NCBI GenBank assembly: GCA_003670925.1
Contig: QWQG01000087.1
Span: 1-64,000, forward strand
Direction of reading: 5' to 3'
Length of the DNA stretch: 64,000 bases
Source of the DNA: Planctomycetota bacterium
GTDB lineage: Bacteria > Planctomycetota > Planctomycetia > Planctomycetales > Planctomycetaceae
In this document: positions 1 to 64,000 of the stretch, one piece after another
How positions within the stretch are numbered: the stretch's first letter is position 1
Layout of the letters: the number at the start of each line of letters is the position of its first letter
Made by a program: the position numbers and the translations under genes
The notes under the pieces: generated by a model
What the model was told of the DNA's origin: nothing
The model's input: the letters and a program-made list of their open reading frames with translations, nothing else
Databases searched by the model: none

Positions 1-622
1 CAAATGCGGACAGTGGCTGACATGCGGACATTTGTGTTCATGCTTGGGGTAAAAACTGAATCCCATCGGCATCCTTCCCGAATGCCGATACTCTACGCAG
101 ATGCAAAATTCTCGCCAAGAGCAGTCCCAGAGCGACTAAACTGTTACGTTGTGTGGCACAGCCTGAATTGAATGTGTTGCGAAGCAACAAGAACGTCAAG
201 TGCCAGCGTGATTTGTTTTGGCAGATTGTCTGTGAGTTGACTTTCTCTGGAACAGCGGAGCGAAGCCAATCAGGCTGACTTGAATTGCGGAGCAATGGCA
301 GTCGACAGCCTCGGACGCGAGTCCGAGGATATGTTGGGGCGGAACGTGTTCAGTCGCAAGGCGACGGCAGGTGGTTCCCGAAATATTACTCGTTCCGAGG
401 CTCCCGCCGCGGAACGCACTGGACGGAGGCTCCAGCCTCCTCGGGCCAACAAACGAGGCGGGAGCCTCGGAGGCAGTGCGTTCCTGGGCTGGAGCCCCGG
501 AACGAGAACATGGGCTGTGTGACCAAGCCAGATGAGTGATACCCTGCTGAAATGCGAACCAGCGTGATTTTACACGGAGAGCTGACGCCCAGCCGCTGGC
601 CTTTTTGTTGAATGACTTGATC
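1..622. other. Intergenic DNA with no supported gene
   Basis: No open frame here has a recognisable protein signature or a convincing ribosome binding site. The stretch holds short fragments that look like dispersed planctomycete intergenic repeats, including two 'atgcggaca' words in the first 30 bases and a long palindrome at 389-506 (listed separately). The phrase 'ccagcgtgattt' occurs twice, near 205 and 560. Confidence 0.6.
389..506. repeat. Long imperfect palindrome
   Basis: The left end (CTCGTTCCGAGGCTCCCGCC, from 389) is matched in reverse complement by segments toward 506 (GGCGGGAGCCTCGG and CCCCGGAACGAG). Internal words such as GGAGGCTCCAGCC and GGCTGGAGCC make it a multi-stem structure. 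It resembles a dispersed REP-like element rather than a simple terminator. Only one copy is visible in this window. Confidence 0.6.
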
Positions 623-1396
623 ATGACATCTGCCAACGTCGATGGAACGCTTGGAATTCCCGAAAAGATTCAACCGTGCGATCTGTCTCCCAAACGTTGT
701 GCAGTGCTAGTGCCGTATCAGGGGCGGATTGTTTCGCAGTGTCAGACGGCTCTGCTTGAACTGGAGCGACGTGGCTACGTTGTGCGGCGGGTGGAAGGAT
801 ATTCGGCGATTGATCAGGCTCGCAACCAGATTGGGAGTGACGCTCTGGCGGATGGTTTTCAGGAGACGCTGTGGATTGATTCGGATGTCGGCTTCAATCC
901 GGATGACATCGAAAAAGTGCGAAAGCACGGGTTGCCGATCACCTGTGGCATCTATCCTAAGAAAGGCAAACGGGAACTCGCCATTCATATTCTGCCGGGA
1001 ACGCCGAGCTTGCGATTCGGCGTTCATGGAGGACTTCACGAACTTCTGTACGGCGGCACCGGATTTCTGCACGTACGCCGTAACGTCTACGAAACGATGA
1101 TTGAAAAACTGTCACTGCCGGTGTGCAACGAACACGCGAACCGGCCGATGTGGCCGTTCTTCCAGCCAATGATTCGAACGGCACCCGCTCGATCTGCTGA
1201 CGCGACGGAGCCGCGAAAAGGGCATTGGTATCTGGCAGAAGACTATGCGTTCTGCCACCGCGTTCGACTGTGCGGTATTCCGATCATCGCCGACACCACA
1301 ATCCGCCTCTGGCACGTCGGAGACTACAGCTACAGCTGGGAAGATGCGGGGATCGACCGGGAGCGATTTGCGGATTTTGATTTTCAGTTCAGCTGA
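623..1396 (+). CDS. GT-A-like glycosyltransferase, putative
   Basis: A 257-residue protein from the ATG at 623; a TTG six codons upstream is possible but less likely. It opens with a nucleotide-sugar-transferase-like strand (CAVLVPYQG) and has a DSD motif in 'LWIDSDVGFNPDDIE', the position and style of the DxD metal-binding motif of GT-A glycosyltransferases. Next comes a segment resembling polypeptide/anthrax-type glycosyltransferases that handle a 'GGTGFLHVRR' loop, then an acidic 'YLAEDYAFCHR' that could carry the catalytic base. There is no signal peptide or membrane segment, so it is probably cytoplasmic. Substrate unknown. The decayed FkbM-type fragment downstream on the other strand hints at a former glycan-modification locus. 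The family call rests on motif style only. Confidence 0.6.
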   Translation: MTSANVDGTLGIPEKIQPCDLSPKRCAVLVPYQGRIVSQCQTALLELERRGYVVRRVEGYSAIDQARNQIGSDALADGFQETLWIDSDVGFNPDDIEKVRKHGLPITCGIYPKKGKRELAIHILPGTPSLRFGVHGGLHELLYGGTGFLHVRRNVYETMIEKLSLPVCNEHANRPMWPFFQPMIRTAPARSADATEPRKGHWYLAEDYAFCHRVRLCGIPIIADTTIRLWHVGDYSYSWEDAGIDRERFADFDFQFS

Positions 1397-1560
1397 GTCA
1401 TTGGGCCGACAGAGAGATGTGGGACAGAAACATGAGGAGCAAGGTCTTCCAATTCCAGTCGAACTGTGTCCGTTCAGATCAAACGCATCAACCACGATTT
1501 TCGTGGTCCGCGTCCCCGACCGCAGATCTCAGGTAGTCTTCATCGTCCACGACACGGCGG

Positions 1561-1884
1561 CTAGCATCGCGCGATGGCTTTTCGCCAGTCGTCGTCTAGG
1601 CCAGTCACTTGTGGAAAACCAACCAGGTCCGCCGCCGTTTCCTTGTGGAAGCACAGCAGATTGGCCTCAGGCTGAAACGCTTGAAAAACATTCTGCATGT
1701 TGCCGAAGAAATTGGCCGGATTGAAGTAACTGCTGATATGCCACCACGCGACATAGTCGAGAGACTGCAGGATCTCCAGCAGCGGGCGAGAACGGCAGAG
1801 TTTGGTGGCAGTGTATTCGGATATCACAAGAGCTACGTTCTCCAGCAGGATTAAATCACGTCGTCCGAGACCACATCATTTGAA
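1561..1884 (-). pseudogene. FkbM-type methyltransferase C-terminal remnant
   Basis: On the minus strand an open frame of about 100 codons encodes a C-terminal block typical of FkbM-family SAM methyltransferases: 'LILLENVALVISEYT', then 'WWHISSYFNPANFFGN', 'NVFQAF', 'NLLCFHKE' and a terminal 'DDDWRKAIA'. The whole N-terminal SAM-binding half is missing, and an in-frame TGA (minus strand, about 1873) closes the frame upstream. No plausible start with a ribosome binding site is present. I read it as the tail of a degraded gene. The family call comes from the pattern FNP-NFFGN-NVF-NLLC, which I recognise but could not align here. Confidence 0.5.
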
Positions 1885-2215
1885 AGGGAGCAATCCGCAA
1901 CACGTTACGTGATTGGTATTGAGTTGCGAGGAAGCTTTATTGTCTTACGCGTCCTCAGAACCCGGATGCAAGTATTGAGGTGCTGCCATGCGTGGGGATT
2001 GCCATGCCTTTTTGAAGGATCATGCTCCTCAGTGGCAGCGGCGGCACATGGACACGATGCAGTTTGAGACCATTCTGGCAGCTCAAGCAGCTCACGTGCC
2101 ACGCACGAAGTGTCCGTGAAAGGTGAGATCCGGCTACGGTTGCAATTCGCAGGTAAACACGGAATGATTGAGGCTCCCACCTCGGTTCCTTCTCCTTTAA
2201 TCCGAAGGCCTGCTG
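1885..2215. other. Intergenic DNA, nothing recognised
   Basis: About 330 bases between the methyltransferase remnant and the large cytochrome gene. No gene, strong hairpin or repeat shared with the rest of the window is evident. It presumably carries the promoter of the gene starting at 2216. Confidence 0.5.
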
Positions 2216-5200
2216 ATGATTTCCTGCCTCCGCCGAAATTTCACGATCGCCTGTATGCTGTGTGTCTCGTTTGTTTCTGCGATAGCCTGTGCCGCCGACT
2301 GGAAAACGCTGTCAGTACCGGATGCTTGGCGCAGCGTGCCCGGCGGCGAGCTAGCTCCGATCGAAGGCTACTCATGGTATCGAGCGCTCGTCAAAGTGCC
2401 GGCGGAATGGGACGGCCAGCAGTTGACGCTGTTTCTGGAAGCACTCGATGATGCTCGATCGGCGTATGTCGGTGGTCAGCCGGTCGGAGCCACCGGGACG
2501 TTTCCTCCGCAGTTTCGCAGCGGGCTGGGTGAACGTGGTCGCTATGTGGTGGATCCGTCGCTGGTGAAGGGCGGCGGTTTTCTGGTGGTTGCCATCCGAG
2601 TCTACCAGAATGATCCGCGACCGAATTTCAGTGTTGCTCCGCCGGTGCTCATGAATGAAACGGCTAAGGAGGCCGTGCGACTGGAAGGTGTCTGGCAGTA
2701 TCGTCCGGGTGACGATGCTGCATGGGCGACCGCGACTCCCGCAGATTTCGGGTTTGATGCTACTCAACCGCTCAGTGAGTCGGATGCCGTTGCCAAGGGC
2801 GTGTACCTCAAAACCGACGCTGTCGATGACATCGAAAAATATGTGTCTCGCCGCAATGGTGATACGGAACCGCTCAGTCCGACCGAAGCTGTCAAGCACT
2901 TCAGGACTCCGGCTGATCTGTCCGTGCAGTTGGTGCTGGGCGATCCAGACATCGCTCAGCCGCTCTTCATGTCCTGGGACGAACGCGGCCGCCTATGGGT
3001 CATGGAGTATCGTCAGTATCCGGATATCGCAGGTCTGAAAATGGTGAGCCGTGATACCTTTCTGCGTTCGGTTTACGACAAAGTTCCGCCCGCCCCGCCC
3101 AACCATGATAAGGGAGTTGACCGGATCAGTATTCATGAAGATAGCGATGGGGACGGGGTCTATGACAAGCACCGAGTCTTCGTCGATGAGTTGAATCTTG
3201 CAACGTCATTTGCGATCGGGCGGGGCGGTGTGTATGTAACCAATCCGCCGTATCTGCTGTTCTATCCGGACAAGAACAAAGACGATGTTCCGGACGGCGA
3301 TCCGGAAGTGCTGCTGGAAGGATTCGGCATCGAAGATTCGCATTCTGTGATCAATAGTCTGCGTTTCGGTCCTGACGGTTGGCTTTACGGGGCTCAGGGC
3401 AGCACGGTGACGGGGGCCATAAAGAAGCCGGGGAGCAAGGATCAGCCATCTCGATCGCTTGGCCAGTTAATCTGGCGATACCATCCGGAGAAGCATCTCT
3501 ACGAGATTTTCGGGGAAGGCGGCGGGAATACGTTTGGTTGTGAGATCGACGCAAAGGGCCGAATTTTTTCCGGCCATAACGGTGGTGATACGCGTGGGTT
3601 TCATTATGTCCAGGGCGGATACTATCGCAAGGGTTTCGGAAAACACGGGCCCCTGTCGAATCCGTATTCGTTTGGATTCTTCGAGAACATCAAGCATCAC
3701 AGTGTTGCGCGATTCACTCACAACTTCATCATCTATGAAGAGAACACGCTGCCGCAGCGATTTCAAGGCCAATTGTTTGGCATCGAGCCGCTCCAGGGCC
3801 AAGTTGTGCTCAGTAACTTGAAACCGTACCAGTCGTCATTTGAATCGGAAGACATTGAACGGGTCCTGACGACCGATGATCCGTGGTTCCGTCCCGTCGA
3901 TATTAAAGCTGGCCCCGATGGTGACATCTACATCGCCGACATGTATGAACAACGCATCGATCATAGCAGCCACTACGCAGGCCGAATTGATCGCACGAAC
4001 GGTCGCATCTACAAGTTGACGCATAGATCCGGCGAGCGGCAGGGCGTCAGCCCTCCGAGTGCGTTCTCATCCACGACCGACCTCATCAAACTCCTCGACC
4101 ATCCTTCAAAATGGCATCGTCAAACTGCCGTGCGACTTCTCGGCGATCGCAAAGATCTTTCCGTCATCCCTCAACTCACCACCGAACTCGCAGCCACCTC
4201 AGGCCAGTCCGCTCTGGAACGCCTCTGGGCACTCAACGCCTGCGGAGGCCTCACGGACGAAGTCGCCATTAAATTGCTCAGTCACAACGAACCCTTTGTA
4301 CGGGCATGGACGGTACGGTTGGTTTGCGATCCAAAGACGGTGTCCGGCAGCGTCGCCGCCGCGATCGCTCAAACCGCCAGCAAGGAACCGTACATCGACG
4401 TCCGGAAGCAGATGGCAAGTTCCGCGCGACGTCTCCCGCCGGAACTGGCTTTGCCGATTATCCGTGAGTTGCTGCACTTCGACGAGGACGCCACCGACAT
4501 GCATCAGCCGCTCCTGATCTGGTGGGCGATTGAATCTCAGGTAGGACGCACCACGCTCAACGCGATCGTGGAACAGTTGCTCGCCGATCCTGCCACATGG
4601 CAACGTCCGCTGGTTGCGGAGCACATCGCAGAACGTCTGATGAAACGCTACGCGTTGGCGGGGACGCGAGAGGATCTGCTCAGCGCCGCGGCTCTGCTGA
4701 GTTCTGCTCCGGACAAGCCGAGTGTCGATCGACTGCTGAAAGGATTTGAAGAAGCATTTCAAGGCCGCAGTCTCGCGGGGATTCCGGATGAACTGATCAA
4801 CGCACTGGCGAAGAGCGGCGGTGGTTCTCTGGCCCTGCGTTTCCGACAGACGCAGCCGGATGCCGTGGCCGAAGCCGTAAAAACCGTTCGCGATGCCGCT
4901 GCAGCACCCGATGTTCGCCGACAACTGATAGAAATTTGCGGCCAGATTCATACGGCCGATTTGCTGCCCGTATTGCTGGAACTTGTGACGCACGAACAGA
5001 ATCCAACCGTGCTGGCCACGACATTGACGGCTCTGCAGAATTACGATGCCGCTGAAATTGCAGATGACGTGACGGTACGCTTCGCTGGACTTTCAGAAGA
5101 ACCACAGCTTGCCGCTGAAGCGCTGCTGGTCAGTCGCAGCGTGTGGTCAAAACGACTGCTGGATGCTATCGATGCCGGAACTGTGCCCAAAGAACGAATC

Positions 5201-5767
5201 AGCAATTCGGCGCTCCGAAAAATGCTGATGCACGGCGATGATTCCATCCACGCCGCCATCACAAAACACTGGGGCGAAATTGCCTCCCTGTCACCCGCTC
5301 AGGTGCAGGCTGAGATTGCTCGTCTGAACGCTGTCCTTTCCGCCGGTTCCGGCAATCCACGAACCGGCAAACATCTGTTTATGCAGAACTGCGGTCGCTG
5401 TCACCTGCTGTTCGACGAAGGCGGTCGCATCGGTCCCGACCTCACACCGTTCGCCCGCAGCAATCTGGAGCGGATGTTGATCAGCGTCGTCAACCCGAGC
5501 CTTGAGATCCGCGAAGGCTTTGAAAACTATGTGGTCGTAACGATCGATGGTCGAGTCCTCAACGGATTCCTCGCTGACAAAGACAACCAGATCGTGATTC
5601 TCCGGGGTGTCGATGGTCAGAACGTGATCGTCAGGAAGGACGACATTGAAGACATGCACGTGATTCCGCAGTCCGTTATGCCCGAGGGTGCGCTGAAGCT
5701 GCTCACCGAACAACAGATCCGCGACCTGTTCGCTTATCTGCGATCATCGCAGCCTGTGAACTATTGA
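2216..5767 (+). CDS. Secreted propeller-HEAT-cytochrome c protein (PVC-type heme-binding, membrane-bound dehydrogenase family)
   Basis: 1183 residues with an N-terminal signal peptide (to about residue 26, '...SAIACAADWK'). Order of parts: a beta-sandwich resembling sugar-binding domains (30-220); a propeller of the planctomycete 'membrane-bound dehydrogenase' type (about 235-620, with DxDGDG-like turns such as 'EDSDGDGVYD' and 'GPDGDIYIADMYEQR'); HEAT-like helical repeats (about 625-1040); and a C-terminal heme domain with the CxxCH motif CGRCH near 1058-1062, followed by 'GGRIGPDLT' and a beta-rich tail ending in 'LFAYLRS'. This is one of the hallmark multi-domain families of planctomycetes, thought to act in the periplasm as electron-transfer dehydrogenases, possibly on sugars; the substrate is not known. 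AAGG lies 9 bases before the ATG. It stands alone, with no cotranscribed partner. Confidence 0.88.
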   Translation: MISCLRRNFTIACMLCVSFVSAIACAADWKTLSVPDAWRSVPGGELAPIEGYSWYRALVKVPAEWDGQQLTLFLEALDDARSAYVGGQPVGATGTFPPQFRSGLGERGRYVVDPSLVKGGGFLVVAIRVYQNDPRPNFSVAPPVLMNETAKEAVRLEGVWQYRPGDDAAWATATPADFGFDATQPLSESDAVAKGVYLKTDAVDDIEKYVSRRNGDTEPLSPTEAVKHFRTPADLSVQLVLGDPDIAQPLFMSWDERGRLWVMEYRQYPDIAGLKMVSRDTFLRSVYDKVPPAPPNHDKGVDRISIHEDSDGDGVYDKHRVFVDELNLATSFAIGRGGVYVTNPPYLLFYPDKNKDDVPDGDPEVLLEGFGIEDSHSVINSLRFGPDGWLYGAQGSTVTGAIKKPGSKDQPSRSLGQLIWRYHPEKHLYEIFGEGGGNTFGCEIDAKGRIFSGHNGGDTRGFHYVQGGYYRKGFGKHGPLSNPYSFGFFENIKHHSVARFTHNFIIYEENTLPQRFQGQLFGIEPLQGQVVLSNLKPYQSSFESEDIERVLTTDDPWFRPVDIKAGPDGDIYIADMYEQRIDHSSHYAGRIDRTNGRIYKLTHRSGERQGVSPPSAFSSTTDLIKLLDHPSKWHRQTAVRLLGDRKDLSVIPQLTTELAATSGQSALERLWALNACGGLTDEVAIKLLSHNEPFVRAWTVRLVCDPKTVSGSVAAAIAQTASKEPYIDVRKQMASSARRLPPELALPIIRELLHFDEDATDMHQPLLIWWAIESQVGRTTLNAIVEQLLADPATWQRPLVAEHIAERLMKRYALAGTREDLLSAAALLSSAPDKPSVDRLLKGFEEAFQGRSLAGIPDELINALAKSGGGSLALRFRQTQPDAVAEAVKTVRDAAAAPDVRRQLIEICGQIHTADLLPVLLELVTHEQNPTVLATTLTALQNYDAAEIADDVTVRFAGLSEEPQLAAEALLVSRSVWSKRLLDAIDAGTVPKERISNSALRKMLMHGDDSIHAAITKHWGEIASLSPAQVQAEIARLNAVLSAGSGNPRTGKHLFMQNCGRCHLLFDEGGRIGPDLTPFARSNLERMLISVVNPSLEIREGFENYVVVTIDGRVLNGFLADKDNQIVILRGVDGQNVIVRKDDIEDMHVIPQSVMPEGALKLLTEQQIRDLFAYLRSSQPVNY

Positions 5768-5822
5768 ATGTTTCTTCCACGACGCCATTGTGCTTGGCGC
5801 GGGCTTCGCCCGCAACCCAATT

Positions 5823-5881
5823 AGCCGCAGGGCGCTAGCGCCGGTTTGTCGTGCAAGAACCGGGGCTAGCGCCCTGCGGCT
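5823..5881. repeat. Inverted repeat hairpin, 22-bp arms
   Basis: The arms at 5823-5844 and 5860-5881 are reverse complements with one mismatch (core AGCCGCAGGGCGCTAGC) around a 15-base loop. It lies between the 3' ends of two convergent genes, so it could end transcription from both sides. There is no T-run, and the style matches dispersed REP-like palindromes of planctomycetes. Confidence 0.75.
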
Positions 5882-5937
5882 GATCGTGATAAATCTTGTC
5901 TCAGAAAAACAATACTTTCAACGTTTGCTGAGCAGCG

Positions 5938-7026
5938 TCAGAATTCAGGCAAGGGTTCGCCGGAAGCCGGTGTCGAGAGGGCTTTGAGCACGTCGAGGGC
6001 TGTCGATTCTGAGACAAATCGCACGGAACCATCGGCCAACAGCATGTTGCAGCCCCTCCCCGCCGAGAAAGGCGAACCAAAACTCTTCGGCCCCTGATTG
6101 ATTCCAATGGCAGGATCGCGAACATTGAGGGGATCACCCCATGGCCGAAGATTTTCATGGACCTCTCCGAACAGAATCGTATTGGAAGTGCCATCGCGGA
6201 TGTCAGTTATTCGCATGCTCTGACCAAGCCGCAGCACGCGAATATTGCCCGCATAATTGCTGAGTGCAAACCCCGGGACTTTACCAGGATCTGCTGACAG
6301 TTCGGGGTTGGGGACTCCGGGCGGAAATTGATAGATCGGAACAACGGTCTTAAATACGTCGCGGTTGCTGTCCCCATTCCATGGTTGCTGCAGATCAATG
6401 GTCTCGAACAACGCCTGCTGTTCGACGAACGGAAGAATCATGGTCATCGCACTGTGCAACGGGCGACCATGGGCGTCAAACGTCCCACCAGATGTAAGGG
6501 AATCATTCGTATCTGCGTAATTGTGAAGACCGATGCCGATGCTTTTGAGATGATTCTTTGACATTGTCCGTCCGTAAAACTCGAAACGATTATCAGCGAG
6601 CAGGCGTTCCTTGCCCGTCATCATCCAGACCGCCTGATGCACTACACCGACCACACTGATCCCAGCCGTGAAGGCCAGCAGCAAAGCAACCACCAGAGAC
6701 GCCGTCCAGCGAGCTTTCCAGACAAACTGCGGACGTTCGTTTGCGGCAACGCTGTCAAGTGCCATGTCTGCTGTTATCACCCGACCATTGGCCCACCGTC
6801 GGCCAGTTCTGTGAATCCCAACGATCAGCAACGCCAGCGTGATCAGCGCGAGTCCGATGGCCGACCAGTCGGGCTGAACATTGGGCAACGTCTTCAACAG
6901 GAAAAAGATCCAGCCGAAAACCAGAATTAGCGGAATCTGAACGAGGATTGTCAGCCCGATGCAGAGGAAACTGAGTGCAGCACCGAAGATCGCCAATCCC
7001 ACAAAGATCCGCGACGGGCGCTTCAT
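5938..7026 (-). CDS. DUF1559 domain protein with N-terminal membrane segments
   Basis: 362 residues. The C-terminal half is a DUF1559 (planctomycete pseudopilin-like) domain: 'KSIGIGLHNYADTNDSL', 'TMILPFVEQQALFETID', 'SNYAGNIRVL', 'ITDIRDGTSNTILFGEV' and the terminal 'GRGCNMLLADGSVRFVSE', equivalent to the H-X9-DG motif. Most DUF1559 proteins start with a type IV prepilin leader (GFTLIELLVV). Here that leader is replaced by three or four hydrophobic segments (about 8-45, 55-75, 110-135). The gene starts inside the stop codon of the upstream gene (ATGA overlap, 7023-7026), so the two are translationally coupled. Function unknown; likely an inner-membrane protein with an outward domain. Confidence 0.85.
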   Translation of the reverse strand: MKRPSRIFVGLAIFGAALSFLCIGLTILVQIPLILVFGWIFFLLKTLPNVQPDWSAIGLALITLALLIVGIHRTGRRWANGRVITADMALDSVAANERPQFVWKARWTASLVVALLLAFTAGISVVGVVHQAVWMMTGKERLLADNRFEFYGRTMSKNHLKSIGIGLHNYADTNDSLTSGGTFDAHGRPLHSAMTMILPFVEQQALFETIDLQQPWNGDSNRDVFKTVVPIYQFPPGVPNPELSADPGKVPGFALSNYAGNIRVLRLGQSMRITDIRDGTSNTILFGEVHENLRPWGDPLNVRDPAIGINQGPKSFGSPFSAGRGCNMLLADGSVRFVSESTALDVLKALSTPASGEPLPEF

Positions 7027-7745
7027 GGCGTGCTCCTGAACGGCCCCACCAGGCCGGACCGATACAGGGCGAATTGTTGGCCGTCGCCATACACATCAGG
7101 CTCAAGGACCACCGCGACGTCTTCATGCACTGCTGCAGGCTGCGATTTGTCGTTTGTGACTGGTCGGTACAAATAATCTGCCTGCACATCCCCTGGCAGA
7201 ATTGTCAGTTCCAAAGGCAGCAGCCGAAACTCCTCAGCCGTCGGCCATGCGCTGTTGTGCTGGTCGGCAAATTCCCGAAGGGCTGTTCCCAGCAATTGCA
7301 AACGGGTGATGCGATCAGTCTGTTCCTTCAGTTGCCGTGCGACTTCAACGGATATCCGTTTCGCATCTGTCTCCTGCGGTTGATCGGCAGATCGATACGT
7401 TAAACCGTTCTTAACCCAGGCTCCGGGCGTCATCAGTTCGCGGGCACCGGAAATCATGGTCAATACGACGACAAAAACAAGGCCCCACAAAAGCACACCT
7501 GTGAGTGCTCCACGAAACGACAGCACTGGCAGTTTGGGGAAATCCCGCCGCACGCTATTCCACAGGAAACGAATTCCGATCGCGCTCAGTACTACCAGAA
7601 GCAGAAAGAACGAAATGGTTGAGAACCGAAGCAGACCCAGATCCGACAGCGACACGGAGGGCATCCCGGCCAGAGCAGACTGCTGATCAAGTAACAGCAG
7701 GCCAATGAACCACGTTGCCACGCGACAGAACTTAATGTGCTCCAT
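7023..7745 (-). CDS. Membrane protein of unknown function, partner of the DUF1559 protein
   Basis: 240 residues. A signal-like hydrophobic start ('VATWFIGLLLLDQQSALAG') is followed by two membrane helices (about 40-62 and 82-102). A helical region with a coiled-coil look comes next ('VEVARQLKEQTDRITRLQLLGTALREFADQH'), then a short C-terminal part containing 'DYLYRPV' and 'YGDGQQFALYRSGL'. The helix followed by a small strand-rich tail recalls a pseudopilin stem and head, fitting coupling to a DUF1559 protein, but no prepilin leader is present. The two genes overlap by four bases. I do not recognise a named family. Confidence 0.75.
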   Translation of the reverse strand: MEHIKFCRVATWFIGLLLLDQQSALAGMPSVSLSDLGLLRFSTISFFLLLVVLSAIGIRFLWNSVRRDFPKLPVLSFRGALTGVLLWGLVFVVVLTMISGARELMTPGAWVKNGLTYRSADQPQETDAKRISVEVARQLKEQTDRITRLQLLGTALREFADQHNSAWPTAEEFRLLPLELTILPGDVQADYLYRPVTNDKSQPAAVHEDVAVVLEPDVYGDGQQFALYRSGLVGPFRSTP

Positions 7746-7894
7746 GCGATGTCTCCATGACCAACCGGGACAACTCGTACCACTTGAAGTTTAGAGGATT
7801 TTTCAGCGAATCAATGCAGGTTGATGCTGGACTGGTCACACGATGGACATGAACGTCCATCCTGCCTTCGATCTGACGTCTCAACAATCAGGAG

Positions 7895-8725
7895 CTACTC
7901 CGCAGCATTGCCAAACAGTTCCGAATGTGCCTGTCGGTAGCTGAGCCAGCAATCGCCGGCCCAGTTTTGATCTTCTGCATTCAGTGCCGGGCTGCAGGGG
8001 CGTTCGTAGTGAATGCGAAGCATATAACTGCCGTCCTCATACACCTGATTCAGAGCGGCCTGCAGATCAAGTGCCACGTCGGGATCCGGCGGAACCAGCG
8101 GAATACCAAACTTCGGCAACCGATTTCGCAACTGCCGGGCCATAATTTCGTACTGAGTTCGACCCGGTTCGAATCGATTCACGTTCACCAGATATTCAAA
8201 TGGACCGATAGCTTCCAGTTGTTCCGGAGAAAAATCGATCATGCGCGTCCCGCGTCGGAGCAAATCGATCTCCACCAGATGCGTGGAACTCTGCAATGTC
8301 GCATTCCGCTTCCGAAGATATTCGTCGCGTCCTGGCCCTGGCGTCTTGTTGATCGGGCTGAGCACTTCGATCACAGTCACGACTTTCAGATCCTGATAGC
8401 GGTCCAGGATTTCAATATAGTGTTCTCGCACAGGTTCGCTGGAAATCTCCATCACCAGTGGTTCTTCCAACTCAACGTCCGCGACAGCCGTTCTTGAGCC
8501 TGACAACGTCCGTCCTAGACGCCTCGCTTTCTGAATCCACAGATCCGGAATCCGCTGCATCTTCGGGATATCGATCATGACTCGTTCTTCAACCGACGCC
8601 ACGTATCGAGGACGAAGACCAGGGGCAATCTGACCTCGAATCGCGTTGATGAGTCCGCTATGTACGCCGGTCCACAGAATAGGATGTTCGAGGTACGGAT
8701 CCATACCTAGGAAAGGTGTTGCCAT
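7895..8725 (-). CDS. DUF4058 family protein
   Basis: 276 residues, beginning 'MATPFLGMDPYLEHPILW', the diagnostic opening of DUF4058 proteins found in cyanobacteria and planctomycetes. It continues with 'HSGLINAIRGQIAPGLRPRYVA', 'ERVMID', 'VVTVIEVLSPINKTPGPGRDEYLRKR' and 'HLVEIDLLRRG'. The E-V-L-S-P-x-N-K and VEIDLLR blocks resemble the acidic active-site strands of PD-(D/E)XK-like folds (compare Uma2), but catalytic activity is not established. No signal peptide, so cytoplasmic. It is a single gene on the minus strand with no clear partner. Confidence 0.88.
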   Translation of the reverse strand: MATPFLGMDPYLEHPILWTGVHSGLINAIRGQIAPGLRPRYVASVEERVMIDIPKMQRIPDLWIQKARRLGRTLSGSRTAVADVELEEPLVMEISSEPVREHYIEILDRYQDLKVVTVIEVLSPINKTPGPGRDEYLRKRNATLQSSTHLVEIDLLRRGTRMIDFSPEQLEAIGPFEYLVNVNRFEPGRTQYEIMARQLRNRLPKFGIPLVPPDPDVALDLQAALNQVYEDGSYMLRIHYERPCSPALNAEDQNWAGDCWLSYRQAHSELFGNAAE

Positions 8726-8801
8726 TATTCTGCCGATAATATCGATGTTGATGTTCGGGCGAAGACTCGGACATGAATGTCCAAGCTACGGGAATCACGA
8801 A

Positions 8802-10139
8802 TCAGCTCAGATCCAGTACACCTTTGCTGTCGCCGTGATTATCAAGTTTGGCGCCCATGCGATCAGCCATTGCAAGGAACAGATTGTTGAGCGGTGTTTC
8901 ATTCGGATGATTGATGTAGCGGCCAGTCTCGATTGTTCCGCCACCGTGACCAGCGAGGATGATGGGAAGATCGTCGTGGGAATGGCGATTCCCGTCCGAG
9001 ATCGCGCTCCCGTACAGAATCATGCTGTTGTGCAGCAGATTGGAATCGCCTTCTGTGGTGGACTTCAGTTTTTCAAGGAAATAACTGAAGCGTTCGACGA
9101 GATAGCGGTCAATCCGAGCGATTTTTTCCATCTTGTCCTTGTCGTCCTGGTGATGTGACAGTTCATGATGACCCTCACGAACATCGATCTCCGGATACGA
9201 GCGATTGCTTCCGGCGTCGGCCAGCATCAGTGTGGCAATCCGAGTCGAATCGGTCTGAAACGCCACGAGCAGAATGTCAAACATCAACTGTGTGTGTTCG
9301 GCCAGCACTGAAGGAACTCCTTCGGGCAGCGTGAGGTCCGGGATATCTTTTGGAGCACTGCTCGCACGTGCAATGCGTTCTTCGATCTCGCGGACGCTTT
9401 GAAAGTATTCATCCAGCTTCCGTTGATCCGCACCGCTGACCGCCTGCCGCACGCGATTTGCATCGTCGCTCACAAAATCCAGAATGCTGCGGCGATTGCG
9501 CATGCGACGTTCCAGATCAGCAGCAGTTTCCGGAGTGCCGAACAGACGCTCGAAGGCCAACCGTGGATTCACTTCCTTTGACGTTGGTGTCGTCGCAGTT
9601 TTCCATGAGATGTTGGATGAATACGCACAGCTATAACCAGAATCACAATTGCCTGCATTTCGACCGCGATCGATCCCCAGTTCAATCGACGGCAAACGCG
9701 TCTGACTGCCGATTTTCTCGGCCACGGCCTGATCGATTGACTGGCCAACGGAAATATCCGCGCCGGACGTCTTACGAGGTTGAGCACCTGTCAAAAAGGC
9801 GCTGGCATTGCGCGCGTGATCGCCGGCGCCGTCACCGTTGGCGCGCGCGTGATTCTGGGTCAGGCCACTGAACACGAGCATGTCTTCGCGAAACGGTGCG
9901 AGCGGTTCGAGGATCGGCGATAGTTGATAATCCTTACCCTCGCCAGTAGGTTTCCACTTGTCCATAATGGCGCCGTTGGCCACAAAGATACATGCCATGC
10001 GAACCGGTGCCGTGGGTGCTGTCGTCGCAGCTAGCAGCCTAGGCGTCTTCATCGATTCCAGCATCGGCAGCGCTAATCCTGTTCCGATACCGCGCAGGAC
10101 GGTGCGACGATTGAGCTTGCTAAGAATGGAACGACTCAT
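8802..10139 (-). CDS. DUF1552 family secreted protein
   Basis: 445 residues. A Tat-like leader ('SKLNRRTVLRGIGTGLALPMLESM') carries the twin-arginine pair expected of this family. DUF1552 features follow: 'PVRMACIFVANGAIMDKWKP', 'MLVFSGLTQNHARANGDGAGDHARNASAFLTG', 'SQTRLPSIELG', 'LMFDILLVAFQTDSTRIATLMLADAGSNRSYPEI' and 'SMILYGSAISDGNRHSHDDLPIILAG'. DUF1552 proteins resemble the alkaline-phosphatase/sulfatase-like DUF1501 family, are exported, and in planctomycetes usually sit beside a DUF1592/DUF1585 cytochrome protein, as here. Substrate unknown. AGGA lies 10 bases before the ATG. Confidence 0.88.
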   Translation of the reverse strand: MSRSILSKLNRRTVLRGIGTGLALPMLESMKTPRLLAATTAPTAPVRMACIFVANGAIMDKWKPTGEGKDYQLSPILEPLAPFREDMLVFSGLTQNHARANGDGAGDHARNASAFLTGAQPRKTSGADISVGQSIDQAVAEKIGSQTRLPSIELGIDRGRNAGNCDSGYSCAYSSNISWKTATTPTSKEVNPRLAFERLFGTPETAADLERRMRNRRSILDFVSDDANRVRQAVSGADQRKLDEYFQSVREIEERIARASSAPKDIPDLTLPEGVPSVLAEHTQLMFDILLVAFQTDSTRIATLMLADAGSNRSYPEIDVREGHHELSHHQDDKDKMEKIARIDRYLVERFSYFLEKLKSTTEGDSNLLHNSMILYGSAISDGNRHSHDDLPIILAGHGGGTIETGRYINHPNETPLNNLFLAMADRMGAKLDNHGDSKGVLDLS

Positions 10140-10220
10140 ATTGAATTCCTAAATCAAAAGGCAGATCTAATTCGTAGTGCGGAGGCCGGACCAAGCGAAG
10201 CGCCGTTCCGGGAGTCTTGG

Positions 10221-10338
10221 GGACTGTCGTTTTAGTCTCCAGGGTCGGGATTTTCGTTTAACGGCAAGCCGCAGGCGCAGGCGAAATCTGGTACCGACGC
10301 CTACGGCTTGCCGTTAAACGATTAAAACGACAGTTCCC
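10221..10338. repeat. Nested inverted repeat between DUF1592 and DUF1552 genes
   Basis: The inner arms at 10254-10277 and 10298-10321 are 24 bp with one mismatch (core TCGTTTAACGGCAAGCCG). An outer pair around 10221-10236 and 10321-10338 shares ACTGTCGTTTTA with its complement. It lies between two same-strand genes that probably belong together, so it is more likely a mobile REP-like element or an attenuating structure than a plain terminator. Confidence 0.7.
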
Positions 10339-10343
10339 TTGTT

Positions 10344-13277
10344 CTATTGTGCAGAATCCAATTCTCTAAAGCGACTTCGCTTCAGAAAAGGATCGGACGT
10401 TACGATTCCCTCAACAAGAGCAGAAAAGCGATTCCCGCGTTGTTTCATCAAGACAAGTGCCTGATCAACCGCACACTTATCATAGTACTCAAGGCCACGC
10501 CCTAAAGCATAGGTTAAAAGGCGTTCGGTAAAGGCTCTGTGGAACTGCGTCTGCCGGCCGCGAATGATGCCAATCAGCTCAAGCGGGCCAGAAAATTTCT
10601 CACCAGACGGCAATTCACCCGTTGAATCGACATCTCTTTCGCCTTCTTTATCACGCCAACGGCCAACGGCATCGAAGTTTTCAAGACCCATACCCAGCGG
10701 GTCCATCGCCTTATGGCAAGACGCACAACCTGGATCTTTGCGGTGAATTTCCAGTCGTTCGCGCAGACTGAGACCCGATACGTCCTTCGCGGCCTCTTCT
10801 AGGGGAGGCACTCCGGGCGGCGGTGGGGGTGGCGTTTCTCCTAGGATGTTTTCAAGGATCCATTTACCACGCTTTACCGGACTGGTGCGACTAGGATTCG
10901 AAGTCAGCGTCAGAATACTGGCCTGCGTCAGTACACCCAACCGTTTTGTACCTTCCAGTGAGACACGGACAAACTCTTCTCCGGAAACTCCCGTGATGCC
11001 ATAGTGCTTTGCCAGTCGTTCGTTAAGAAACGTGAAGTCCGCATTTAGAAAATCATCGATGCTACGATTCTCTTTCACAATCGTGCTGAACAGCATCTCG
11101 GTTTCCTGCCCCATGGCGCTTCGCAGGGCATCATCGAAATCCGGGAAGAGTTCAAGGTTCGGCCGTACGTCGGCGAGATTGCGAAGATTGAGCCACTGTG
11201 CTGCAAAGTTGCGGCTGAGCGCCTGCGCCTTATCATCATGCAGCATGCGTTCGATCTGCGTTTGAAGGATGGTGGGATCAAACAGACGTTTATTTTCCGC
11301 AAGTTGAAATAGTTCGTCATCCGGCATGCTGCTCCAGAGAAAATATGACAATCGCGAAGCCACCTCGTATTCGTTAAGTTTACGTTCCACGGCACCATCT
11401 TCCGGATCCGTTTCCTTGCGGAATAAAAAGTCGGGGGAAACCAACGCTGCCTGCAGTGCCACGTAAAGTCCGTACTCGTACGTTTCTTGGAATTCACTCA
11501 CATTTCGGTGCACCAGCTCAGCAAACCGCGCGACCTCAGTGTCTGTTACCGGACGACGAAACGCACGGTATAAAATCGGACGCAGAACCTGTGATGCCGC
11601 ATCTTTGACGGAGACATTTTCGGATGGATTGACGGTGACGAAACGCCGATGTGTCTCGGTCCATGTGGGCGTTCCACCGCCTTCTGGGCCGATCACTTCG
11701 ATGGATTGAATTGCCAGATTACGGTCCCGACGGAGTTCCTCGGGGTCATTCGGATTATAAAAGTCATTTAGGAACGCTCCGCCAATCGCATGGCTGCCGG
11801 CAGTCAGCGTCACTTCGTGCTCATACCATGCGGGTTTTCGATGCCCTTTCACTTCAAATTCATGGATGTTCTCGCCATTAATCTGCAGGGCCATTTTCGC
11901 GTCTTCGTCACCTGCCTGCGTCGCTGCCGCATGGATCCGGATTTTGTACTTGCCGTCAGCTGACGTTGGCACGGCGGCTGTCAAAGCACCCTTCGTAAGG
12001 AGATTGTGAAAGCCGTTATCGTCGACATTGCCCCCGATTGATGACAGCATCTGATCGGGACGGAAAACTTGGGTGGTACCCTTCGAAAAATCCCGCGTAT
12101 CGATCACAGTCGCCGCCACCAGTTCTGCAGCATCCAGGTATTTTTCCATGAGTAACGGGGGCATGCTGAGCACATCACCAATATTGTCAAAGCCTTCTCC
12201 TACGTCGTCCTGCGGAAAGTCGTCGGCTGGCGTCAGGCTGATTCCAAACAGATCGCGAATCGTGTTGTTATATTCCGCGCGGTTTAGACGATGCAGCGTT
12301 GATCGGCCTGCGTGGTGTATTTCAGTGCAGTCGAAATTGTAGAGTTCTTCGTAGAAAATGGCGGTGACTTCCCGGCGTAAGTCATCGGTCGGCTGCGCAT
12401 CGTAATCAGCCGGCGGCATCGCACCGGCGTTGAGCATGCGATAGACACGCTCCCAAGTTTGGCGTTCCTGCAACAGTTGATTCACCGAAGATAATCCATC
12501 GACGACAATCCCACTTTCCTGAGTTTCCGCACTGTGGCAGGCGACGCAGTGTGTTTTCAGAAACGGGAGAACTTTGTCCTCGAGATTCTGCTGGCGTGCG
12601 GCTTGCTGACGCTGCTGAGCAGTGCTTACACCTGAGGTTAGGATTGCAGTCGCCAGAGATTTTGCGTTGTGAGCAACGGCATTTGAGGGCAACGACTGGC
12701 CTTGGGAATCCTGCGGCGAGCTTTCTGAAGCTATCGTTCCGGTTGCCGTGGAATCATCATTCCCTCGAACGGTGGTGACGTCGGCCTGAAGATTCCAGAA
12801 CGAGTAACCTCCGACCGCAACCCCGCCCAATAGCAGAGTGACACCAAATGCAATCATCATCGGTGTCGCCGAACTTCTCACCGCATAGCGATCAGCGATT
12901 GCGACTCGACGTCCACTGCGACTCCCGGACTCGCTTTGGGCAGAATTCTGGGCCGCCGGTGCGGGTGCCTTGCGCGGCCGATCGGCGGGAACTGCCCGCG
13001 GCCCGGCGGTCACTCGAACGGCAGGCGAAGGTGGTTTGGCGACTGCCGCGGCAGGACGAGATTTCGCAGTGGCTGTGGATTGAGGCGACGGAGTTGGTGC
13101 TGATGCCGACAAAAAGGGAGCCGCCGCTGACCGTTTTAAGTCGCCGAGATCCGCATAGTCTTCCAGCAATATGGGCTGTCGGCACTGCGGATTCGGGCAA
13201 CGAATTCGCCGTCCGAGGAATCGCTCCTCGACGCGAAATCGAAAGTTGCACGATGCACAGCAAAACGAAGGATTCAT
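10344..13277 (-). CDS. Zinc-ribbon, membrane-anchored cytochrome c / DUF1587-DUF1592-DUF1588-DUF1585 protein
   Basis: 977 residues from the ATG at 13277; a GTG at 13343 is possible. Residues 1-35 form a zinc ribbon (Cys 6/7/10 and 27/32). A Pro/Ala-rich linker and a single membrane helix (about 139-161) follow. Then come a planctomycete cytochrome with CVACH at 244-248, DUF1587 ('HRLNRAEYNNTIRDLFGI'), a carbohydrate-binding-like insert, DUF1595 ('FRRPVTDTEVARFAELV'), DUF1592 ('LVSPDFLFRKE' onward), DUF1588 ('RLGVLTQASILTLTSNPSRT', then 'CASCHKAMDPLGMGLENFD') and DUF1585 at the C-terminus. The usual family member has a cleaved signal peptide; here a cytoplasmic zinc ribbon and a membrane anchor replace it. 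The neighbouring DUF1552 gene is its normal partner. Likely a periplasmic oxidoreductase; substrate unknown. Confidence 0.88.
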   Translation of the reverse strand: MNPSFCCASCNFRFRVEERFLGRRIRCPNPQCRQPILLEDYADLGDLKRSAAAPFLSASAPTPSPQSTATAKSRPAAAVAKPPSPAVRVTAGPRAVPADRPRKAPAPAAQNSAQSESGSRSGRRVAIADRYAVRSSATPMMIAFGVTLLLGGVAVGGYSFWNLQADVTTVRGNDDSTATGTIASESSPQDSQGQSLPSNAVAHNAKSLATAILTSGVSTAQQRQQAARQQNLEDKVLPFLKTHCVACHSAETQESGIVVDGLSSVNQLLQERQTWERVYRMLNAGAMPPADYDAQPTDDLRREVTAIFYEELYNFDCTEIHHAGRSTLHRLNRAEYNNTIRDLFGISLTPADDFPQDDVGEGFDNIGDVLSMPPLLMEKYLDAAELVAATVIDTRDFSKGTTQVFRPDQMLSSIGGNVDDNGFHNLLTKGALTAAVPTSADGKYKIRIHAAATQAGDEDAKMALQINGENIHEFEVKGHRKPAWYEHEVTLTAGSHAIGGAFLNDFYNPNDPEELRRDRNLAIQSIEVIGPEGGGTPTWTETHRRFVTVNPSENVSVKDAASQVLRPILYRAFRRPVTDTEVARFAELVHRNVSEFQETYEYGLYVALQAALVSPDFLFRKETDPEDGAVERKLNEYEVASRLSYFLWSSMPDDELFQLAENKRLFDPTILQTQIERMLHDDKAQALSRNFAAQWLNLRNLADVRPNLELFPDFDDALRSAMGQETEMLFSTIVKENRSIDDFLNADFTFLNERLAKHYGITGVSGEEFVRVSLEGTKRLGVLTQASILTLTSNPSRTSPVKRGKWILENILGETPPPPPPGVPPLEEAAKDVSGLSLRERLEIHRKDPGCASCHKAMDPLGMGLENFDAVGRWRDKEGERDVDSTGELPSGEKFSGPLELIGIIRGRQTQFHRAFTERLLTYALGRGLEYYDKCAVDQALVLMKQRGNRFSALVEGIVTSDPFLKRSRFRELDSAQ

Positions 13278-13552
13278 GGTCCCAGACCCGGCATATCGAG
13301 TGAGCTCAGGATGTCTCGCTGGAACAAAGAAGGAATACGACACCAGCGACGGCAGGAAGTAAATTCTTTCAGCACTCTATGATAGGTGATAATTCGTTGA
13401 TTTGAATCGCGAAAACTCGACCAATACGCCCGGTTTCTCTGACAGACGACACTTTTCCCCTGGAATGGACTTTGAAGGCAGGTTTGGGACGGAGTGGGGC
13501 TCGGCGAACGACTGCGGCGCAGATTACCGAGGCTTTCGATCCATTGCGCACT

Positions 13553-15067
13553 TCAACTGAGGGCTGCCCGGATGCGATCGACAAGTTTATTGTCGGCCGC
13601 GCTGGTCCCTTTAAGGTTATACATGCTGGCAGCCATAAATTGGTTTCGCACGCGAGGGCTGACGTTGTCATAATCTTCCAATGCCGCTGTACTGAACTTG
13701 TAGTCGTGGGCGTCCGTGCCTTTCAGAAAGATCAAGCGGCGCGCGGCGTTCATCAGCGTTTCAGCACTTTGGCCAGATGACAGGAACGACATGGCGTATT
13801 GCGCAGCCTGCAACGGTTCCCGACCCACGGCATCAAAGACAGTCTCAACGGTGATCGGTTCCTGTGCTTCGACCGCCACCAATGAATCGATCATCGAATT
13901 TCCGATGTCACCCCGCGCCTGCATGGCTTCCCGGAAGAGAGGCAAAAATGCGGCATTCTGCAGCAACAGGAGTTTGCGGGTCAGTGGGGTTCCGACCTGA
14001 TTGAACAGGAAACGAAGAGCATTGGTTGTCGTCGCGGCATGCAGCGAAACGATACCGGACTGACGCATCAGGAGTTCAGCTGCTGCCAGATGCATGGCAT
14101 CGTAGATCGATTGCGGAGCTATCTTCCGATTCACTAAATCGAGGACCAAAGTCGCCGCGTCATTCGCAGAACCTGTTCGCAATGTTGCCAAAAGTTCTGT
14201 TGTCGCCCTGCTGTCTAATGTGCCGGATTCCCAGCCGTCGCGGAACTTCAAGGCCAATTGCTGATTCGTCTTCCACGTACGATCTGGAGCCAGATCACTC
14301 GTTGCCGGATTGGGTTCGCCATTGTGGTTTAGCATCGCATAGGCTAGAGACCGCAGCACAGGCTCCGCATGTTCCCAGCCAATCGTCTGCAGTGTCCGCC
14401 ATGCATTCGCCAAGAAGATGGCCTTATGGCCAATGCTGCGAAAATCTCGCGCGGCATATTCAGCAAACAATTCGAGCGTCTCGGCTGCTCCCAACGACCG
14501 TGCGACTCCTGCCGCCGCGACGTCCGCCTGGGTCACATCCCATTGCCGCATTGCCTGATGAAATGAATCACGAACCTGCCCGGCTGAAGGCACACTGGCT
14601 TCATCGACCGGAGACATCGTCCAGTTTCCCTCAGTCACATCCTTTGCTTGCGAACTCTTGAATTCATCCAAGGCCCAGAGAATGGGGAGCCAGCGATCCG
14701 CATCCGGCGATGCAAGGCTTGCGAGGTGTGCGGAGTGGACGACAAGCACGGCGTGAAACTTGAAACCCACCGCAGGTCGCGGCTCAACGTTGCGGACTCC
14801 TGCCAGCAACAAGGCGGCCAGAAGCTCACGATAGCTCAGCCCATTACGAATGCGACTACCAATTTCTTCAAGCAGTCTTTGCCGCGGCGTTTCTTCGATC
14901 ACTGTTACCAGAGGTGCGATTTCCGGCCGGAGCTGGACAATGCCCTTAGCCTGCCGAATCTGGGCATCACTGACAGGCATCAAACCTGCCACAAGTTGGC
15001 GGGCCGTCAAAATGGAAAAACCGACTGAAGTGGATGACAGGAAGCTGCGACGTGAATGATGGCTCAC
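13553..15067 (-). CDS. Tat-exported protein of unknown function
   Basis: 504 residues from a GTG at 15067, preceded by GGGG seven bases upstream. The open frame extends further, but the extension lacks a ribosome binding site and runs into the upstream gene. The N-terminus 'SHHSRRSFLSSTSVGFSIL' is a twin-arginine leader. The rest is mostly helical and Ala/Leu-rich, with repeated helix pairs ('ELLAALLLAGVRNVEPRP', 'AETLELFAEYAARDFRSIGHKAIFLANAWRTLQ'), suggesting an alpha-helical repeat. Conserved-looking His residues ('FKFHAVLVVHSAHL') could bind a cofactor or metal. I do not recognise a named family. It is the last gene of the ExbBD-kinase operon, 43 bases after the preceding stop. Confidence 0.7.
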   Translation of the reverse strand: MSHHSRRSFLSSTSVGFSILTARQLVAGLMPVSDAQIRQAKGIVQLRPEIAPLVTVIEETPRQRLLEEIGSRIRNGLSYRELLAALLLAGVRNVEPRPAVGFKFHAVLVVHSAHLASLASPDADRWLPILWALDEFKSSQAKDVTEGNWTMSPVDEASVPSAGQVRDSFHQAMRQWDVTQADVAAAGVARSLGAAETLELFAEYAARDFRSIGHKAIFLANAWRTLQTIGWEHAEPVLRSLAYAMLNHNGEPNPATSDLAPDRTWKTNQQLALKFRDGWESGTLDSRATTELLATLRTGSANDAATLVLDLVNRKIAPQSIYDAMHLAAAELLMRQSGIVSLHAATTTNALRFLFNQVGTPLTRKLLLLQNAAFLPLFREAMQARGDIGNSMIDSLVAVEAQEPITVETVFDAVGREPLQAAQYAMSFLSSGQSAETLMNAARRLIFLKGTDAHDYKFSTAALEDYDNVSPRVRNQFMAASMYNLKGTSAADNKLVDRIRAALS

Positions 15068-15110
15068 AGGGACCCCTTTCGAATGTGCGAAGAAGATCGC
15101 AGGCGAACAT

Positions 15111-16832
15111 CTACGGTGTGGGTACGACACTTGGTATCGTCGTGGCTTTACGCTCGGCAAATTTGCGAAGTTGTTCCAGTTCCTGCGCTTCGCGAATCTT
15201 GTTGTCGCTGCTGAAAAATGCCGTAAGCGAATCTTCCATCGCCAAGCATAGTTTTTCGATCTTGCGTTTGACACCAGCGTTACGCTGCAGATCGGCTTTT
15301 GCAGTAGCGGGTGTTTTGATTGTGTTCAGGCGAGACATAAATGTTTGCTGGCCCGGCAGCTCATCGAGTTGCACAATCAGCTTGTCAAGTTCTTCCAGCT
15401 TGCCTTCTGTCGAGGCCTTTTTTGCGAGACTCATCAACACCGCTTTTTGAGCCACAGTGTCTACCAGCGTGTCGCGAAACAGATAGAGTTCTCCCTCCAC
15501 GCCCAGACGCAGTCCGTCGTCTGGAAGCTTGATTGTATCCTGCGGCAGAAGTCCGGGGGCATATGGCACGCGCGCCAGCAACGAACTCCCACTGTAGACA
15601 TAGAGCCAAAACGTGGGATTCTCCGGATCGACTTTAATTTCAAGTTCTCCATTCCGGTCACTCAAAACACGTTCGCTAGGCACATTGTTCGAATCCGTGT
15701 GTCGTAGCTTGGATACTTTGTCCACGCGAAAGCAAATGAGTGGTCGATCGACCTTCGTCTGGAGCACCAACTTGACTCGGCTCTTTGTCGCAGCCGGACG
15801 TTGGCGCAGGGCGATTTGCTGGACGCTGCGACCAGCGCCGCCATAAGGCACCGGGCCATGTGAAATTAGCACGCCACGCACATGGCCGGAATCCTGATAA
15901 ACGGCAGAAGTGTCGCGCGTGACGTCTTTGACTGAAACCGGAGTATCTTCCTTGGTTGCAACATCGGCCCGAAGTTCGGTATTGAATCCGGTCACCCGGA
16001 CATAACATAGATCCAAACGTTGGAGGACTTTGAGTTTATCCGGATTGCGGCGGTCCATCTGTCGCAAAAAAGTGCGCAGCACATCACCCTCGCGGATGAA
16101 TGCGGCAGTCGGGTCGGGGACCGTCAACTCTCCAGCCTGCAGGAGGAATTCCAGTTCGCCACCCACGATCGTAGTTTTTGCAAACAACAATACCGGCCTG
16201 AACGAATCTCGTGTCAGCCGCGTGGCCACGTTCGCAACATCCTGCACATCACCTGTCTGTTCCGTTAGCACGGGCGACATCTCTTGGACACGCGTGTCGA
16301 ATTCGCGGCAACTGATCTTGAAGATGCCGTGCGACTCTTCGATCCCAATTAAGACAACTTTTTGTGCCGATGATTCTGGATATCTTAGCAGCAGTGCTTC
16401 CGGCGTTAATCGCTTCAAGCGTTCCTGCCCGCCGGGAATCAGCCATTCGCTTGCTTGAACCTGCGCGTTCCATGCAGCCCCATACATTCGACCCAAACCT
16501 TTGCGAATCTGATCAACAAGACCCTGACGCAACGCTGGTTGTTGAGTCGCAAGGCCATCAAATCCGATCTCCACAAACACGCGATACGCTTCCCGCGGAA
16601 ACGGAATCACAACCTTGGGTGGCGCCTGAGTTGCCGCTGTTTTCTTGGGCGCTTCGGCTGCCGAGGAAGGCTTTTCGGTCGACAAAGGGGCAGTTGGTGT
16701 GACAGATGCAGCTTCCGCCACAGGTACCGTATCCTGCACAGGGACTGCGTCTTGTGCCGAGGCCGAAAGGCTAACCAAGATAAGCAGCCCCAGCGGGACA
16801 ATGTGCAGGACATCGGCAAGTAATGTTCTCAT
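15111..16832 (-). CDS. Secreted protein of unknown function in the ExbBD-kinase operon
   Basis: 573 residues. A signal peptide (about 1-27, ending 'SLSASAQDA') precedes a low-complexity Pro/Val/Ala stretch to about residue 75. A globular part starts at 'YRVFVEIGFDG' and has alternating strands and helices. The C-terminal 130 residues are charged and helical ('LAKKASTEGKLEELDKLIVQLDEL', 'RKIEKLCLAMEDSLTAFF'), likely coiled coil. No known domain was recognised. Its start codon overlaps the stop of the upstream solute-binding gene (ATGA, 16829-16832), so it is translationally coupled to it, which argues that the two proteins act together in the periplasm. Confidence 0.72.
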   Translation of the reverse strand: MRTLLADVLHIVPLGLLILVSLSASAQDAVPVQDTVPVAEAASVTPTAPLSTEKPSSAAEAPKKTAATQAPPKVVIPFPREAYRVFVEIGFDGLATQQPALRQGLVDQIRKGLGRMYGAAWNAQVQASEWLIPGGQERLKRLTPEALLLRYPESSAQKVVLIGIEESHGIFKISCREFDTRVQEMSPVLTEQTGDVQDVANVATRLTRDSFRPVLLFAKTTIVGGELEFLLQAGELTVPDPTAAFIREGDVLRTFLRQMDRRNPDKLKVLQRLDLCYVRVTGFNTELRADVATKEDTPVSVKDVTRDTSAVYQDSGHVRGVLISHGPVPYGGAGRSVQQIALRQRPAATKSRVKLVLQTKVDRPLICFRVDKVSKLRHTDSNNVPSERVLSDRNGELEIKVDPENPTFWLYVYSGSSLLARVPYAPGLLPQDTIKLPDDGLRLGVEGELYLFRDTLVDTVAQKAVLMSLAKKASTEGKLEELDKLIVQLDELPGQQTFMSRLNTIKTPATAKADLQRNAGVKRKIEKLCLAMEDSLTAFFSSDNKIREAQELEQLRKFAERKATTIPSVVPTP

Positions 16833-19447
16833 GGGCGCACGATCCAGCGTTCAACGTTCTGATAGGGAGACATTGGTTTTTCGGGAATTCCCAGCGTTGA
16901 TTTTTTCCAGACAGCAAACTCATCTACTTCCCAAAGCGGAATGATGAACGCTTCGGCCGCCAGATGACGGTGAATCGTGTACAGACGATCCTGAGCGTCC
17001 ACGAAACTGGCAGAGTAGTCAAGGTTGACCAGTTCCTGCCGCATCCAATCTGGAAACAGCTTGAGACGATTGATATCGAATGATGGATCATTTGTCAGCA
17101 GCGGCCAGAGTTCCAGTAATGGTTCTTCCATGCGAATGCGGCGATAACACAGATCCCAGTCAGCATCCTGTAGCGGTGCCCCCAGTTGATCACCTGGAAT
17201 CAGGTCGATTTCAAATAGGATCTTCTTCCAGTACTCCGCCATACGCGCGGCGGCCTCCATGGACGTCGGATCTGGATCAACCACCATCCGCAGACGCGGC
17301 AATTTGATATAGTCGACATTGGTGATTTTGCGGAATGCTTCACTGTCAAATTTATCTCCCGTTTCTTGGGCTGTGGCCTTTGCCGCGGTCTCCAGTTTTG
17401 TAAGTTCGGCAAGTTGCAACTGCCGCTCAGCTGCGAAGCGTAAGGCATATGCCAGCCTTAAATTGAATTCAGGTGGCTTTTCCAACGGATTCGTCGCGTA
17501 GCTTTTTAGATGCCATGGAGCACTGGTTGGCCGACCATAACGCATGGCTTGGTCGCGCAAGATGATCGATTTGAGAATCGCTTCACGATTCACAGCAAAC
17601 GATAACGCACGTCGCATTTGCGCGTTCACGATGCGTTCGGAAAGCGGATTAAAGGTAATCACATGCGTGATTGGCAAAGCATACTCTCGCACCTGAAATG
17701 CTGGTGCAGCTTTGAACGCATCAACTTCCCACGGCAAGAGATTGGGCAGATAGTCAATTTCGCCGCGAATCACAGACTTCAATAATTCGTTGCGATCCGT
17801 AAAACTCTCTTCGCGGACTTCTGCAACATGATACTTGCTGGGATCCAGTCCATCCGGTTCCGGACGTTCCCGAAGATACGATGTGCCTGTGTTGTCGGCT
17901 TCGCCCAGCTTGAACCTCGTCGACAGCAGGGTAGCACCAGTGCCATCCGCAGGTATCATTTCAGCCGACGGTTCAAGTGTCGCGGTTGCATCAGATTTTT
18001 CATTATCAACAATTCTAGGAGCCGCAATGATGGGAAATCGTAACAGCGATTCAATACTCAAGGGAACTCGCGAAAATCGAATCTTCAATTCACTGGGCGA
18101 ACGGACAGACACTTCGCGCACAAAGGACCCGAGGCGGGAATCGAACAAAGGGCTGGTCGGATCCATGCGGCGTCCCAACGCATCGGCGATTTGATTCGCA
18201 GTCAGCAAGGGCTGCGATTGCCATGTGGGTCGCGTTTCACGGAGGGTAAACACAACTTCGCGGCCTAGATCGGTCGGATCCCAGATCTCAAAGTAACTGG
18301 AACGAAAATAGGTCATTTCATCAGCGCTGGTCGGTTCGAACAGTGACACCTCGACAAGTTCACGTTGCCGTTCATCAGATTCTCGCGGTGACGGATAGAC
18401 GATCTCAGAACCTCTCGACTCATCAATCGCGACATGCAGCACTTGGTGCCGAGCTACGGTCTGCGCAAAGATCGCGCGGGAATTTCCTGAGGATGGCCAG
18501 ATCGCCTCTGCTTTCCAAGCCAGATCGGCTGCAGCCGCAAACTCGTGCTGGCTGGTTTGTTGTTTGGCATCGTTGAGCAGACTGTCGGCCATCGACCGCA
18601 TCCGACCTTGCCAGAGTGTCGCTGTTTCATGTCCCGGAAAAACTTTTTCAATCCTCGAAATCAGATAACGGGCCTTATTGAAGTCTTTATCCGCCACCGC
18701 AATCTCGATCAGCGGTGCGGCGATTTCTCCGAAGCGAGGTCGTAATTCGGGATTGTTGATGTTGCGATTTGCGAGTTCGTCCAGCAAAGCCAACGCGGCA
18801 TAAATATCACCGTCTCGGGCACGCAGTCCAGATTCCACCAGCAGCAGATTTTCAAAACGCGGCTTTGAAAGTTCCCATGCAGGGAATTCTTTTTCAACAC
18901 GCAGTAAAAGTTCATACGCCGTGCGAATGTCACCTTCCTTGAGCAATTCATCTACCCGGCGAAGCATGATTTCTTCAAATAGAATGATATGGTTGATCGT
19001 TGAAATCGGCAGATAGTATTCTGCAACTGCGTTCCCTGGCAGCTTAACGATGAGTTGCTTCAGATTCTTCAATCGCATCGTGCGTTCGGCACGTTCTTCG
19101 TCATTTTTGGGCTTGCTGACCTCGATTTTATCGTAGGTTTCTGCCATCGTTTTGAGCGTATCGGGGCGTGTTTCTAACGGGCTCACAACAAGGACGACAC
19201 GGTCTGCTTCAAGCGATGCATTCAGCACGATCCAGTCAAATGCTTTGCCGTTAGGATCATCAGCCCGCAACAATTCATCGGCTGTCGGCAACTGCATGTC
19301 TGTCAGCTTCGGCAGTTCTGACTTGGCGACTTTCTCATCACCGCAGGCTGCTGGCCCGCTCAACACCAAGCCGATGGCTAAGGCGATAGCCCCAAGCAAA
19401 CATGGTGTGCGGGTGATGAGTTTTTCGGACGTGATATTATGGCTCAT
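16829..19447 (-). CDS. TPR-like/extracellular solute-binding (SBP_bac_5) fusion protein
   Basis: 872 residues with a signal peptide (about 1-36). Residues about 60-340 are helical and TPR-like ('DIRTAYELLLRVEKEFPAWE', 'DIYAALALLDELANRN', 'DFNKARYLISRIEKVFPGHE'). From about 370 a family-5 solute-binding domain follows: 'DLGREVVFTLRE', 'TANQIADALGRRMDP', 'RGEIDYLPNLLPWEVDAF', 'RRALSFAVNREAILKSIIL' and a C-terminal 'HRHLAAEAFIIPLWEVDEFAVW'. Family-5 proteins normally deliver oligopeptides, nickel or glycosides to ABC permeases, but no permease or ATPase is encoded nearby. The protein is twice the usual length because of the helical N-terminus. Its place in an ExbB/ExbD operon suggests a role in sensing or coupling rather than ABC import; that is inference. 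Confidence 0.85.
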   Translation of the reverse strand: MSHNITSEKLITRTPCLLGAIALAIGLVLSGPAACGDEKVAKSELPKLTDMQLPTADELLRADDPNGKAFDWIVLNASLEADRVVLVVSPLETRPDTLKTMAETYDKIEVSKPKNDEERAERTMRLKNLKQLIVKLPGNAVAEYYLPISTINHIILFEEIMLRRVDELLKEGDIRTAYELLLRVEKEFPAWELSKPRFENLLLVESGLRARDGDIYAALALLDELANRNINNPELRPRFGEIAAPLIEIAVADKDFNKARYLISRIEKVFPGHETATLWQGRMRSMADSLLNDAKQQTSQHEFAAAADLAWKAEAIWPSSGNSRAIFAQTVARHQVLHVAIDESRGSEIVYPSPRESDERQRELVEVSLFEPTSADEMTYFRSSYFEIWDPTDLGREVVFTLRETRPTWQSQPLLTANQIADALGRRMDPTSPLFDSRLGSFVREVSVRSPSELKIRFSRVPLSIESLLRFPIIAAPRIVDNEKSDATATLEPSAEMIPADGTGATLLSTRFKLGEADNTGTSYLRERPEPDGLDPSKYHVAEVREESFTDRNELLKSVIRGEIDYLPNLLPWEVDAFKAAPAFQVREYALPITHVITFNPLSERIVNAQMRRALSFAVNREAILKSIILRDQAMRYGRPTSAPWHLKSYATNPLEKPPEFNLRLAYALRFAAERQLQLAELTKLETAAKATAQETGDKFDSEAFRKITNVDYIKLPRLRMVVDPDPTSMEAAARMAEYWKKILFEIDLIPGDQLGAPLQDADWDLCYRRIRMEEPLLELWPLLTNDPSFDINRLKLFPDWMRQELVNLDYSASFVDAQDRLYTIHRHLAAEAFIIPLWEVDEFAVWKKSTLGIPEKPMSPYQNVERWIVRP

Positions 19448-19501
19448 TGAATTGCCGAACAGATCGTTTCAAATGGATTGAAATTACAGGAATCCAAGGC
19501 G

Positions 19502-22500
19502 CTACATCCCAACGTTCTCGGCGATTTGATACAAACTTCCATCTTGAGCAATCACGATGATCTGACCATTTATGTTGAGCGGGCCCTGTTGAATTGCTTG
19601 GCCCAGTTGCACGACAGAGTCAGAAACAGTGCCGTCGGGGTTGAGGCGAATCAGCTTCCCGTCGGTGCGTGCAATGAGATAACTGAGATCGGAAAGCAAC
19701 AGTGGGTCACCAGCAAGGGCGTGTCCATCTAGGGGAAACGACGCTGTCTGCGGCAGGCCACCTTCGGTTTTAAACACGCGGACGTCCTTATTTGCCACTT
19801 CGACAAACACAAAGCCACCGGCCACCTTTGGCATCGCGTTGGGAATCGTCCCCAGATCTATTTCGGCTAGGCGTTCGAGCGTGGTGGCTTGCAGCATGAC
19901 AAGCTTTCCGTCAGTAGTGGCGAGAAACAAAAAGTCCCCTAAAATCGCGGGGGGCAGTTCAATCAGATATGGGACATTCGTCACGCTCAGTTCCGCAAGC
20001 TGCGGCCGCGGCGTCGCGCGGAATTCGGCGCGGACAAATTGATTGTCTGCGTTCACTGCTAGGACTTGAGTCGATGAAATTGCCGTCAGCGATTTCCAAG
20101 GCTGTTGTTGATTTTGCGTCTGAGACGCGCGATAATCTTCTGCCGTCTGTCCGCCAGCGATGGCTGAAATATGCAGCCGGCCTGGCATGGCGAATACGAC
20201 ACCACCATCCAACGCAACTGGGGGCAACTGTGGTGCGTCAGGCAGAGTCCATTTTCGCTCCAGCTGCCCGGTCGACGTGAATGTCCACATGGCTGGTTCG
20301 GGCGCCCCGCACCATGCCGCGACTCGGCCGTCTTTCAACGCCACACCACCGACCTCTGAGGTGAGTTTATCCGGCAGGCGGAAGCGACTGGTGGATTCGC
20401 GCTGAAAACCACCCTTGGCGATATCTGCCATCGACACGCGGTATGCTTCACCGTAGTCCCCAATCGCAAGCAATGAATCTCCGCCAGCAGCAGGTCCCAC
20501 AGCCACCAGTTTAGAACCAAGCACAGTACGCCAAGTTCCCTTCATCTCTTCACGATTGGTACGCGTGAAAAACACCGATGACGACTGTGGATTTTTTGTC
20601 GTCAGAAATACGGCTTCGTCCACAAACTGAATTGGCTGCAGATGAATGCCTTCCGCTGTGATGCCGGAATCAAGCAAAATCGTATTGGTGCGCGTCTGAA
20701 ACTTTCGCAAATCGCGTCCCGCGAGCCACAATTGGGCACTGGGGCCAGCAAGAAGAAACATGCGAGTCTGGATCCCCTCCTCAAGTTGATTCGCACCGAC
20801 GCGAGAAAGCGGCGGATGGCCAATTTCTTCTGCCACGCGAAACGCGGTGACGCGCTGCGGTGTGGAAGGGACAAACAAATCGTAGCCACGCAGCAGGCAC
20901 GGATCGTTGATCTGTCCCTCAATGGGATCTTCAGTCTCCACTTTGAGTCCGCCGTTGGCGTCGATATTCAACGTCTGGATCCGCGCTGTTTCAGCAGAAA
21001 CGTTATCGCACATCAGAAAGTATTTTCCCGCTGCTAGCATTGGCGTTTTTACGCTGCCGGCTTTGTGGGGAATCTGTGAGACGGCAATGCAACTGAGTGG
21101 ATTCAGGCTCAGGGTATAGACCAACGTCTCGTCACCCGGGATCACCAGTTTTGAGCCATCACTGGCGAGAGCTGGCGGTCCGATGATTGACTGCGAAAAC
21201 TTCAGGCGTGACAAGGCGTGGCCATTTGCGACGGCAATTTGCCACATTTCATGATTTTGAGTGGTAATGAAAATTTGGTCTGAAACGACAAGCGGCATGG
21301 CACTGGGCCGCCCCTCAAGTGGTTGACGCCATAACAGATGTCCGTCGTGCTGGGACAATAGTTGCAATTCGCCCGACAGCGTGCTGAAAATCAGCACGCC
21401 GGGTTCGGTTCCTTTGACTGCGATCGGAGCGAACGGTGAATCCACGCCTACTGGGTGTCGCCAGAGCGGATCACCCGTGTCGGCATCTAGGGCGAAGACA
21501 CTGTCAATGCCGATTCCAAACACTGATCGACCCTGCGACGACAAGTCGGTAGCTGCCTGAGTCCTCAAGGCCAAAGACAGGGATTTGAAGTTTGCCGCGT
21601 TGTCCACAGCCTTGAGTGCATCGAGGCCTTCACTGTGGACCACAAGTTGTTTTTCTTTTTCCAAAATCTCCTGCTGGATGGCGTTCAAATCTTTGTCGCC
21701 AGTGAGGCCGGGGTAAGCCTCAAGGAGGCGGTCTCGAACGCCGATCGCAGCGATTGTCTTGCCAGTTTCCAAGAGCTCGCGGATCTCTGTCACGCGAGAT
21801 TGGAACTCCGTCTTCTTTGCAATAGCAGCCGATGCTAGTCGTTGTAAACGCTCCAGTTCCGCTTGGCGATCTGGTTTAATGCCCGCTTCACCCGCATACC
21901 GCTTCATGATTTCCATCGCAGCAATGCTGGCATCTAGGGCCTTCTGATCCTGAGTGACCTCAGCGACAATCGACCCAGCGTAAGTCAAACGGTCTGCATA
22001 AAGTCGGATTTGATCTTTGATGTCATCAAATCCAGGTAGGTCGCGACAGACTGCTTGGAGTTGGGTGAGTTCCTCCAGTCCTTTGATCACGTCCGGATAC
22101 TCCGTCATGATGTTTTTTTCGACACGCGTACGGTGCAGGCCAATTCGTGCGGGATCGGCAGAAGCCGACTGTGAATAGCTTGCTAGGAAATTTAGAAACT
22201 GCCCGTCGGCATCGATATACCGTTGCTGATCCAGTGACGCTACGGCCTCCTTGAGTTGTCGTTCTTCGCGCGTGTGGGCTGTCATAAACCAGAAAATGCC
22301 GGCCAGCAACATTGCGGCGAGCGTCATGCCGGTCAGACCTAAGACAATGGGTGACCTGCCGATCTTCTGTTCACCTGGTCGCTCTGGCCCCCCCGTCAAT
22401 TTCTCTGTGAGTTGGGAGAATCGTCCACGGGACAACTGTCGTTTGGCTAGGGCTGCCTGCTGCGCACGCGTCGCTTCTGCAGCGGCATCCACAGCGTTTT

Positions 22501-22522
22501 TACCGAATTCTTTCTGGGCCAC
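19502..22522 (-). CDS. Membrane-anchored PQQ-type beta-propeller protein
   Basis: 1006 residues from a GTG. A cytoplasmic N-terminus of about 55 residues precedes one membrane helix ('IVLGLTGMTLAAMLLAGIFWFMTA', about 58-81). A helical, TPR-like stretch follows (about 85-290, 'EERQLKEAVASLDQQRYIDADGQFLNFLASY'). From about 320 a PQQ/BamB-like propeller begins, with recurrent strands: 'VFALDADTGDPLWRHPVGVDSPFAPIAV', 'LQLLSQHDGHLLWRQPLEGRP', 'VYTLSLNPLSCIAV' and 'LVMLQATTLERLAEIDLG'. It is probably an inner-membrane protein with a large periplasmic propeller that binds a partner. It sits 43 bases after the kinase-ExbD gene and 54 bases before the solute-binding fusion. Confidence 0.85.
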   Translation of the reverse strand: MAQKEFGKNAVDAAAEATRAQQAALAKRQLSRGRFSQLTEKLTGGPERPGEQKIGRSPIVLGLTGMTLAAMLLAGIFWFMTAHTREERQLKEAVASLDQQRYIDADGQFLNFLASYSQSASADPARIGLHRTRVEKNIMTEYPDVIKGLEELTQLQAVCRDLPGFDDIKDQIRLYADRLTYAGSIVAEVTQDQKALDASIAAMEIMKRYAGEAGIKPDRQAELERLQRLASAAIAKKTEFQSRVTEIRELLETGKTIAAIGVRDRLLEAYPGLTGDKDLNAIQQEILEKEKQLVVHSEGLDALKAVDNAANFKSLSLALRTQAATDLSSQGRSVFGIGIDSVFALDADTGDPLWRHPVGVDSPFAPIAVKGTEPGVLIFSTLSGELQLLSQHDGHLLWRQPLEGRPSAMPLVVSDQIFITTQNHEMWQIAVANGHALSRLKFSQSIIGPPALASDGSKLVIPGDETLVYTLSLNPLSCIAVSQIPHKAGSVKTPMLAAGKYFLMCDNVSAETARIQTLNIDANGGLKVETEDPIEGQINDPCLLRGYDLFVPSTPQRVTAFRVAEEIGHPPLSRVGANQLEEGIQTRMFLLAGPSAQLWLAGRDLRKFQTRTNTILLDSGITAEGIHLQPIQFVDEAVFLTTKNPQSSSVFFTRTNREEMKGTWRTVLGSKLVAVGPAAGGDSLLAIGDYGEAYRVSMADIAKGGFQRESTSRFRLPDKLTSEVGGVALKDGRVAAWCGAPEPAMWTFTSTGQLERKWTLPDAPQLPPVALDGGVVFAMPGRLHISAIAGGQTAEDYRASQTQNQQQPWKSLTAISSTQVLAVNADNQFVRAEFRATPRPQLAELSVTNVPYLIELPPAILGDFLFLATTDGKLVMLQATTLERLAEIDLGTIPNAMPKVAGGFVFVEVANKDVRVFKTEGGLPQTASFPLDGHALAGDPLLLSDLSYLIARTDGKLIRLNPDGTVSDSVVQLGQAIQQGPLNINGQIIVIAQDGSLYQIAENVGM

Positions 22523-22565
22523 TTTGGTATCCGATCAAATTTCACTGAAGCCATTTCGAGTACTG

Positions 22566-24098
22566 TCAGAGTTCCTGAATCTTGTTTTTCACCCGCAGAA
22601 AACCGGCCTGCATCGCGGCATCAATCACGGTCAATCGCATTTCGTGCGTGGAATCAGGATCCAGAATCAGATCCACATCATTCACGCTACTATTCAATGA
22701 TTTTTCAGCCGTCAGCAATTCCAGAATCTCTTTGTAAGTCTGTGCCTTCTTGTCGCCGACAAACACCGTGTTTTCTCGATCAACTTCGATGCGTACGCCG
22801 GAGTCGGGCATTTCTACCTGAACATTCATGGATACTCCGTCTGAGTTTTTAGCAGGCGGTACATCAAACGCCTTCTGCAGACTGAACGACGCTGTGATCA
22901 TGAAAAATATGAGCAACTGAAATGTCACATCCACGGCGGGTGTCAGGTCAATGTTCGCTTCTTGGCTGACGCGCTTCTTTTTAGGAATCGGCGGCAAATC
23001 ATCAACCACGCTTAAGACCGGAGTTCTGGATGTCAGCCACGACTGCGTTTCTTGTGGCGGAATGAACTCTTCGACCTCAACTATCTGCTCGGGCATCACC
23101 GTGGTCACCCCGGCCACGACGTCGGGACCAAGCTGCATTTCCTCATCGTCCACATTGGCAAAAGATCCGGCGCTGCCGAGACGACTTTGCTTGCGGCGTT
23201 CAACGTCGGCCAGTCGCTCTAGCTCCTCAAGGCGTGGCAAGCGCACGAGATCCAGCGATCGTCCCTGCTTTTGGGCCACAATCAACTTCTTGAGATCTTC
23301 TAGGACTTCATCCGCAGACTGATATCGCAGCGACCGCCGCTTGGCCATCATGCGATGTACCAGACGGCAGAGCACATCGGGCAGGGCTGGATTTTTTTCC
23401 TTGAGCGGCGGCGGAGAATTCTTGAGATGTTGCATCGCGATCGCAACTGCGGTGTTCCCCTTAAATGGGGTCTCCCCGCATAGCAATTGATACGCCGTGA
23501 CACCAAAAGAATACACATCCGATCGCGGATCAAGTTCGCGACCGCTGACTTGTTCAGGACTCATGTAAAGCGGCGTCCCCATCGTGACGCCCTTCTTTTC
23601 TGGCCCTGAATCCCCCAATTGAGCCAGTCCAAAGTCGGCAACTTTGACTTCGCCTTTTTGCGTAATTAAGATGTTTTCAGGTTTGATGTCGCGATGCACA
23701 ATGCCTGCGGCGCCAGACGCTTTCAGTGCGGCGGCAACCTGGCGCATCACATGCAGAGCCGAGGCGATTTCCGGTTTGCCGCGTCCTTTCAGGATCGTCG
23801 CTAGGTCTTTGCCTTGCACGAATTCTTGCGCGATGTAGTGCAGGTCACCTTCTTGACCAATCGTATAAACCTGCACAATGTTGGGATGATTAAGTCCAGC
23901 AGCCATCATCGCTTCTTGTTTGAAGCGGGCTACCATGTCTTGTCCCGAATGCGCCATCAGCGATGGTTTCATGACTTTTACAGCTACGTAACGCTGCAGC
24001 GTTGTCTGTTCCGCAAGGTAAACATCAGCCATGCCACCGCTGCCCAGCGGTCGCAGTAACTGAAATTCACCCAGTTTTTTTTCTGTCAGATCGGCCAT
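22566..24098 (-). CDS. Ser/Thr protein kinase fused to an ExbD/TolR domain
   Basis: 510 residues. An N-terminal Hanks-type kinase (about 12-272) has a Gly loop 'LGSGGMADV' (18-26), the invariant Lys41 in VAVK, 'HRDIKPEN' (135-142, catalytic Asp137), DFG (155-157), and activation/P+1 segment 'GTPLYMSPEQ'. A charged linker (about 275-375) leads to a full ExbD domain (about 376-510). The ExbD domain has 'IDLTPAVDVTFQLLIFFMITASF' split over 383-405, with Asp390 at the proton-path position, then a periplasmic domain. ExbD has a cytoplasmic N-terminus, so the fusion places the kinase in the cytoplasm and is topologically sound. All catalytic residues are present. SD AGGTGA lies just upstream of the ATG. 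It follows a stand-alone ExbD by 72 bases. Probably a regulated or regulating subunit of the ExbB/ExbD motor. Confidence 0.93.
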   Translation of the reverse strand: MADLTEKKLGEFQLLRPLGSGGMADVYLAEQTTLQRYVAVKVMKPSLMAHSGQDMVARFKQEAMMAAGLNHPNIVQVYTIGQEGDLHYIAQEFVQGKDLATILKGRGKPEIASALHVMRQVAAALKASGAAGIVHRDIKPENILITQKGEVKVADFGLAQLGDSGPEKKGVTMGTPLYMSPEQVSGRELDPRSDVYSFGVTAYQLLCGETPFKGNTAVAIAMQHLKNSPPPLKEKNPALPDVLCRLVHRMMAKRRSLRYQSADEVLEDLKKLIVAQKQGRSLDLVRLPRLEELERLADVERRKQSRLGSAGSFANVDDEEMQLGPDVVAGVTTVMPEQIVEVEEFIPPQETQSWLTSRTPVLSVVDDLPPIPKKKRVSQEANIDLTPAVDVTFQLLIFFMITASFSLQKAFDVPPAKNSDGVSMNVQVEMPDSGVRIEVDRENTVFVGDKKAQTYKEILELLTAEKSLNSSVNDVDLILDPDSTHEMRLTVIDAAMQAGFLRVKNKIQEL

Positions 24099-24170
24099 AA
24101 ATCACCTGTTGAATTCAGCTATTGGCTGTAGTTGGTCCGCCCTATCCAAAAATCAAGCATTGACATCGAG

Positions 24171-24626
24171 CTAATCTCGTCGATCTTGGACCCCAAAGTG
24201 ATAAGTCACGCCGGGGATCTCCGAGAGCAGCACTTCGATCTCATTCAAATCGCCATTTTTCATAGTGCGGTCGGCCAGAATCATCACATGGATCCCATCT
24301 GCTCTTGCACCAGCCTGCTCTTCGAGTGCTAGTTTGAGTTCGTCCAGATTGACTGCATCTTTATTAATTTCAATCTGAGGTGCCTCGCCGGATACGGCCG
24401 CCGGTTTTACAACCACGTTGATAACCTTGGCGACTTCGATTGAGCCACCAGACTTTGCTGGTGGCAAATCAGCAGGCGGATTGCCCTGCATCGTGGACGT
24501 CACCATAAAGAAGATCAGCAACTGAAATGTTACGTCGATCATCGGGGTAATATCGATTTCCGTGTCCGGCAGAATACGCTTCTTGCGAACATACACTTCG
24601 TCATCGTCTTCAGCCACGTCGGACAT
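24171..24626 (-). CDS. ExbD/TolR family biopolymer transport protein
   Basis: 151 residues, the normal length. A short cytoplasmic acidic N-terminus is followed by 'EIDITPMIDVTFQLLIFF' (23-40) with the essential membrane Asp31, then a periplasmic domain ending 'LLSEIPGVTYHFGV'. With ExbB/TolQ it forms a proton-driven motor in the inner membrane. The membrane segment is almost identical in wording to that of the ExbD domain in the downstream kinase fusion, consistent with a heteromeric ExbD dimer. It lies in the middle of the operon. Confidence 0.93.
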   Translation of the reverse strand: MSDVAEDDDEVYVRKKRILPDTEIDITPMIDVTFQLLIFFMVTSTMQGNPPADLPPAKSGGSIEVAKVINVVVKPAAVSGEAPQIEINKDAVNLDELKLALEEQAGARADGIHVMILADRTMKNGDLNEIEVLLSEIPGVTYHFGVQDRRD

Positions 24627-24722
24627 ACGAAAATTCCGATTGTAAAATCTGGTTAGCGAACATTAAAACACGTTGCTGAGATCTGGTTTGACAATGCCCT
24701 TGCACTCACGCACAACCGCAGT

Positions 24723-25445
24723 TTACGGCGTCCCGCCGACGCGTTGTTGCGCCGCTGCAAGTTCTTCCAGCAACGGTCCTAGTCCTTCATCTACAGATTC
24801 TTGCAGGCCATTGATTTTGTTCTGGGCAGCAGAGTTCAGCACAATTAGCGGAATTGAAATGGCCATTCCGGCAGCCGTTGTCCATAAGGCGAAACTGATG
24901 TCTGCCGCCAGTTCTTTCGGTTCAACACCCGAATTTGATGCACCGGCAATTTTGGAAAACGCATTGATCATCCCCAGCACGGTGCCCAGCAATCCGAGTT
25001 GTGGGGCGGTCTTGATGCTGGTGGAAACCCAATTGTTGAGCCGATCTAGGCCCGTCATAATGTCGCGTTCAAATCGTTCCATCAGCATCTGACGGATTTT
25101 TCCGATTGGACGGTCACGCTGCTGCACAGCGAGCGTCGCCAACTGTGGCATCGCGCGATTCCAGAGGGCAGGTGTATCGCACAAAGCCAACGCGGCGTCG
25201 AAGTCATTCCGCTCAAAGCATTCGCCAATTTCGTTCAGAAACGCTTGCTCAGCTGCGATACCCGGGAATGATTTTTGCTTAACTCTGCGGAACAACATGT
25301 AGCCGCAAAATGCTCCTAACATGGCGCATGCCGCAATCCCGATCCAGATGGAGTTTTCCACCACCTTCATCATGAACGAAGCTTCAATTTTTTTATCTTG
25401 AGCCAGCGTGAATACAAAGCTAGCACCGTTCTGCAACCAGTTCAT
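24723..25445 (-). CDS. MotA/TolQ/ExbB proton-channel family protein
   Basis: 240 residues from the ATG at 25445; the frame is open further upstream, but that part lacks membrane or family features. There are three membrane segments: about 31-53, and a pair at about 150-175 ('APQLGLLGTVLGMINAFSKIA') and 185-210 ('DISFALWTTAAGMAISIPLIVL'). The conserved ExbB signature 'LGLLGTVLGM' is clear. A cytoplasmic loop carries 'ERFERDIMTGLDRLNNWVSTSIK'. It would form the pentameric channel around the ExbD subunits encoded next. The gap to ExbD is 96 bases. Confidence 0.92.
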   Translation of the reverse strand: MNWLQNGASFVFTLAQDKKIEASFMMKVVENSIWIGIAACAMLGAFCGYMLFRRVKQKSFPGIAAEQAFLNEIGECFERNDFDAALALCDTPALWNRAMPQLATLAVQQRDRPIGKIRQMLMERFERDIMTGLDRLNNWVSTSIKTAPQLGLLGTVLGMINAFSKIAGASNSGVEPKELAADISFALWTTAAGMAISIPLIVLNSAAQNKINGLQESVDEGLGPLLEELAAAQQRVGGTP

Positions 25446-25526
25446 AGGACATTCCGAGAAGACGAGAAAGGAGAAACGGAAAGATGTAGAGAAGGTTGAA
25501 TTCCTGACGCAAGGCGACACATCCCA

Positions 25527-26453
25527 CTACTTTAACAACTGCTTCTGGACAAAAAACTCATAGCCACTGCCAGCTTTGCGAACTCGAAAATATGTTTTTC
25601 GGATTTCCTCCGCAGTGTGGCCTCCAAATTCCTGTTCAATTGTGGCCATCAGCGTTTCCGTGTCTGACGTATAAAAGTGCAGCACTGCCGCAACTGAGGC
25701 ATCAATTCCGGCTTTTTGAAACAGCTCAACATCTGCCACTTTACGGTCCTCACTGCCATCAGCCCAATTCATAAACAATCTTTGTTCAGCGCCAGCCGCA
25801 CCTTCCTTGATCTCGCGCGTGGGAGGTTTGTCGGCACTCATGTTGCTCATGTAGACCAGACGGCTTTCCGCAGGGAACATGGCTCCCAGTTCGATACCAA
25901 AAAAATCCAACTGGGCGGCATAGCTTTGCAGATCGCCCTTGTCTGCGAATTCGACGATCCACCGCTGTTCCCGTTTTGTGCCGCCGCGACCACCACCACC
26001 CGTCCCCAATGGCCGACCACCTGTCCCATCGGCGCTGCCGGGGTTACCTGTGTTCTTTGAACCGGTAAATTCATTTGGGGCGACTACAGCCGCCGCATTT
26101 TCAGAGACTTCTACAATCTGTTCGACGACTTCTTCAAGTTCAGTCACGTCTGTTTCTTCGTTGGCGAGTGACGGATCGTCCGATGCGTCCTCCGGCGATT
26201 CCACGTTGGGAGTGGCGTTGGGGTCACCGTCTTCCCAGCCGCCGTCTCCCGGTGGCAACATGACCACTTGCTTTTTCTGCGTCGACGGGAGGAAGTTGGA
26301 TAACCAGATGATGATCATTACGATTAACGTCAGGAGAGCGCACAGAGCCGATGTGGAAAGTGCCGAGACAGTGATGTCGTACTTTGTCAATTTAATATGT
26401 GGCGAACGGATCGGACGCGTCGCGCGGGCGCTGTTTTTTTCAGCAATCGACAT
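25527..26453 (-). CDS. Membrane-anchored linker protein of the ExbBD-kinase operon (TonB-like layout)
   Basis: 308 residues. A short cytoplasmic N-terminus and one membrane helix (about 30-52, 'STSALCALLTLIVMIIIWLSNFL') lead to a long Pro/Asp/Glu/Gly-rich linker (about 60-165), containing 'TELEEVVEQIVEV' and a Gly-rich run. A C-terminal globular domain of about 140 residues follows ('QRWIVEFADKGDLQSYAAQLDFFGIELG' onward). The layout (anchor, extended periplasmic linker, end domain) is that of TonB or TolA, and it is first in an operon with ExbB and ExbD. The end domain does not look like a TonB or TolA C-terminal domain, so TonB-like here describes topology and context only. AAGG stands seven bases before the ATG. 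Confidence 0.78.
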   Translation of the reverse strand: MSIAEKNSARATRPIRSPHIKLTKYDITVSALSTSALCALLTLIVMIIIWLSNFLPSTQKKQVVMLPPGDGGWEDGDPNATPNVESPEDASDDPSLANEETDVTELEEVVEQIVEVSENAAAVVAPNEFTGSKNTGNPGSADGTGGRPLGTGGGGRGGTKREQRWIVEFADKGDLQSYAAQLDFFGIELGAMFPAESRLVYMSNMSADKPPTREIKEGAAGAEQRLFMNWADGSEDRKVADVELFQKAGIDASVAAVLHFYTSDTETLMATIEQEFGGHTAEEIRKTYFRVRKAGSGYEFFVQKQLLK

Positions 26454-27011
26454 GGGACGACCTTTTAGAACGCGGGACAGGTTTACGCTCAGTACCGGAA
26501 CGGTAGCGTCAGGCAGCGCCGGATTTTATCGAATCGTGAGCATTCTGACAAAGAACTCAATGCCGTCCACAAAAAAAACTTCGCGCAATCAACATTTGCT
26601 TTCAATCTTGAGTGGGTTTGGGCTGCGGAAAAGTTATTTTCGGGGGGGGGTAATGATTTGTGCGAGTTTTGTTCGAAATGGAAACAACTACGTTTGAACA
26701 TGCTCCTTCTCCCCTGAGTTCAGGCGAGAAAGTGGCCGATAGGCCGGATGAGGGCGTTGTTGAGCCGGCCATCGTGCGCACAAAGCCCCCTCACCATGCC
26801 GTCTCTCCAAATTCGTTGGCGGCGACACTGCGACATTTTACAGGGTGCAAACATGCAAACGAATTGGAGGAGAAGGGGACACTTTTGGTTGGTTCCAATC
26901 AGAACAAAGCGTATTGTAAAGATGAACATGCCGCATGCGTCTCTTTTGCGCAGGCCCGTTGCACCCTACAGTATTGTCTGTTTGATTCGTCTTACCTTTA
27001 TCCTCTGAATT
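26454..27011. other. Divergent intergenic region between the ExbBD-kinase operon and pabB
   Basis: About 560 bases that must hold the promoters of two divergent transcripts. A run of nine G sits at 26642-26650. A segment around 26700-26800 ('CTCCTTCTCCCCTGAGTTC', then 'GGCCGATAGGCCGGATGAGGG') looks like a fragment of a common planctomycete intergenic repeat. No gene is supported. Confidence 0.55.
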
Positions 27012-28451
27012 ATGCCTGTGTCTGTCCTGATCTCAAATCTTGATCCCACTCTCGACGTACTCTGCACTTTGGCCGCGTTTGAGGATGCACAATTTGTGGT
27101 GCTTTTTGACAGCGCAGCCCGACATCGGGAACGCGACGCGCGGTATACAATACTCACCGCCGATCCAGTCGCCATAACGCGGCTCGACAGCGTGATGCTT
27201 GGTGACGATCCGTTCAGCATCCTCCGCACATGGCAGGCGCGTCTCCCGGCGTTGCCCGCCGAGCAGTGTGAAACGTTGCCGCCATTTTGCGGTGGAATCG
27301 CGGGCTTGTTGTCGTACGAACTTGGTCAGGCGTTCGAGAGAATTCCAACCCCCGCAAGCGACGACTTCAAAACCCCCGCACTGCTAGCCGGACTCTTTGA
27401 CTGGGCGATCGTTTGGGATCACATCGAAGGTACCGTTCATCGTTACGTGTTGCAACTTCAGGACCTTCCGTTGCCGGAGCCCTCAATGACGCACTCTGAC
27501 CGCGTCGCATGGATTGATGAACGCCTGCAGCGCGACATGAATCACAATTCCACATCCGTCTCCGTACCCATTTCAAATTTGCAGCCAATCGCGCTCGCTG
27601 AGCGGCATCATCGGATTGAACCAACTTTCGAGATTTATTCCGATTTCACTCGCGATGAATATACCACGGCTGTTGCTCGAGTCATCGAATACATCCGCGC
27701 GGGCGACATCTTTCAAGCCAATCTGTCGCAACGGTTGTTGGCGCCGTGGTCAGGCACAGCGACTCAACTTTACGCCAGCATTCGAACCAACAACCCAGCT
27801 CCATTCTGCGGTTTGCTCAAGGCCGACGATTTTTCCATCGTCAGCGCGTCACCGGAACGATTTCTAAAAGTCGATCGGTCGCGGCAAGTGGAAACTCGAC
27901 CAATCAAAGGCACGCGCCGCCGACTACGTTCTCCGATTGCCGACCTCTACGCCAGTGAGGAACTTTCGACGAGCGAAAAAGATCGCGCGGAGAATGTTAT
28001 GATCGTTGATCTGTTGCGAAACGATATTTCTAGGTCGTGCAAACCTGGATCCGTGCGCGTCACCGGACTCTGTGAAGTCGAACGTTTTGAAACGGTTCTG
28101 CATCTTGTCTCAACCGTGGTGGGAACCCTCCGCGACAACTGTGATGTTTGGGACCTGATGGCAGGTTGTTTTCCTGGAGGTTCAATCACTGGTGCACCCA
28201 AAATTCGTGCGATGGAAATCATTTCCGCATTGGAACCAACCGTTCGCGGTGCCTACTGTGGAAGCCTGTTCTTCCTCGGACCCTGTGGCGACTTTGACAG
28301 CAGCATCCTTATTCGTACGTTCACGCTCAAGCACGGCTGGGTTCAATTCCCCGTGGGCGGTGGCATCGTCGCCGACTCGGAACCTCTCGACGAATACCGC
28401 GAGACGCTCCACAAAGCCTCTGGCATGATCCGCTCCCTGCGGACGACGTGA
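27012..28451 (+). CDS. pabB: Aminodeoxychorismate synthase component I
   Basis: 479 residues of the chorismate-binding family. The N-terminal domain has 'YTILTADPVA' and 'FCGGIAGLLSYELGQAFE'. The C-terminal domain has 'FQANLSQRLLAP', 'PERFLKV', 'RPIKGTRRR', 'ENVMIVDLLRNDISR', 'GSITGAPKIRAMEIISALEP' and 'GAYCGSLFFLGPCGDFDSSI'. Lys299 in PIKGT is the residue that distinguishes PabB from anthranilate synthase TrpE, which has Ala there, so the p-aminobenzoate (folate) assignment is favoured. The glutaminase PabA and lyase PabC are not in the window. Cytoplasmic. Single gene on the plus strand. Confidence 0.9.
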   Translation: MPVSVLISNLDPTLDVLCTLAAFEDAQFVVLFDSAARHRERDARYTILTADPVAITRLDSVMLGDDPFSILRTWQARLPALPAEQCETLPPFCGGIAGLLSYELGQAFERIPTPASDDFKTPALLAGLFDWAIVWDHIEGTVHRYVLQLQDLPLPEPSMTHSDRVAWIDERLQRDMNHNSTSVSVPISNLQPIALAERHHRIEPTFEIYSDFTRDEYTTAVARVIEYIRAGDIFQANLSQRLLAPWSGTATQLYASIRTNNPAPFCGLLKADDFSIVSASPERFLKVDRSRQVETRPIKGTRRRLRSPIADLYASEELSTSEKDRAENVMIVDLLRNDISRSCKPGSVRVTGLCEVERFETVLHLVSTVVGTLRDNCDVWDLMAGCFPGGSITGAPKIRAMEIISALEPTVRGAYCGSLFFLGPCGDFDSSILIRTFTLKHGWVQFPVGGGIVADSEPLDEYRETLHKASGMIRSLRTT

Positions 28452-28553
28452 GGCTTTGCCAAACATCTCCGTTTTCGAGCGGCGGAAACACCACGCGCAG
28501 GATTTTCACGAATCTCGTGCTTTACCACACGTGGCCGCGTGGAACACGACGTG

Positions 28554-30845
28554 TCAGTCAATTTCCTGGGAAATCATCGTTTGATCAAATCCCGGAGTCG
28601 TCATTGATGGTTTTTCGGACGAACCTGAATCCGGTGCGACACGATCGCCCCGAGTCAGGAGCGTCGGGACGGCAACCATCGAGGCATTGACTTGGGCTGC
28701 CGGCAGTCCGCGTTCGTGCCGACTCCACCATCCGTCGGCTTCATTTTCCGTCCACTTTTGTGACTCGGGCAAGCGTGCTAGCATGTGCGCGAGGTTACGC
28801 GCTGTCTGAGGGCGTTTAGCGCGATTTTTTTCGAGGCAGGCCAGAATCGCATCTTCTAATTCGGGTGAGATTACCCGGCCCAAGCGCTGTGACGGCGGCA
28901 CCGGAGCCTGATCAACGTGTTGCCGACACAACTCCATGATGTTGGTGGCGGAAAACACAGGATGTCCAGTCAGGAGAAAGTATGCGACTGCACCGACGGC
29001 ATACAGGTCACTCCGATTGTCCACCGCCAGCGGTGACTGAATTGCTTCGGGAGACATGTAAAGCGGCGTACCCGTGAGCGAAGCATTCGCCGTCATCCCT
29101 GCGTTTTTATTTTCATCCAGTGCTTTCACAAGTCCAAAGTCGAGAACCTTCACCACGTCAGGTTCACTTCCTCGGCGATTCAGCATGATGTTGGATGGTT
29201 TAATGTCGCGATGCACGAGTCCCTTTGAGTGGGCCTCGTACAAAGATCCACAGACCTGCTTCAAAATGTGGATTACCCGACCTTCTGGCTGAGGCCCGTA
29301 TTTCTCTACCAGTTGCTGCAGATCTAGCCCATCCAGAAACTCCATCGCATAATAAAAGACGCCTTCTGGTGTTCGTCCGTAGTCGTAAATCGCGATTGTA
29401 TTTGGATGATTGAGTTGACAGGTAATCTGAACTTCTCGTTCAAAGCGGGCTGTCGAGGCGGCATCAACCTTGTCGATGCTCAGCATCTTCACGGCGGTTG
29501 GGCGCCGCAGCATGGCGTGATGCGCCTTGTAGACGACACCCATGCCTCCGGCCCCCAGTTTATTTTCCAATTCGTATTGCCCCAGTTGCTTCGCCTCGAC
29601 AGCGGCTTTCTGCGCGTCTTTCGTCATGCGAGCTACCACCAAGGTGAACACAAAAATGACAACGGAACTTGCCCCCAGCAACACGTACAATCCGGTAAAC
29701 ATCCACTGTAAAATTGTCAGCGGGCGAAAGGCTTCCTCGTAATCAACTTCGGTGGTCACTCCCATGCCATATTGGTCCAACCACTTCCACGCGCCGACGA
29801 CTGGTACGCCGCGATAATCATTGTAGGGTTCTACTGTGACGGCCGAGTTTCCAGCGACGGCGTTGGCTGCCATCGTGGTCAGTGACTGTTTGCCTCGTCG
29901 CAACTCAGGCCGCGCCCCTTGGGTGACATCAACGCCCGGATTTCGAATCTCAATGTTTAGCAGTGATTTAGAATTCTCATGATCAGCCAGCAGTCCAGCC
30001 ATGATCAGTTGCTCGTCAAATCGACTATTGGAAACCATGACGCCTTGACGATCAAACGCATATGTCTCCCCAGACTCGCCAAGGCGTCCCAACTGCAAAA
30101 TTTCCGTAAACTTTAATTCGGGATGAAACTGGAATGCTAAAAGCCCCGTCACCTGCATGCGCTCGTCGCGAATTGGTGCGGAGACCAGCATGATCGGGAC
30201 ACCCGTGCGAGTTTTTCCGTAGGTGTCCTTGAGTGCATCAACGCTCAAGAACGGCGGGCAGACGGTTGTTTTTCCATCCAGCATTGCCGTGAACAGGTAT
30301 TCTAGTCCAGGTACTTCGACTTTGTTGATCAGTTCAGGGGACGAGGCCGAGAGGATTTTTTGGTCCTTGTCGGCGATGATGTACCCGACGTAATTGTGGG
30401 CGGACATCGTCGGTGACAGTTCGTGACGCAGTTCAGCGTGCAGATCTGGAATCGAAGTTTCGGTGCCGAGATTGTGTGTCGATGCTGGCCTACCAGTTTC
30501 CATTAATTGATCAACAATCTCCCGCACGCGCATCCGGTTGGCCGCACTTTCGGCGTTCGATTCCTGAACTTCAAACCATGTCTGCAGCATCGACGTCTCA
30601 ACGTTGAGCAGCGTTTGCAGTTGCGATTCAAGATGTGCTCGGATCGTATATGAAATGGCAGAACGCACTCCATATCCCAGCGTTGACAAGAGCACGACGG
30701 CGATGATTGGCCAGATCCATAGCCGTTTTTTTAGAAACATCCTTGTTTGCGATATTGAATGCCCAACGCGCGAACGAGCAAGCGTGAGGTGTGTTCCGGT
30801 CTGCTTGTTGACAAGGGGTATCAGGCGACGAAACAATCCAGACAC
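28554..30845 (-). CDS. Receptor Ser/Thr kinase: extracellular Cache domain with C-terminal kinase
   Basis: 763 residues from a GTG at 30845; the ATG at 30740 (M36) is an alternative with AAGG immediately before it. TM1 lies at about 42-62, a double-Cache-like periplasmic sensor at about 65-370 ('YVGYIIADKDQKILSASSPELI', 'VSAPIRDERMQVTGLLAFQF', 'GESGETYAFDRQGVMVSNSR'), and TM2 at about 376-404. A full Hanks kinase follows at 425-690: Gly loop 'LGAGGMGVVY', Lys453, 'HRDIKPSN' (545-552), DFG 569-571, 'GTPLYMSPEA'. The sensor-TM-kinase order is that of histidine kinases rather than of most bacterial Ser/Thr kinases, which carry sensors C-terminally. The ligand is unknown; Cache domains usually bind small metabolites. 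Confidence 0.88.
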   Translation of the reverse strand: MSGLFRRLIPLVNKQTGTHLTLARSRVGHSISQTRMFLKKRLWIWPIIAVVLLSTLGYGVRSAISYTIRAHLESQLQTLLNVETSMLQTWFEVQESNAESAANRMRVREIVDQLMETGRPASTHNLGTETSIPDLHAELRHELSPTMSAHNYVGYIIADKDQKILSASSPELINKVEVPGLEYLFTAMLDGKTTVCPPFLSVDALKDTYGKTRTGVPIMLVSAPIRDERMQVTGLLAFQFHPELKFTEILQLGRLGESGETYAFDRQGVMVSNSRFDEQLIMAGLLADHENSKSLLNIEIRNPGVDVTQGARPELRRGKQSLTTMAANAVAGNSAVTVEPYNDYRGVPVVGAWKWLDQYGMGVTTEVDYEEAFRPLTILQWMFTGLYVLLGASSVVIFVFTLVVARMTKDAQKAAVEAKQLGQYELENKLGAGGMGVVYKAHHAMLRRPTAVKMLSIDKVDAASTARFEREVQITCQLNHPNTIAIYDYGRTPEGVFYYAMEFLDGLDLQQLVEKYGPQPEGRVIHILKQVCGSLYEAHSKGLVHRDIKPSNIMLNRRGSEPDVVKVLDFGLVKALDENKNAGMTANASLTGTPLYMSPEAIQSPLAVDNRSDLYAVGAVAYFLLTGHPVFSATNIMELCRQHVDQAPVPPSQRLGRVISPELEDAILACLEKNRAKRPQTARNLAHMLARLPESQKWTENEADGWWSRHERGLPAAQVNASMVAVPTLLTRGDRVAPDSGSSEKPSMTTPGFDQTMISQEID

Positions 30846-31180
30846 GGGAGTAATTCCTAAGGCGAAATATTACTGGCAAGCATCCGTTTTAAGCTATAAG
30901 TTGCTCACGACGCATGTGTGCTCCTATTTCATCCAAACTCCCGATCGGTGTCCGAAAAATTGCTCACCGAACCGATTTCAGCGATTTGTAGTCCTGCGCC
31001 GTCTCAAGCACTCCTGCTCCGAAGACGGTCCACGCAGTGGAACGTTTGCGATGGGGCGAAGTCAGGGGAAACCGCAGAAATTCACGAGATCCGAGCCTAT
31101 CGTCGCTCGGATGCCCATCTTCGGAAACTCCGGTGCTGGAATTGCACCTAGGACTTAGTGAAGGAGGCCGTTTTTTGGGC
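30846..31180. other. Intergenic DNA, nothing recognised
   Basis: About 335 bases between the kinase and the VCBS gene, both on the minus strand, so it should contain the kinase promoter. No gene, T-rich hairpin or repeat was seen. Confidence 0.5.
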
Positions 31181-32422
31181 TCAACGCCCAAGATTCTCAA
31201 ACATATACAACCCGGATTTTCCGGGGCACACGAGGTCGATGTCTCCGTCGGCATCCATGTCAATCGCCGCCACCTGAAGGCCTGTGCCAGCACTGCCTTT
31301 GGGGAAATCTTTCAGAGCCCAGCGGTCTTTGGCGTCTTTGGGGGCGTTGACGGCCGGGTCGCCGCGGAAGATCGTGTGCTTGATCCATTTTGCTGCGGCA
31401 CGGTCAAATTGGTAGTAAAAGACCACAGAGGCATCGGTGTCGCCGGGTTCTACTTCGTGCGCGTAGACTCGTTTTCCGGTAACGAGTTCCGGTTCGCCCT
31501 TGCCATCCAGATTGCTAAATACCAGCGTGTGAACCTGAGAGAATGTGTCGTCGATATTGAGTTTTGTCCATTCTCGCTTGCCGTCTGATGCGGCAGTTTG
31601 CTTGAGCCAATTCAAACCGAAACCGTGACCCATCCCGTACACGATATCTGTCAACTGATCACCATCGATGTCGCGACCATGAATGAAAATTCCGGCGGCT
31701 CCAAGTTCGAAATCGGCATGAAACGGCCATGCGTTTGAAGCTGCATCGGCGGGTTGTTCGTGCCAACCTTTTGGGGTAATGATGTCGAGTCGTCCGTCGC
31801 GGTTGATGTCACCGACTCCGACACCATGCCCTGCCCCTGCGCTGCCAAGATCATGTTTGGTCCAGACGACTTCCGGCTTCTGCTGTGTCAGTTCGTACCA
31901 GACAACAACGTTGCCAGTGTTTGGCAAAAAGTCAAGTTTCCCGTCGCCATTGAGATCGACAAGTTCGCCGGTCTCCATGTTACCCGGGGTATCTATTTCG
32001 TGTTCCGTCCACGGTGCGGTTGCGTCGCCGCCCGGATTCTCCACCCAGCCCACACGCTTACCAAAATAATTGCAGGTGACGATATCAGGCCGTCCGTCGC
32101 CATTCACATCGAGGGGCGAGTCAGCAAAGTCTTCATAGTAGTGCGGATTCGGGCCGCTGGCCGGAACGTCACGTACCTTGTGTTTAGTCCAGTTCGGAGC
32201 GGCATACCATGAGTCCCCACAAAAAATATCGATCTTACCGTCACCATTGAAGTCAGCAGCTCCGCCACCTTCATATGGCGACTGATCGTTGATGGTGTGC
32301 ATCTTCCATTGAATGGATGGCAGTTTTTCATCGGCCGTAACAGTCTGCCCGCTGAGGAGTGCTGCAACGATAACGAAATGCATAGAAGACAGAAGCTGAA
32401 GGCGAATGAACTGTGGGGTCAT
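31181..32422 (-). CDS. Secreted VCBS/FG-GAP repeat protein
   Basis: 413 residues with a signal peptide (about 1-30, ending 'SGQTVTADEK'). The body is a seven-bladed-type FG-GAP propeller with repeated Ca-binding turns: 'ADFNGDGKIDIFCGD', 'LDVNGDGRPDIVTCN', 'VDLNGDGKLDFLPN', 'GDINRDGRLDIITP', 'RDIDGDQLTDIVYG' and 'IDMDADGDIDLVCPG'. The family is abundant in planctomycetes; such propellers are generally extracellular or periplasmic and bind other proteins or glycans. No partner gene is obvious. Confidence 0.88.
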   Translation of the reverse strand: MTPQFIRLQLLSSMHFVIVAALLSGQTVTADEKLPSIQWKMHTINDQSPYEGGGAADFNGDGKIDIFCGDSWYAAPNWTKHKVRDVPASGPNPHYYEDFADSPLDVNGDGRPDIVTCNYFGKRVGWVENPGGDATAPWTEHEIDTPGNMETGELVDLNGDGKLDFLPNTGNVVVWYELTQQKPEVVWTKHDLGSAGAGHGVGVGDINRDGRLDIITPKGWHEQPADAASNAWPFHADFELGAAGIFIHGRDIDGDQLTDIVYGMGHGFGLNWLKQTAASDGKREWTKLNIDDTFSQVHTLVFSNLDGKGEPELVTGKRVYAHEVEPGDTDASVVFYYQFDRAAAKWIKHTIFRGDPAVNAPKDAKDRWALKDFPKGSAGTGLQVAAIDMDADGDIDLVCPGKSGLYMFENLGR

Positions 32423-32577
32423 TTGAGGATTCCAGAGTGCGGCAGTGCGGCAGGAAATGGGTAACGTCAGGCTGCCAACAGTGTGGCATTTCAGTAAATT
32501 TGAGACGGATTGGCAATCGAACGAGTGATGTGGCTGCTTAATTTGGAATATGTTTCGCTGCGTCTCACAGAGGAGTT

Positions 32578-32595
32578 GTCACGTTCCGCTGTGAC
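32578..32595. repeat. Short palindromic element, copy 1
   Basis: GTCACGTTCCGCTGTGAC, followed by 'AAGCCTCATG'. A close relative, GTCACGCTCCGCCGTGAC followed by 'GAGCATTATG', occurs at 34883-34900. It can form a 6-bp stem and belongs to a dispersed repeat type. Confidence 0.5.
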
Positions 32596-32679
32596 AAGCC
32601 TCATGTTAGAGAGTTGATGTGTGGGCTGGCGAAATGTTCCCGCCGTCCTGTTTTCATCGAGAACTGATGCAGCTTGCAA

Positions 32680-33237
32680 ATGACGCAGAACCGAACAATA
32701 GAAAGAATTGAAGCGTGGCTGTCAGCGTTTACAGGAACGTTGCTGTCTTTCTTTTTTTTGCTTGTTGTTGTGTTGCCGAACCAATGGGCACTCCAGATTC
32801 CGTTGCCCTTGTTTTTACTCCTCTTGTTCACGCTCGTATATTTTTTGGAAGGTCGCTTTCTGATCCAGCTTTGGGTTTGCACGTTTTGTGGCCGCATCCC
32901 GATCGGCCCGGCGGTAGCGCTCGCATTCGGTAATGGGCCAGTATTCGCGCGAATTGCAGGAGCCTTCTGGTGGCTGGCCCATGCGTTTGCCGGACTGGTT
33001 TTTGTGATTGGAATGGAGGCTCAACTGATGGTGCAATTGAATCAACCACAGGGCCTCAAAATGGTAATGGCAGTGATCCTTTTTGGATCCATGATCTGCT
33101 GCAACATCTTCATCGCACTAGTCTTCAAAACGATCAGCGGCCGGGATTCTGTGGTAGAAACATTCTGGAAATGGCGTCTGGAGGTCGATGCTGCTGCATC
33201 TGCCTTAGCCATCCTTATGGGCGAATTGCTACTTTAA
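32680..33237 (+). CDS. Small multi-pass membrane protein of unknown function
   Basis: 185 residues from the ATG at 32680 ('MTQNRTIERIEAWLSAFTG'). Four or five hydrophobic segments occur: about 17-34, 38-55, 88-108 and 118-140, plus a weaker one at the C-terminus ('AASALAILMGELLL'). A CxxC ('CTFCGR') sits between helices. No family recognised. It is short, lacks an obvious operon partner and has a weak ribosome binding site, but the hydrophobic pattern is consistent with a real inner-membrane protein. Confidence 0.6.
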   Translation: MTQNRTIERIEAWLSAFTGTLLSFFFLLVVVLPNQWALQIPLPLFLLLLFTLVYFLEGRFLIQLWVCTFCGRIPIGPAVALAFGNGPVFARIAGAFWWLAHAFAGLVFVIGMEAQLMVQLNQPQGLKMVMAVILFGSMICCNIFIALVFKTISGRDSVVETFWKWRLEVDAAASALAILMGELLL

Positions 33238-33427
33238 TGATTCAGCGATGTTCATTGATCGTTGGTCTGCCCAGACGGCAATGGTGCGATGCGCGTCGTT
33301 TACGGACTGCCTTCTGAGGCATGAATTCGGTGATTCCACTTTGCGGTCAGCTTCAATCGTGACTAACATCCGACCGATACCAATTCTATGAATTGAATTT
33401 CCGGTGGCATTTCAGCAGGACACGCTT

Positions 33428-34858
33428 ATGTTGACCATGCTTGGTAGTCCGCGGCAATGCTGCGACGGAGTAACGCGCCGTGAGACGCTGAAGGCCGGAT
33501 CTCTGTCTGCACTGGGAGGCTTCGGTTTGTCTCAGATGCTCTCCGCAGAAGCTGCAGGGACCGTGCAGGGGGCGAAAGCGAAGAATGTCATCTTTATCTT
33601 TCTGCTCGGTGGTGCGGCGACACAGGATATGTACGATCTGAAGCCAGACGCGCCGGCGGAGATCCGCGGAGAATTCAAGCCGATTCCGACGACAGTTCCC
33701 GGCATCGAAGTGTGTGAGCATCTGCCGAAGCTCGCTCAGATGGCCCATCAGTTTGCCTTTATTCGTTCGGTGAATCACAAAGCAGGTTGCCACAACTGCC
33801 TGCCGTGCTATACCGGTTATGATGCGATGCCCCCCGACCAGCATCCGCGCGGTACCGATCCGCCCAGCATCGGGTCCACCCTGCAGTATCTTGGCGGTCC
33901 GCGAACGGAAACGCCGCAATACGTCTACATGCCCAATTGGCTGGGTTGGGGTCAGTCGTTTCGCCGAGCTGGTCCCTACGGTGGCTTTCTTGGCAAGGAA
34001 TACGATCCGCTCACCACGGAGTGTCTGCCGTACTACAACAAAGACTCATTCGCGCCGTCACCCGGAACCCCCCAGATCGTGCGCGGGGCTCCGGTCCTGC
34101 CAAGTACGTCGCTCGAGGACGGCATGACAATCGACCGCTTGAACGAACGACGTTCGTTGTTGCTCCAGATCGACGACGAGAGACGCCGCGCGGACCGACT
34201 GGTGTCAACGACTTCGTATCTCCGAAATCAGCAGCAGGCTTTTGATATTCTGACTTCTTCCGGTATGAGGAAGGCCTTCGACCTTTCTCAGGAAGATCCG
34301 AAAACGGTAGATCGTTATGGACAGACGCTGTTCGGGAACTCGGCTCTGATCGCTCGTCGGTTAGTCGAGGCGGGAGTGCGATTCGTCAATGTCACGTGGG
34401 ATCTGTTCTGGGGCCCCGTTAATGTGGACTATGATGCTTGGGATACGCACACGAACAACTTCAAAATCTTGAAGCAGAACAAATTGCCAGGTTTTGACCA
34501 AACCATGTTTGCGCTGATGACGGATTTGGAGGAACGAGGCCTGTTGGACGAAACGTTGATCGTTGTGACCAGTGAAATGGGCCGCACTCCGCGAATCAAC
34601 GGTAATGCCGGCCGCGATCACTGGACCAACTGCTATGGATCTCTGCTTGCTGGAGCCGGCATTCGTGGCGGAACGGTCTACGGGGCATCGGATTCTCAGG
34701 CCGCCTACGTGCAGGACAAACCTGTTCGCCCGGCCGACCTAGTGGCCACGATTTACCGAACTCTGGGGATCGATCCTGCGACACGCGTCCCGGATCAAAC
34801 CGGGCGGCCTGTCGAGATCTCGCAGGGCGGAAACGAAATTTCTGAGGTTCTGCTGTAA
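33428..34858 (+). CDS. DUF1501 family secreted protein
   Basis: 476 residues from the ATG at 33428, with AGCAGGA upstream. The N-terminus carries a Tat-type leader ('VTRRETLKAGSLSALGGFGLSQML'). DUF1501 (alkaline phosphatase-like superfamily) hallmarks follow: 'KNVIFIFLLGGAATQDMYDLKPDAP', 'EICGEFKPI'-like opening ('EIRGEFKPIPTTVPGIEVCEHLPKLA'), 'FIRSVNHKAGCHNC', 'WDTHTNNFKILKQNKLPGFDQ', 'EERGLLDETLIVVTSEMGRTPRINGNAGRDHW' and 'PADLVATIYRTLGIDP'. These proteins are exported by Tat; in planctomycetes they usually pair with a PSD1 cytochrome gene, but none is adjacent here. Enzyme activity not established. Confidence 0.9.
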   Translation: MLTMLGSPRQCCDGVTRRETLKAGSLSALGGFGLSQMLSAEAAGTVQGAKAKNVIFIFLLGGAATQDMYDLKPDAPAEIRGEFKPIPTTVPGIEVCEHLPKLAQMAHQFAFIRSVNHKAGCHNCLPCYTGYDAMPPDQHPRGTDPPSIGSTLQYLGGPRTETPQYVYMPNWLGWGQSFRRAGPYGGFLGKEYDPLTTECLPYYNKDSFAPSPGTPQIVRGAPVLPSTSLEDGMTIDRLNERRSLLLQIDDERRRADRLVSTTSYLRNQQQAFDILTSSGMRKAFDLSQEDPKTVDRYGQTLFGNSALIARRLVEAGVRFVNVTWDLFWGPVNVDYDAWDTHTNNFKILKQNKLPGFDQTMFALMTDLEERGLLDETLIVVTSEMGRTPRINGNAGRDHWTNCYGSLLAGAGIRGGTVYGASDSQAAYVQDKPVRPADLVATIYRTLGIDPATRVPDQTGRPVEISQGGNEISEVLL

Positions 34859-35248
34859 TGGCAAGCGGTGTCCAACGTAGCCGTCACGCTCCGCCGTGAC
34901 GAGCATTATGGGAAAGACCTGATGTTTGAGAAACCGCGACTCGTTGCCGACTCGCCGTCGTCAACCTGAGCTGATGAAGATGGCGAGTGGGGCTGATTGT
35001 CGCGCGGGCCAACTTGTGGGCTCATCTCGACGGAGTGAAATGGCTACATGGGAAGCGACGCCGTCGTGCCGATGATGTCCGCACTCAGTGTTTTTCAGGA
35101 TCCTGTTCCAAAATTTCGTGATCATCACTTTCACGCTCACGGAACGGTCGAGGATGTCCTAGACTTCGCCAACGTGGGTCGTCACCCATGGCTGCGGCAT
35201 TTTGTCTGCAGGCCGCAGAAAAACGCTCCCTGGCGGATTAGAACGAAT
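34859..35248. other. Intergenic DNA upstream of the fused aroD-aroE gene
   Basis: 390 bases. Contains the second copy (34883-34900) of the palindrome GTCACGCTCCGCCGTGAC. The frame of the downstream gene stays open back to 35048, but that extension (67 codons) does not look like the start of a dehydroquinase and has no ribosome binding site, so I leave it non-coding. Confidence 0.55.
34883..34900. repeat. Short palindromic element, copy 2
   Basis: GTCACGCTCCGCCGTGAC, related to the element at 32578-32595 (three differences) including the bases that follow. Six-base stem arms GTCACG/CGTGAC. Confidence 0.5.
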
Positions 35249-36862
35249 ATGATTTGTGTAAGTCTCGGACGAACCCGGAATTCGTCCATGAAGGAAGAAC
35301 ACAGGGCTCTGGCTGAAAAAAAGGCCGAACTCGTTGAACTCCGCGTTGATTACATGCGCAAGCGGCCGGATATCGGACTGTTGCTTAAAGACCGACCGAC
35401 ACCTGTCGTCGTCACCTGTCGTCGTCGCGCGGACCGAGGCCGCTGGTTCGGCACGGAGGAGCAGCGACTCATGATTCTGCGAGAAGCGATCATCGGCGGG
35501 GCTGAATACGTTGACCTCGAAGACGACATCGCAAAGTCGATCCGCCGCTACGGGACCACGAAACGAATTATCAGCTACCACAATTTCGAAGAGACGCCGC
35601 TGGAATTATACGATATCCATCGTCGCCTTGCCCAGTGTGATGCGGACGTCATCAAGATTGTCACAATGGCAAATTCGCCGGCCGACAATGTCCGCATGCT
35701 GGAAATGGTGAGTGCCGCCGAAATTCCAACGGTCGGCTTCTGCATGGGTGAACTGGGCACCATCAGTCGCATCCTCTGCGGACGAGCGGGGTCACCGTTT
35801 ACATATGCCAGTTTCAGCCGTGAACGCGAACTGGCTCCCGGTCAATTATCATATGCAGAGGTCCGCAACCTCTATCGATACAACAAGATCACGAAGGACA
35901 CGAAGGTGTTTGGCGTGATCGGCGATCCGATTGCACACAGCAAGAGCCCGCTCATTCACAACGCGGCATTCCGCAAACTGGGCATAGATGCCGTCTACCT
36001 GCCGCTGCGGATTCCCGCCGATCTGCTGTTGCCATCGCTGAAGGAATTCGATCGCCTCAAAATCAGCGGCTACAGTGTCACGATTCCTCACAAAGAAGGC
36101 GTACTGCAGTTCTGCGACACGATGTCCGAAGAGACCGACTCGATCGGTGCGGCAAACACGCTCTTTCGACACAACGATCAGTGGGTCGCAACGAACACCG
36201 ATGCTCCCGCGGCGCTGGAAGCCATTCAGGACGGACTCAAAAAATCCGGCGGTGTCACGGATCTGGTAGGTCGAAAAGTCCTGATTCTCGGAGCGGGCGG
36301 CGTTGCACGCGCCGTCGGACACGCGTTGCTGGTTGCCGGAGCTGCGGTATCGGTGACCAATCGTTCGCGTGATCGAGGCCGTGCGCTGGCGGCGGAGCTC
36401 GGGTGTCAATATGTGTCCTGGGAAAACCGAGGCGCAGAAACGTGCGAAGTGCTGATCAATTGTACGTCGCTCGGGATGCATCCGAAGCTGGATGAAACTC
36501 CATTTGAACAGCACTGGCTGGGAGATTCGACGCTGGTGTTCGACACGGTCTACAACCCGGAACAGACGTTGTTGCTCAAGCACGCTCGGGAACGCGGCTG
36601 TCCGACTGTCAGTGGCGTGGAAATGTTCGTGCGGCAGGCAGCGAAACAGTTCGAACTCTTCACCGGTCAGGTTGCACCGATCGACTACATGGCCGAAACG
36701 CTGCGAGTTTCCACATCGGCGGCGCACGCGATCATCAGTCCCGCCGAAGTCGCTCCGGTTGTGAAACCGAAAATCGTGCTGCGTCCGATCGTAGAACCGG
36801 AGGACGAGGATGACGACGAGGATGAGGATGAAGGAGCATCGAGCGACTCGGTGACCGAGTGA
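35249..36862 (+). CDS. aroDE: Bifunctional 3-dehydroquinate dehydratase (type I)/shikimate dehydrogenase
   Basis: 537 residues from the ATG at 35249, where the dehydroquinase fold starts ('MICVSLGRTR'). N-terminal type I dehydroquinase: 'ELVELRVDYM', 'YVDLEDDIA', catalytic His111 in 'ISYHNFE' and Schiff-base Lys136 in 'DVIKIVTMA'. C-terminal shikimate dehydrogenase: 'VIGDPIAHSKSPLIHN' (shikimate-binding Ser231/233), catalytic Lys282 in 'SVTIPHKE', 'GAANTL', NADP loop 'LGAGGVARAV', 'NRSRDR', 'EMFVRQAAKQFELFTG'. It catalyses steps 3 and 4 of the shikimate pathway. The same fusion exists in plants and in some planctomycetes and chlamydiae. The last 22 residues are an unusual acidic tail of unknown role. 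Confidence 0.94.
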   Translation: MICVSLGRTRNSSMKEEHRALAEKKAELVELRVDYMRKRPDIGLLLKDRPTPVVVTCRRRADRGRWFGTEEQRLMILREAIIGGAEYVDLEDDIAKSIRRYGTTKRIISYHNFEETPLELYDIHRRLAQCDADVIKIVTMANSPADNVRMLEMVSAAEIPTVGFCMGELGTISRILCGRAGSPFTYASFSRERELAPGQLSYAEVRNLYRYNKITKDTKVFGVIGDPIAHSKSPLIHNAAFRKLGIDAVYLPLRIPADLLLPSLKEFDRLKISGYSVTIPHKEGVLQFCDTMSEETDSIGAANTLFRHNDQWVATNTDAPAALEAIQDGLKKSGGVTDLVGRKVLILGAGGVARAVGHALLVAGAAVSVTNRSRDRGRALAAELGCQYVSWENRGAETCEVLINCTSLGMHPKLDETPFEQHWLGDSTLVFDTVYNPEQTLLLKHARERGCPTVSGVEMFVRQAAKQFELFTGQVAPIDYMAETLRVSTSAAHAIISPAEVAPVVKPKIVLRPIVEPEDEDDDEDEDEGASSDSVTE

Positions 36863-36958
36863 TCAATCGCTTCCGTAGACTGACCTTTCCGGTCCGAACA
36901 GATTCTTGTAACCGCCGTCTCAACAATGCCGCCCATTGCTTTGAAGTAACCGTCAACT

Positions 36959-37711
36959 ATGCAGCCCAGCAACAAACCACGAGTCATCGCCGTCATGCCC
37001 GCTTATAATGCGGAGTCCACTCTAGAACGCACGCTGCGCGATATTCCGCCCGGCACCGTTGATGAGATTATTCTGGTGGATGACTGCAGCAAAGATCGCA
37101 CGGTCGAGCTTGCACGTTCGCTGGGACTCACGGTGATTTCTCACGAACGTAATACAGGCTACGGCGGAAATCAGAAGACCTGCTACACCGCCGCACTGGA
37201 ACGTGGGGCAGACATCGTGGTCATGATTCATCCCGACTATCAGTACGACAGTCGCGTGATTCCGGTTGCGGCTGAACTGATTCGCCTCGGAAACTGTGAT
37301 GTTATTTTGGGCTCACGGATTCGCACGCGGGCTGAAGCGCTGCGGGGAGGAATGCCGGCTTGGAAATACATCGCGAACCGCTGTCTGACGATTTTTGAAA
37401 ACGTGGCGCTTGGTCAGAACCTTGGCGATTTTCACAGTGGCTTCCGCGCGTATCGGCGTGAGGTTCTGGAGACAGTGCCGTGGCAGGAAAATTCGGACGA
37501 TTTCGTCTTCGACACGCAGTTTCTTGCTCAGGCTGTTTACTTCGATTTCAAACTGGGGGATATACCGGTTCCAGTCCGTTACTTTGCCGAAGCCTCCAGT
37601 ATCAATTTCAGCCGCAGCACGCGCTACGGATTACTGACGCTGTGGGTGATGTTCGAATTCTGGTGCAATCGCCTAGGAATCTGCCGCTCAAGAATCTACA
37701 AGAAGAAATAG
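36959..37711 (+). CDS. Family 2 glycosyltransferase (dolichyl-phosphate mannosyltransferase-like)
   Basis: 250 residues. The GT2 core is clear: '[18 protein letters not shown]', '[17 protein letters not shown]', '[18 protein letters not shown]', '[11 protein letters not shown]', '[10 protein letters not shown]', '[17 protein letters not shown]'. DD in ILVDD and DYQYD supply nucleotide and metal contacts. There are no membrane segments, so it probably acts at the cytoplasmic face using a nucleotide-activated sugar and a lipid or sugar acceptor. It begins 96 bases after the aroDE stop; cotranscription is possible. A hairpin with a T-run follows (37709-37767). Confidence 0.88.
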
Positions 37712-37767
37712 CCAACTCCATGCATCCAACGACGTAAGATGTTGGATTCAAAGCCTTTTTTTGGCTA
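37709..37767 (+). terminator. Candidate intrinsic terminator after the GT2 gene
   Basis: Inner stem ATCCAAC (37724-37730) with GTTGGAT (37741-37747), outer TAGCCAA (37709-37715) with TTGGCTA (37761-37767). A run of seven T occurs at 37756-37762, inside the outer stem. Position directly after the stop codon fits a terminator; the interrupted stem lowers confidence. Confidence 0.45.
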
Positions 37768-37810
37768 GAGTGTCGGGCGTTGGCGAGAGTTCTGGCAGGG
37801 AATTGAATGT

Positions 37811-38205
37811 ATGTCGACATCATCCGAAACAATTCGCAAGTCTCCCACGAAGCTGACGTACAACGAATACGTCCTGTTTCCGGACGACGGCAATCGTCAT
37901 GAAATCATTGACGGACGACACTAGAAGAATGCCGCACCCGTTCCACGCCATCAGGCCATCTCGCGACATATTCAGTTCCAGCTTTATCAGCAGGTTGCGT
38001 TGCCAAAGCTTGGCCAGGTAATCGATTCTCCGATTGATCTTCAACTGAGCGACGTCGATGTCGTGCAGCCGGACCTTGTCGTTGTGCTGGCGGAAAATCG
38101 CATCATCACTCAGACTCGAATTCGAGGCGTACCGAACCTCGTCATTGAAATCCTGTCACCATCGAATCGCAAACACGATACGGAACTCAAGAAGCTTTTC
38201 TTCGG
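37811..38205 (+). pseudogene. Uma2-family (DUF820) endonuclease-like remnant
   Basis: From the ATG at 37811 the frame reads 'TKLTYNEYVLFPDDGNRHEIIDG', then meets TAG at 37922-37924. It continues in the same frame with 'APVPRHQAISRHIQFQLYQQ', 'DVDVVQPDLVVVLAENR' and 'IRGVPNLVIEILSPSNRKHD', the core of the Uma2 fold with PD...EIL as the (D/E)xK-like site. Homology stops abruptly at about 38205, where the sequence turns into a sigma factor remnant. One stop codon plus loss of the C-terminus mark it as a pseudogene. Confidence 0.82.
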
Positions 38206-38211
38206 CTGGTC

Positions 38212-38586
38212 GGCTATGAACACGCGACATGGCAGAATCGTCGGCACTTCTTCGGTGCGGCGGCGCTGGCGATGCAGAGGATCCTGGTGGAGCAGGCTCG
38301 GTGAAAGGGACGACTAAAACACGGTGGCGATCGGCAGGAAGTTGCAATCTCCGACATCGACGTCATCGCCAGCGCGAACCAATCCGATGACGACCTCCTT
38401 GCCCTTGAGGACGCGCTGATCCAGTTTCAGAAAGAACACCCGGAAAAGGCAGAACTGGTCCGGCTGCGATATTTCGCCGGACTGACAGACGTAGAAGCCG
38501 CTCAAACGCTGAACATCTCCCGCGCGACGGCATCTCGCTGGTGGCACGTATTCCAAAGCATGGTTGTTTGCGAAGGTGCGCAGTGA
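38212..38586 (+). pseudogene. ECF sigma factor remnant (planctomycete ECF type)
   Basis: A single frame reads 'YEHATWQNRRHFFGAAALAM', 'QRILVEQAR', then TGA (38302-38304), then 'KGRLKHGGDRQEV', 'LLALEDALIQFQ', 'HPEKAELVRLRYFAGLTDVE', 'AAQTLNISRATASRWW' and ends at TGA 38584-38586. The final part is a sigma region 4 helix-turn-helix; the first is the region typical of planctomycete ECF factors (W-x-N-R-x-H-F-F-x-A-A-A). Region 2 is missing. The frame is otherwise undamaged, so the TGA (probably from CGA, Arg) and truncation are fairly recent. Confidence 0.82.
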
Positions 38587-38675
38587 GTAAAGGGAGTTGG
38601 TGTTACGAATCACGTCTGCGACTGGCGAGCGGTGCGGCGTCAGCCCGGTGGTACTCGATTTGATTCTGGACTCAC

Positions 38676-38814
38676 TAACCCGAAGCGTCAGCGAGGGAAT
38701 TCTCGTTCTAGCCCGAAGCGTTAGCGAGGGAATTCTCGTTCTAACCCGAAGCGTCAGCGAGGGAATTCTCGGTGAAAATAAACAGCCAAAGCCCCTCGCT
38801 AACGCTTCGGGTTA
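38676..38814. repeat. 33-bp tandem repeat with an inverted partial copy
   Basis: Three units with a 33-base period start at 38676, 38709 and 38742; the shared core is CCCGAAGCGTCAGCGAGGG (C or T at one site) followed by AATTCTCG. A reverse-complement copy of the first 22 bases lies at 38793-38814, so the last unit can fold back on it. Read as protein it gives 'LTRSVSEG', a string that recurs as a spurious peptide in many planctomycete annotations, which points to a dispersed family. The flanks (38587-38675, 38815-38905) hold no gene. Confidence 0.8.
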
Positions 38815-38905
38815 CAAAGTGAGTGCCATTGGGCGTCAGCCCTTGTCGTTACCCACATTTTCCCCATGCGCACCCAACCCCAACGGGCTTTTACAACAAA
38901 GCTTG

Positions 38906-39263
38906 GGGTCGCCGTGACAACGGCAATGGTCTGCTCCGTGATCAAGCCGACAGAGGGAGTCGTCAGGCCTCTTGCGTTCAGGGCAGCCAAAAGCGTCTTG
39001 ATCTGGCATCCGGCACCCACTGTTACAAAAGGCTGTCCCTTGCGTTCATGGATCTGAATTTGCGTGAAATGTCGCATCTCCAGCAGGATGCCATCGGTCT
39101 CGATGCCATGGCTCTAGGCGTGCTTCGACCCCATCACGCGAATGCGGCCCGCACGGTTGTGTTGAAGCACACCCAGCAACTCGGCTTCATCCTTCGGGCA
39201 AACATGACTCGCCGGTCGAAATTGAACGTTGTTTCCAAAGTTCCTGACTTCGGTATCAGCCAT
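38906..39263 (-). pseudogene. FAD-linked oxidase (PCMH-type) N-terminal remnant
   Basis: On the minus strand, from the ATG at 39263: 'MADTEVRNFGNNVQFRP', 'ELLGVLQHNRAGRIRVMGSKHA', then TAG at about 39116-39114, then in the same frame 'SHGIETDGILLEMRHFTQI', 'QPFVTVGAGCQIKTLLAALNARGLTT' and 'SVGLITEQTIA'. This is the FAD-binding half of a sugar-lactone-oxidase-like protein; the family normally has Trp at the TAG (KHAWS), so TGG to TAG explains it. Homology ends near 38906, and the substrate domain is absent. A 131-bp repeat lies 27 bases upstream of the start. Confidence 0.78.
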
Positions 39264-39289
39264 GCTGCAATCGCTTTCTGACTTTCTTT

Positions 39290-39420
39290 GGACTGCGGCA
39301 GCCCTGCTGCCGCTTTCCCCCTCCACAGCCTGCTGTGGAGACTTTTCTCAAGTTCCAACCATCAATTCTCAGCAGCAGGCTGCTGAGATCAAAGCGGCAG
39401 CAGGGCTGCCGCAGTCCAGG
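39290..39420. repeat. 131-bp palindromic REP-like repeat, copy A
   Basis: The outer 27-bp arms begin GGACTGCGGCAGCCCTGC and end with its complement. Two smaller stems lie inside (CTCCACAGCCTGCTGTGGAG and CAGCAGCAGGCTGCTG). Copy B at 40031-40161 is nearly identical, the same length and in the same orientation. The two copies bracket the transposase gene at 39430-40008. Confidence 0.9.
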
Positions 39421-39429
39421 GATACCAAA

Positions 39430-40008
39430 TCATTCGCCGTCTTCGGCGGCGATCTCATCGTAATTGAAACTCGCGATTGTTTTCAGCCAGGCCGATGTGA
39501 CGGACTCTTTGAATTTCTTCGCACTGCACCATTTCCAGTCCGAACCGACTCGCGCCAAACCATGGTGAACCGCGTTCTGATGCACGTAGTTCAGGCGAGC
39601 CAGATAGCTTCGCTGATACGTCAAATGGGTTTCGCGAAAGTTTTGCCACAACCGAGTCCGTCCAGGCTTCTGCTCGCGGCGATTCAATTCCTTGGTCGTC
39701 AGGCTGTGCAGCTTCTGAAGCATTTTGCTGAGTGACTCCGCCGAATCCACTCCCGCCGGACTGTGTGCAACAAAGTGATAGTGGTTCGACAAAACACACC
39801 ACGCTTCCAACTGCCAGCCGAACTCATCAGCAAGTTCGAACAGCTTTGCATCAAACCAGTCTTTCATGAAGTCATCAGCGAGGAGATGCAATTGATCCCG
39901 GGTGCGAGCCGTGACGAAGTAGACGCCGCCCTGAGCCAACCGATGCGGCGGGGCATGCGGCCAATCCTGCGTCCCTTTTGCCGTCTGCTCAGAATCCGGT
40001 AGCTCCAT
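39430..40008 (-). mobile_element. REP-associated tyrosine transposase (RAYT, Y1 family)
   Basis: 192 residues from the ATG at 40008, with AGGA six bases upstream. Single-strand DNA transposase of the IS200/IS605-related RAYT group: 'GGVYFVTARTRDQLHLLADD', the HUH pair His76/His78 in 'LEAWCVLSNHYHFVAHSP', 'SLTTKELNRREQ', 'RLWQNFRETHLT' and the catalytic Tyr141 in 'YVHQNAVHHGL'. RAYTs are domesticated enzymes that bind and process REP palindromes. Here one 131-bp palindrome lies 10 bases after the stop and another 22 bases before the start. The frame is intact with all catalytic residues, so it may be active. Surrounded by pseudogenes. Confidence 0.9.
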
Positions 40009-40030
40009 ATTCTGTCCTTTCTCTAGTTTT

Positions 40031-40161
40031 GGACTGCGGCAGCCCTGCTGCCGCTTTCCCTGTCCACAGCCTGCTGTGGAGACTTTTCTCAAGTTCCAAC
40101 CATCCATTCTCAGCAGCAGGCTGCTGAAAGCAAAGCGGCAGCAGGACTGCCGCAGTCCAGG
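40031..40161. repeat. 131-bp palindromic REP-like repeat, copy B
   Basis: Near-identical to copy A (39290-39420), differing at a handful of positions (for example CCCTGTCCACAGCC for CCCCCTCCACAGCC). It lies just upstream of the transposase start codon, so it may also be part of its promoter or leader. Confidence 0.9.
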
Positions 40162-40191
40162 GAGCGGGGCTGCACGGACGGTCGGCGTATT

Positions 40192-40275
40192 TTCGTACTC
40201 AGTCCACAGGACGGTACTCGTACTCGATGATACCCGGACGATTCGAGTACGAGTACCGTGTCACTGAGTACGAGC
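40192..40275. repeat. Palindrome built of GTACTCG/CGAGTAC words
   Basis: Left side contains GGTACTCGTACTCGA (about 40213-40227); right side contains TCGAGTACGAGTACC (about 40243-40258). Outer words CGTACTCAGT and ACTGAGTACG extend the pairing to 40194 and 40272. The internal repeat of TACTCG lets the hairpin slip. It follows repeat copy B directly and precedes the 3' end of ilvD; it belongs to a different dispersed family from the 131-bp repeat. Confidence 0.8.
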
Positions 40276-40338
40276 ACGAAACAGAGTCAAAGATGTGGGC
40301 AATGACAAGTCCGGTAGAAAGGATCTACAAAAAACACA

Positions 40339-42024
40339 TCACTTACATTGCGGATACATGGCTTTGCTTACGCAGCCGTGGCTGGCCTGAGCCACCGTGG
40401 CTGACCAGTCGGCGAGGTAGCCCCGGCGCGGTTCGAGTGTCGGACGAGGTTTGAGATTCGCGCGGCGAACAGCCATTTCGGCATCGGTGATATTGACGGT
40501 AATTGTTCCCTTCAGCAGATCAAAGCCAATGATGTCGCCGTCCTGAACAAATCCAATCGGTCCGCCCACAATCGCTTCCGGCGAACAGTGAACTCCGATC
40601 GCTCCGTGCGACACTCCGGAAACTCGAGCGTCGGAGATGAACGCGATCTTTCCGTCCAGTTCGGGAACAGCAAGTGCCGCTGTCGCAATGAGAACCTCCG
40701 GCATCCCGCAGGCAACCGGCCCCATGTTGCGAAGCACAATCACACTGCCGGGTGTGATTCGGCGCTGTTCAACGGCGCGAACGATTTCGCGAGGATCATC
40801 AAAGCACACGGCTTTGCCTTCAAAGGCCGGATTCTTCATGCTCGATACTTTGAACACGATGCCGTCCGGAGCAAGATTTCCGAAACAGACCTGCATGTCC
40901 GCAAATGGCTTGTAGCAGTTGTCCTTTGTGACAATGAGATCCTGCCCTGCTGGCGGTTTTGGCACATCCTTGAGATTCTCAGCCATGGACTTGCCGGTGA
41001 CGGTCATGCAGGAACCATCAAGCAGGCCGCTGTCAAGCAGATGCTTCAACAGAATCGGCGTGCCACCGATCCTGTGCAGATCGACCATCGTGCGCGGTCC
41101 CCGCGGAGCGAAGCTGCAGAGGACCGGAGTTTCGCGGAATATCTTCTGCAGATCCCGCAACGTGAAATCGACACCTGCTTCCCGAGCCAGCGCGAGGATA
41201 TGCAGTACCCCGTTTGTGGATCCGCCCGCCGCCGCGATTGTCACCGCGCAGTTTTTGAAGGCCGCCTTCGTCAGGATGTCACGGGGGCGGAGATTGAGTG
41301 CCAGTAAATTGGAAACAGCATGGCCTACGCGCCGGCATTCTGCTTTCTTCTCGGGATCAACGGCGGGAATGGAACTGCTGGCGGGGAGCATCAGGCCGAT
41401 CGCTTCCATCGCAAGGCCCCAGGTATTGAACGACGCTGCGATCCCGCAACCACCCGGACCGGGACACGCTTTGCGAATGATGGCATCGGACTCTTCGGCA
41501 GTCATCGCACCGACGGATACGGCGGCCTGTGAATCGTAAACATCCAGAATCGTAATGTCTTTGCCGTTGTGACAGCCCGGAAGAATACTGCCTCCACTGA
41601 CAATGAGTCCCGGATAATTCGTGCGTGCCAGCGCCATTGCAAACCCAGGGCCGTTCTTGTCGCAGTTGTGCAGTCCGATCATCGCGTCGTAACAATGCGA
41701 TGTGATCACACATTCCGCGCTGTTGGCGATCAGATTGCGGGATGGCAGACTGGCATTGCCGCCTTCGTGGCCCTGAGTAATGTTGTCGCTGACGCCTGGC
41801 GTTCCGAACGGAAATCCTAGCATCCCAGCTTCACGACATCCGGCCGCAATTTCTTGAGCCAGACCATAAGCATGGATGTTGCATGTGTTGCCTTCGAGCA
41901 ACGGCACGCCGATCCCGACTTGTGGCTTGTTGAAGTCCTCCGCCGTCATGCCCACCGCGTAGTAAAACGCCGTGATGCCTTTTTGCCAGCCGTGAGTAAG
42001 TTTATTGCTGTTCCAGTTGAGCAT
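40339..42024 (-). CDS. ilvD: Dihydroxy-acid dehydratase (IlvD/Edd family)
   Basis: 561 residues, the usual length. It catalyses the third common step of valine/isoleucine synthesis (dihydroxy-acid to 2-keto acid). Three Cys match the Fe-S ligands: Cys48 ('GNTCNIH'), Cys121 ('HNCDKNGPG') and Cys193 ('GGCGIAA'); three ligands with CDK suggest a [2Fe-2S] type. Lys123 would be the metal-binding lysine and 'AFISDARVSGVSHGAIGVH' carries the catalytic loop. The wording differs clearly from the E. coli enzyme ('CDKNGPG' for CDKITPG, 'CPGPGGCGIAASFNTWGLAMEA' for the TCG-MFTANT block), so another IlvD/Edd member acting on a sugar acid remains possible. Its leader is a heptamer repeat (42037-42141). Confidence 0.87.
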   Translation of the reverse strand: MLNWNSNKLTHGWQKGITAFYYAVGMTAEDFNKPQVGIGVPLLEGNTCNIHAYGLAQEIAAGCREAGMLGFPFGTPGVSDNITQGHEGGNASLPSRNLIANSAECVITSHCYDAMIGLHNCDKNGPGFAMALARTNYPGLIVSGGSILPGCHNGKDITILDVYDSQAAVSVGAMTAEESDAIIRKACPGPGGCGIAASFNTWGLAMEAIGLMLPASSSIPAVDPEKKAECRRVGHAVSNLLALNLRPRDILTKAAFKNCAVTIAAAGGSTNGVLHILALAREAGVDFTLRDLQKIFRETPVLCSFAPRGPRTMVDLHRIGGTPILLKHLLDSGLLDGSCMTVTGKSMAENLKDVPKPPAGQDLIVTKDNCYKPFADMQVCFGNLAPDGIVFKVSSMKNPAFEGKAVCFDDPREIVRAVEQRRITPGSVIVLRNMGPVACGMPEVLIATAALAVPELDGKIAFISDARVSGVSHGAIGVHCSPEAIVGGPIGFVQDGDIIGFDLLKGTITVNITDAEMAVRRANLKPRPTLEPRRGYLADWSATVAQASHGCVSKAMYPQCK

Positions 42025-42036
42025 GGGAGGAGTTTT

Positions 42037-42141
42037 CAGATTTCGGATTTCGGATTTCGGATTTCAGTTTTCGGATTTCAGTTTTCGGATTTCGGATGGC
42101 AGATTTCAGATTTCAGATGGCAGATTTCAGATTTCAGATGG
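42037..42141. repeat. Fifteen-unit heptamer tandem repeat in the ilvD leader
   Basis: Fifteen consecutive 7-base units on the plus strand (CAGATTT, CGGATTT, CAGTTTT, CAGATGG and similar), ending 13 bases upstream of the ilvD ATG (42024, minus strand) and starting 7 bases after the DUF1080 stop. No Shine-Dalgarno sequence is visible before ilvD. Seven is not a multiple of three, and unit number could change by slippage. Confidence 0.9.
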
Positions 42142-42147
42142 CAGGAT

Positions 42148-42822
42148 CTACTTGATTTTCCGAATGCGAATATTCCGATAGTGTGCTTCGCCCGGCGGAC
42201 CACCGTGGATCTGCACGGCAATGAGACCGGACTGGGCAATCGACTCGTCGGCTTCTGTGTAGTCAACGGTCTGGAAATCGTTGATCCAGAGTTGTATGTG
42301 TCGGCCTTCGCAGAGGATCCGGTACTTGTTCCATTCCCCACGCTTCAGGACTTTTGCCAGCTTATCTTTATCCGGCGACGCCATAACCTTATTGCGCCGT
42401 GATTCATCGTACAACGCACCCCAGTATTCCTGACCAAGATCTGCCTGATACCCGATCATTTCGTGATGATCGGGAATGCGTTTGCTGCGAAGCTGGACGC
42501 CGGCGTTTGTGGCTTCACCGATCAGGCGAAATTCCAGCTGCAGTTCAAAGTCGGCATACACTTCCTGTGATGACAGGAAAAAATTGTGTGGAATCTTCTC
42601 TTTCAATTGGCCGCCAATGATTGCCATGTCTTCGACTCGAAAGACCTTTGAATCCCCGTTCCAGCCCTCCAGGGTCTTTCCGTCAAACAGCGTCTGAATG
42701 CCGTCATCGTTCGTTTTGTCTTCGTGTGTCGCTGCCGCGACCAAGCAGATGCTCGTTAATAAAATGGCAGGCACAGCGATCCACGCAATCAACGCAGGCA
42801 CACTCAAGGATGGACAGTTCAT
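42148..42822 (-). CDS. DUF1080 (3-keto-disaccharide hydrolase-like) secreted protein
   Basis: 224 residues. A signal peptide-like N-terminus ('AWIAVPAILLTSICLVAAATHE') is followed by the DUF1080 jelly-roll domain: 'TLFDGKTLEGWNGDSKVFRVED', 'FFLSSQEVYADFELQLEFRL', 'TNAGVQLRSKRIPDHHEMIGYQAD', 'WGALYDESRR', 'GEWNKYRILCEGRHIQLWINDF' and 'SGLIAVQIHGGPPGEAHYRNIRIRKI'. The fold is concanavalin-like; some members hydrolyse 3-keto-glycosides, others may only bind sugars. Planctomycetes encode many. It is a single domain with no cytochrome fusion. Confidence 0.9.
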   Translation of the reverse strand: MNCPSLSVPALIAWIAVPAILLTSICLVAAATHEDKTNDDGIQTLFDGKTLEGWNGDSKVFRVEDMAIIGGQLKEKIPHNFFLSSQEVYADFELQLEFRLIGEATNAGVQLRSKRIPDHHEMIGYQADLGQEYWGALYDESRRNKVMASPDKDKLAKVLKRGEWNKYRILCEGRHIQLWINDFQTVDYTEADESIAQSGLIAVQIHGGPPGEAHYRNIRIRKIK

Positions 42823-43238
42823 CGAAGGCTCCTCAGTTCGGGGGATTTACGGCAGGAGTTTATCGAAGCATTCTACGATGCGAAACTGATCACGGGGAGT
42901 GGGCGATGCCTGCCTGACATTGTTGCGACCAACTTTAGCGCGCCAAACTCCCCAAGTTGTGCGACGAAAACGCAGTCTGGAGGACAGGAGCGATAAAAGA
43001 AGGTGGTCCAAAGAACGTCTAAGCCAGCAACTGCCCCCGACGCAACTTTGAAGCGATTCCCCACTATCGGGCTCAGCGCTGGAACAGGCAATACCGCGTT
43101 TGCCATTTGCATTCCAAGGATGCGTGTTTTGAAGATTGGGTTGCTTGTCGCGGTTGCACTCAGTCACTTAAGCCTGCACTCCAGCATCGTGGCAAAGCTG
43201 AAGACAGACGACTCGACTGCAAGCCTCAAATGACGCTT
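42823..43238. other. Intergenic DNA, no supported gene
   Basis: About 416 bases. Overlapping short frames exist on both strands (minus strand 42873-43112 and plus strand 43003-43233), but neither has a ribosome binding site or recognisable family. The minus-strand frame ('VASGAVAGLDVLWTTFFYRS') has an almost protein-like composition and is the only one worth a search. Confidence 0.45.
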
Positions 43239-43424
43239 CTATGCGTATTGATGTTCGGCTAGTTCGCTGTCTGAATAATCTACGGGACTGATCCATGATC
43301 CGTTATCGTCAGAATCCTCCACATGCAGTTGAGCTATACTGCCTTCGACTGCGACTAGCGTCACAATCAAATTTCCAACCCGAATCGACTCTCCCGGAAT
43401 AAGATCAATCTGGTGGAGCTGCAT
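43239..43424 (-). CDS. Small protein of unknown function, CsrA-like strand pattern
   Basis: 61 residues from the ATG at 43424 (the frame is open to 43499). It begins 'MQLHQIDLIPGESIRVGNLIVTLVAVEGSIAQLHVEDSDD', a run of short strands whose spacing (strand, GESIRVGN turn, strand, VEG turn, strand) recalls CsrA/RsmA carbon storage regulators. The core CsrA residues are not clearly present, so this is only a structural resemblance. AAGG precedes the start by about 14 bases. It lies downstream of the ECF sigma gene on the same strand. Confidence 0.45.
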   Translation of the reverse strand: MQLHQIDLIPGESIRVGNLIVTLVAVEGSIAQLHVEDSDDNGSWISPVDYSDSELAEHQYA

Positions 43425-43779
43425 GATAAAAGGGCTACCTTGGAGATAAGAAAAACCACGTGTGCGTGGCGATTGAAAATCACCATGCATGTGATGCAAC
43501 CAGATAAATTGCGATTTGCGATGAAGTGTCAGCAGAACGCAGACAAGAATCTTCAGTGGTTAGACGTTGCAAACACCTTCAAATAGATCCGCATGTTATA
43601 CCGACGTTTTTAAGATCCATCAATCTCGATTCAAAACTGATTTCGATGTTCGTGATAGCTTTTTTTACCAGAGAATTCTTGTGGCTGAGGCTTTCATTTT
43701 CACAGAAAATTGTTCTCACTATTTTTCTGTACCGAGAGCGAGTGATGTTTTTTAGAGATTGCAGTCTGTCCGCGCTGGA
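43425..43779. other. Intergenic DNA, nothing recognised
   Basis: 355 A/T-richer bases between the small 61-residue gene and the ECF sigma gene. No gene or clear hairpin. Confidence 0.5.
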
Positions 43780-44355
43780 CTATTCCTGTTCTTTCGAATG
43801 CCTTTGCAATTTAGCGATCAATTCTTGGCGTGCGCGAAAAATACGACTCCGGACAGTCCCTAAGGGAATCCCGAGAATGCGGGCGATTTCTTCGTAAGAG
43901 AAACCATCGATTTCTTTCAAGACAAGAGGCTGTCGAAATTCTTCCACGATCTCCAGCAACGCCTTCTGGACCATTTGAATCTGCTCCGCTTGCAGCATGG
44001 GATATTCGGGAGCAGATTCGGAGTGGATGTCGGCAGGTTCAAAGCCAGCAGCCTCATGCAGATGATCGAGCGACCTCGAACTAATTTTAGGGCGTCGGAT
44101 GCGGCTGATCGCAAAGTTATGTGCGATCCGATAGAGCCATGAATAAAAACCTGCCTCGCGTCGAAACGAACTCAACTTCTTCCACGCCAGTACAAAGGCT
44201 TGCTGCGCTACATCCAATGCATCATCTCGCGAGCCGAGTGTGTGTTCTAGACTATGCACCAAGCGATCCTGATATCTCCGAACTAACTCGTCAAATGCGC
44301 GCGTGTCACCTGACAGCGTGGCATCGATCAGTTGAAGGTCGGCAGGACTGTTCAC
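43780..44355 (-). CDS. ECF RNA polymerase sigma factor (RpoE-like)
   Basis: 191 residues from a GTG. Region 2: 'LIDATLSGDTRAFDELVRRYQDRLVHSLEHTLGS', 'DALDVAQQAFVLAWKKLSSFR', 'FYSWLYRIAHNFAISRIRR'. Region 4: 'QMVQKALLEIVEEFRQPLVLKEIDGFSYEEIARILGIPLGTVRSRIFRARQEL'. Both DNA- and core-binding regions are complete. No anti-sigma factor gene is adjacent, so control is probably by another route. It lies 61 bases after lgt on the same strand, so the two may be cotranscribed. Confidence 0.93.
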   Translation of the reverse strand: MNSPADLQLIDATLSGDTRAFDELVRRYQDRLVHSLEHTLGSRDDALDVAQQAFVLAWKKLSSFRREAGFYSWLYRIAHNFAISRIRRPKISSRSLDHLHEAAGFEPADIHSESAPEYPMLQAEQIQMVQKALLEIVEEFRQPLVLKEIDGFSYEEIARILGIPLGTVRSRIFRARQELIAKLQRHSKEQE

Positions 44356-44416
44356 GGTTGGTTACTTTGTGGCCCAGCGGAGGTAGGTGACGAAACGGAT
44401 GATCGCGGCGCAAGGT

Positions 44417-45469
44417 CTACTTTGGGGCTCGGGTCAGTGTGCCACGCGTTGAGAAATAGCCCATCGCCCCAATTCCGGAAATCAGCAGTCCAATACTTAC
44501 TAACTGAGAAAACGTAAACATTGTGCCCAAGCGGGTGCCTTCGTCATCACGGAGCGTTTCTAGGACGAAGCGGTTAATGGGATAGATGATCCAGCCAAGT
44601 GCCAAGACGGCTCCGTCAAAACGACGGCGGCGAAAGTACCATGCCAAGATGCTGGCTAGCACAAAAGCCGCGATGGAACTGTAGAGTTGCGTAGGATGCA
44701 GCGGAATTGTGGAGATGGGGTTTTCTATGATTCGGCCTTGCGAAGCCAGCTTTTCAAAAGTGAGGCTGTCTGGCGGAAATCGGACCGCCCATGGCAGGTC
44801 ACACGCTTTTCCGTAACAGCATCCGTAAAGAAAACAGCCGATGCGTCCAAAGCCTTCACCGACAAACATGGAGGGAGCAATGACATCAAACATAGCCAAC
44901 GGATTGATTCCGCGCCGCCTACAGTAAATGACAACTCCCACAATGCCACCCAGCACGCTACCATAGAACACGATGCCGCCGTCCCACAGGGCAAAGGGAG
45001 CCAGCAGTAAATCTGTCCCTCGTTTTCCTGCAAAGACCTGATTCCAGTTCTGCATCAAGTAAATAGTCCGCGCACCGATCAGACCGGGGATCAGAGCCCA
45101 CATCATCATGTCCCAAATGGCTTCCGGTGGCTGTCCAATCTCCCGCACACGCCGCGCCGCTAGCCATGTGGCGGACGAGAACCCGGCAAACATCATCAGG
45201 CCGTAACCAAAAACCGGGATTCCAGTTTTGACAATCGGCAGTTTGAAAAACCACACTGCTGCGAGAGCTGCGGGGACGATGAGCCAGAAACCTGCGGACA
45301 TGGCGGACTCTGCAGCCCGCTTTGACTTAGCGTACATCACGCCAAAAACTACTCCCACAAGCGCGACCCATAACAGCATCAACCATGCTGCACCGACATG
45401 CAATTCATTCCCTACCGCCTGCCATTGCCAAAGATTGTCGAACACAAAACGCAGCAGCACTTTCCGCAT
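44417..45469 (-). CDS. lgt: Prolipoprotein diacylglyceryl transferase
   Basis: 350 residues, longer than the usual 260-290 because of an extra hydrophobic N-terminal part (about 20-85). Transfers diacylglycerol to the lipobox cysteine of preprolipoproteins in the inner membrane. Seven or more membrane helices. Signature region 'GLIGARTIYLMQNW', 'WDGGIVFYGSVLGGIVGVVIYCRRR', 'APSMFVGEGFGRIGCFLYGCCYG' and 'HPTQLYSSIAAFVL'. The 'GRIGCFLYGCCYG' form is the planctomycete variant of the E. coli 'GRLGNFINGELWG' motif and keeps the catalytic Arg. Confidence 0.92.
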   Translation of the reverse strand: MRKVLLRFVFDNLWQWQAVGNELHVGAAWLMLLWVALVGVVFGVMYAKSKRAAESAMSAGFWLIVPAALAAVWFFKLPIVKTGIPVFGYGLMMFAGFSSATWLAARRVREIGQPPEAIWDMMMWALIPGLIGARTIYLMQNWNQVFAGKRGTDLLLAPFALWDGGIVFYGSVLGGIVGVVIYCRRRGINPLAMFDVIAPSMFVGEGFGRIGCFLYGCCYGKACDLPWAVRFPPDSLTFEKLASQGRIIENPISTIPLHPTQLYSSIAAFVLASILAWYFRRRRFDGAVLALGWIIYPINRFVLETLRDDEGTRLGTMFTFSQLVSIGLLISGIGAMGYFSTRGTLTRAPK

Positions 45470-45535
45470 GGCGGCAGGATCTCCTGGGGGCTCATTGAGT
45501 CAAGCGTGTTCAGGCCAGCGGCAGATTTAGAACGC

Positions 45536-45621
45536 CTGACAAAACCAATCTTCGTAGCTGGATTCGCAAGAATTCAGCCACGATTTCTGAATTCTTGCGA
45601 ATCCAGCTACCTGTTTTGTCA
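45536..45621. repeat. Perfect 24-bp-arm hairpin between panC and lgt, copy 1
   Basis: The arms at 45554-45577 and 45587-45610 are exact reverse complements (core GTAGCTGGATTCGCAAGAAT) with a 9-base loop; an outer CTGACAAAAC/GTTTTGTCAG pair extends it. A related, more diverged copy is at 51011-51077. Same-strand genes flank it, so it could limit read-through from panC into lgt. Confidence 0.85.
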
Positions 45622-45687
45622 GGGGTTCTCAGTTTCTACGGCCGCTGGACTCACAGCTTGTGACGAATCATAGCGGAGTTGCCGGGG

Positions 45688-46536
45688 TTAGCGGAACCGC
45701 AGGATTTGGTTGTCGATCAGACGTGTCGAACCAACCTTGACAGCGAGCAAGGCCACGGCTGGATTTGAGCGATGTTGGAGCAATTTTAGCGTCACAGCGT
45801 CTGCAATCACCGCATACTGCACCTCAATTCCGGCCACGGATGACAGGTGGTCAGCCATTTGACGGCTGATCTCAGGTGGTGTCAGCGTGGATTCTGCGGC
45901 AAGTTTTTCGGCGAGTAGCAGTGTTTGAAACAATTGGGATGCCTGTTGCCGTTCAGCGACGGACAGGTAGCGATTTCGGCTACTCATCGCCAAACCGTCC
46001 GCTTCACGGATGATCGGACAGGTCATGATTTCTACCGGCAGGTCAAGATCCGCAACCATTTGCCGAATGATTAACTGCTGCTGGAAATCCTTTTGGCCGA
46101 AATATGCACGATCGGGTTCGATGATATGAAAAAACTTGGCGACAACTGTGGATACGCCGTCGAAGTGCCCGGGGCGGTGAGATCCTTCGAGGACCTCCGC
46201 CAAGCCGCCAACCCGCACGATGGTCTGCGCTGATTCGGCGTACATGGCGGAGACAGGAGGCGTGAAGATCAGATCCGCACCTGCCGCGCGACACATTTCC
46301 ACATCCGCATCTAGAGTGCGCGGATAGCGTGTGAAGTCTTCGTGGGGGCCGAATTGGGTTGGATTTACGAAGATCGTGGCCACGTTAAAGCCACACTCCC
46401 ATTGAGCAACCTCAATCAAACTGACGTGGCCCTGATGCAACGCGCCCATGGTTGGAATGCAGCCAATCAAGACACCTCGCCCGCGAGCGGCGCGCACGAT
46501 GCGGCGAGTTTCAGTCAGAGAGGATTCGACGATCAT
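45688..46536 (-). CDS. panC: Pantothenate synthetase
   Basis: 282 residues. ATP-dependent ligation of pantoate and beta-alanine. Nucleotidylyl-transferase features: 'IPTMGALHQGHVSLIE' (HIGH-like HQGH), 'TIFVNPTQFGPHEDFTRYPR', 'VLEGSHRPGHFDGVSTVVAKFF', 'DRAYFGQKDFQQ' and 'DGLAMSSRNRYLS' (KMSKS equivalent). All expected active-site blocks are present. It starts four bases after the stop of the DUF1571 gene, so the two form an operon. Confidence 0.95.
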   Translation of the reverse strand: MIVESSLTETRRIVRAARGRGVLIGCIPTMGALHQGHVSLIEVAQWECGFNVATIFVNPTQFGPHEDFTRYPRTLDADVEMCRAAGADLIFTPPVSAMYAESAQTIVRVGGLAEVLEGSHRPGHFDGVSTVVAKFFHIIEPDRAYFGQKDFQQQLIIRQMVADLDLPVEIMTCPIIREADGLAMSSRNRYLSVAERQQASQLFQTLLLAEKLAAESTLTPPEISRQMADHLSSVAGIEVQYAVIADAVTLKLLQHRSNPAVALLAVKVGSTRLIDNQILRFR

Positions 46537-46539
46537 GCG

Positions 46540-47352
46540 TTAGTAATTGTAACTTGGGTTCTTGGTGTCAAAGTCACGGTCCGTGAGTCGTACTTCAGCC
46601 TTGATGTCTGAAAACGTATAGTCTTCAATTACCGGTGGTTTCTCGCCGCTCTTGGGGGGGAAACCGAACTGCTGCACGCGGACAGGCAGACCGGATTTTA
46701 CATCGATCCAGACGCGCGTGATATGAAACTTGAATTGCTTACGCGGCTGCGGGTGAGAACTCTCAATCACGCGGCACTTCATGCTACCGATCTTCGCGTC
46801 TTCGAAGTATTTGACTTCAGTTTCGCCATATGTTGTCTCAGCTTCCCACTGTTCGATCACTGCCTCCATCATTTTCTGGATACCGGCCTTCGTAATCGGG
46901 TAACGATTTTCGGACATCGCCTGACTGCCCGTCGGGGCCAACTCCAGCGTGCCGATCAAGGAGGCGAAACCGGTCTCATGTACCAAGAGATTGTTGTTGT
47001 TCTTGCCTTCCACAAAAATCACTTCGCGACCAGCGTGCGCATCTTCAAAGTACATATAGACGCTGAAGGGTTCGTGCCGCACTTTGACCTTGATCGTCTG
47101 CGAAATTGTTTGTTTGCCCACGACCTCTGTTTTGGTGAACTTGCTCTCATAGCAACTCAGTTTCTGCACATTTTCGACGCAAGTTTTGGCGTGAGCCAGC
47201 GCAGGTACCAGTGGATGTTGGTTTACTTTTGAAGTTTTCTCATCCGCAAAAATCGGCTGTCCCGTGATTCCCAGCATGCTGACGACTGCCAGACTCGCGA
47301 CAAAGCGCCGACGTGAACACTGTGAATTCAATGAAGCTAAAGTCCGTGCCAT
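46540..47352 (-). CDS. DUF1571 family secreted protein
   Basis: 270 residues. The leader 'SRRRFVASLAVVSMLGITGQPIFADE' is Tat- or Sec-like. The body matches DUF1571: 'ENVQKLSCYESKFTKTE', 'KVRHEPFSVYMYFEDAHAGREVIFVEGKNNNNLLVHE', 'RYPITKAGIQKMMEAVIEQWE', 'RVWIDVKSGLPVRVQQFGFP' and 'EDYTFSDIKAEVRLTDRDFDTKNPSYNY'. The fold resembles LolA/LppX-like outer-membrane lipoprotein-sorting domains, but its role is unknown. A strong AGGAGG lies eight bases before the ATG. It is the first gene of an operon with panC. Confidence 0.88.
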   Translation of the reverse strand: MARTLASLNSQCSRRRFVASLAVVSMLGITGQPIFADEKTSKVNQHPLVPALAHAKTCVENVQKLSCYESKFTKTEVVGKQTISQTIKVKVRHEPFSVYMYFEDAHAGREVIFVEGKNNNNLLVHETGFASLIGTLELAPTGSQAMSENRYPITKAGIQKMMEAVIEQWEAETTYGETEVKYFEDAKIGSMKCRVIESSHPQPRKQFKFHITRVWIDVKSGLPVRVQQFGFPPKSGEKPPVIEDYTFSDIKAEVRLTDRDFDTKNPSYNY

Positions 47353-47745
47353 GTGGATCCTCCTGAAACGTCATACTGGTCTGCGTCGGCAAGCTTTGAA
47401 GCGGCATCAATTGCTGCAGGAAAGCGTTGCTTCTGGAATTGCCCGCGAGTTGGGTGCAATCTAGAACCTGTTCATCGTTCATCAATCGTTGTTTGCATCT
47501 CGATGTCATCAGTCAAAGTCAATGTGCGCCGTGATACGCCAAGCCGTTTTCATGGCGAAGCCTGCAAAGATCGCATGGTCGATTTAACTCAACGTAGTGT
47601 AGACATGACGTGGTGATACCGACCAGTGGAAGAATCGATAGATTCATTTTGGCGTTTAGGGCTGCTGAAATTGCAATTGTGGCAAAAGGATGTCTATCCT
47701 AAACTCCGGCAGAATTTGCTCGTTTGAGTAGTAAAAATCCTCGTG
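47353..47745. other. Divergent intergenic region
   Basis: 393 bases between the divergent DUF1571 and unknown membrane protein genes. It must hold two promoters; I see no repeat, strong hairpin or gene. Confidence 0.5.
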
Positions 47746-48456
47746 ATGATCGGAAGAGCGGGAATGGATTCCTCTCGCAGCGGTCTGCTGTCAACATTAC
47801 TTATGACGCTTCCACTGATTGTGGTTCCGGCCGTTGCGTTGCTGCGCCCGCCGGGGGGCGTCAGTGTCTCGACCGTGGATCTTGCAGCCTCCGAAGGCGA
47901 GGACGGCGATTCCCTCTTTAATGATTTCCCTGACCTTGGGTCTGATTCTGGTAATGCAATTAAAAAGCCGTCGCGAGGAGATTCTGATCCGCCGCGGATC
48001 GATGCTGACGATGCTGAATCGAATCCCGAAGACAGCATTTTTCAGGAATTGGATCCTTCCGATGTTGAGTCGTCGGGGGATGTGGCGCCGCGCACTGGAC
48101 CGCCGAGCGATGCGAACAAAGACCCGTTCCTGCCCGAAGTGGGGGTAGGATCAACCCCACCGATACCTGTGAAACCAAATCAAACCACCCCGCAAGAAGG
48201 GCTGAAAGGATCAGACCCCGATCTTGTGAAGCTAGACGCTGTTCAGGTTGTGGAACAGTTGAATGCGATGGGTGCCTTGAAAACGATGTGGTTTGAGGCT
48301 GGCGACAAAACACCGGTCGGATTCGCCGTCTTTTTTCGGGGACCGGAGGAACTGACGCGATTCCGTTTCGAAGCCGTCGGCGACAGTCGCGATGCCTGTG
48401 CCCGCGAAGTGCTGGAGCAGGTCACCCGCTGGCATCAGCAAAATTTTGCGCAATAG
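47746..48456 (+). CDS. Membrane-anchored protein with acidic linker, unknown function
   Basis: 236 residues from the ATG at 47746 (the preceding GTG could also serve). One hydrophobic N-terminal segment ('GLLSTLLMTLPLIVVPAVALL') is followed by an Asp/Glu/Pro/Ser-rich disordered linker of about 110 residues. A compact C-terminal domain of about 70 residues ends the protein ('DAVQVVEQLNAMGALKTMWFEAGDKTPVGFAVFFRG' to 'EQVTRWHQQNF'). No family recognised. It precedes scpB by 24 bases, so it is probably cotranscribed with it. Confidence 0.65.
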   Translation: MIGRAGMDSSRSGLLSTLLMTLPLIVVPAVALLRPPGGVSVSTVDLAASEGEDGDSLFNDFPDLGSDSGNAIKKPSRGDSDPPRIDADDAESNPEDSIFQELDPSDVESSGDVAPRTGPPSDANKDPFLPEVGVGSTPPIPVKPNQTTPQEGLKGSDPDLVKLDAVQVVEQLNAMGALKTMWFEAGDKTPVGFAVFFRGPEELTRFRFEAVGDSRDACAREVLEQVTRWHQQNFAQ

Positions 48457-48480
48457 ATTTATTTCAGTCTGTATTCAGTT

Positions 48481-49245
48481 ATGTGGAACACAACACAACA
48501 AAATACGGCAAGTATGTTCTGTGGCAATGGGAAGATTGCCAATGCGTTTCTCTGCGGGACACAACAACCTCAACGTGAAAAAATTCGTTGGCGAGATCGC
48601 TTGTTTCGCGCGCGCCGGTCTGCCCTCGCAGCACTTCAGATTCTCCCTGACGGTGGCCTAGTTCGATCCACACGCATCGCGCGGCTAGAAGCAGCACTGC
48701 TGATCGCGGAGGGAGCAGTCCCGGCCCGCAAGTTAGCGACAGTGGCCCGCTTGATCGACGTCAAAGAGGTACAGCAATTTGTCCAAGTGCTGAATGAGAG
48801 CTACGATCGAACTCGATCGGCGTTCCGCATCGAACAGACTGCCGCCGGCTATATTTTAATGACGCGCGCTGCGCTTTCACCGTGGCTTGACCGTTTGCAC
48901 AATCGTCAAGCGGAAATGAAATTGTCATCCCCGATGATGGAGACGCTTACCATTATTGCCTATCAGCAGCCTGTGACGCGAGCTGATGTGGAGGCTATTC
49001 GCGGCGTGCAGGCGACAGAAATGATCCGTCAACTTATGGATCGTGGTCTGGTTCGCATCGGCGGCGAAGACGATTCGCTCGGTCGCCCGTTTCTGTACAT
49101 TACGACGCGACAGTTTCTAACATTATTCGGCCTGTACCGCCTCGAAGACCTTCCCAACTACGCCACACTTTGCCGCCAACGCACCCTGCTCGCAATTGCA
49201 GAAGCCTGCGACGATGAATGTGATGTGCCAGAGGAAGCAGCCTAG
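48481..49245 (+). CDS. scpB: SMC-Scp complex subunit ScpB
   Basis: 254 residues. Two winged-helix domains of ScpB: 'IARLEAALLIAEGAVPARKLATVARLID', 'YILMTRAALSPWLDRL', then 'LSSPMMETLTIIAYQQPVTRADVEAIRGV', 'LMDRGLVRIGGEDDSLGRPFLYITTRQFLTLFGLYRLEDLP'. With ScpA and SMC it forms bacterial condensin for chromosome organisation; ScpA and SMC are not in the window. The N-terminal 50 residues before the ScpB fold are extra, and no clear ribosome binding site marks the start, so a later start is possible. Confidence 0.9.
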   Translation: MWNTTQQNTASMFCGNGKIANAFLCGTQQPQREKIRWRDRLFRARRSALAALQILPDGGLVRSTRIARLEAALLIAEGAVPARKLATVARLIDVKEVQQFVQVLNESYDRTRSAFRIEQTAAGYILMTRAALSPWLDRLHNRQAEMKLSSPMMETLTIIAYQQPVTRADVEAIRGVQATEMIRQLMDRGLVRIGGEDDSLGRPFLYITTRQFLTLFGLYRLEDLPNYATLCRQRTLLAIAEACDDECDVPEEAA

Positions 49246-49476
49246 GCTTGACTTGTCCACAACATTTCAAAAAATCAAGCGGGGCAAAGGATGTCTTAAT
49301 GGTTGCGATCCTTGGCCTCGAAATTTTGCTATTGTTGGTCCTTACTTCCGCCCAAAGTTTCCCCTAACAAGCAGGACGACCAACTTTTCAATGCCAGACG
49401 GCAGAAATCACGCTGGATAATTTGATTCAGAGATTCAGAATTGTTGGCAGAGCATCACTGGGTTCGAAAGGCTTCC

Positions 49477-50961
49477 ATGTCATTTCCTCGAGTCTCTACG
49501 TTCAAAACGCCGCACCAATTTCGATCGCGGCTGGATGATCTGAAACTCAACCTGCCATTCGATGAGACGTTGGAAACTGGCGTGGATGCACCGCTCGGTC
49601 AGCCGCTCACTTCAGTCTGTGGAAAAATCGGTAATCGCTGGTGTATCCTACCGATGGAAGGCTGGGACGGCACGACGGATGGCCGTCCGACAGACTTGAC
49701 TCATCGTCGTTGGGAGAATTTTGGACGCAGCGGCGCGAAACTTATCTGGGGTGGCGAAGCTGTCGCTGTCCGCCCGGACGGTCGAGCGAACCCCAACCAG
49801 CTGATGATCAACACGCACACAGTGGGTGATCTAGAATCGCTGCGAAATACCCTTGAGCAGGCTCATCAGAAACATATCGGCAGCACCGATGATCTACTCA
49901 TTGGGTTACAGTTGACACATTCTGGGCGGTTCGCAAGGCCGAACGACAAGCAGCGACTTGAACCCCAGATTGCTTACCACCATCCGCTTCTTGACCCAAA
50001 ATATGGAATCACGAACAGTGACGCACTGCTCTCAGACGATGACATCAAACGCCTGATTGATGATTTTATTAATGCCTGTCGCCTAGCGCAGAAGGCCGGT
50101 TTTCGGTGGGTCGATATCAAGCATTGTCACGGTTATTTGGGACATGAATTTCTGTCGGGATATGATCGCGTCGGTGAGTTTGGTGGCAGTTTTGAAAATC
50201 GGACGCGATTCCTGCGCGAGATTGTCGCTGGTATTCGAGCGGAGGCACCGGGTCTGGGCATCGGAGTGCGGCTAAGTATCTTCGATTTTGTGCCGTTTCA
50301 TCCGGGTGCAACAGACGATCGGAGGGGTGTGCCTATGCCGGTAGGCGACTATCGATTTGCGTTTGGTGGTGATGGTACCGGCCTAGGAATCAACCTCGAC
50401 GAGCCACGGCAATTTCTGCAATTGATGCGTTCCCTCGAAATCGATCTGATGTGCTCGACTTGTGGAAGTCCGTACTACAATCCGCACATCCAGCGACCTG
50501 CCATGTTTCCGCCATGTGACGGTTATCAGCCGCCAGAAGATCCGCTCACGGGAGTCTATCGGCAGATTGCGGCGACGGCCGAACTCAAACACCTCGTGCC
50601 GGAAATGCTCATCGTGGGGTCTGGCTACTCGTACCTTCAGGAGTGGTTGCCGCATGTTGCACAGGCCGTCGTCCGACTCAGATTGGCCGACAGTATTGGA
50701 CTTGGCCGGATGGTGCTGTCTTATCCCGACCTACCGGCCGATGTCGCATCCGGCCGCACTCTGACCCGCAAAAAAATCTGCCGTACTTTTAGCGATTGTA
50801 CAACAGCCCCCAGAAACGGCATGGTCTCCGGTTGTTATCCGCTTGATCCGTTTTACAAGGCCCGACCGGACCGCGATGCACTGAAGTTGTTGCATGAGGC
50901 GTCCCGGATGGAAGAAAATGAGGGTGTTTCTTTCAGGGCAACGAAAAGCAAATTGACGTAA
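49477..50961 (+). CDS. Old Yellow Enzyme-family NADH:flavin oxidoreductase
   Basis: 494 residues from the ATG at 49477. An FMN-binding TIM barrel: '[43 protein letters not shown]', '[12 protein letters not shown]', '[24 protein letters not shown]' (His-x-His-Gly-Tyr active site region), '[18 protein letters not shown]', '[11 protein letters not shown]'. The C-terminal part has a Cys pattern ('[20 protein letters not shown]') that could hold an Fe-S cluster as in dienoyl-CoA reductase-type members, but the spacing is unusual. Cytoplasmic; substrate unknown. The closing stretch '[19 protein letters not shown]' is a planctomycete-type ending. Confidence 0.85.
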
Positions 50962-51010
50962 GCCCCCACCGATATAGAGTCACGACGCCCCGCGAGGACA
51001 AAAGTGGCGT

Positions 51011-51077
51011 GTCGCCGGATTCGCAAGAATTCGGAGGAATCCATGATTGATGGCCGAATTTTGATGAATCCGGCTAC
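51011..51077. repeat. Inverted repeat related to the 45.55-kb hairpin, copy 2
   Basis: The arms at 51011-51034 (GTCGCCGGATTCGCAAGAAT...) and 51054-51077 (its imperfect complement, ending GAATCCGGCTAC) share the GGATTCGCAAGAATTC core with copy 1 at 45554-45610. Arms differ at about five positions. Lies between the flavin oxidoreductase and glgP genes. Confidence 0.75.
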
Positions 51078-51163
51078 CGCAAAACATCTCAACTAAACCC
51101 GCGCGGAGGATCGCTCGATGCAGAAGAGACTCACGCGATAATTTGTCGAAAAGAAGAACAGCA

Positions 51164-53662
51164 ATGTCAAAATTTCCCAGCAAGGGCTTGTCAAATTTTG
51201 CCCGTCCGGAACCTGCCGGTTGGCTTGCCAGTATTGAACAGGAAATTCATCGCCATTTGCATTTCACGCTGGGGCACCATGATCAGCATGTGGATCCCCA
51301 TTATCTCTATCGGGCGCTCGCGCTCGCCGTGCGCGATCAACTGGTCGCGCACTGGAGAAAAACGCACGACACGATTACCCATAGTGGCCGGAAGCGGGTC
51401 TATTACCTGTCGCTGGAATTTCTAGTGGGACGCTCGTTGACGAATGCCGTGCTGAATCTGGATTTGGAAGACACGGTGCGTGACAGCCTGAAGAGTTACG
51501 GAATTACGCTGGAGGAAACCGCTGAACTGGAACACGACGCAGGTCTTGGCAACGGTGGTCTTGGGCGTCTGGCAGCATGTTTTCTTGACAGTTGTGCCAA
51601 CTTGCAGTTGCCAGTCATTGGTTACGGCATTCGTTACGAATACGGGATGTTTAATCAGCACATTGAAAATGGAAGGCAGGTTGAAGATCCTGATCATTGG
51701 TTACGCGACGGAAATCCTTGGGAACTTGAGCGTCCCGAAGATACGCGGCGAATTCAGTTCTACGGTCATTCAGAATACTTCGTCGACAGCGACGGAAAAC
51801 CAAGGGCGGGCTGGGCGAATACTCAGGACATTTTGGCTGTGCCGTATGACATGCCAATCCCTGGGCACAAGAACGGAACCGTCAATACGTTGCGACTCTG
51901 GCGGGCCGCAGCGACAGACGAATTCAATCTCGCAGAATTTAATGCCGGCGGCTATTCGGAAGCAGTCGCAGAAAAGAACCTTGCCGAACAGATTTCGATG
52001 GTGCTTTATCCCAACGATGCTAGCGAAAATGGCAAAGAACTGCGGCTGAAACAACAGTACTTTCTGGTCTCTGCCAGCCTGCAGGATGTCATGAGCGAGT
52101 GGATCACCATTTATGGAAACGATTTCAGTGAGTTCGGAAAGTACAACTGTTTTCAGCTGAACGATACTCATCCGGCCTGTGCTGTCCCGGAGCTTATGCG
52201 GCTGCTGATGGACGAACATGGTTTTGAATGGAACGACGCTTGGGAAATTACCACGCAGTGCCTAGCGTACACGAACCATACATTGCTGCCCGAAGCATTG
52301 GAACGCTGGTCCGTTTCGCTGTTCAGTCGCTTGTTACCACGCCTGATGGACATCATTCGTGAGATTGACAGACAGTTCAAAATGCAGCTCGCCAAGTTGT
52401 GGCCGGACGATGTGGCGATCAGAGATCGAATGTCGCTGATTGAAAGTGGCGATCATCCTCATGTGCGGATGGCATACCTTGCGATCGTTGGCAGTTTTTC
52501 TGTGAATGGAGTTGCCGGACTGCATACCACGCTGCTGAAGTCGGGATTATTTGCGGACTTTTATAAATTGTGGCCCGGGAAATTCAACAACAAGACTAAC
52601 GGCGTCACTCAACGACGCTGGTTGAGTCACTGTAATCCGGGTCTGCGGAATCTGATCAATGAGACAATCGGCACCGACTGGCAGATGAATTTCCACAGGA
52701 TCTCGCAGTTGGCTTCGGATGCCGAAGATGCCGCATTCCGCGACCGCTGGCGAGCCGTCAAGCAGGCTAACAAACGGGCGCTGATCACATACGTCAATGA
52801 ACGCACGGGTGTCCGCTTCGACCAGGATGCACTCTTCGATGTGCAGGTCAAACGCATCCACGAATACAAGCGGCAGTTGCTGAATCTTCTGCATGTGATC
52901 CACTTGTACGACAGAATCCTCCGCGACGACACAGCCGGAATGGTTCCGCGGTGCGTGCTGATCGGTGGAAAGGCGGCCCCTGGTTATCATGTTGCAAAAC
53001 TCATTGTCAAACTGATCAACGATGTGGCCGCAGTGGTGAATTCTGAAGCGAAAGCTCACCAGTTGCTGAAGTTGGTGTTCCTGCCGAATTACCGTGTGTC
53101 TGCGATGGAAGTGATTTGTCCGGCCACGGAACTGTCTGAGCAGATTTCAACTGCCGGAAAAGAAGCTTCTGGAACAGGCAACATGAAGTTCATGATGAAC
53201 GGGGCTCTGACGATCGGAACCCTGGACGGGGCAAATATTGAAATTCGCGATCAGGTCGGCGACGAAAACTTCTTCCTGTTCGGATTGACGGCCGATGAAG
53301 TGGCGCAGAAACGACAAGGCTACGATCCGAATTTCATCATTGCGCAGGACGAAGATATCCAGCGTGTGATGAACCTGCTGGAAGGCGGGCACTTCAATCG
53401 GTCGGAGCCCGGCATTTTCAATCTGCTCACTTCAGGATTGCGGAGTGGGTATGACCCATGGCTGACGATCGCCGACTTTCGCAGTTACATGGATGCCCAG
53501 AGAGCAGTCAATGAAGCGTACAAGGATCAATCAGAATGGAATCGGATGAGTATCCTGAACACTGCGTCCAGCGGCTGGTTTTCCAGTGATCGCACGATTC
53601 AGCAATACGCCGATGAAATCTGGATGGTGAAGCCAGTGATTTCGCATACGGAGAAGCCCTGA
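51164..53662 (+). CDS. glgP: Glycogen/starch/alpha-glucan phosphorylase
   Basis: 832 residues, normal length, from the ATG at 51164. Releases glucose-1-phosphate from glycogen using PLP. Motifs: 'RVYYLSLEFLVGRSLTNAVLNL', 'DAGLGNGGLGRLAACFLDS', 'GIRYEYGMFNQ', 'YTNHTLLPEALERW', 'FNNKTNGVTQRRWL', 'RIHEYKRQLLN', and the PLP site 'EASGTGNMKFMMNGALTIGT' with Lys675. Complete, with no regulatory N-terminal extension of the animal type. Single gene. Confidence 0.96.
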   Translation: MSKFPSKGLSNFARPEPAGWLASIEQEIHRHLHFTLGHHDQHVDPHYLYRALALAVRDQLVAHWRKTHDTITHSGRKRVYYLSLEFLVGRSLTNAVLNLDLEDTVRDSLKSYGITLEETAELEHDAGLGNGGLGRLAACFLDSCANLQLPVIGYGIRYEYGMFNQHIENGRQVEDPDHWLRDGNPWELERPEDTRRIQFYGHSEYFVDSDGKPRAGWANTQDILAVPYDMPIPGHKNGTVNTLRLWRAAATDEFNLAEFNAGGYSEAVAEKNLAEQISMVLYPNDASENGKELRLKQQYFLVSASLQDVMSEWITIYGNDFSEFGKYNCFQLNDTHPACAVPELMRLLMDEHGFEWNDAWEITTQCLAYTNHTLLPEALERWSVSLFSRLLPRLMDIIREIDRQFKMQLAKLWPDDVAIRDRMSLIESGDHPHVRMAYLAIVGSFSVNGVAGLHTTLLKSGLFADFYKLWPGKFNNKTNGVTQRRWLSHCNPGLRNLINETIGTDWQMNFHRISQLASDAEDAAFRDRWRAVKQANKRALITYVNERTGVRFDQDALFDVQVKRIHEYKRQLLNLLHVIHLYDRILRDDTAGMVPRCVLIGGKAAPGYHVAKLIVKLINDVAAVVNSEAKAHQLLKLVFLPNYRVSAMEVICPATELSEQISTAGKEASGTGNMKFMMNGALTIGTLDGANIEIRDQVGDENFFLFGLTADEVAQKRQGYDPNFIIAQDEDIQRVMNLLEGGHFNRSEPGIFNLLTSGLRSGYDPWLTIADFRSYMDAQRAVNEAYKDQSEWNRMSILNTASSGWFSSDRTIQQYADEIWMVKPVISHTEKP

Positions 53663-53678
53663 CCCCTTTTCCAAACCA

Positions 53679-54275
53679 CTATCCCGGAAGACGTGCGAAT
53701 TGGTTCTGAATTTCTGAGGCAGTGCGGCCTTGTTCGCCCATGGCGAAGGCGCTCTTGACGGGTTCATTCAGCAGCACGATCAGGCCATAGATGAACAGTC
53801 CGATCGCCGTGGGCAGACAATAGCAGCCGGCAATTGAAAGGAGTCCGCTGGACAACGCCACAATTCCTAGGGTTCTTCCTCGGAACTTCAGCATGCGGAT
53901 GCCAGCCCAGATTCCAAGCACACCAATGACCAGCGAGATCAGGCCCATGCTGCCGTACATGGCAAGCATTATCAATTCAAACCCCGCGGGCATTGGCGCG
54001 GCAGTTACCGGAGCGACAGGTGTCGGCTCTTCAGGTGTCGGCGCCACAGGTATCCCGCCCGGAGCCTATATCAATACCGGCGTCACAAGTGCCAAGCCAA
54101 ACATCCCGATTCCGTACAGAGCGACCAATGATCCCTGAACAATGGTGAGTATGCTCAGGGCCATCACATGATGCACAAGGCCTCGCTGCATCTCCGGCGA
54201 TATCTGAACCTACGGCGTGTCTGAGAAGCTGTAGGGGTTTTGTGTATTGCCACTGAACGGATCATTACTTGACAT
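53679..54275 (-). pseudogene. Membrane protein gene interrupted by two in-frame TAG codons
   Basis: From the ATG at 54275 (AGGAG eight bases upstream) a frame of 199 codons runs to the stop at 53679-53681. It is interrupted by TAG at 54212-54210 and 54068-54066. Between the stops the reading stays protein-like: 'NDPFSGNTQNPYSF', 'VHHVMALSILTIVQGSLVALYGIGMFGLALVTPV', then a Pro-rich stretch and two or three membrane helices ('MLAMYGSMGLISLVIGVLGIWAGIRML', 'LGIVALSSGLLSIAGCYCLPTAIGLFIYGLIVLL'). Both TAGs could derive from CAG (Gln). There are no frameshifts. Either a very young pseudogene or an amber-containing gene; a GTG at 54047 could restart the last 122 codons. Confidence 0.75.
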
Positions 54276-54469
54276 CGAGATTTCTCCTATTCAGAGTCTG
54301 GAAATCCGAAGGATAGAATCGTCAGGGCGGCACGGAAAGCGAATTGGAGGATTGCCGCATGACCGGCAAACCCTGCCGTTCGCATCTGAACTGACATCGT
54401 CATCGACTTCGGATACGATCCCGAGCCTGTGTCCCTAACGAAGCCACTGTTTCCCGTCAAAGTGATGGA

Positions 54470-55642
54470 ATGTCGGTCGAAAATCCAGAAGATGTCGTCG
54501 CTCCGAGTGCCAATTCCGTGGGAGTTGTGCGCACTCAATCCGTCCAGCTGTTTCACTCTTCGATTCCGCTGCGGTTTGCCAGTGGTCAGGAACTCAGCTC
54601 GATCACTGTTGCCTACGAGACCTATGGTACGCTCAATGCCGATGCCACCAACGCCATTTTTGTTTGTCACGCACTGACGGGTGATGCGCATGCCGCTGGT
54701 CTGCACTCCGCCGATGACAGTAAACCAGGGTGGTGGGACGGCTTCATCGGCCCGGGCAAAGGGCTCGATACGAACAAATATTTCGTCATCTGTGCCAATG
54801 TGCTCGGAGGCTGTCAGGGAACAACAGGACCGGGATCGATCAATCCGTCCACCGGCAAACGTTACTGTCTCAGCTTTCCTTTTCTGACAATTCGGGACGT
54901 CGTGGCTGTTCACGCCGAGTTGGTCCGACACCTCGGGATCCGACAACTGCTCGGTGTCGTCGGAGGCAGCCTTGGCGGAATGCAAGTCCTTGAGTGGGCT
55001 GTTCGGTTTCCAGCGCAGGTCAAAGCCGCCATCGTGCTGGCATCCGCGCCAAAATTGTCGGCTCAGGGAATTGCGTTCAACGCCGTTGGTCGTCGAGCCA
55101 TTTATGCAGACCTTGGATTTATGAACGGAGAATACTACGATTCCGAAGGCCCTCGTTACGGCTTGGCGCTGGCGCGGATGGTAGCCCACATCACGTATCT
55201 CTCGGAAGACTCGATTGAGCTGAAATTCGGCCGCAGGTTACAGGATAGCGATCGCTTCGCATTCAGCATGCAAAAGGAAACCGAATTTCAGATTGAAAGT
55301 TACCTGCACTACCAAGGCAAGCGCTTTGTGCAGAGATTTGATGCGAACAGTTATCTGTATCTGACGCGAATGATGGACTACTATGACTTATCCGAGGGCT
55401 TCGCGTCGCTCGCTGATGCTCTGAGTCAAGCACAGGCGCGTTTTCTGGTGGCGTCGTACGATACCGACTGGTTGTTTCCCACCAGTCAAAGTCGCGAACT
55501 GGTTTCCGAACTCTTACGCGTACACAAACACGTCTCGTTTGTCGAACTGCCCTGCCCCTACGGACATGATTCGTTTTTAATCGACATTGAACCTCTAGCC
55601 CGAATGGTCGGGCCATTTCTCGACCGGGCATTCGAGGCCTAG
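54470..55642 (+). CDS. metX: Homoserine O-acetyltransferase
   Basis: 390 residues, alpha/beta-hydrolase fold. Acylates homoserine with acetyl-CoA in methionine synthesis. The triad is visible: nucleophile Ser167 in 'GGSLGGMQVLEWAVRFP', Asp333 in 'YDTDWLFPTSQSRELV', and His366 in 'YGHDSFLID'. Other family blocks: 'CHALTGDAHAAG', 'GWWDGFIGPGKGLDTNKYFVICANVLGGCQGTTGP'. As in all MetX homologues, the acyl donor (acetyl versus succinyl) cannot be settled from the motif alone. Single gene on the plus strand. Confidence 0.93.
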   Translation: MSVENPEDVVAPSANSVGVVRTQSVQLFHSSIPLRFASGQELSSITVAYETYGTLNADATNAIFVCHALTGDAHAAGLHSADDSKPGWWDGFIGPGKGLDTNKYFVICANVLGGCQGTTGPGSINPSTGKRYCLSFPFLTIRDVVAVHAELVRHLGIRQLLGVVGGSLGGMQVLEWAVRFPAQVKAAIVLASAPKLSAQGIAFNAVGRRAIYADLGFMNGEYYDSEGPRYGLALARMVAHITYLSEDSIELKFGRRLQDSDRFAFSMQKETEFQIESYLHYQGKRFVQRFDANSYLYLTRMMDYYDLSEGFASLADALSQAQARFLVASYDTDWLFPTSQSRELVSELLRVHKHVSFVELPCPYGHDSFLIDIEPLARMVGPFLDRAFEA

Positions 55643-55966
55643 TTGAACGGCGGCAACCGCACATAGGTGCCCGACACTTGACTTGGGACGTCAGAGACGT
55701 TCGTGAACTACGTCAATGACGGATTCGAAAAAGATTTCCGTTCTTCTCAGAATTTGGTGGGTGGAGTCACCAATTTGCTAAGAATTGGATTGTTGAAAAT
55801 GGAGGCATGGTTTCGAAGTTTTCGATGATGTGTTGAATTGGAACTATCCATTGAGTACTCTCGCGTCGGGTGGCGAAACGGAGTGTGGCACTGCGGGGCC
55901 GCCACGACTCGAGGTAGAGCCAGTTGGTTCGGTACGTCGATGTCGTTGACCCCTTTGAGAGTTCTC
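55643..55966. other. Intergenic DNA, nothing recognised
   Basis: 324 bases between metX and the permease. The permease frame stays open upstream to 55838, but that part lacks hydrophobic character and a ribosome binding site, so it is left non-coding. Confidence 0.5.
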
Positions 55967-56704
55967 ATGCCTCATGAACATGCCATCCTGTTCTCTGTGT
56001 CCATCTTTGTGGTGGCTTTACTTTATTCCTCCGTGGGCCACGCAGGCGCGTCGGGTTACATTGCTGTGATGTCGCTGTTCAGTCTGGCGCCGGCGTTCAT
56101 CAAGCCGGTTGCGTTGATTCTTAACCTTATTGTTGCGAGCATTGGCTTTTGGCAGTTCGCCCGTGCAGGACATTTTTCTTGGAGGTTATTTTGGCCCTTT
56201 GCGCTGCTGTCGGTGCCGTGCGCTTACCTCGGCGGCTGGCTGAATTTACCTAGCCAAACTTTTAAGGTAGTTCTAGGTATCGTATTGCTGTTCTCTGGCT
56301 GGCGCTTTGTATTTCATCCACCCGCAGATGAAACGGTTGGCGAGCCTGCTCGACGAGTGGCGATTGGGATCGGTGCGGGCCTCGGACTGCTGTCCGGTCT
56401 CACGGGCACGGGCGGCGGTATCTTCTTCACACCGCTCCTCCTGTTCATGCGTTGGACAACGACCAAGATCGCTGCCGGAGTTTCCGCGTTATTCATCCTT
56501 GTGAATTCTTTGGCGGGATTGCTCGGCAATTTCAGCAGCACTCAGCACATCCCATCGCTGACTCTGCCATTGGTCGGTGCGGCTCTGGCAGGTGGCGTCA
56601 TTGGGTCCCAGCTCGGATCGCAACATTTGCCGCACACTGTCATAAAACGCTGCCTCGCCGCCGTGCTGCTGGTTGCCGGGTTGAAACTCATCTTTGCGGA
56701 TTGA
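55967..56704 (+). CDS. TauE/SafE-family membrane permease
   Basis: 245 residues from the ATG at 55967 ('MPHEHAILFSV'); a start at 55940 is also possible. About eight membrane helices in two related halves, each opening with a conserved turn: 'YSSVGHAGASGYIAVMSLF' and 'LLSGLTGTGGGIFFTPLLLF'. This is the duplicated TauE/SafE arrangement. Members export sulfite, sulfoacetate or other organic anions, or take up sulfur compounds. No sulfur-metabolism gene other than metX is nearby, so the substrate is open. Confidence 0.9.
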   Translation: MPHEHAILFSVSIFVVALLYSSVGHAGASGYIAVMSLFSLAPAFIKPVALILNLIVASIGFWQFARAGHFSWRLFWPFALLSVPCAYLGGWLNLPSQTFKVVLGIVLLFSGWRFVFHPPADETVGEPARRVAIGIGAGLGLLSGLTGTGGGIFFTPLLLFMRWTTTKIAAGVSALFILVNSLAGLLGNFSSTQHIPSLTLPLVGAALAGGVIGSQLGSQHLPHTVIKRCLAAVLLVAGLKLIFAD

Positions 56705-57058
56705 TTCGCCTTTCGAGCATTTCAAAACCTAATCAAAACACGGGCTCGCAGCGATTCCGCGAGTTCTGAATCAGAGGGCATGCCGTGCATTCATACCGCT
56801 GCGGGTTTTGAATCTCCCCAATGACACCTAGAGGCACACAAGAGGCTGAGCTGGAGGCTTGTGCGCGCCTCACAATGCCAGCATATTCGTGCTAGCCGCT
56901 ATAACAGTTAAAGGTCGACTTTCGCTTTTGACGATAATTGAGGTTGGGGACGTTTTCGGATGGAGGGGCTTTCTTGGACTCCTGCATCCACGATCGCGTG
57001 GTTGATTCATCGATCAAGTTTTGAAGCGACAAATTCCAAAACTGTTTGGGGCTAATTT
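56705..57058. other. Intergenic DNA, nothing recognised
   Basis: 354 bases upstream of the outer-membrane efflux gene. No repeat, hairpin or gene was seen; it should contain the promoter of the downstream pair. Confidence 0.5.
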
Positions 57059-58699
57059 ATGATCTCGCCAAGCATCAATTCACGGATGAAGATGCTCTGT
57101 GAGTTGGCGATCCAGGGCACAAGGGCGGTGACTGCGAAGAGTCTCTTGTGGTGCCTTGGTGTTGCGTTACTTTTCATGGCCACGGGGTGTAGAACGCCTG
57201 GGGAATGGAAGCAAAATGGTTTCAAGGTCGGTCCGAACTACCACCGGCCTGTCGAACCGGTGGCGAATGCATGGATTGATGCGGCTGACCCGCGGCTTGT
57301 GTCTCAATCCGCAGACCTGGCTTCTTGGTGGACGAATCTCAATGATTCGGTACTTAACGAACTTATCCAAAACGCATATCACCAGAATTTGAGCATTCGT
57401 GAATCGGCCTTTCGGGTGCTGCAATCGCGTGCTGAATTGGGAATCGCGCAGGGGAAATTTTATCCGCAGCAGCAATATTTAGACGGTGGTTTCACGCAGC
57501 AGAAATTTAGCAATGCGAACGCCAACAGTGTGTTTCTTCCCAATACATCGTTCAGCAATTGGCAATATGGATTTGCGTTAGCATGGGAGCTAGATTTTTG
57601 GGGTAAGTATCGACGCATGATTGAAGCAGCAGATGCCCACTTGGATGCATCGATTGAAGATTATGATGCCGTTCTTGTTACTTTGATTGGCGATGTTGCG
57701 CAGAATTATGTGCAATTGCGCATCGTCGAGCAGCAGTTAGAATACATTTCGGAGAATGTGAAACTGCAAAAAGAAACGGCGGATATTGCCAAAGCTCGTT
57801 TCGATGGTGGGCAAACCTCGGAATTGGATGTGGACCAAGCACTGAGCGTGTTGGCTCAGACGGAATCCCAGACTCCTGCCCTCGAAATCCAGCGTCGACA
57901 ATTGCAGAATACGCTTTGTATCCTGCTTGGAATGCCAGTTCAGGATTTGGTGTCATGTTTAGGTCATGCGCCAATCCCATCGACGCGCACGGACATCGTG
58001 CTTGGAATCCCTGCGGATTTGTTACGACGTAGACCGGATGTTCGCCGTGAAGAACGGAAAACGGCGATGGAATCGGCACGCATCGGGATGGCGGAAGCAG
58101 ACCTGTATCCGGCGATCTCTATCACGGGCAGCATGGGATACAGTGCGCAGACATTCTCCCAGATGTTTGCACGCGACGCATTTGCAGGTTCGGTGGGACC
58201 AGGCTTCCGTTGGAATGTCCTTAACTACGGCCGAATTTTAAGCAACATCGAACGAGTCGATGCTACCTTTGAGTCCCAAGTGGCAAAGTATCAACAGACA
58301 GTATTGCAGGCAGGTCTCGAGGCTGAAAATGCGATCGTCACGTTTTTGAAATCACAGGAACAAGCTGAAAAACTTGATGAGAGTGTCAAGGCAATGGAGA
58401 AATGCGCGGAGATTGCGAGCGTTCAGTACAAAGGAGGCTTAGTTGACTTCAACCGCGTTTCGCTCATCGAGCAAAACCTAGTTAATCAGCAGAATCTCCT
58501 CGCGCAAGCTCGCGGAAACACGACGCTTGGTCTGGTAAATCTGTATCGCGCTCTGGGGGGAGGCTGGGACATTCGATTGAATCAACCCACTGCAACGAGC
58601 ATCAACACATCTCCGGAACCCATCAGCATTCCCTTAGAAATTGAATCAAGCGATTTGGTTCCACCACCGGTACCACCTCTCGCAGCGAGCAAGGAGTAA
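57059..58699 (+). CDS. Outer-membrane efflux lipoprotein (TolC/OprM/NodT family)
   Basis: 546 residues. Lipoprotein signal with lipobox 'MATGC' (Cys44). Two OEP repeats: 'DLASWWTNLNDSVLNELIQNAYHQNLSIRESAFRVLQSRAELGIAQGKFYPQQ' and 'IPADLLRRRPDVRREERKTAMESARIGMAEADLYPAISITGSMGYS', with long helices forming the periplasmic barrel ('YVQLRIVEQQLEYISENVKLQKETADIAKARFDGG'). It would form the outer channel of a tripartite RND efflux pump. The matching membrane-fusion protein is absent, and the RND gene on the opposite strand is truncated. The downstream lipoprotein gene has its ribosome binding site over this gene's stop. Confidence 0.93.
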   Translation: MISPSINSRMKMLCELAIQGTRAVTAKSLLWCLGVALLFMATGCRTPGEWKQNGFKVGPNYHRPVEPVANAWIDAADPRLVSQSADLASWWTNLNDSVLNELIQNAYHQNLSIRESAFRVLQSRAELGIAQGKFYPQQQYLDGGFTQQKFSNANANSVFLPNTSFSNWQYGFALAWELDFWGKYRRMIEAADAHLDASIEDYDAVLVTLIGDVAQNYVQLRIVEQQLEYISENVKLQKETADIAKARFDGGQTSELDVDQALSVLAQTESQTPALEIQRRQLQNTLCILLGMPVQDLVSCLGHAPIPSTRTDIVLGIPADLLRRRPDVRREERKTAMESARIGMAEADLYPAISITGSMGYSAQTFSQMFARDAFAGSVGPGFRWNVLNYGRILSNIERVDATFESQVAKYQQTVLQAGLEAENAIVTFLKSQEQAEKLDESVKAMEKCAEIASVQYKGGLVDFNRVSLIEQNLVNQQNLLAQARGNTTLGLVNLYRALGGGWDIRLNQPTATSINTSPEPISIPLEIESSDLVPPPVPPLAASKE

Positions 58700-58703
58700 T
58701 CCC

Positions 58704-59081
58704 TTGGATCTGAAATTGCATCTGAATGTGAGGTTATCACGAGGCCTAATGCTGTTGGTGACGACTTCAGTCTTGATGGTATCAGGCTGCGCTTCGTTAC
58801 CTCCTCTGTCGCACAGTTTCTTTGCCGCAAGCTCACATTCTTGTCATTCGAACGAGGCAACAAAGTCATGCAACTGCGAGTGCCCGGATCCTTACTGCAA
58901 GAAATCTTCGCCCACCGTACCATGCGATTCCCAGCGGTGCCATGACGCTGATTATTGCCGCAAAAAATGCCCCAGAATACCCGAGTGGGCATGCTGTAGT
59001 GGCCTTGATGATTACGACTGCAAACCGCTCCCGAGCGTGACTTGCCATCGATGTTCCACAAATCACTGCCGCATGCCCTAG
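58704..59081 (+). CDS. Small Cys-rich lipoprotein
   Basis: 125 residues from a TTG at 58704, chosen because AAGGAG (58691-58696) ends at the stop of the efflux gene and lies eight bases upstream. Signal and lipobox 'LMVSGCAS'. The mature chain of about 95 residues has 16 Cys including the lipidated one, many in pairs or CxC ('SCNCEC', 'CRKKC', 'ACCSG', 'TCHRC'), plus several His. This composition suggests metal binding or extensive disulfides at the outer membrane. Translational coupling to the efflux factor suggests a joint function, possibly heavy-metal handling. No known family recognised. Confidence 0.72.
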   Translation: MDLKLHLNVRLSRGLMLLVTTSVLMVSGCASLPPLSHSFFAASSHSCHSNEATKSCNCECPDPYCKKSSPTVPCDSQRCHDADYCRKKCPRIPEWACCSGLDDYDCKPLPSVTCHRCSTNHCRMP

Positions 59082-59085
59082 CGGA

Positions 59086-60411
59086 TCAGGCGATATTCTG
59101 CGGTGTCTCCATCTTTTTAAAGCATGTGATCGCGTAGTAGAAGACAGGCGTCAGCAAGATGCCAAAAAACGTTACGCCCAGCATCCCGCTGAAAACGGCC
59201 GTTCCAAGAGTGCGACGCATTTCTGCGCCGGCACCCTCGGCGATGACGAGGGGAACGACACCCAAGATGAAAGCGAAGGATGTCATTAGAATTGGACGCA
59301 AACGAAGGCGACATGCGTTTACGGTAGCCTCTCGTGGACTCTTTCCAGATTTTCGTTCTTGCTCCGCGAACTCCACGATCAAAATGGCATTCTTGCTCGC
59401 GAGGCCGACCAAGACGATCAAGCCAATCTGCGTAAATATATTCACGTCCATGTTGGCGATCGAAATGCCGATCACGGAGCAGAGGAGGCACATCGGCACC
59501 ACTAAAATGACAGCTAAGGGCAATGACCAACTTTCGTATTGAGCCGCTAAAACCAAGAAGACAAAGACCACTGCCAAGGCAAATACATACATGGCCGTAT
59601 TTCCTGCATCAAGTTGCATATAGGTCAATTCGGTCCAGTCGAACCCCATGGAACGAGGCAATTGCTCGTTAGCGATTTTTTCCAACAGTTGGATCGCCTC
59701 ACCACTGCTCGTACCGGGCACAAGGTTGCCAGTCACGGACGCGGCTGAATACATGTTGTAACGCATCAGCGATTGAGGTCCTGCTTCATCATTGAGATGA
59801 ATCAAGGTCGCCAACGGGATCATTTCTTTCTTCAGATTTGCAACTTTGAGTTGCAGGATTTGAGAGACGTTAGCCCGATACTTCGCGTCTGCCATGATAT
59901 TCACTTGCCATGATCTACCAAATCGATTGAAGTTATTGACGTAATAGGATCCGAGATAAATTTGGAGGGTCTGGAACACATCGGAAGGCGAAACCCCCAA
60001 GGCCAGGCACTTCTCTCGGTCGATGTCGAGATTGAGCCATGGTGTGTTAGAACGTACGCTACCAAACACGCCTTGGAGCCCAGGTGTATTGTTTGCCTCA
60101 TCGACAATTTTATCCGTCACACGCTGCAATTCGTCCAATCCCAGATTACCGCGATCTTCAACAATTAACTTAAAACCACCAGTTGTTCCCAACCCGTCAA
60201 TTGGGGGTGCACCGAAGATGCTCACTTGGGCATCACGAATCTCTGCAAGGCAATCTTTGCGAATCTTGCTGGCCATTCCCTCCGCCCCGACATCTGGGCC
60301 GCCAGCCATCCTGATCACATCCGCACCTACCGCAAGGATGAGCGGCGAGACCGCGCCGATCGCAAACAGCGGGCTTGTGAAGAACGAAGAAACGCCAAGG
60401 GCTGAACTCAA
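59086..60411 (-). pseudogene. RND efflux pump, C-terminal fragment
   Basis: 441 codons covering only the second half of an RND (AcrB-type) transporter, which is normally about 1040 residues. Clear blocks: 'FGAPPIDGLGTTGGFKLIVEDRGNLGLDELQRV', 'LDIDREKCLALGVSPSDVFQTLQIYLGSYYVNNFNRFGRSWQVNI', 'YMQLDAGNTAMYVFALAVVFVFLVLAAQYESW', 'QIGLIVLVGLASKNAILIVEFAEQ', 'RLRLRPILMTSFAFILGVVPLVIAEGAGAEMRRTLGTAVFSGML'. The N-terminal half, with the first porter domain and the proton-relay helix TM4, is gone; upstream lies an unrelated gene. The remaining frame has no internal stop, so the deletion is recent or the fragment is retained. Confidence 0.88.
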
Positions 60412-60477
60412 TCATTGCCGGATGGCGCTGGTGGACCGAAATACCAGATGGTGCAGCTGTACGCTTACAACCGACGG

Positions 60478-62325
<1,848 letters not shown>

Positions 62326-62425
62326 AATTAAGTTCCAGTTTTCAGAAACCAAAAAGGGCATCCGGATAAGAAATCCTGACGATGTCACAAAAATGGAAAT
62401 CAAAAGATCGTATGCAACCCACTAT

Positions 62426-63394
62426 TCACTTCGATTTATTTATCTCAGTCGCAGTCGACTCGGACTGTAGTGGTAACGGTGCCTGGCGAACCACGATGAC
62501 CTGAACAGAGGCAAGAAGTTCATTTCCGGAGACCCGATCCACTGACGTGAATACGTAGCGATCCAATCCGGTCGGCTCAATCTGATGTGTGGCTGAAGCC
62601 GTTGTCGCATCACTATTAACGCTGGTGGCTTTGATCAGCCAGCCGGTTTCCGTTGGTGTCCATCGACTCTCACCATAGCCACCTTCGGAGTCAAAAATCC
62701 AGGTCTTGAATTGCTTCGCCAAAGGATCCCAGCCAATTCGCTGACTGATCTTCAGTGACTCTTGGTTGGACTGAAGAATTGTGATTTCCTGCAGCAGGAA
62801 ACTGTCGTTATCGGCCCAGCGACAGGACGTGCGAACAATCCCGCCGCGACTCTCGTCGATCCAATCACCGACAAGCCACGCCAGTGATTCCAAATGATCC
62901 CGGTGAGTCGGCTCCATCGGAATATCGCGAACCATCCCCATGGACCACTTTCCATCCTGCATGATGTGCAGCACGCTGTAGCGCCCGACTTCCGAGGTCT
63001 GACCGGCGGGCGGCAATGTTTTAGTGGTGCCCATCTCCATGGCCAGGTTAGTTCCAATGAATCGAATCGATTCAATTTGGATACTGATCGCGGTTTCCGG
63101 ATTCTCTGCAAAAACATTCGCGAACAAGACCTGAATGTTTTCTTGTCCCTGTATCGTGATGTCAGCCTCATCAATGATCTGCGCCTGCGGAAGGAAGAGT
63201 TCGGCCACAGCCTTCGCATCATGCGCGTTATACGCCTTAACGAATTCCTCGGCGATCGACCGAATGGCCACTTCGGACGCGGCGTTGTCCGCCGTCAACT
63301 TGTTTTCTTCGACCGTTTGCGCGAGGGCAATCATCGGCACGACGGCTGTCACTAGCCACATCGCAAAGCAAACCAATGCAGACTTTTTCACCAT
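62426..63394 (-). CDS. Secreted SnoaL-like/DUF4440 domain protein
   Basis: 322 residues with a signal peptide (about 1-26). An N-terminal SnoaL-like cone fold (about 40-160: 'IRSIAEEFVKAYNAHDAKAVAELFLPQAQIIDEAD', 'GQENIQVLFANVFAENPETAISIQIESIRFIG', 'VGRYSVLHIMQDGKWSMGMVRDIP') has the 'YNAHDAKAVAELF' opening of the SgcJ/EcaC group. A C-terminal beta domain (about 175-310) resembles a second ligand-binding barrel. Probably periplasmic; no substrate known. It precedes the Gly-rich TPR gene by about 100 bases on the same strand. Confidence 0.85.
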   Translation of the reverse strand: MVKKSALVCFAMWLVTAVVPMIALAQTVEENKLTADNAASEVAIRSIAEEFVKAYNAHDAKAVAELFLPQAQIIDEADITIQGQENIQVLFANVFAENPETAISIQIESIRFIGTNLAMEMGTTKTLPPAGQTSEVGRYSVLHIMQDGKWSMGMVRDIPMEPTHRDHLESLAWLVGDWIDESRGGIVRTSCRWADNDSFLLQEITILQSNQESLKISQRIGWDPLAKQFKTWIFDSEGGYGESRWTPTETGWLIKATSVNSDATTASATHQIEPTGLDRYVFTSVDRVSGNELLASVQVIVVRQAPLPLQSESTATEINKSK

Positions 63395-64000
63395 GAGGTT
63401 GTTCCAGAAGTTTGAGTTTTGAAAAATGGCCAGCCGATCAGTCAGGATTAATCACCAGAATAATCTGATGAAACTGCGAGCAACAGCGCCTAATCTCACA
63501 CTGACTGAGCAGAGAAGCACAGACGTTTTTACAGAATAGATCACGGTCAATGTCGTGACTTCGGCGTTCGCGATTAGCACGCGAAGCCTACGCTGAATCT
63601 ACTCTCACTCACGAATCTTAGCAATCATCCTGAGCACTTCGTGTTCCAAACTTACTGGACTCGCATGCCAGTCTTTCAATTTGGAAATGGTTCACGAGAG
63701 TCGACATTCTCTCTTGCGCGTCGCTCGCGCATGAAGTTAATTTTTGTACACTGAGATGACGACTCGCTTGCCCCGCGTTGTGTGATGGATCAAATGTGTG
63801 AAGGTCAAGTCACTTCTTTTTTCAAAAAAGGTTTCTGCAGACGAAAGCCGTCCACAGAAACCTGTTGTCTTTTTGAGTGTTCAGTTGGAAGTGTTTAGTC
63901 TTCAGAAGCCGCCTATATGGCTTCATCCTTCATCCGGAAAACTGAAGCTCCGCTTCACGCCACAAATCGCTTACGACGTTTTACCGACTGCAACGAAATG
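63395..64000. other. Intergenic DNA with one possible hairpin, no gene
   Basis: About 600 bases without a supported gene. AGGTTTCTG (63829-63837) pairs with CAGAAACCT (63855-63863) around a 17-base loop, followed by a short T-run; it might be a terminator for a gene outside the window. Nothing else was recognised. Confidence 0.5.

Follow-up and report, generated by a model that had tools for sequence, protein, structure and literature searches.

Whether a run of same-strand genes that sets an ExbB/ExbD motor beside a Ser/Thr kinase, a beta-propeller and a solute-binding protein encodes a single envelope machine, and what such a machine would do, is the question raised by this planctomycete locus. 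It lies in a window of 64,000 nucleotides (contig QWQG01000087.1), to which all coordinates below refer. An initial annotation, made from the letters alone, had described eight genes as one operon, inferred to encode a phosphorylation-controlled, proton-driven machine that spans the envelope and serves either uptake or envelope maintenance.

Gene content and boundaries of the locus

All eight open reading frames were present on the minus strand, from 26453 to 13553, with gaps below 100 bases and one ATGA overlap, as previously described. They are listed here in 5' to 3' order of the operon, followed by two features upstream of it.

25527..26453, minus strand: link, an inner-membrane-anchored protein of TolA/TonB-like shape (sequence layout, family alignment)
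24723..25445 (reading frame open from 25520), minus strand: ExbB/TolQ-type motor subunit (Pfam MotA_ExbB)
24171..24626, minus strand: ExbD1, a TolR/ExbD-type axle subunit with the proton-Asp motif DITPMIDVTF (Pfam ExbD)
22566..24098, minus strand: kinase-ExbD2 (Pfam Pkinase and ExbD)
19502..22522, minus strand: inner-membrane-anchored propeller protein (Pfam PQQ_2)
16829..19447, minus strand: TPR-SBP, a secreted TPR-like/SBP_bac_5 fusion without ABC transporter genes (Pfam SBP_bac_5)
15111..16832, minus strand: u7, secreted (structure model, family profile)
13553..15067, minus strand: u8, possibly Tat-exported (open reading frame)
26523..26551, minus strand: promoter-like site TTGTCA-17-TAAAAT just upstream of link (best scan match, not above chance)
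27012-28451, plus strand: divergent trpE-like gene, the upstream boundary of the unit (family from reading the translation)

Pfam matched the five products that had already been named, with E-values of 3e-20 (MotA_ExbB), 5e-17 (ExbD), 1e-50 and 1e-13 (Pkinase and ExbD of the fusion), 4e-15 (PQQ_2) and 1e-15 (SBP_bac_5). The first, seventh and eighth genes (link, u7 and u8) had no significant Pfam family. From 5' to 3', the intergenic gaps are about 81, 96, 72, 43, 54, -4 and about 43 bases, the value of 81 assuming an ExbB ATG start at 25445 and the last value a u8 GTG start at 15067; the longest u8 frame, from 15274, overlaps u7. The gap of -4 is the ATGA overlap of TPR-SBP and u7 at 16829-16832. 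Promoter and terminator scans of the operon stayed at chance level, and it is from spacing and conservation that we infer transcription as one unit.

Downstream, a DUF1592-type gene (family from reading the translation) follows the unit on the same strand after 209 bases. Upstream, past the trpE-like gene, a second membrane Ser/Thr kinase gene occupies 28554-30845 on the minus strand; it has a large, probably periplasmic N-terminal sensor region, and its kinase domain shares only 35% identity with the ExbD2-fused kinase. The window also holds an Rfam Acido-Lenti-1 RNA at 283-328 on the minus strand (41.8 bits versus a gathering score of 37). We know of no function for this RNA family.

Conservation of the unit and its modules

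Relatives were found with the TPR-SBP protein in 51 of 59 genomes, and in neighborhoods of up to 20 kb, a profile of each protein family was scored against all open reading frames. Early profile labels of "ExbD" for unfused kinases and of "DUF1592" for ExbD proteins were artefacts of profile drift; they were not used and the profiles were rebuilt. The order link > ExbB > ExbD1 > ExbD2 > propeller > TPR-SBP > u7 was complete in 31 genomes, including the one studied here, and several further loci were incomplete merely by contig ends. Gene order across planctomycete genomes had been proposed as a check on the operon, with scattering in relatives as an outcome that would speak against it. The order was kept, and the splits that occur fall at module borders. 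ExbB-ExbD1-ExbD2 stands apart from link-propeller-SBP-u7 in family f2 and in G025; in G052, which belongs to this pattern, link-propeller and SBP-u7 are also separated on one contig. In family f4 (G044, G048), the split lies between link-ExbB-ExbD1-ExbD2 and propeller-SBP-u7. Link is alone at a separate place in G018, G269 and G334. The link gene thus adjoins the motor genes in some lineages and the periplasmic-set genes in others, a pattern which fits a part that would join the two. Of the 41 loci compared, that of the nearest relative (G001) alone had a homologue of u8. The eighth gene of the proposed operon was therefore dropped, and the conserved unit consists of seven genes.

The distribution was determined in 294 evenly sampled Planctomycetota, 21 of the window's class and 273 others. 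Link is present in one copy per genome in all 21 class genomes and in 0 of the 273 others. The same count was obtained for u7, except for one weak match outside the class (1 of 273; G094), and full-length TPR-SBP occurs in no genome outside the class. The seven-gene set is class-restricted and single-copy where counted. Both link and a full-length SBP are missing from one class genome of family f4 that is 94% complete (G039), and the system is thus not essential in the strict sense. Family f3, in which distant homologues of the SBP and of the link C terminus were seen and the rest was unrecognizable, was not counted.

Several observations were made alongside these comparisons. G094 encodes distant homologues of TPR-SBP (866 amino acids) and u7 (684 amino acids) on separate contigs (L145, L146), a possible outgroup to the system. 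An operon with an SBP 85% identical to that in the window is carried by L031 (CAMAVB010000012.1), which is titled Candidatus Kuenenia stuttgartiensis; all other carriers of the system belong to a different class, so this bin name is probably wrong. Family f2 has an exported protein of ~550 residues whose gene was seen in five loci (L061-L064, L067), each time directly upstream of link; by eye, the protein resembles prenyltransferase/squalene-cyclase repeats. In family f4 (L072, L073), a gene for an ECF-like sigma factor and one for an anchored protein of ~1000 residues were recognized by eye upstream of propeller-SBP-u7.

Motor, signaling domains and envelope partners

The transmembrane Thr residues T180, T214 and T215 in TM2/TM3 of ExbB are invariant in the family alignment, and the proton-binding Asp motif is kept in both ExbD1 and ExbD2. 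Together, these residues make a working 5:2 proton motor likely. The presence of one ExbB and two different ExbDs suggests that the axle would be an ExbD1/ExbD2 heterodimer. With a score of 46 bits for the TolQ equivalog against a cut-off of 221, membership in TolQ/TolR applies at the superfamily level only. Other clusters with one ExbB and two ExbDs occur in the same genome: L140 (G000:C186:16000-30000), with the order TPR-ExbB-ExbD-ExbD-unknown-DUF4159-TPR-F5/8C, and L141 (G000:C235:1-6500), with the order TPR-ExbB-ExbD-ExbD. When scored with the operon ExbB family, their ExbBs reached 77-90 bits, whereas members of that family reach roughly 300-370, and these clusters were rejected as copies of the same system. 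Given such clusters, the motor of the operon could be shared.

Kinase-ExbD2 consists of a cytoplasmic Hanks-type Ser/Thr kinase (residues 13-257), a linker of ~100 residues and an ExbD domain (379-504) with the motif LTPAVDVTF. The catalytic Lys, HRD and DFG are present, and all 10 fused copies that were examined have intact catalytic motifs. The fused copies of G031 and G007 are split by frame breaks, which may be assembly errors. Outside one clade, the N terminus of ExbD2 is formed by a zinc-ribbon-like Cys4 domain (MPIRFRCxxC...CPxC), after which come the transmembrane and periplasmic parts of ExbD; the Hanks-type kinase replaces this ribbon in the window's genus, G022 and G031. In a tree of six concatenated proteins, the kinase-fused genomes are monophyletic with a support of 0.98, for which a single domain swap is the simplest history. 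The kinase on ExbD2 is a derived, lineage-specific replacement of the zinc ribbon. The kinase-ExbD fusion described in the initial annotation is real, but is found in this clade only. Between kinase and ExbD, most of the fused kinases of the genus carry a short TT[VI]M or TSVM-like motif in an otherwise variable linker (within 22566-24098), a possible autophosphorylation site. A plasmid search with kinase-ExbD gave no full-length match.

Phospho-signaling modules recur beyond this fusion, and to that extent the phosphorylation theme of the annotation is borne out. A Pfam FHA domain was found on the propeller in 10 of 18 examined cases and in none of the kinase-fused clade; it is also missing from the propeller of G023, a genome without a fused kinase. 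In family f5, the N terminus of the propeller is an 'LTxYQAxxL' helical module, which also stands at the start of the separate kinase gene that abuts u7. A kinase gene lies 3-10 bases from u7 in G040, G049 and G057, and in G044 one immediately precedes link. Kinases are numerous in planctomycetes and nearby ones may be there by chance, so only genes in these two positions were counted. Signaling-type cytoplasmic domains on ExbD2, on the propeller or on both occur in nearly all lineages examined. Cytoplasmic signaling modules thus persist across lineages but are exchangeable. The papers searched described no such combination of a rotary envelope motor with Ser/Thr signaling, and ExbD is absent from the main text of a survey of planctomycete Ser/Thr kinases (PMC11032199).

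Link combines an N-terminal transmembrane helix, a low-complexity linker of ~110 residues and a conserved C-terminal domain of ~140 residues, in which W165, Y178, L182, W230, D241, F260, E273 and Q305 are invariant in the alignment. At its start, the transmembrane helix has a near-invariant Y/F-D/E pattern and then a Ser that is conserved in most cases; in 38 sequences, the helix contained neither a conserved His nor an SHLS-type motif. Pfam and PDB profiles assigned link to no family, gave neither a TolA nor a vWA match by sequence, and produced PDB matches at chance level only. An AlphaFold model built from three input sequences had a pLDDT of 38, and no claim about the fold is made.

In the window, the propeller protein has a short cytoplasmic tail without FHA, a transmembrane helix, a TPR-like region and a PQQ_2 beta-propeller. 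The profile of TPR-SBP matches NikA/DppA (5e-23), and solved relatives of its SBP_bac_5 domain include a murein-peptide binder (4toz, 3o9p), which would suit a role in wall sensing. No ABC permease or ATPase is among the operon genes, and relatives show the same partner genes of the SBP. In u7, a modelled domain (residues 83-210) is followed by a beta region and a helical C terminus. A Foldseek search with the u7 model gave TolB, PelC, FlgT, GNA1162, LpoB and CsgG as best PDB matches to this domain; all are proteins of the periplasm or outer membrane whose alpha/beta domains are related. The model was built from 4 sequences with a mean pLDDT of 47 (~60-80 in residues 83-210), the TM-scores are low over the whole query, and a PDB profile search with u7 returned no matches; at low confidence, u7 may thus carry a periplasmic domain of the TolB-N/PelC/FlgT type.

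Relation to known systems and possible function

The unit resembles Tol-Pal in its TolQ/TolR-type motor, the TolA-like tethered transducer layout of link, its beta-propeller and, at the low confidence of the model, the TolB-N-like domain of u7. Unlike Tol-Pal, it shows no sequence homologue of TolB or TolA, has no Pal gene in the operon and encodes two different TolR-like proteins; its propeller is a separate, membrane-anchored protein, and an SBP_bac_5 partner and cytoplasmic signaling domains are added. TolB_N (PF04052) was found in 0 of 18 class genomes, and Tol-Pal is reported to be largely reduced in Planctomycetes (PMC8871954). That the locus comes without a TonB or Pal gene, as had been remarked, holds for the operon, in whose eight genes no Pal/OmpA domain was found, and for the TonB C-terminal domain, which had 0 matches in the genome, but OmpA/Pal-type proteins are encoded elsewhere in it. 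The TonB C-terminal domain is present in 4 of 18 class genomes, outside the cluster in each.

An ExbB/ExbD motor with a TonB-shaped link is also reminiscent of ExbBD-TonB, from which the operon is set apart by the lack of TonB_C, a receptor and the His of the link helix, and by its extra large periplasmic proteins. The PknB-type receptor kinases share with kinase-ExbD2, whose best match is the PknB family, a cytoplasmic kinase, a single transmembrane helix and a periplasmic domain, but where they have PASTA repeats, kinase-ExbD2 has an ExbD motor subunit. Among published systems, the closest is a tethered vWA transducer of PVC bacteria, encoded together with a TPR gene, one TolQ-like gene and two TolR-like ones (PMC12204202). 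The motor plan, the TPR partner and the helix-linker-globular layout of the transducer are the same, whereas the transducer itself appears different, and propeller, SBP_bac_5, u7 and FHA/kinase modules are not described there. According to PMC8567305, Mahajan et al. 2020 reported new biopolymer-transport families in Gemmataceae, with which the operon may overlap. Salt induction of exbB and exbD in Rhodopirellula baltica (PMC2754498) was set aside, as orthology to the operon is not established.

Planctomycetes are rich in kinases, propellers and ExbB/ExbD genes, so ordinary unrelated genes could have come together by chance; this extremely improbable reading is refuted by the class-wide conservation of order and single-copy pattern. 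It is also very unlikely that the operon is itself the vWA force-transducer system, despite the TPR-tolQ-tolR-tolR-vWA gene order of the latter, because link has no Pfam vWA match and lacks the conserved His and SHLS of the helix, and because separate clusters of that general type, one with DUF4159, lie on other contigs of the genome with the distant ExbBs noted above. AglRQS of Myxococcus consists of one TolQ-like and two TolR-like proteins. A surface or gliding motor of AglRQS/Glt type, driving envelope proteins along the cell, would account for this shared 1:2 ratio of motor genes and for TPR and large periplasmic partners, but no Glt-type partner was identified among the operon products, which include SBP and kinase modules instead, and we regard it as highly improbable.

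Uptake and sensing are serious rivals to a Tol-like role. In the former, the motor would energize TonB-like import of a polymer or peptide across the outer membrane, with SBP_bac_5 capturing the substrate in the periplasm and propeller and u7 together providing the docking path. The clear profile match of SBP_bac_5 to peptide/nickel binders agrees with it, as does the endocytosis-like uptake of macromolecules in planctomycetes reported in PMC5394234; it is nevertheless unlikely, given a genome without TonB_C, an operon without genes for an outer-membrane receptor or ABC permease/ATPase, and a class-wide single-copy conservation that looks more like a housekeeping envelope role. Ranked below it, and likewise improbable, is a PMF-gated receptor in which ExbB/ExbD would relay periplasmic ligands or wall state sensed by SBP and propeller to FHA, kinase or zinc ribbon. 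The widespread cytoplasmic signaling-type domains, the kinases fused or adjacent in several lineages and the orphan state of the SBP are in line with such a sensor. A pure sensor, however, would need neither the conserved residues of the proton path in ExbB and in the two ExbDs nor the TonB/TolA-shaped link, which is always present in the class sample.

We give about an even chance to the reading that the seven genes encode one proton-driven, Tol-like trans-envelope machine with cytoplasmic phospho-signaling modules. In such a machine, an ExbB pentamer around an ExbD1/ExbD2 axle would form the proton-driven 5:2 motor, and link, anchored beside it, would act as force transducer, with a flexible linker that lets its C-terminal domain reach into the periplasm. 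This domain would act there on an assembly of the anchored TPR/beta-propeller protein, TPR-SBP and u7, the last facing the outer membrane or peptidoglycan through its TolB-N/PelC-like domain. Most likely, the machine would work in a Tol-like way and tether or remodel the outer membrane and the wall in cycles, while its solute-binding domain would sense or capture peptides or wall fragments. The zinc ribbon or kinase of ExbD2 and the FHA or kinase-type module of the propeller may couple the state of the motor to Ser/Thr phosphorylation; in the window's clade, the kinase is carried by the predicted axle subunit itself. No outer-membrane protein, Pal or receptor gene is in the operon. The earlier proposal of a proton-driven trans-envelope machine is in keeping with the conserved motor set, the TolA/TonB-shaped linker protein and the large periplasmic partners, and the matches of the u7 model, the lack of TolB_N in the 18 class genomes and that of TonB_C here make the Tol-like role the guess with the best support, though one that is far from proven. 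A bolder form of this reading, which we hold to be doubtful, is that the unit is a class-defining replacement of Tol-Pal whose heterodimeric axle with kinase would read motor rotation or load as intracellular Ser/Thr phosphorylation.

The motor plan is already known, while the transducer, the periplasmic set and the kinase-ExbD fusion are new. We found no described function for this class-wide motor operon in the literature, and, being single-copy where counted, it is a concrete candidate for deletion and assay. The kinase-ExbD fusion would be a direct physical tie of a rotary envelope motor to Ser/Thr signaling.
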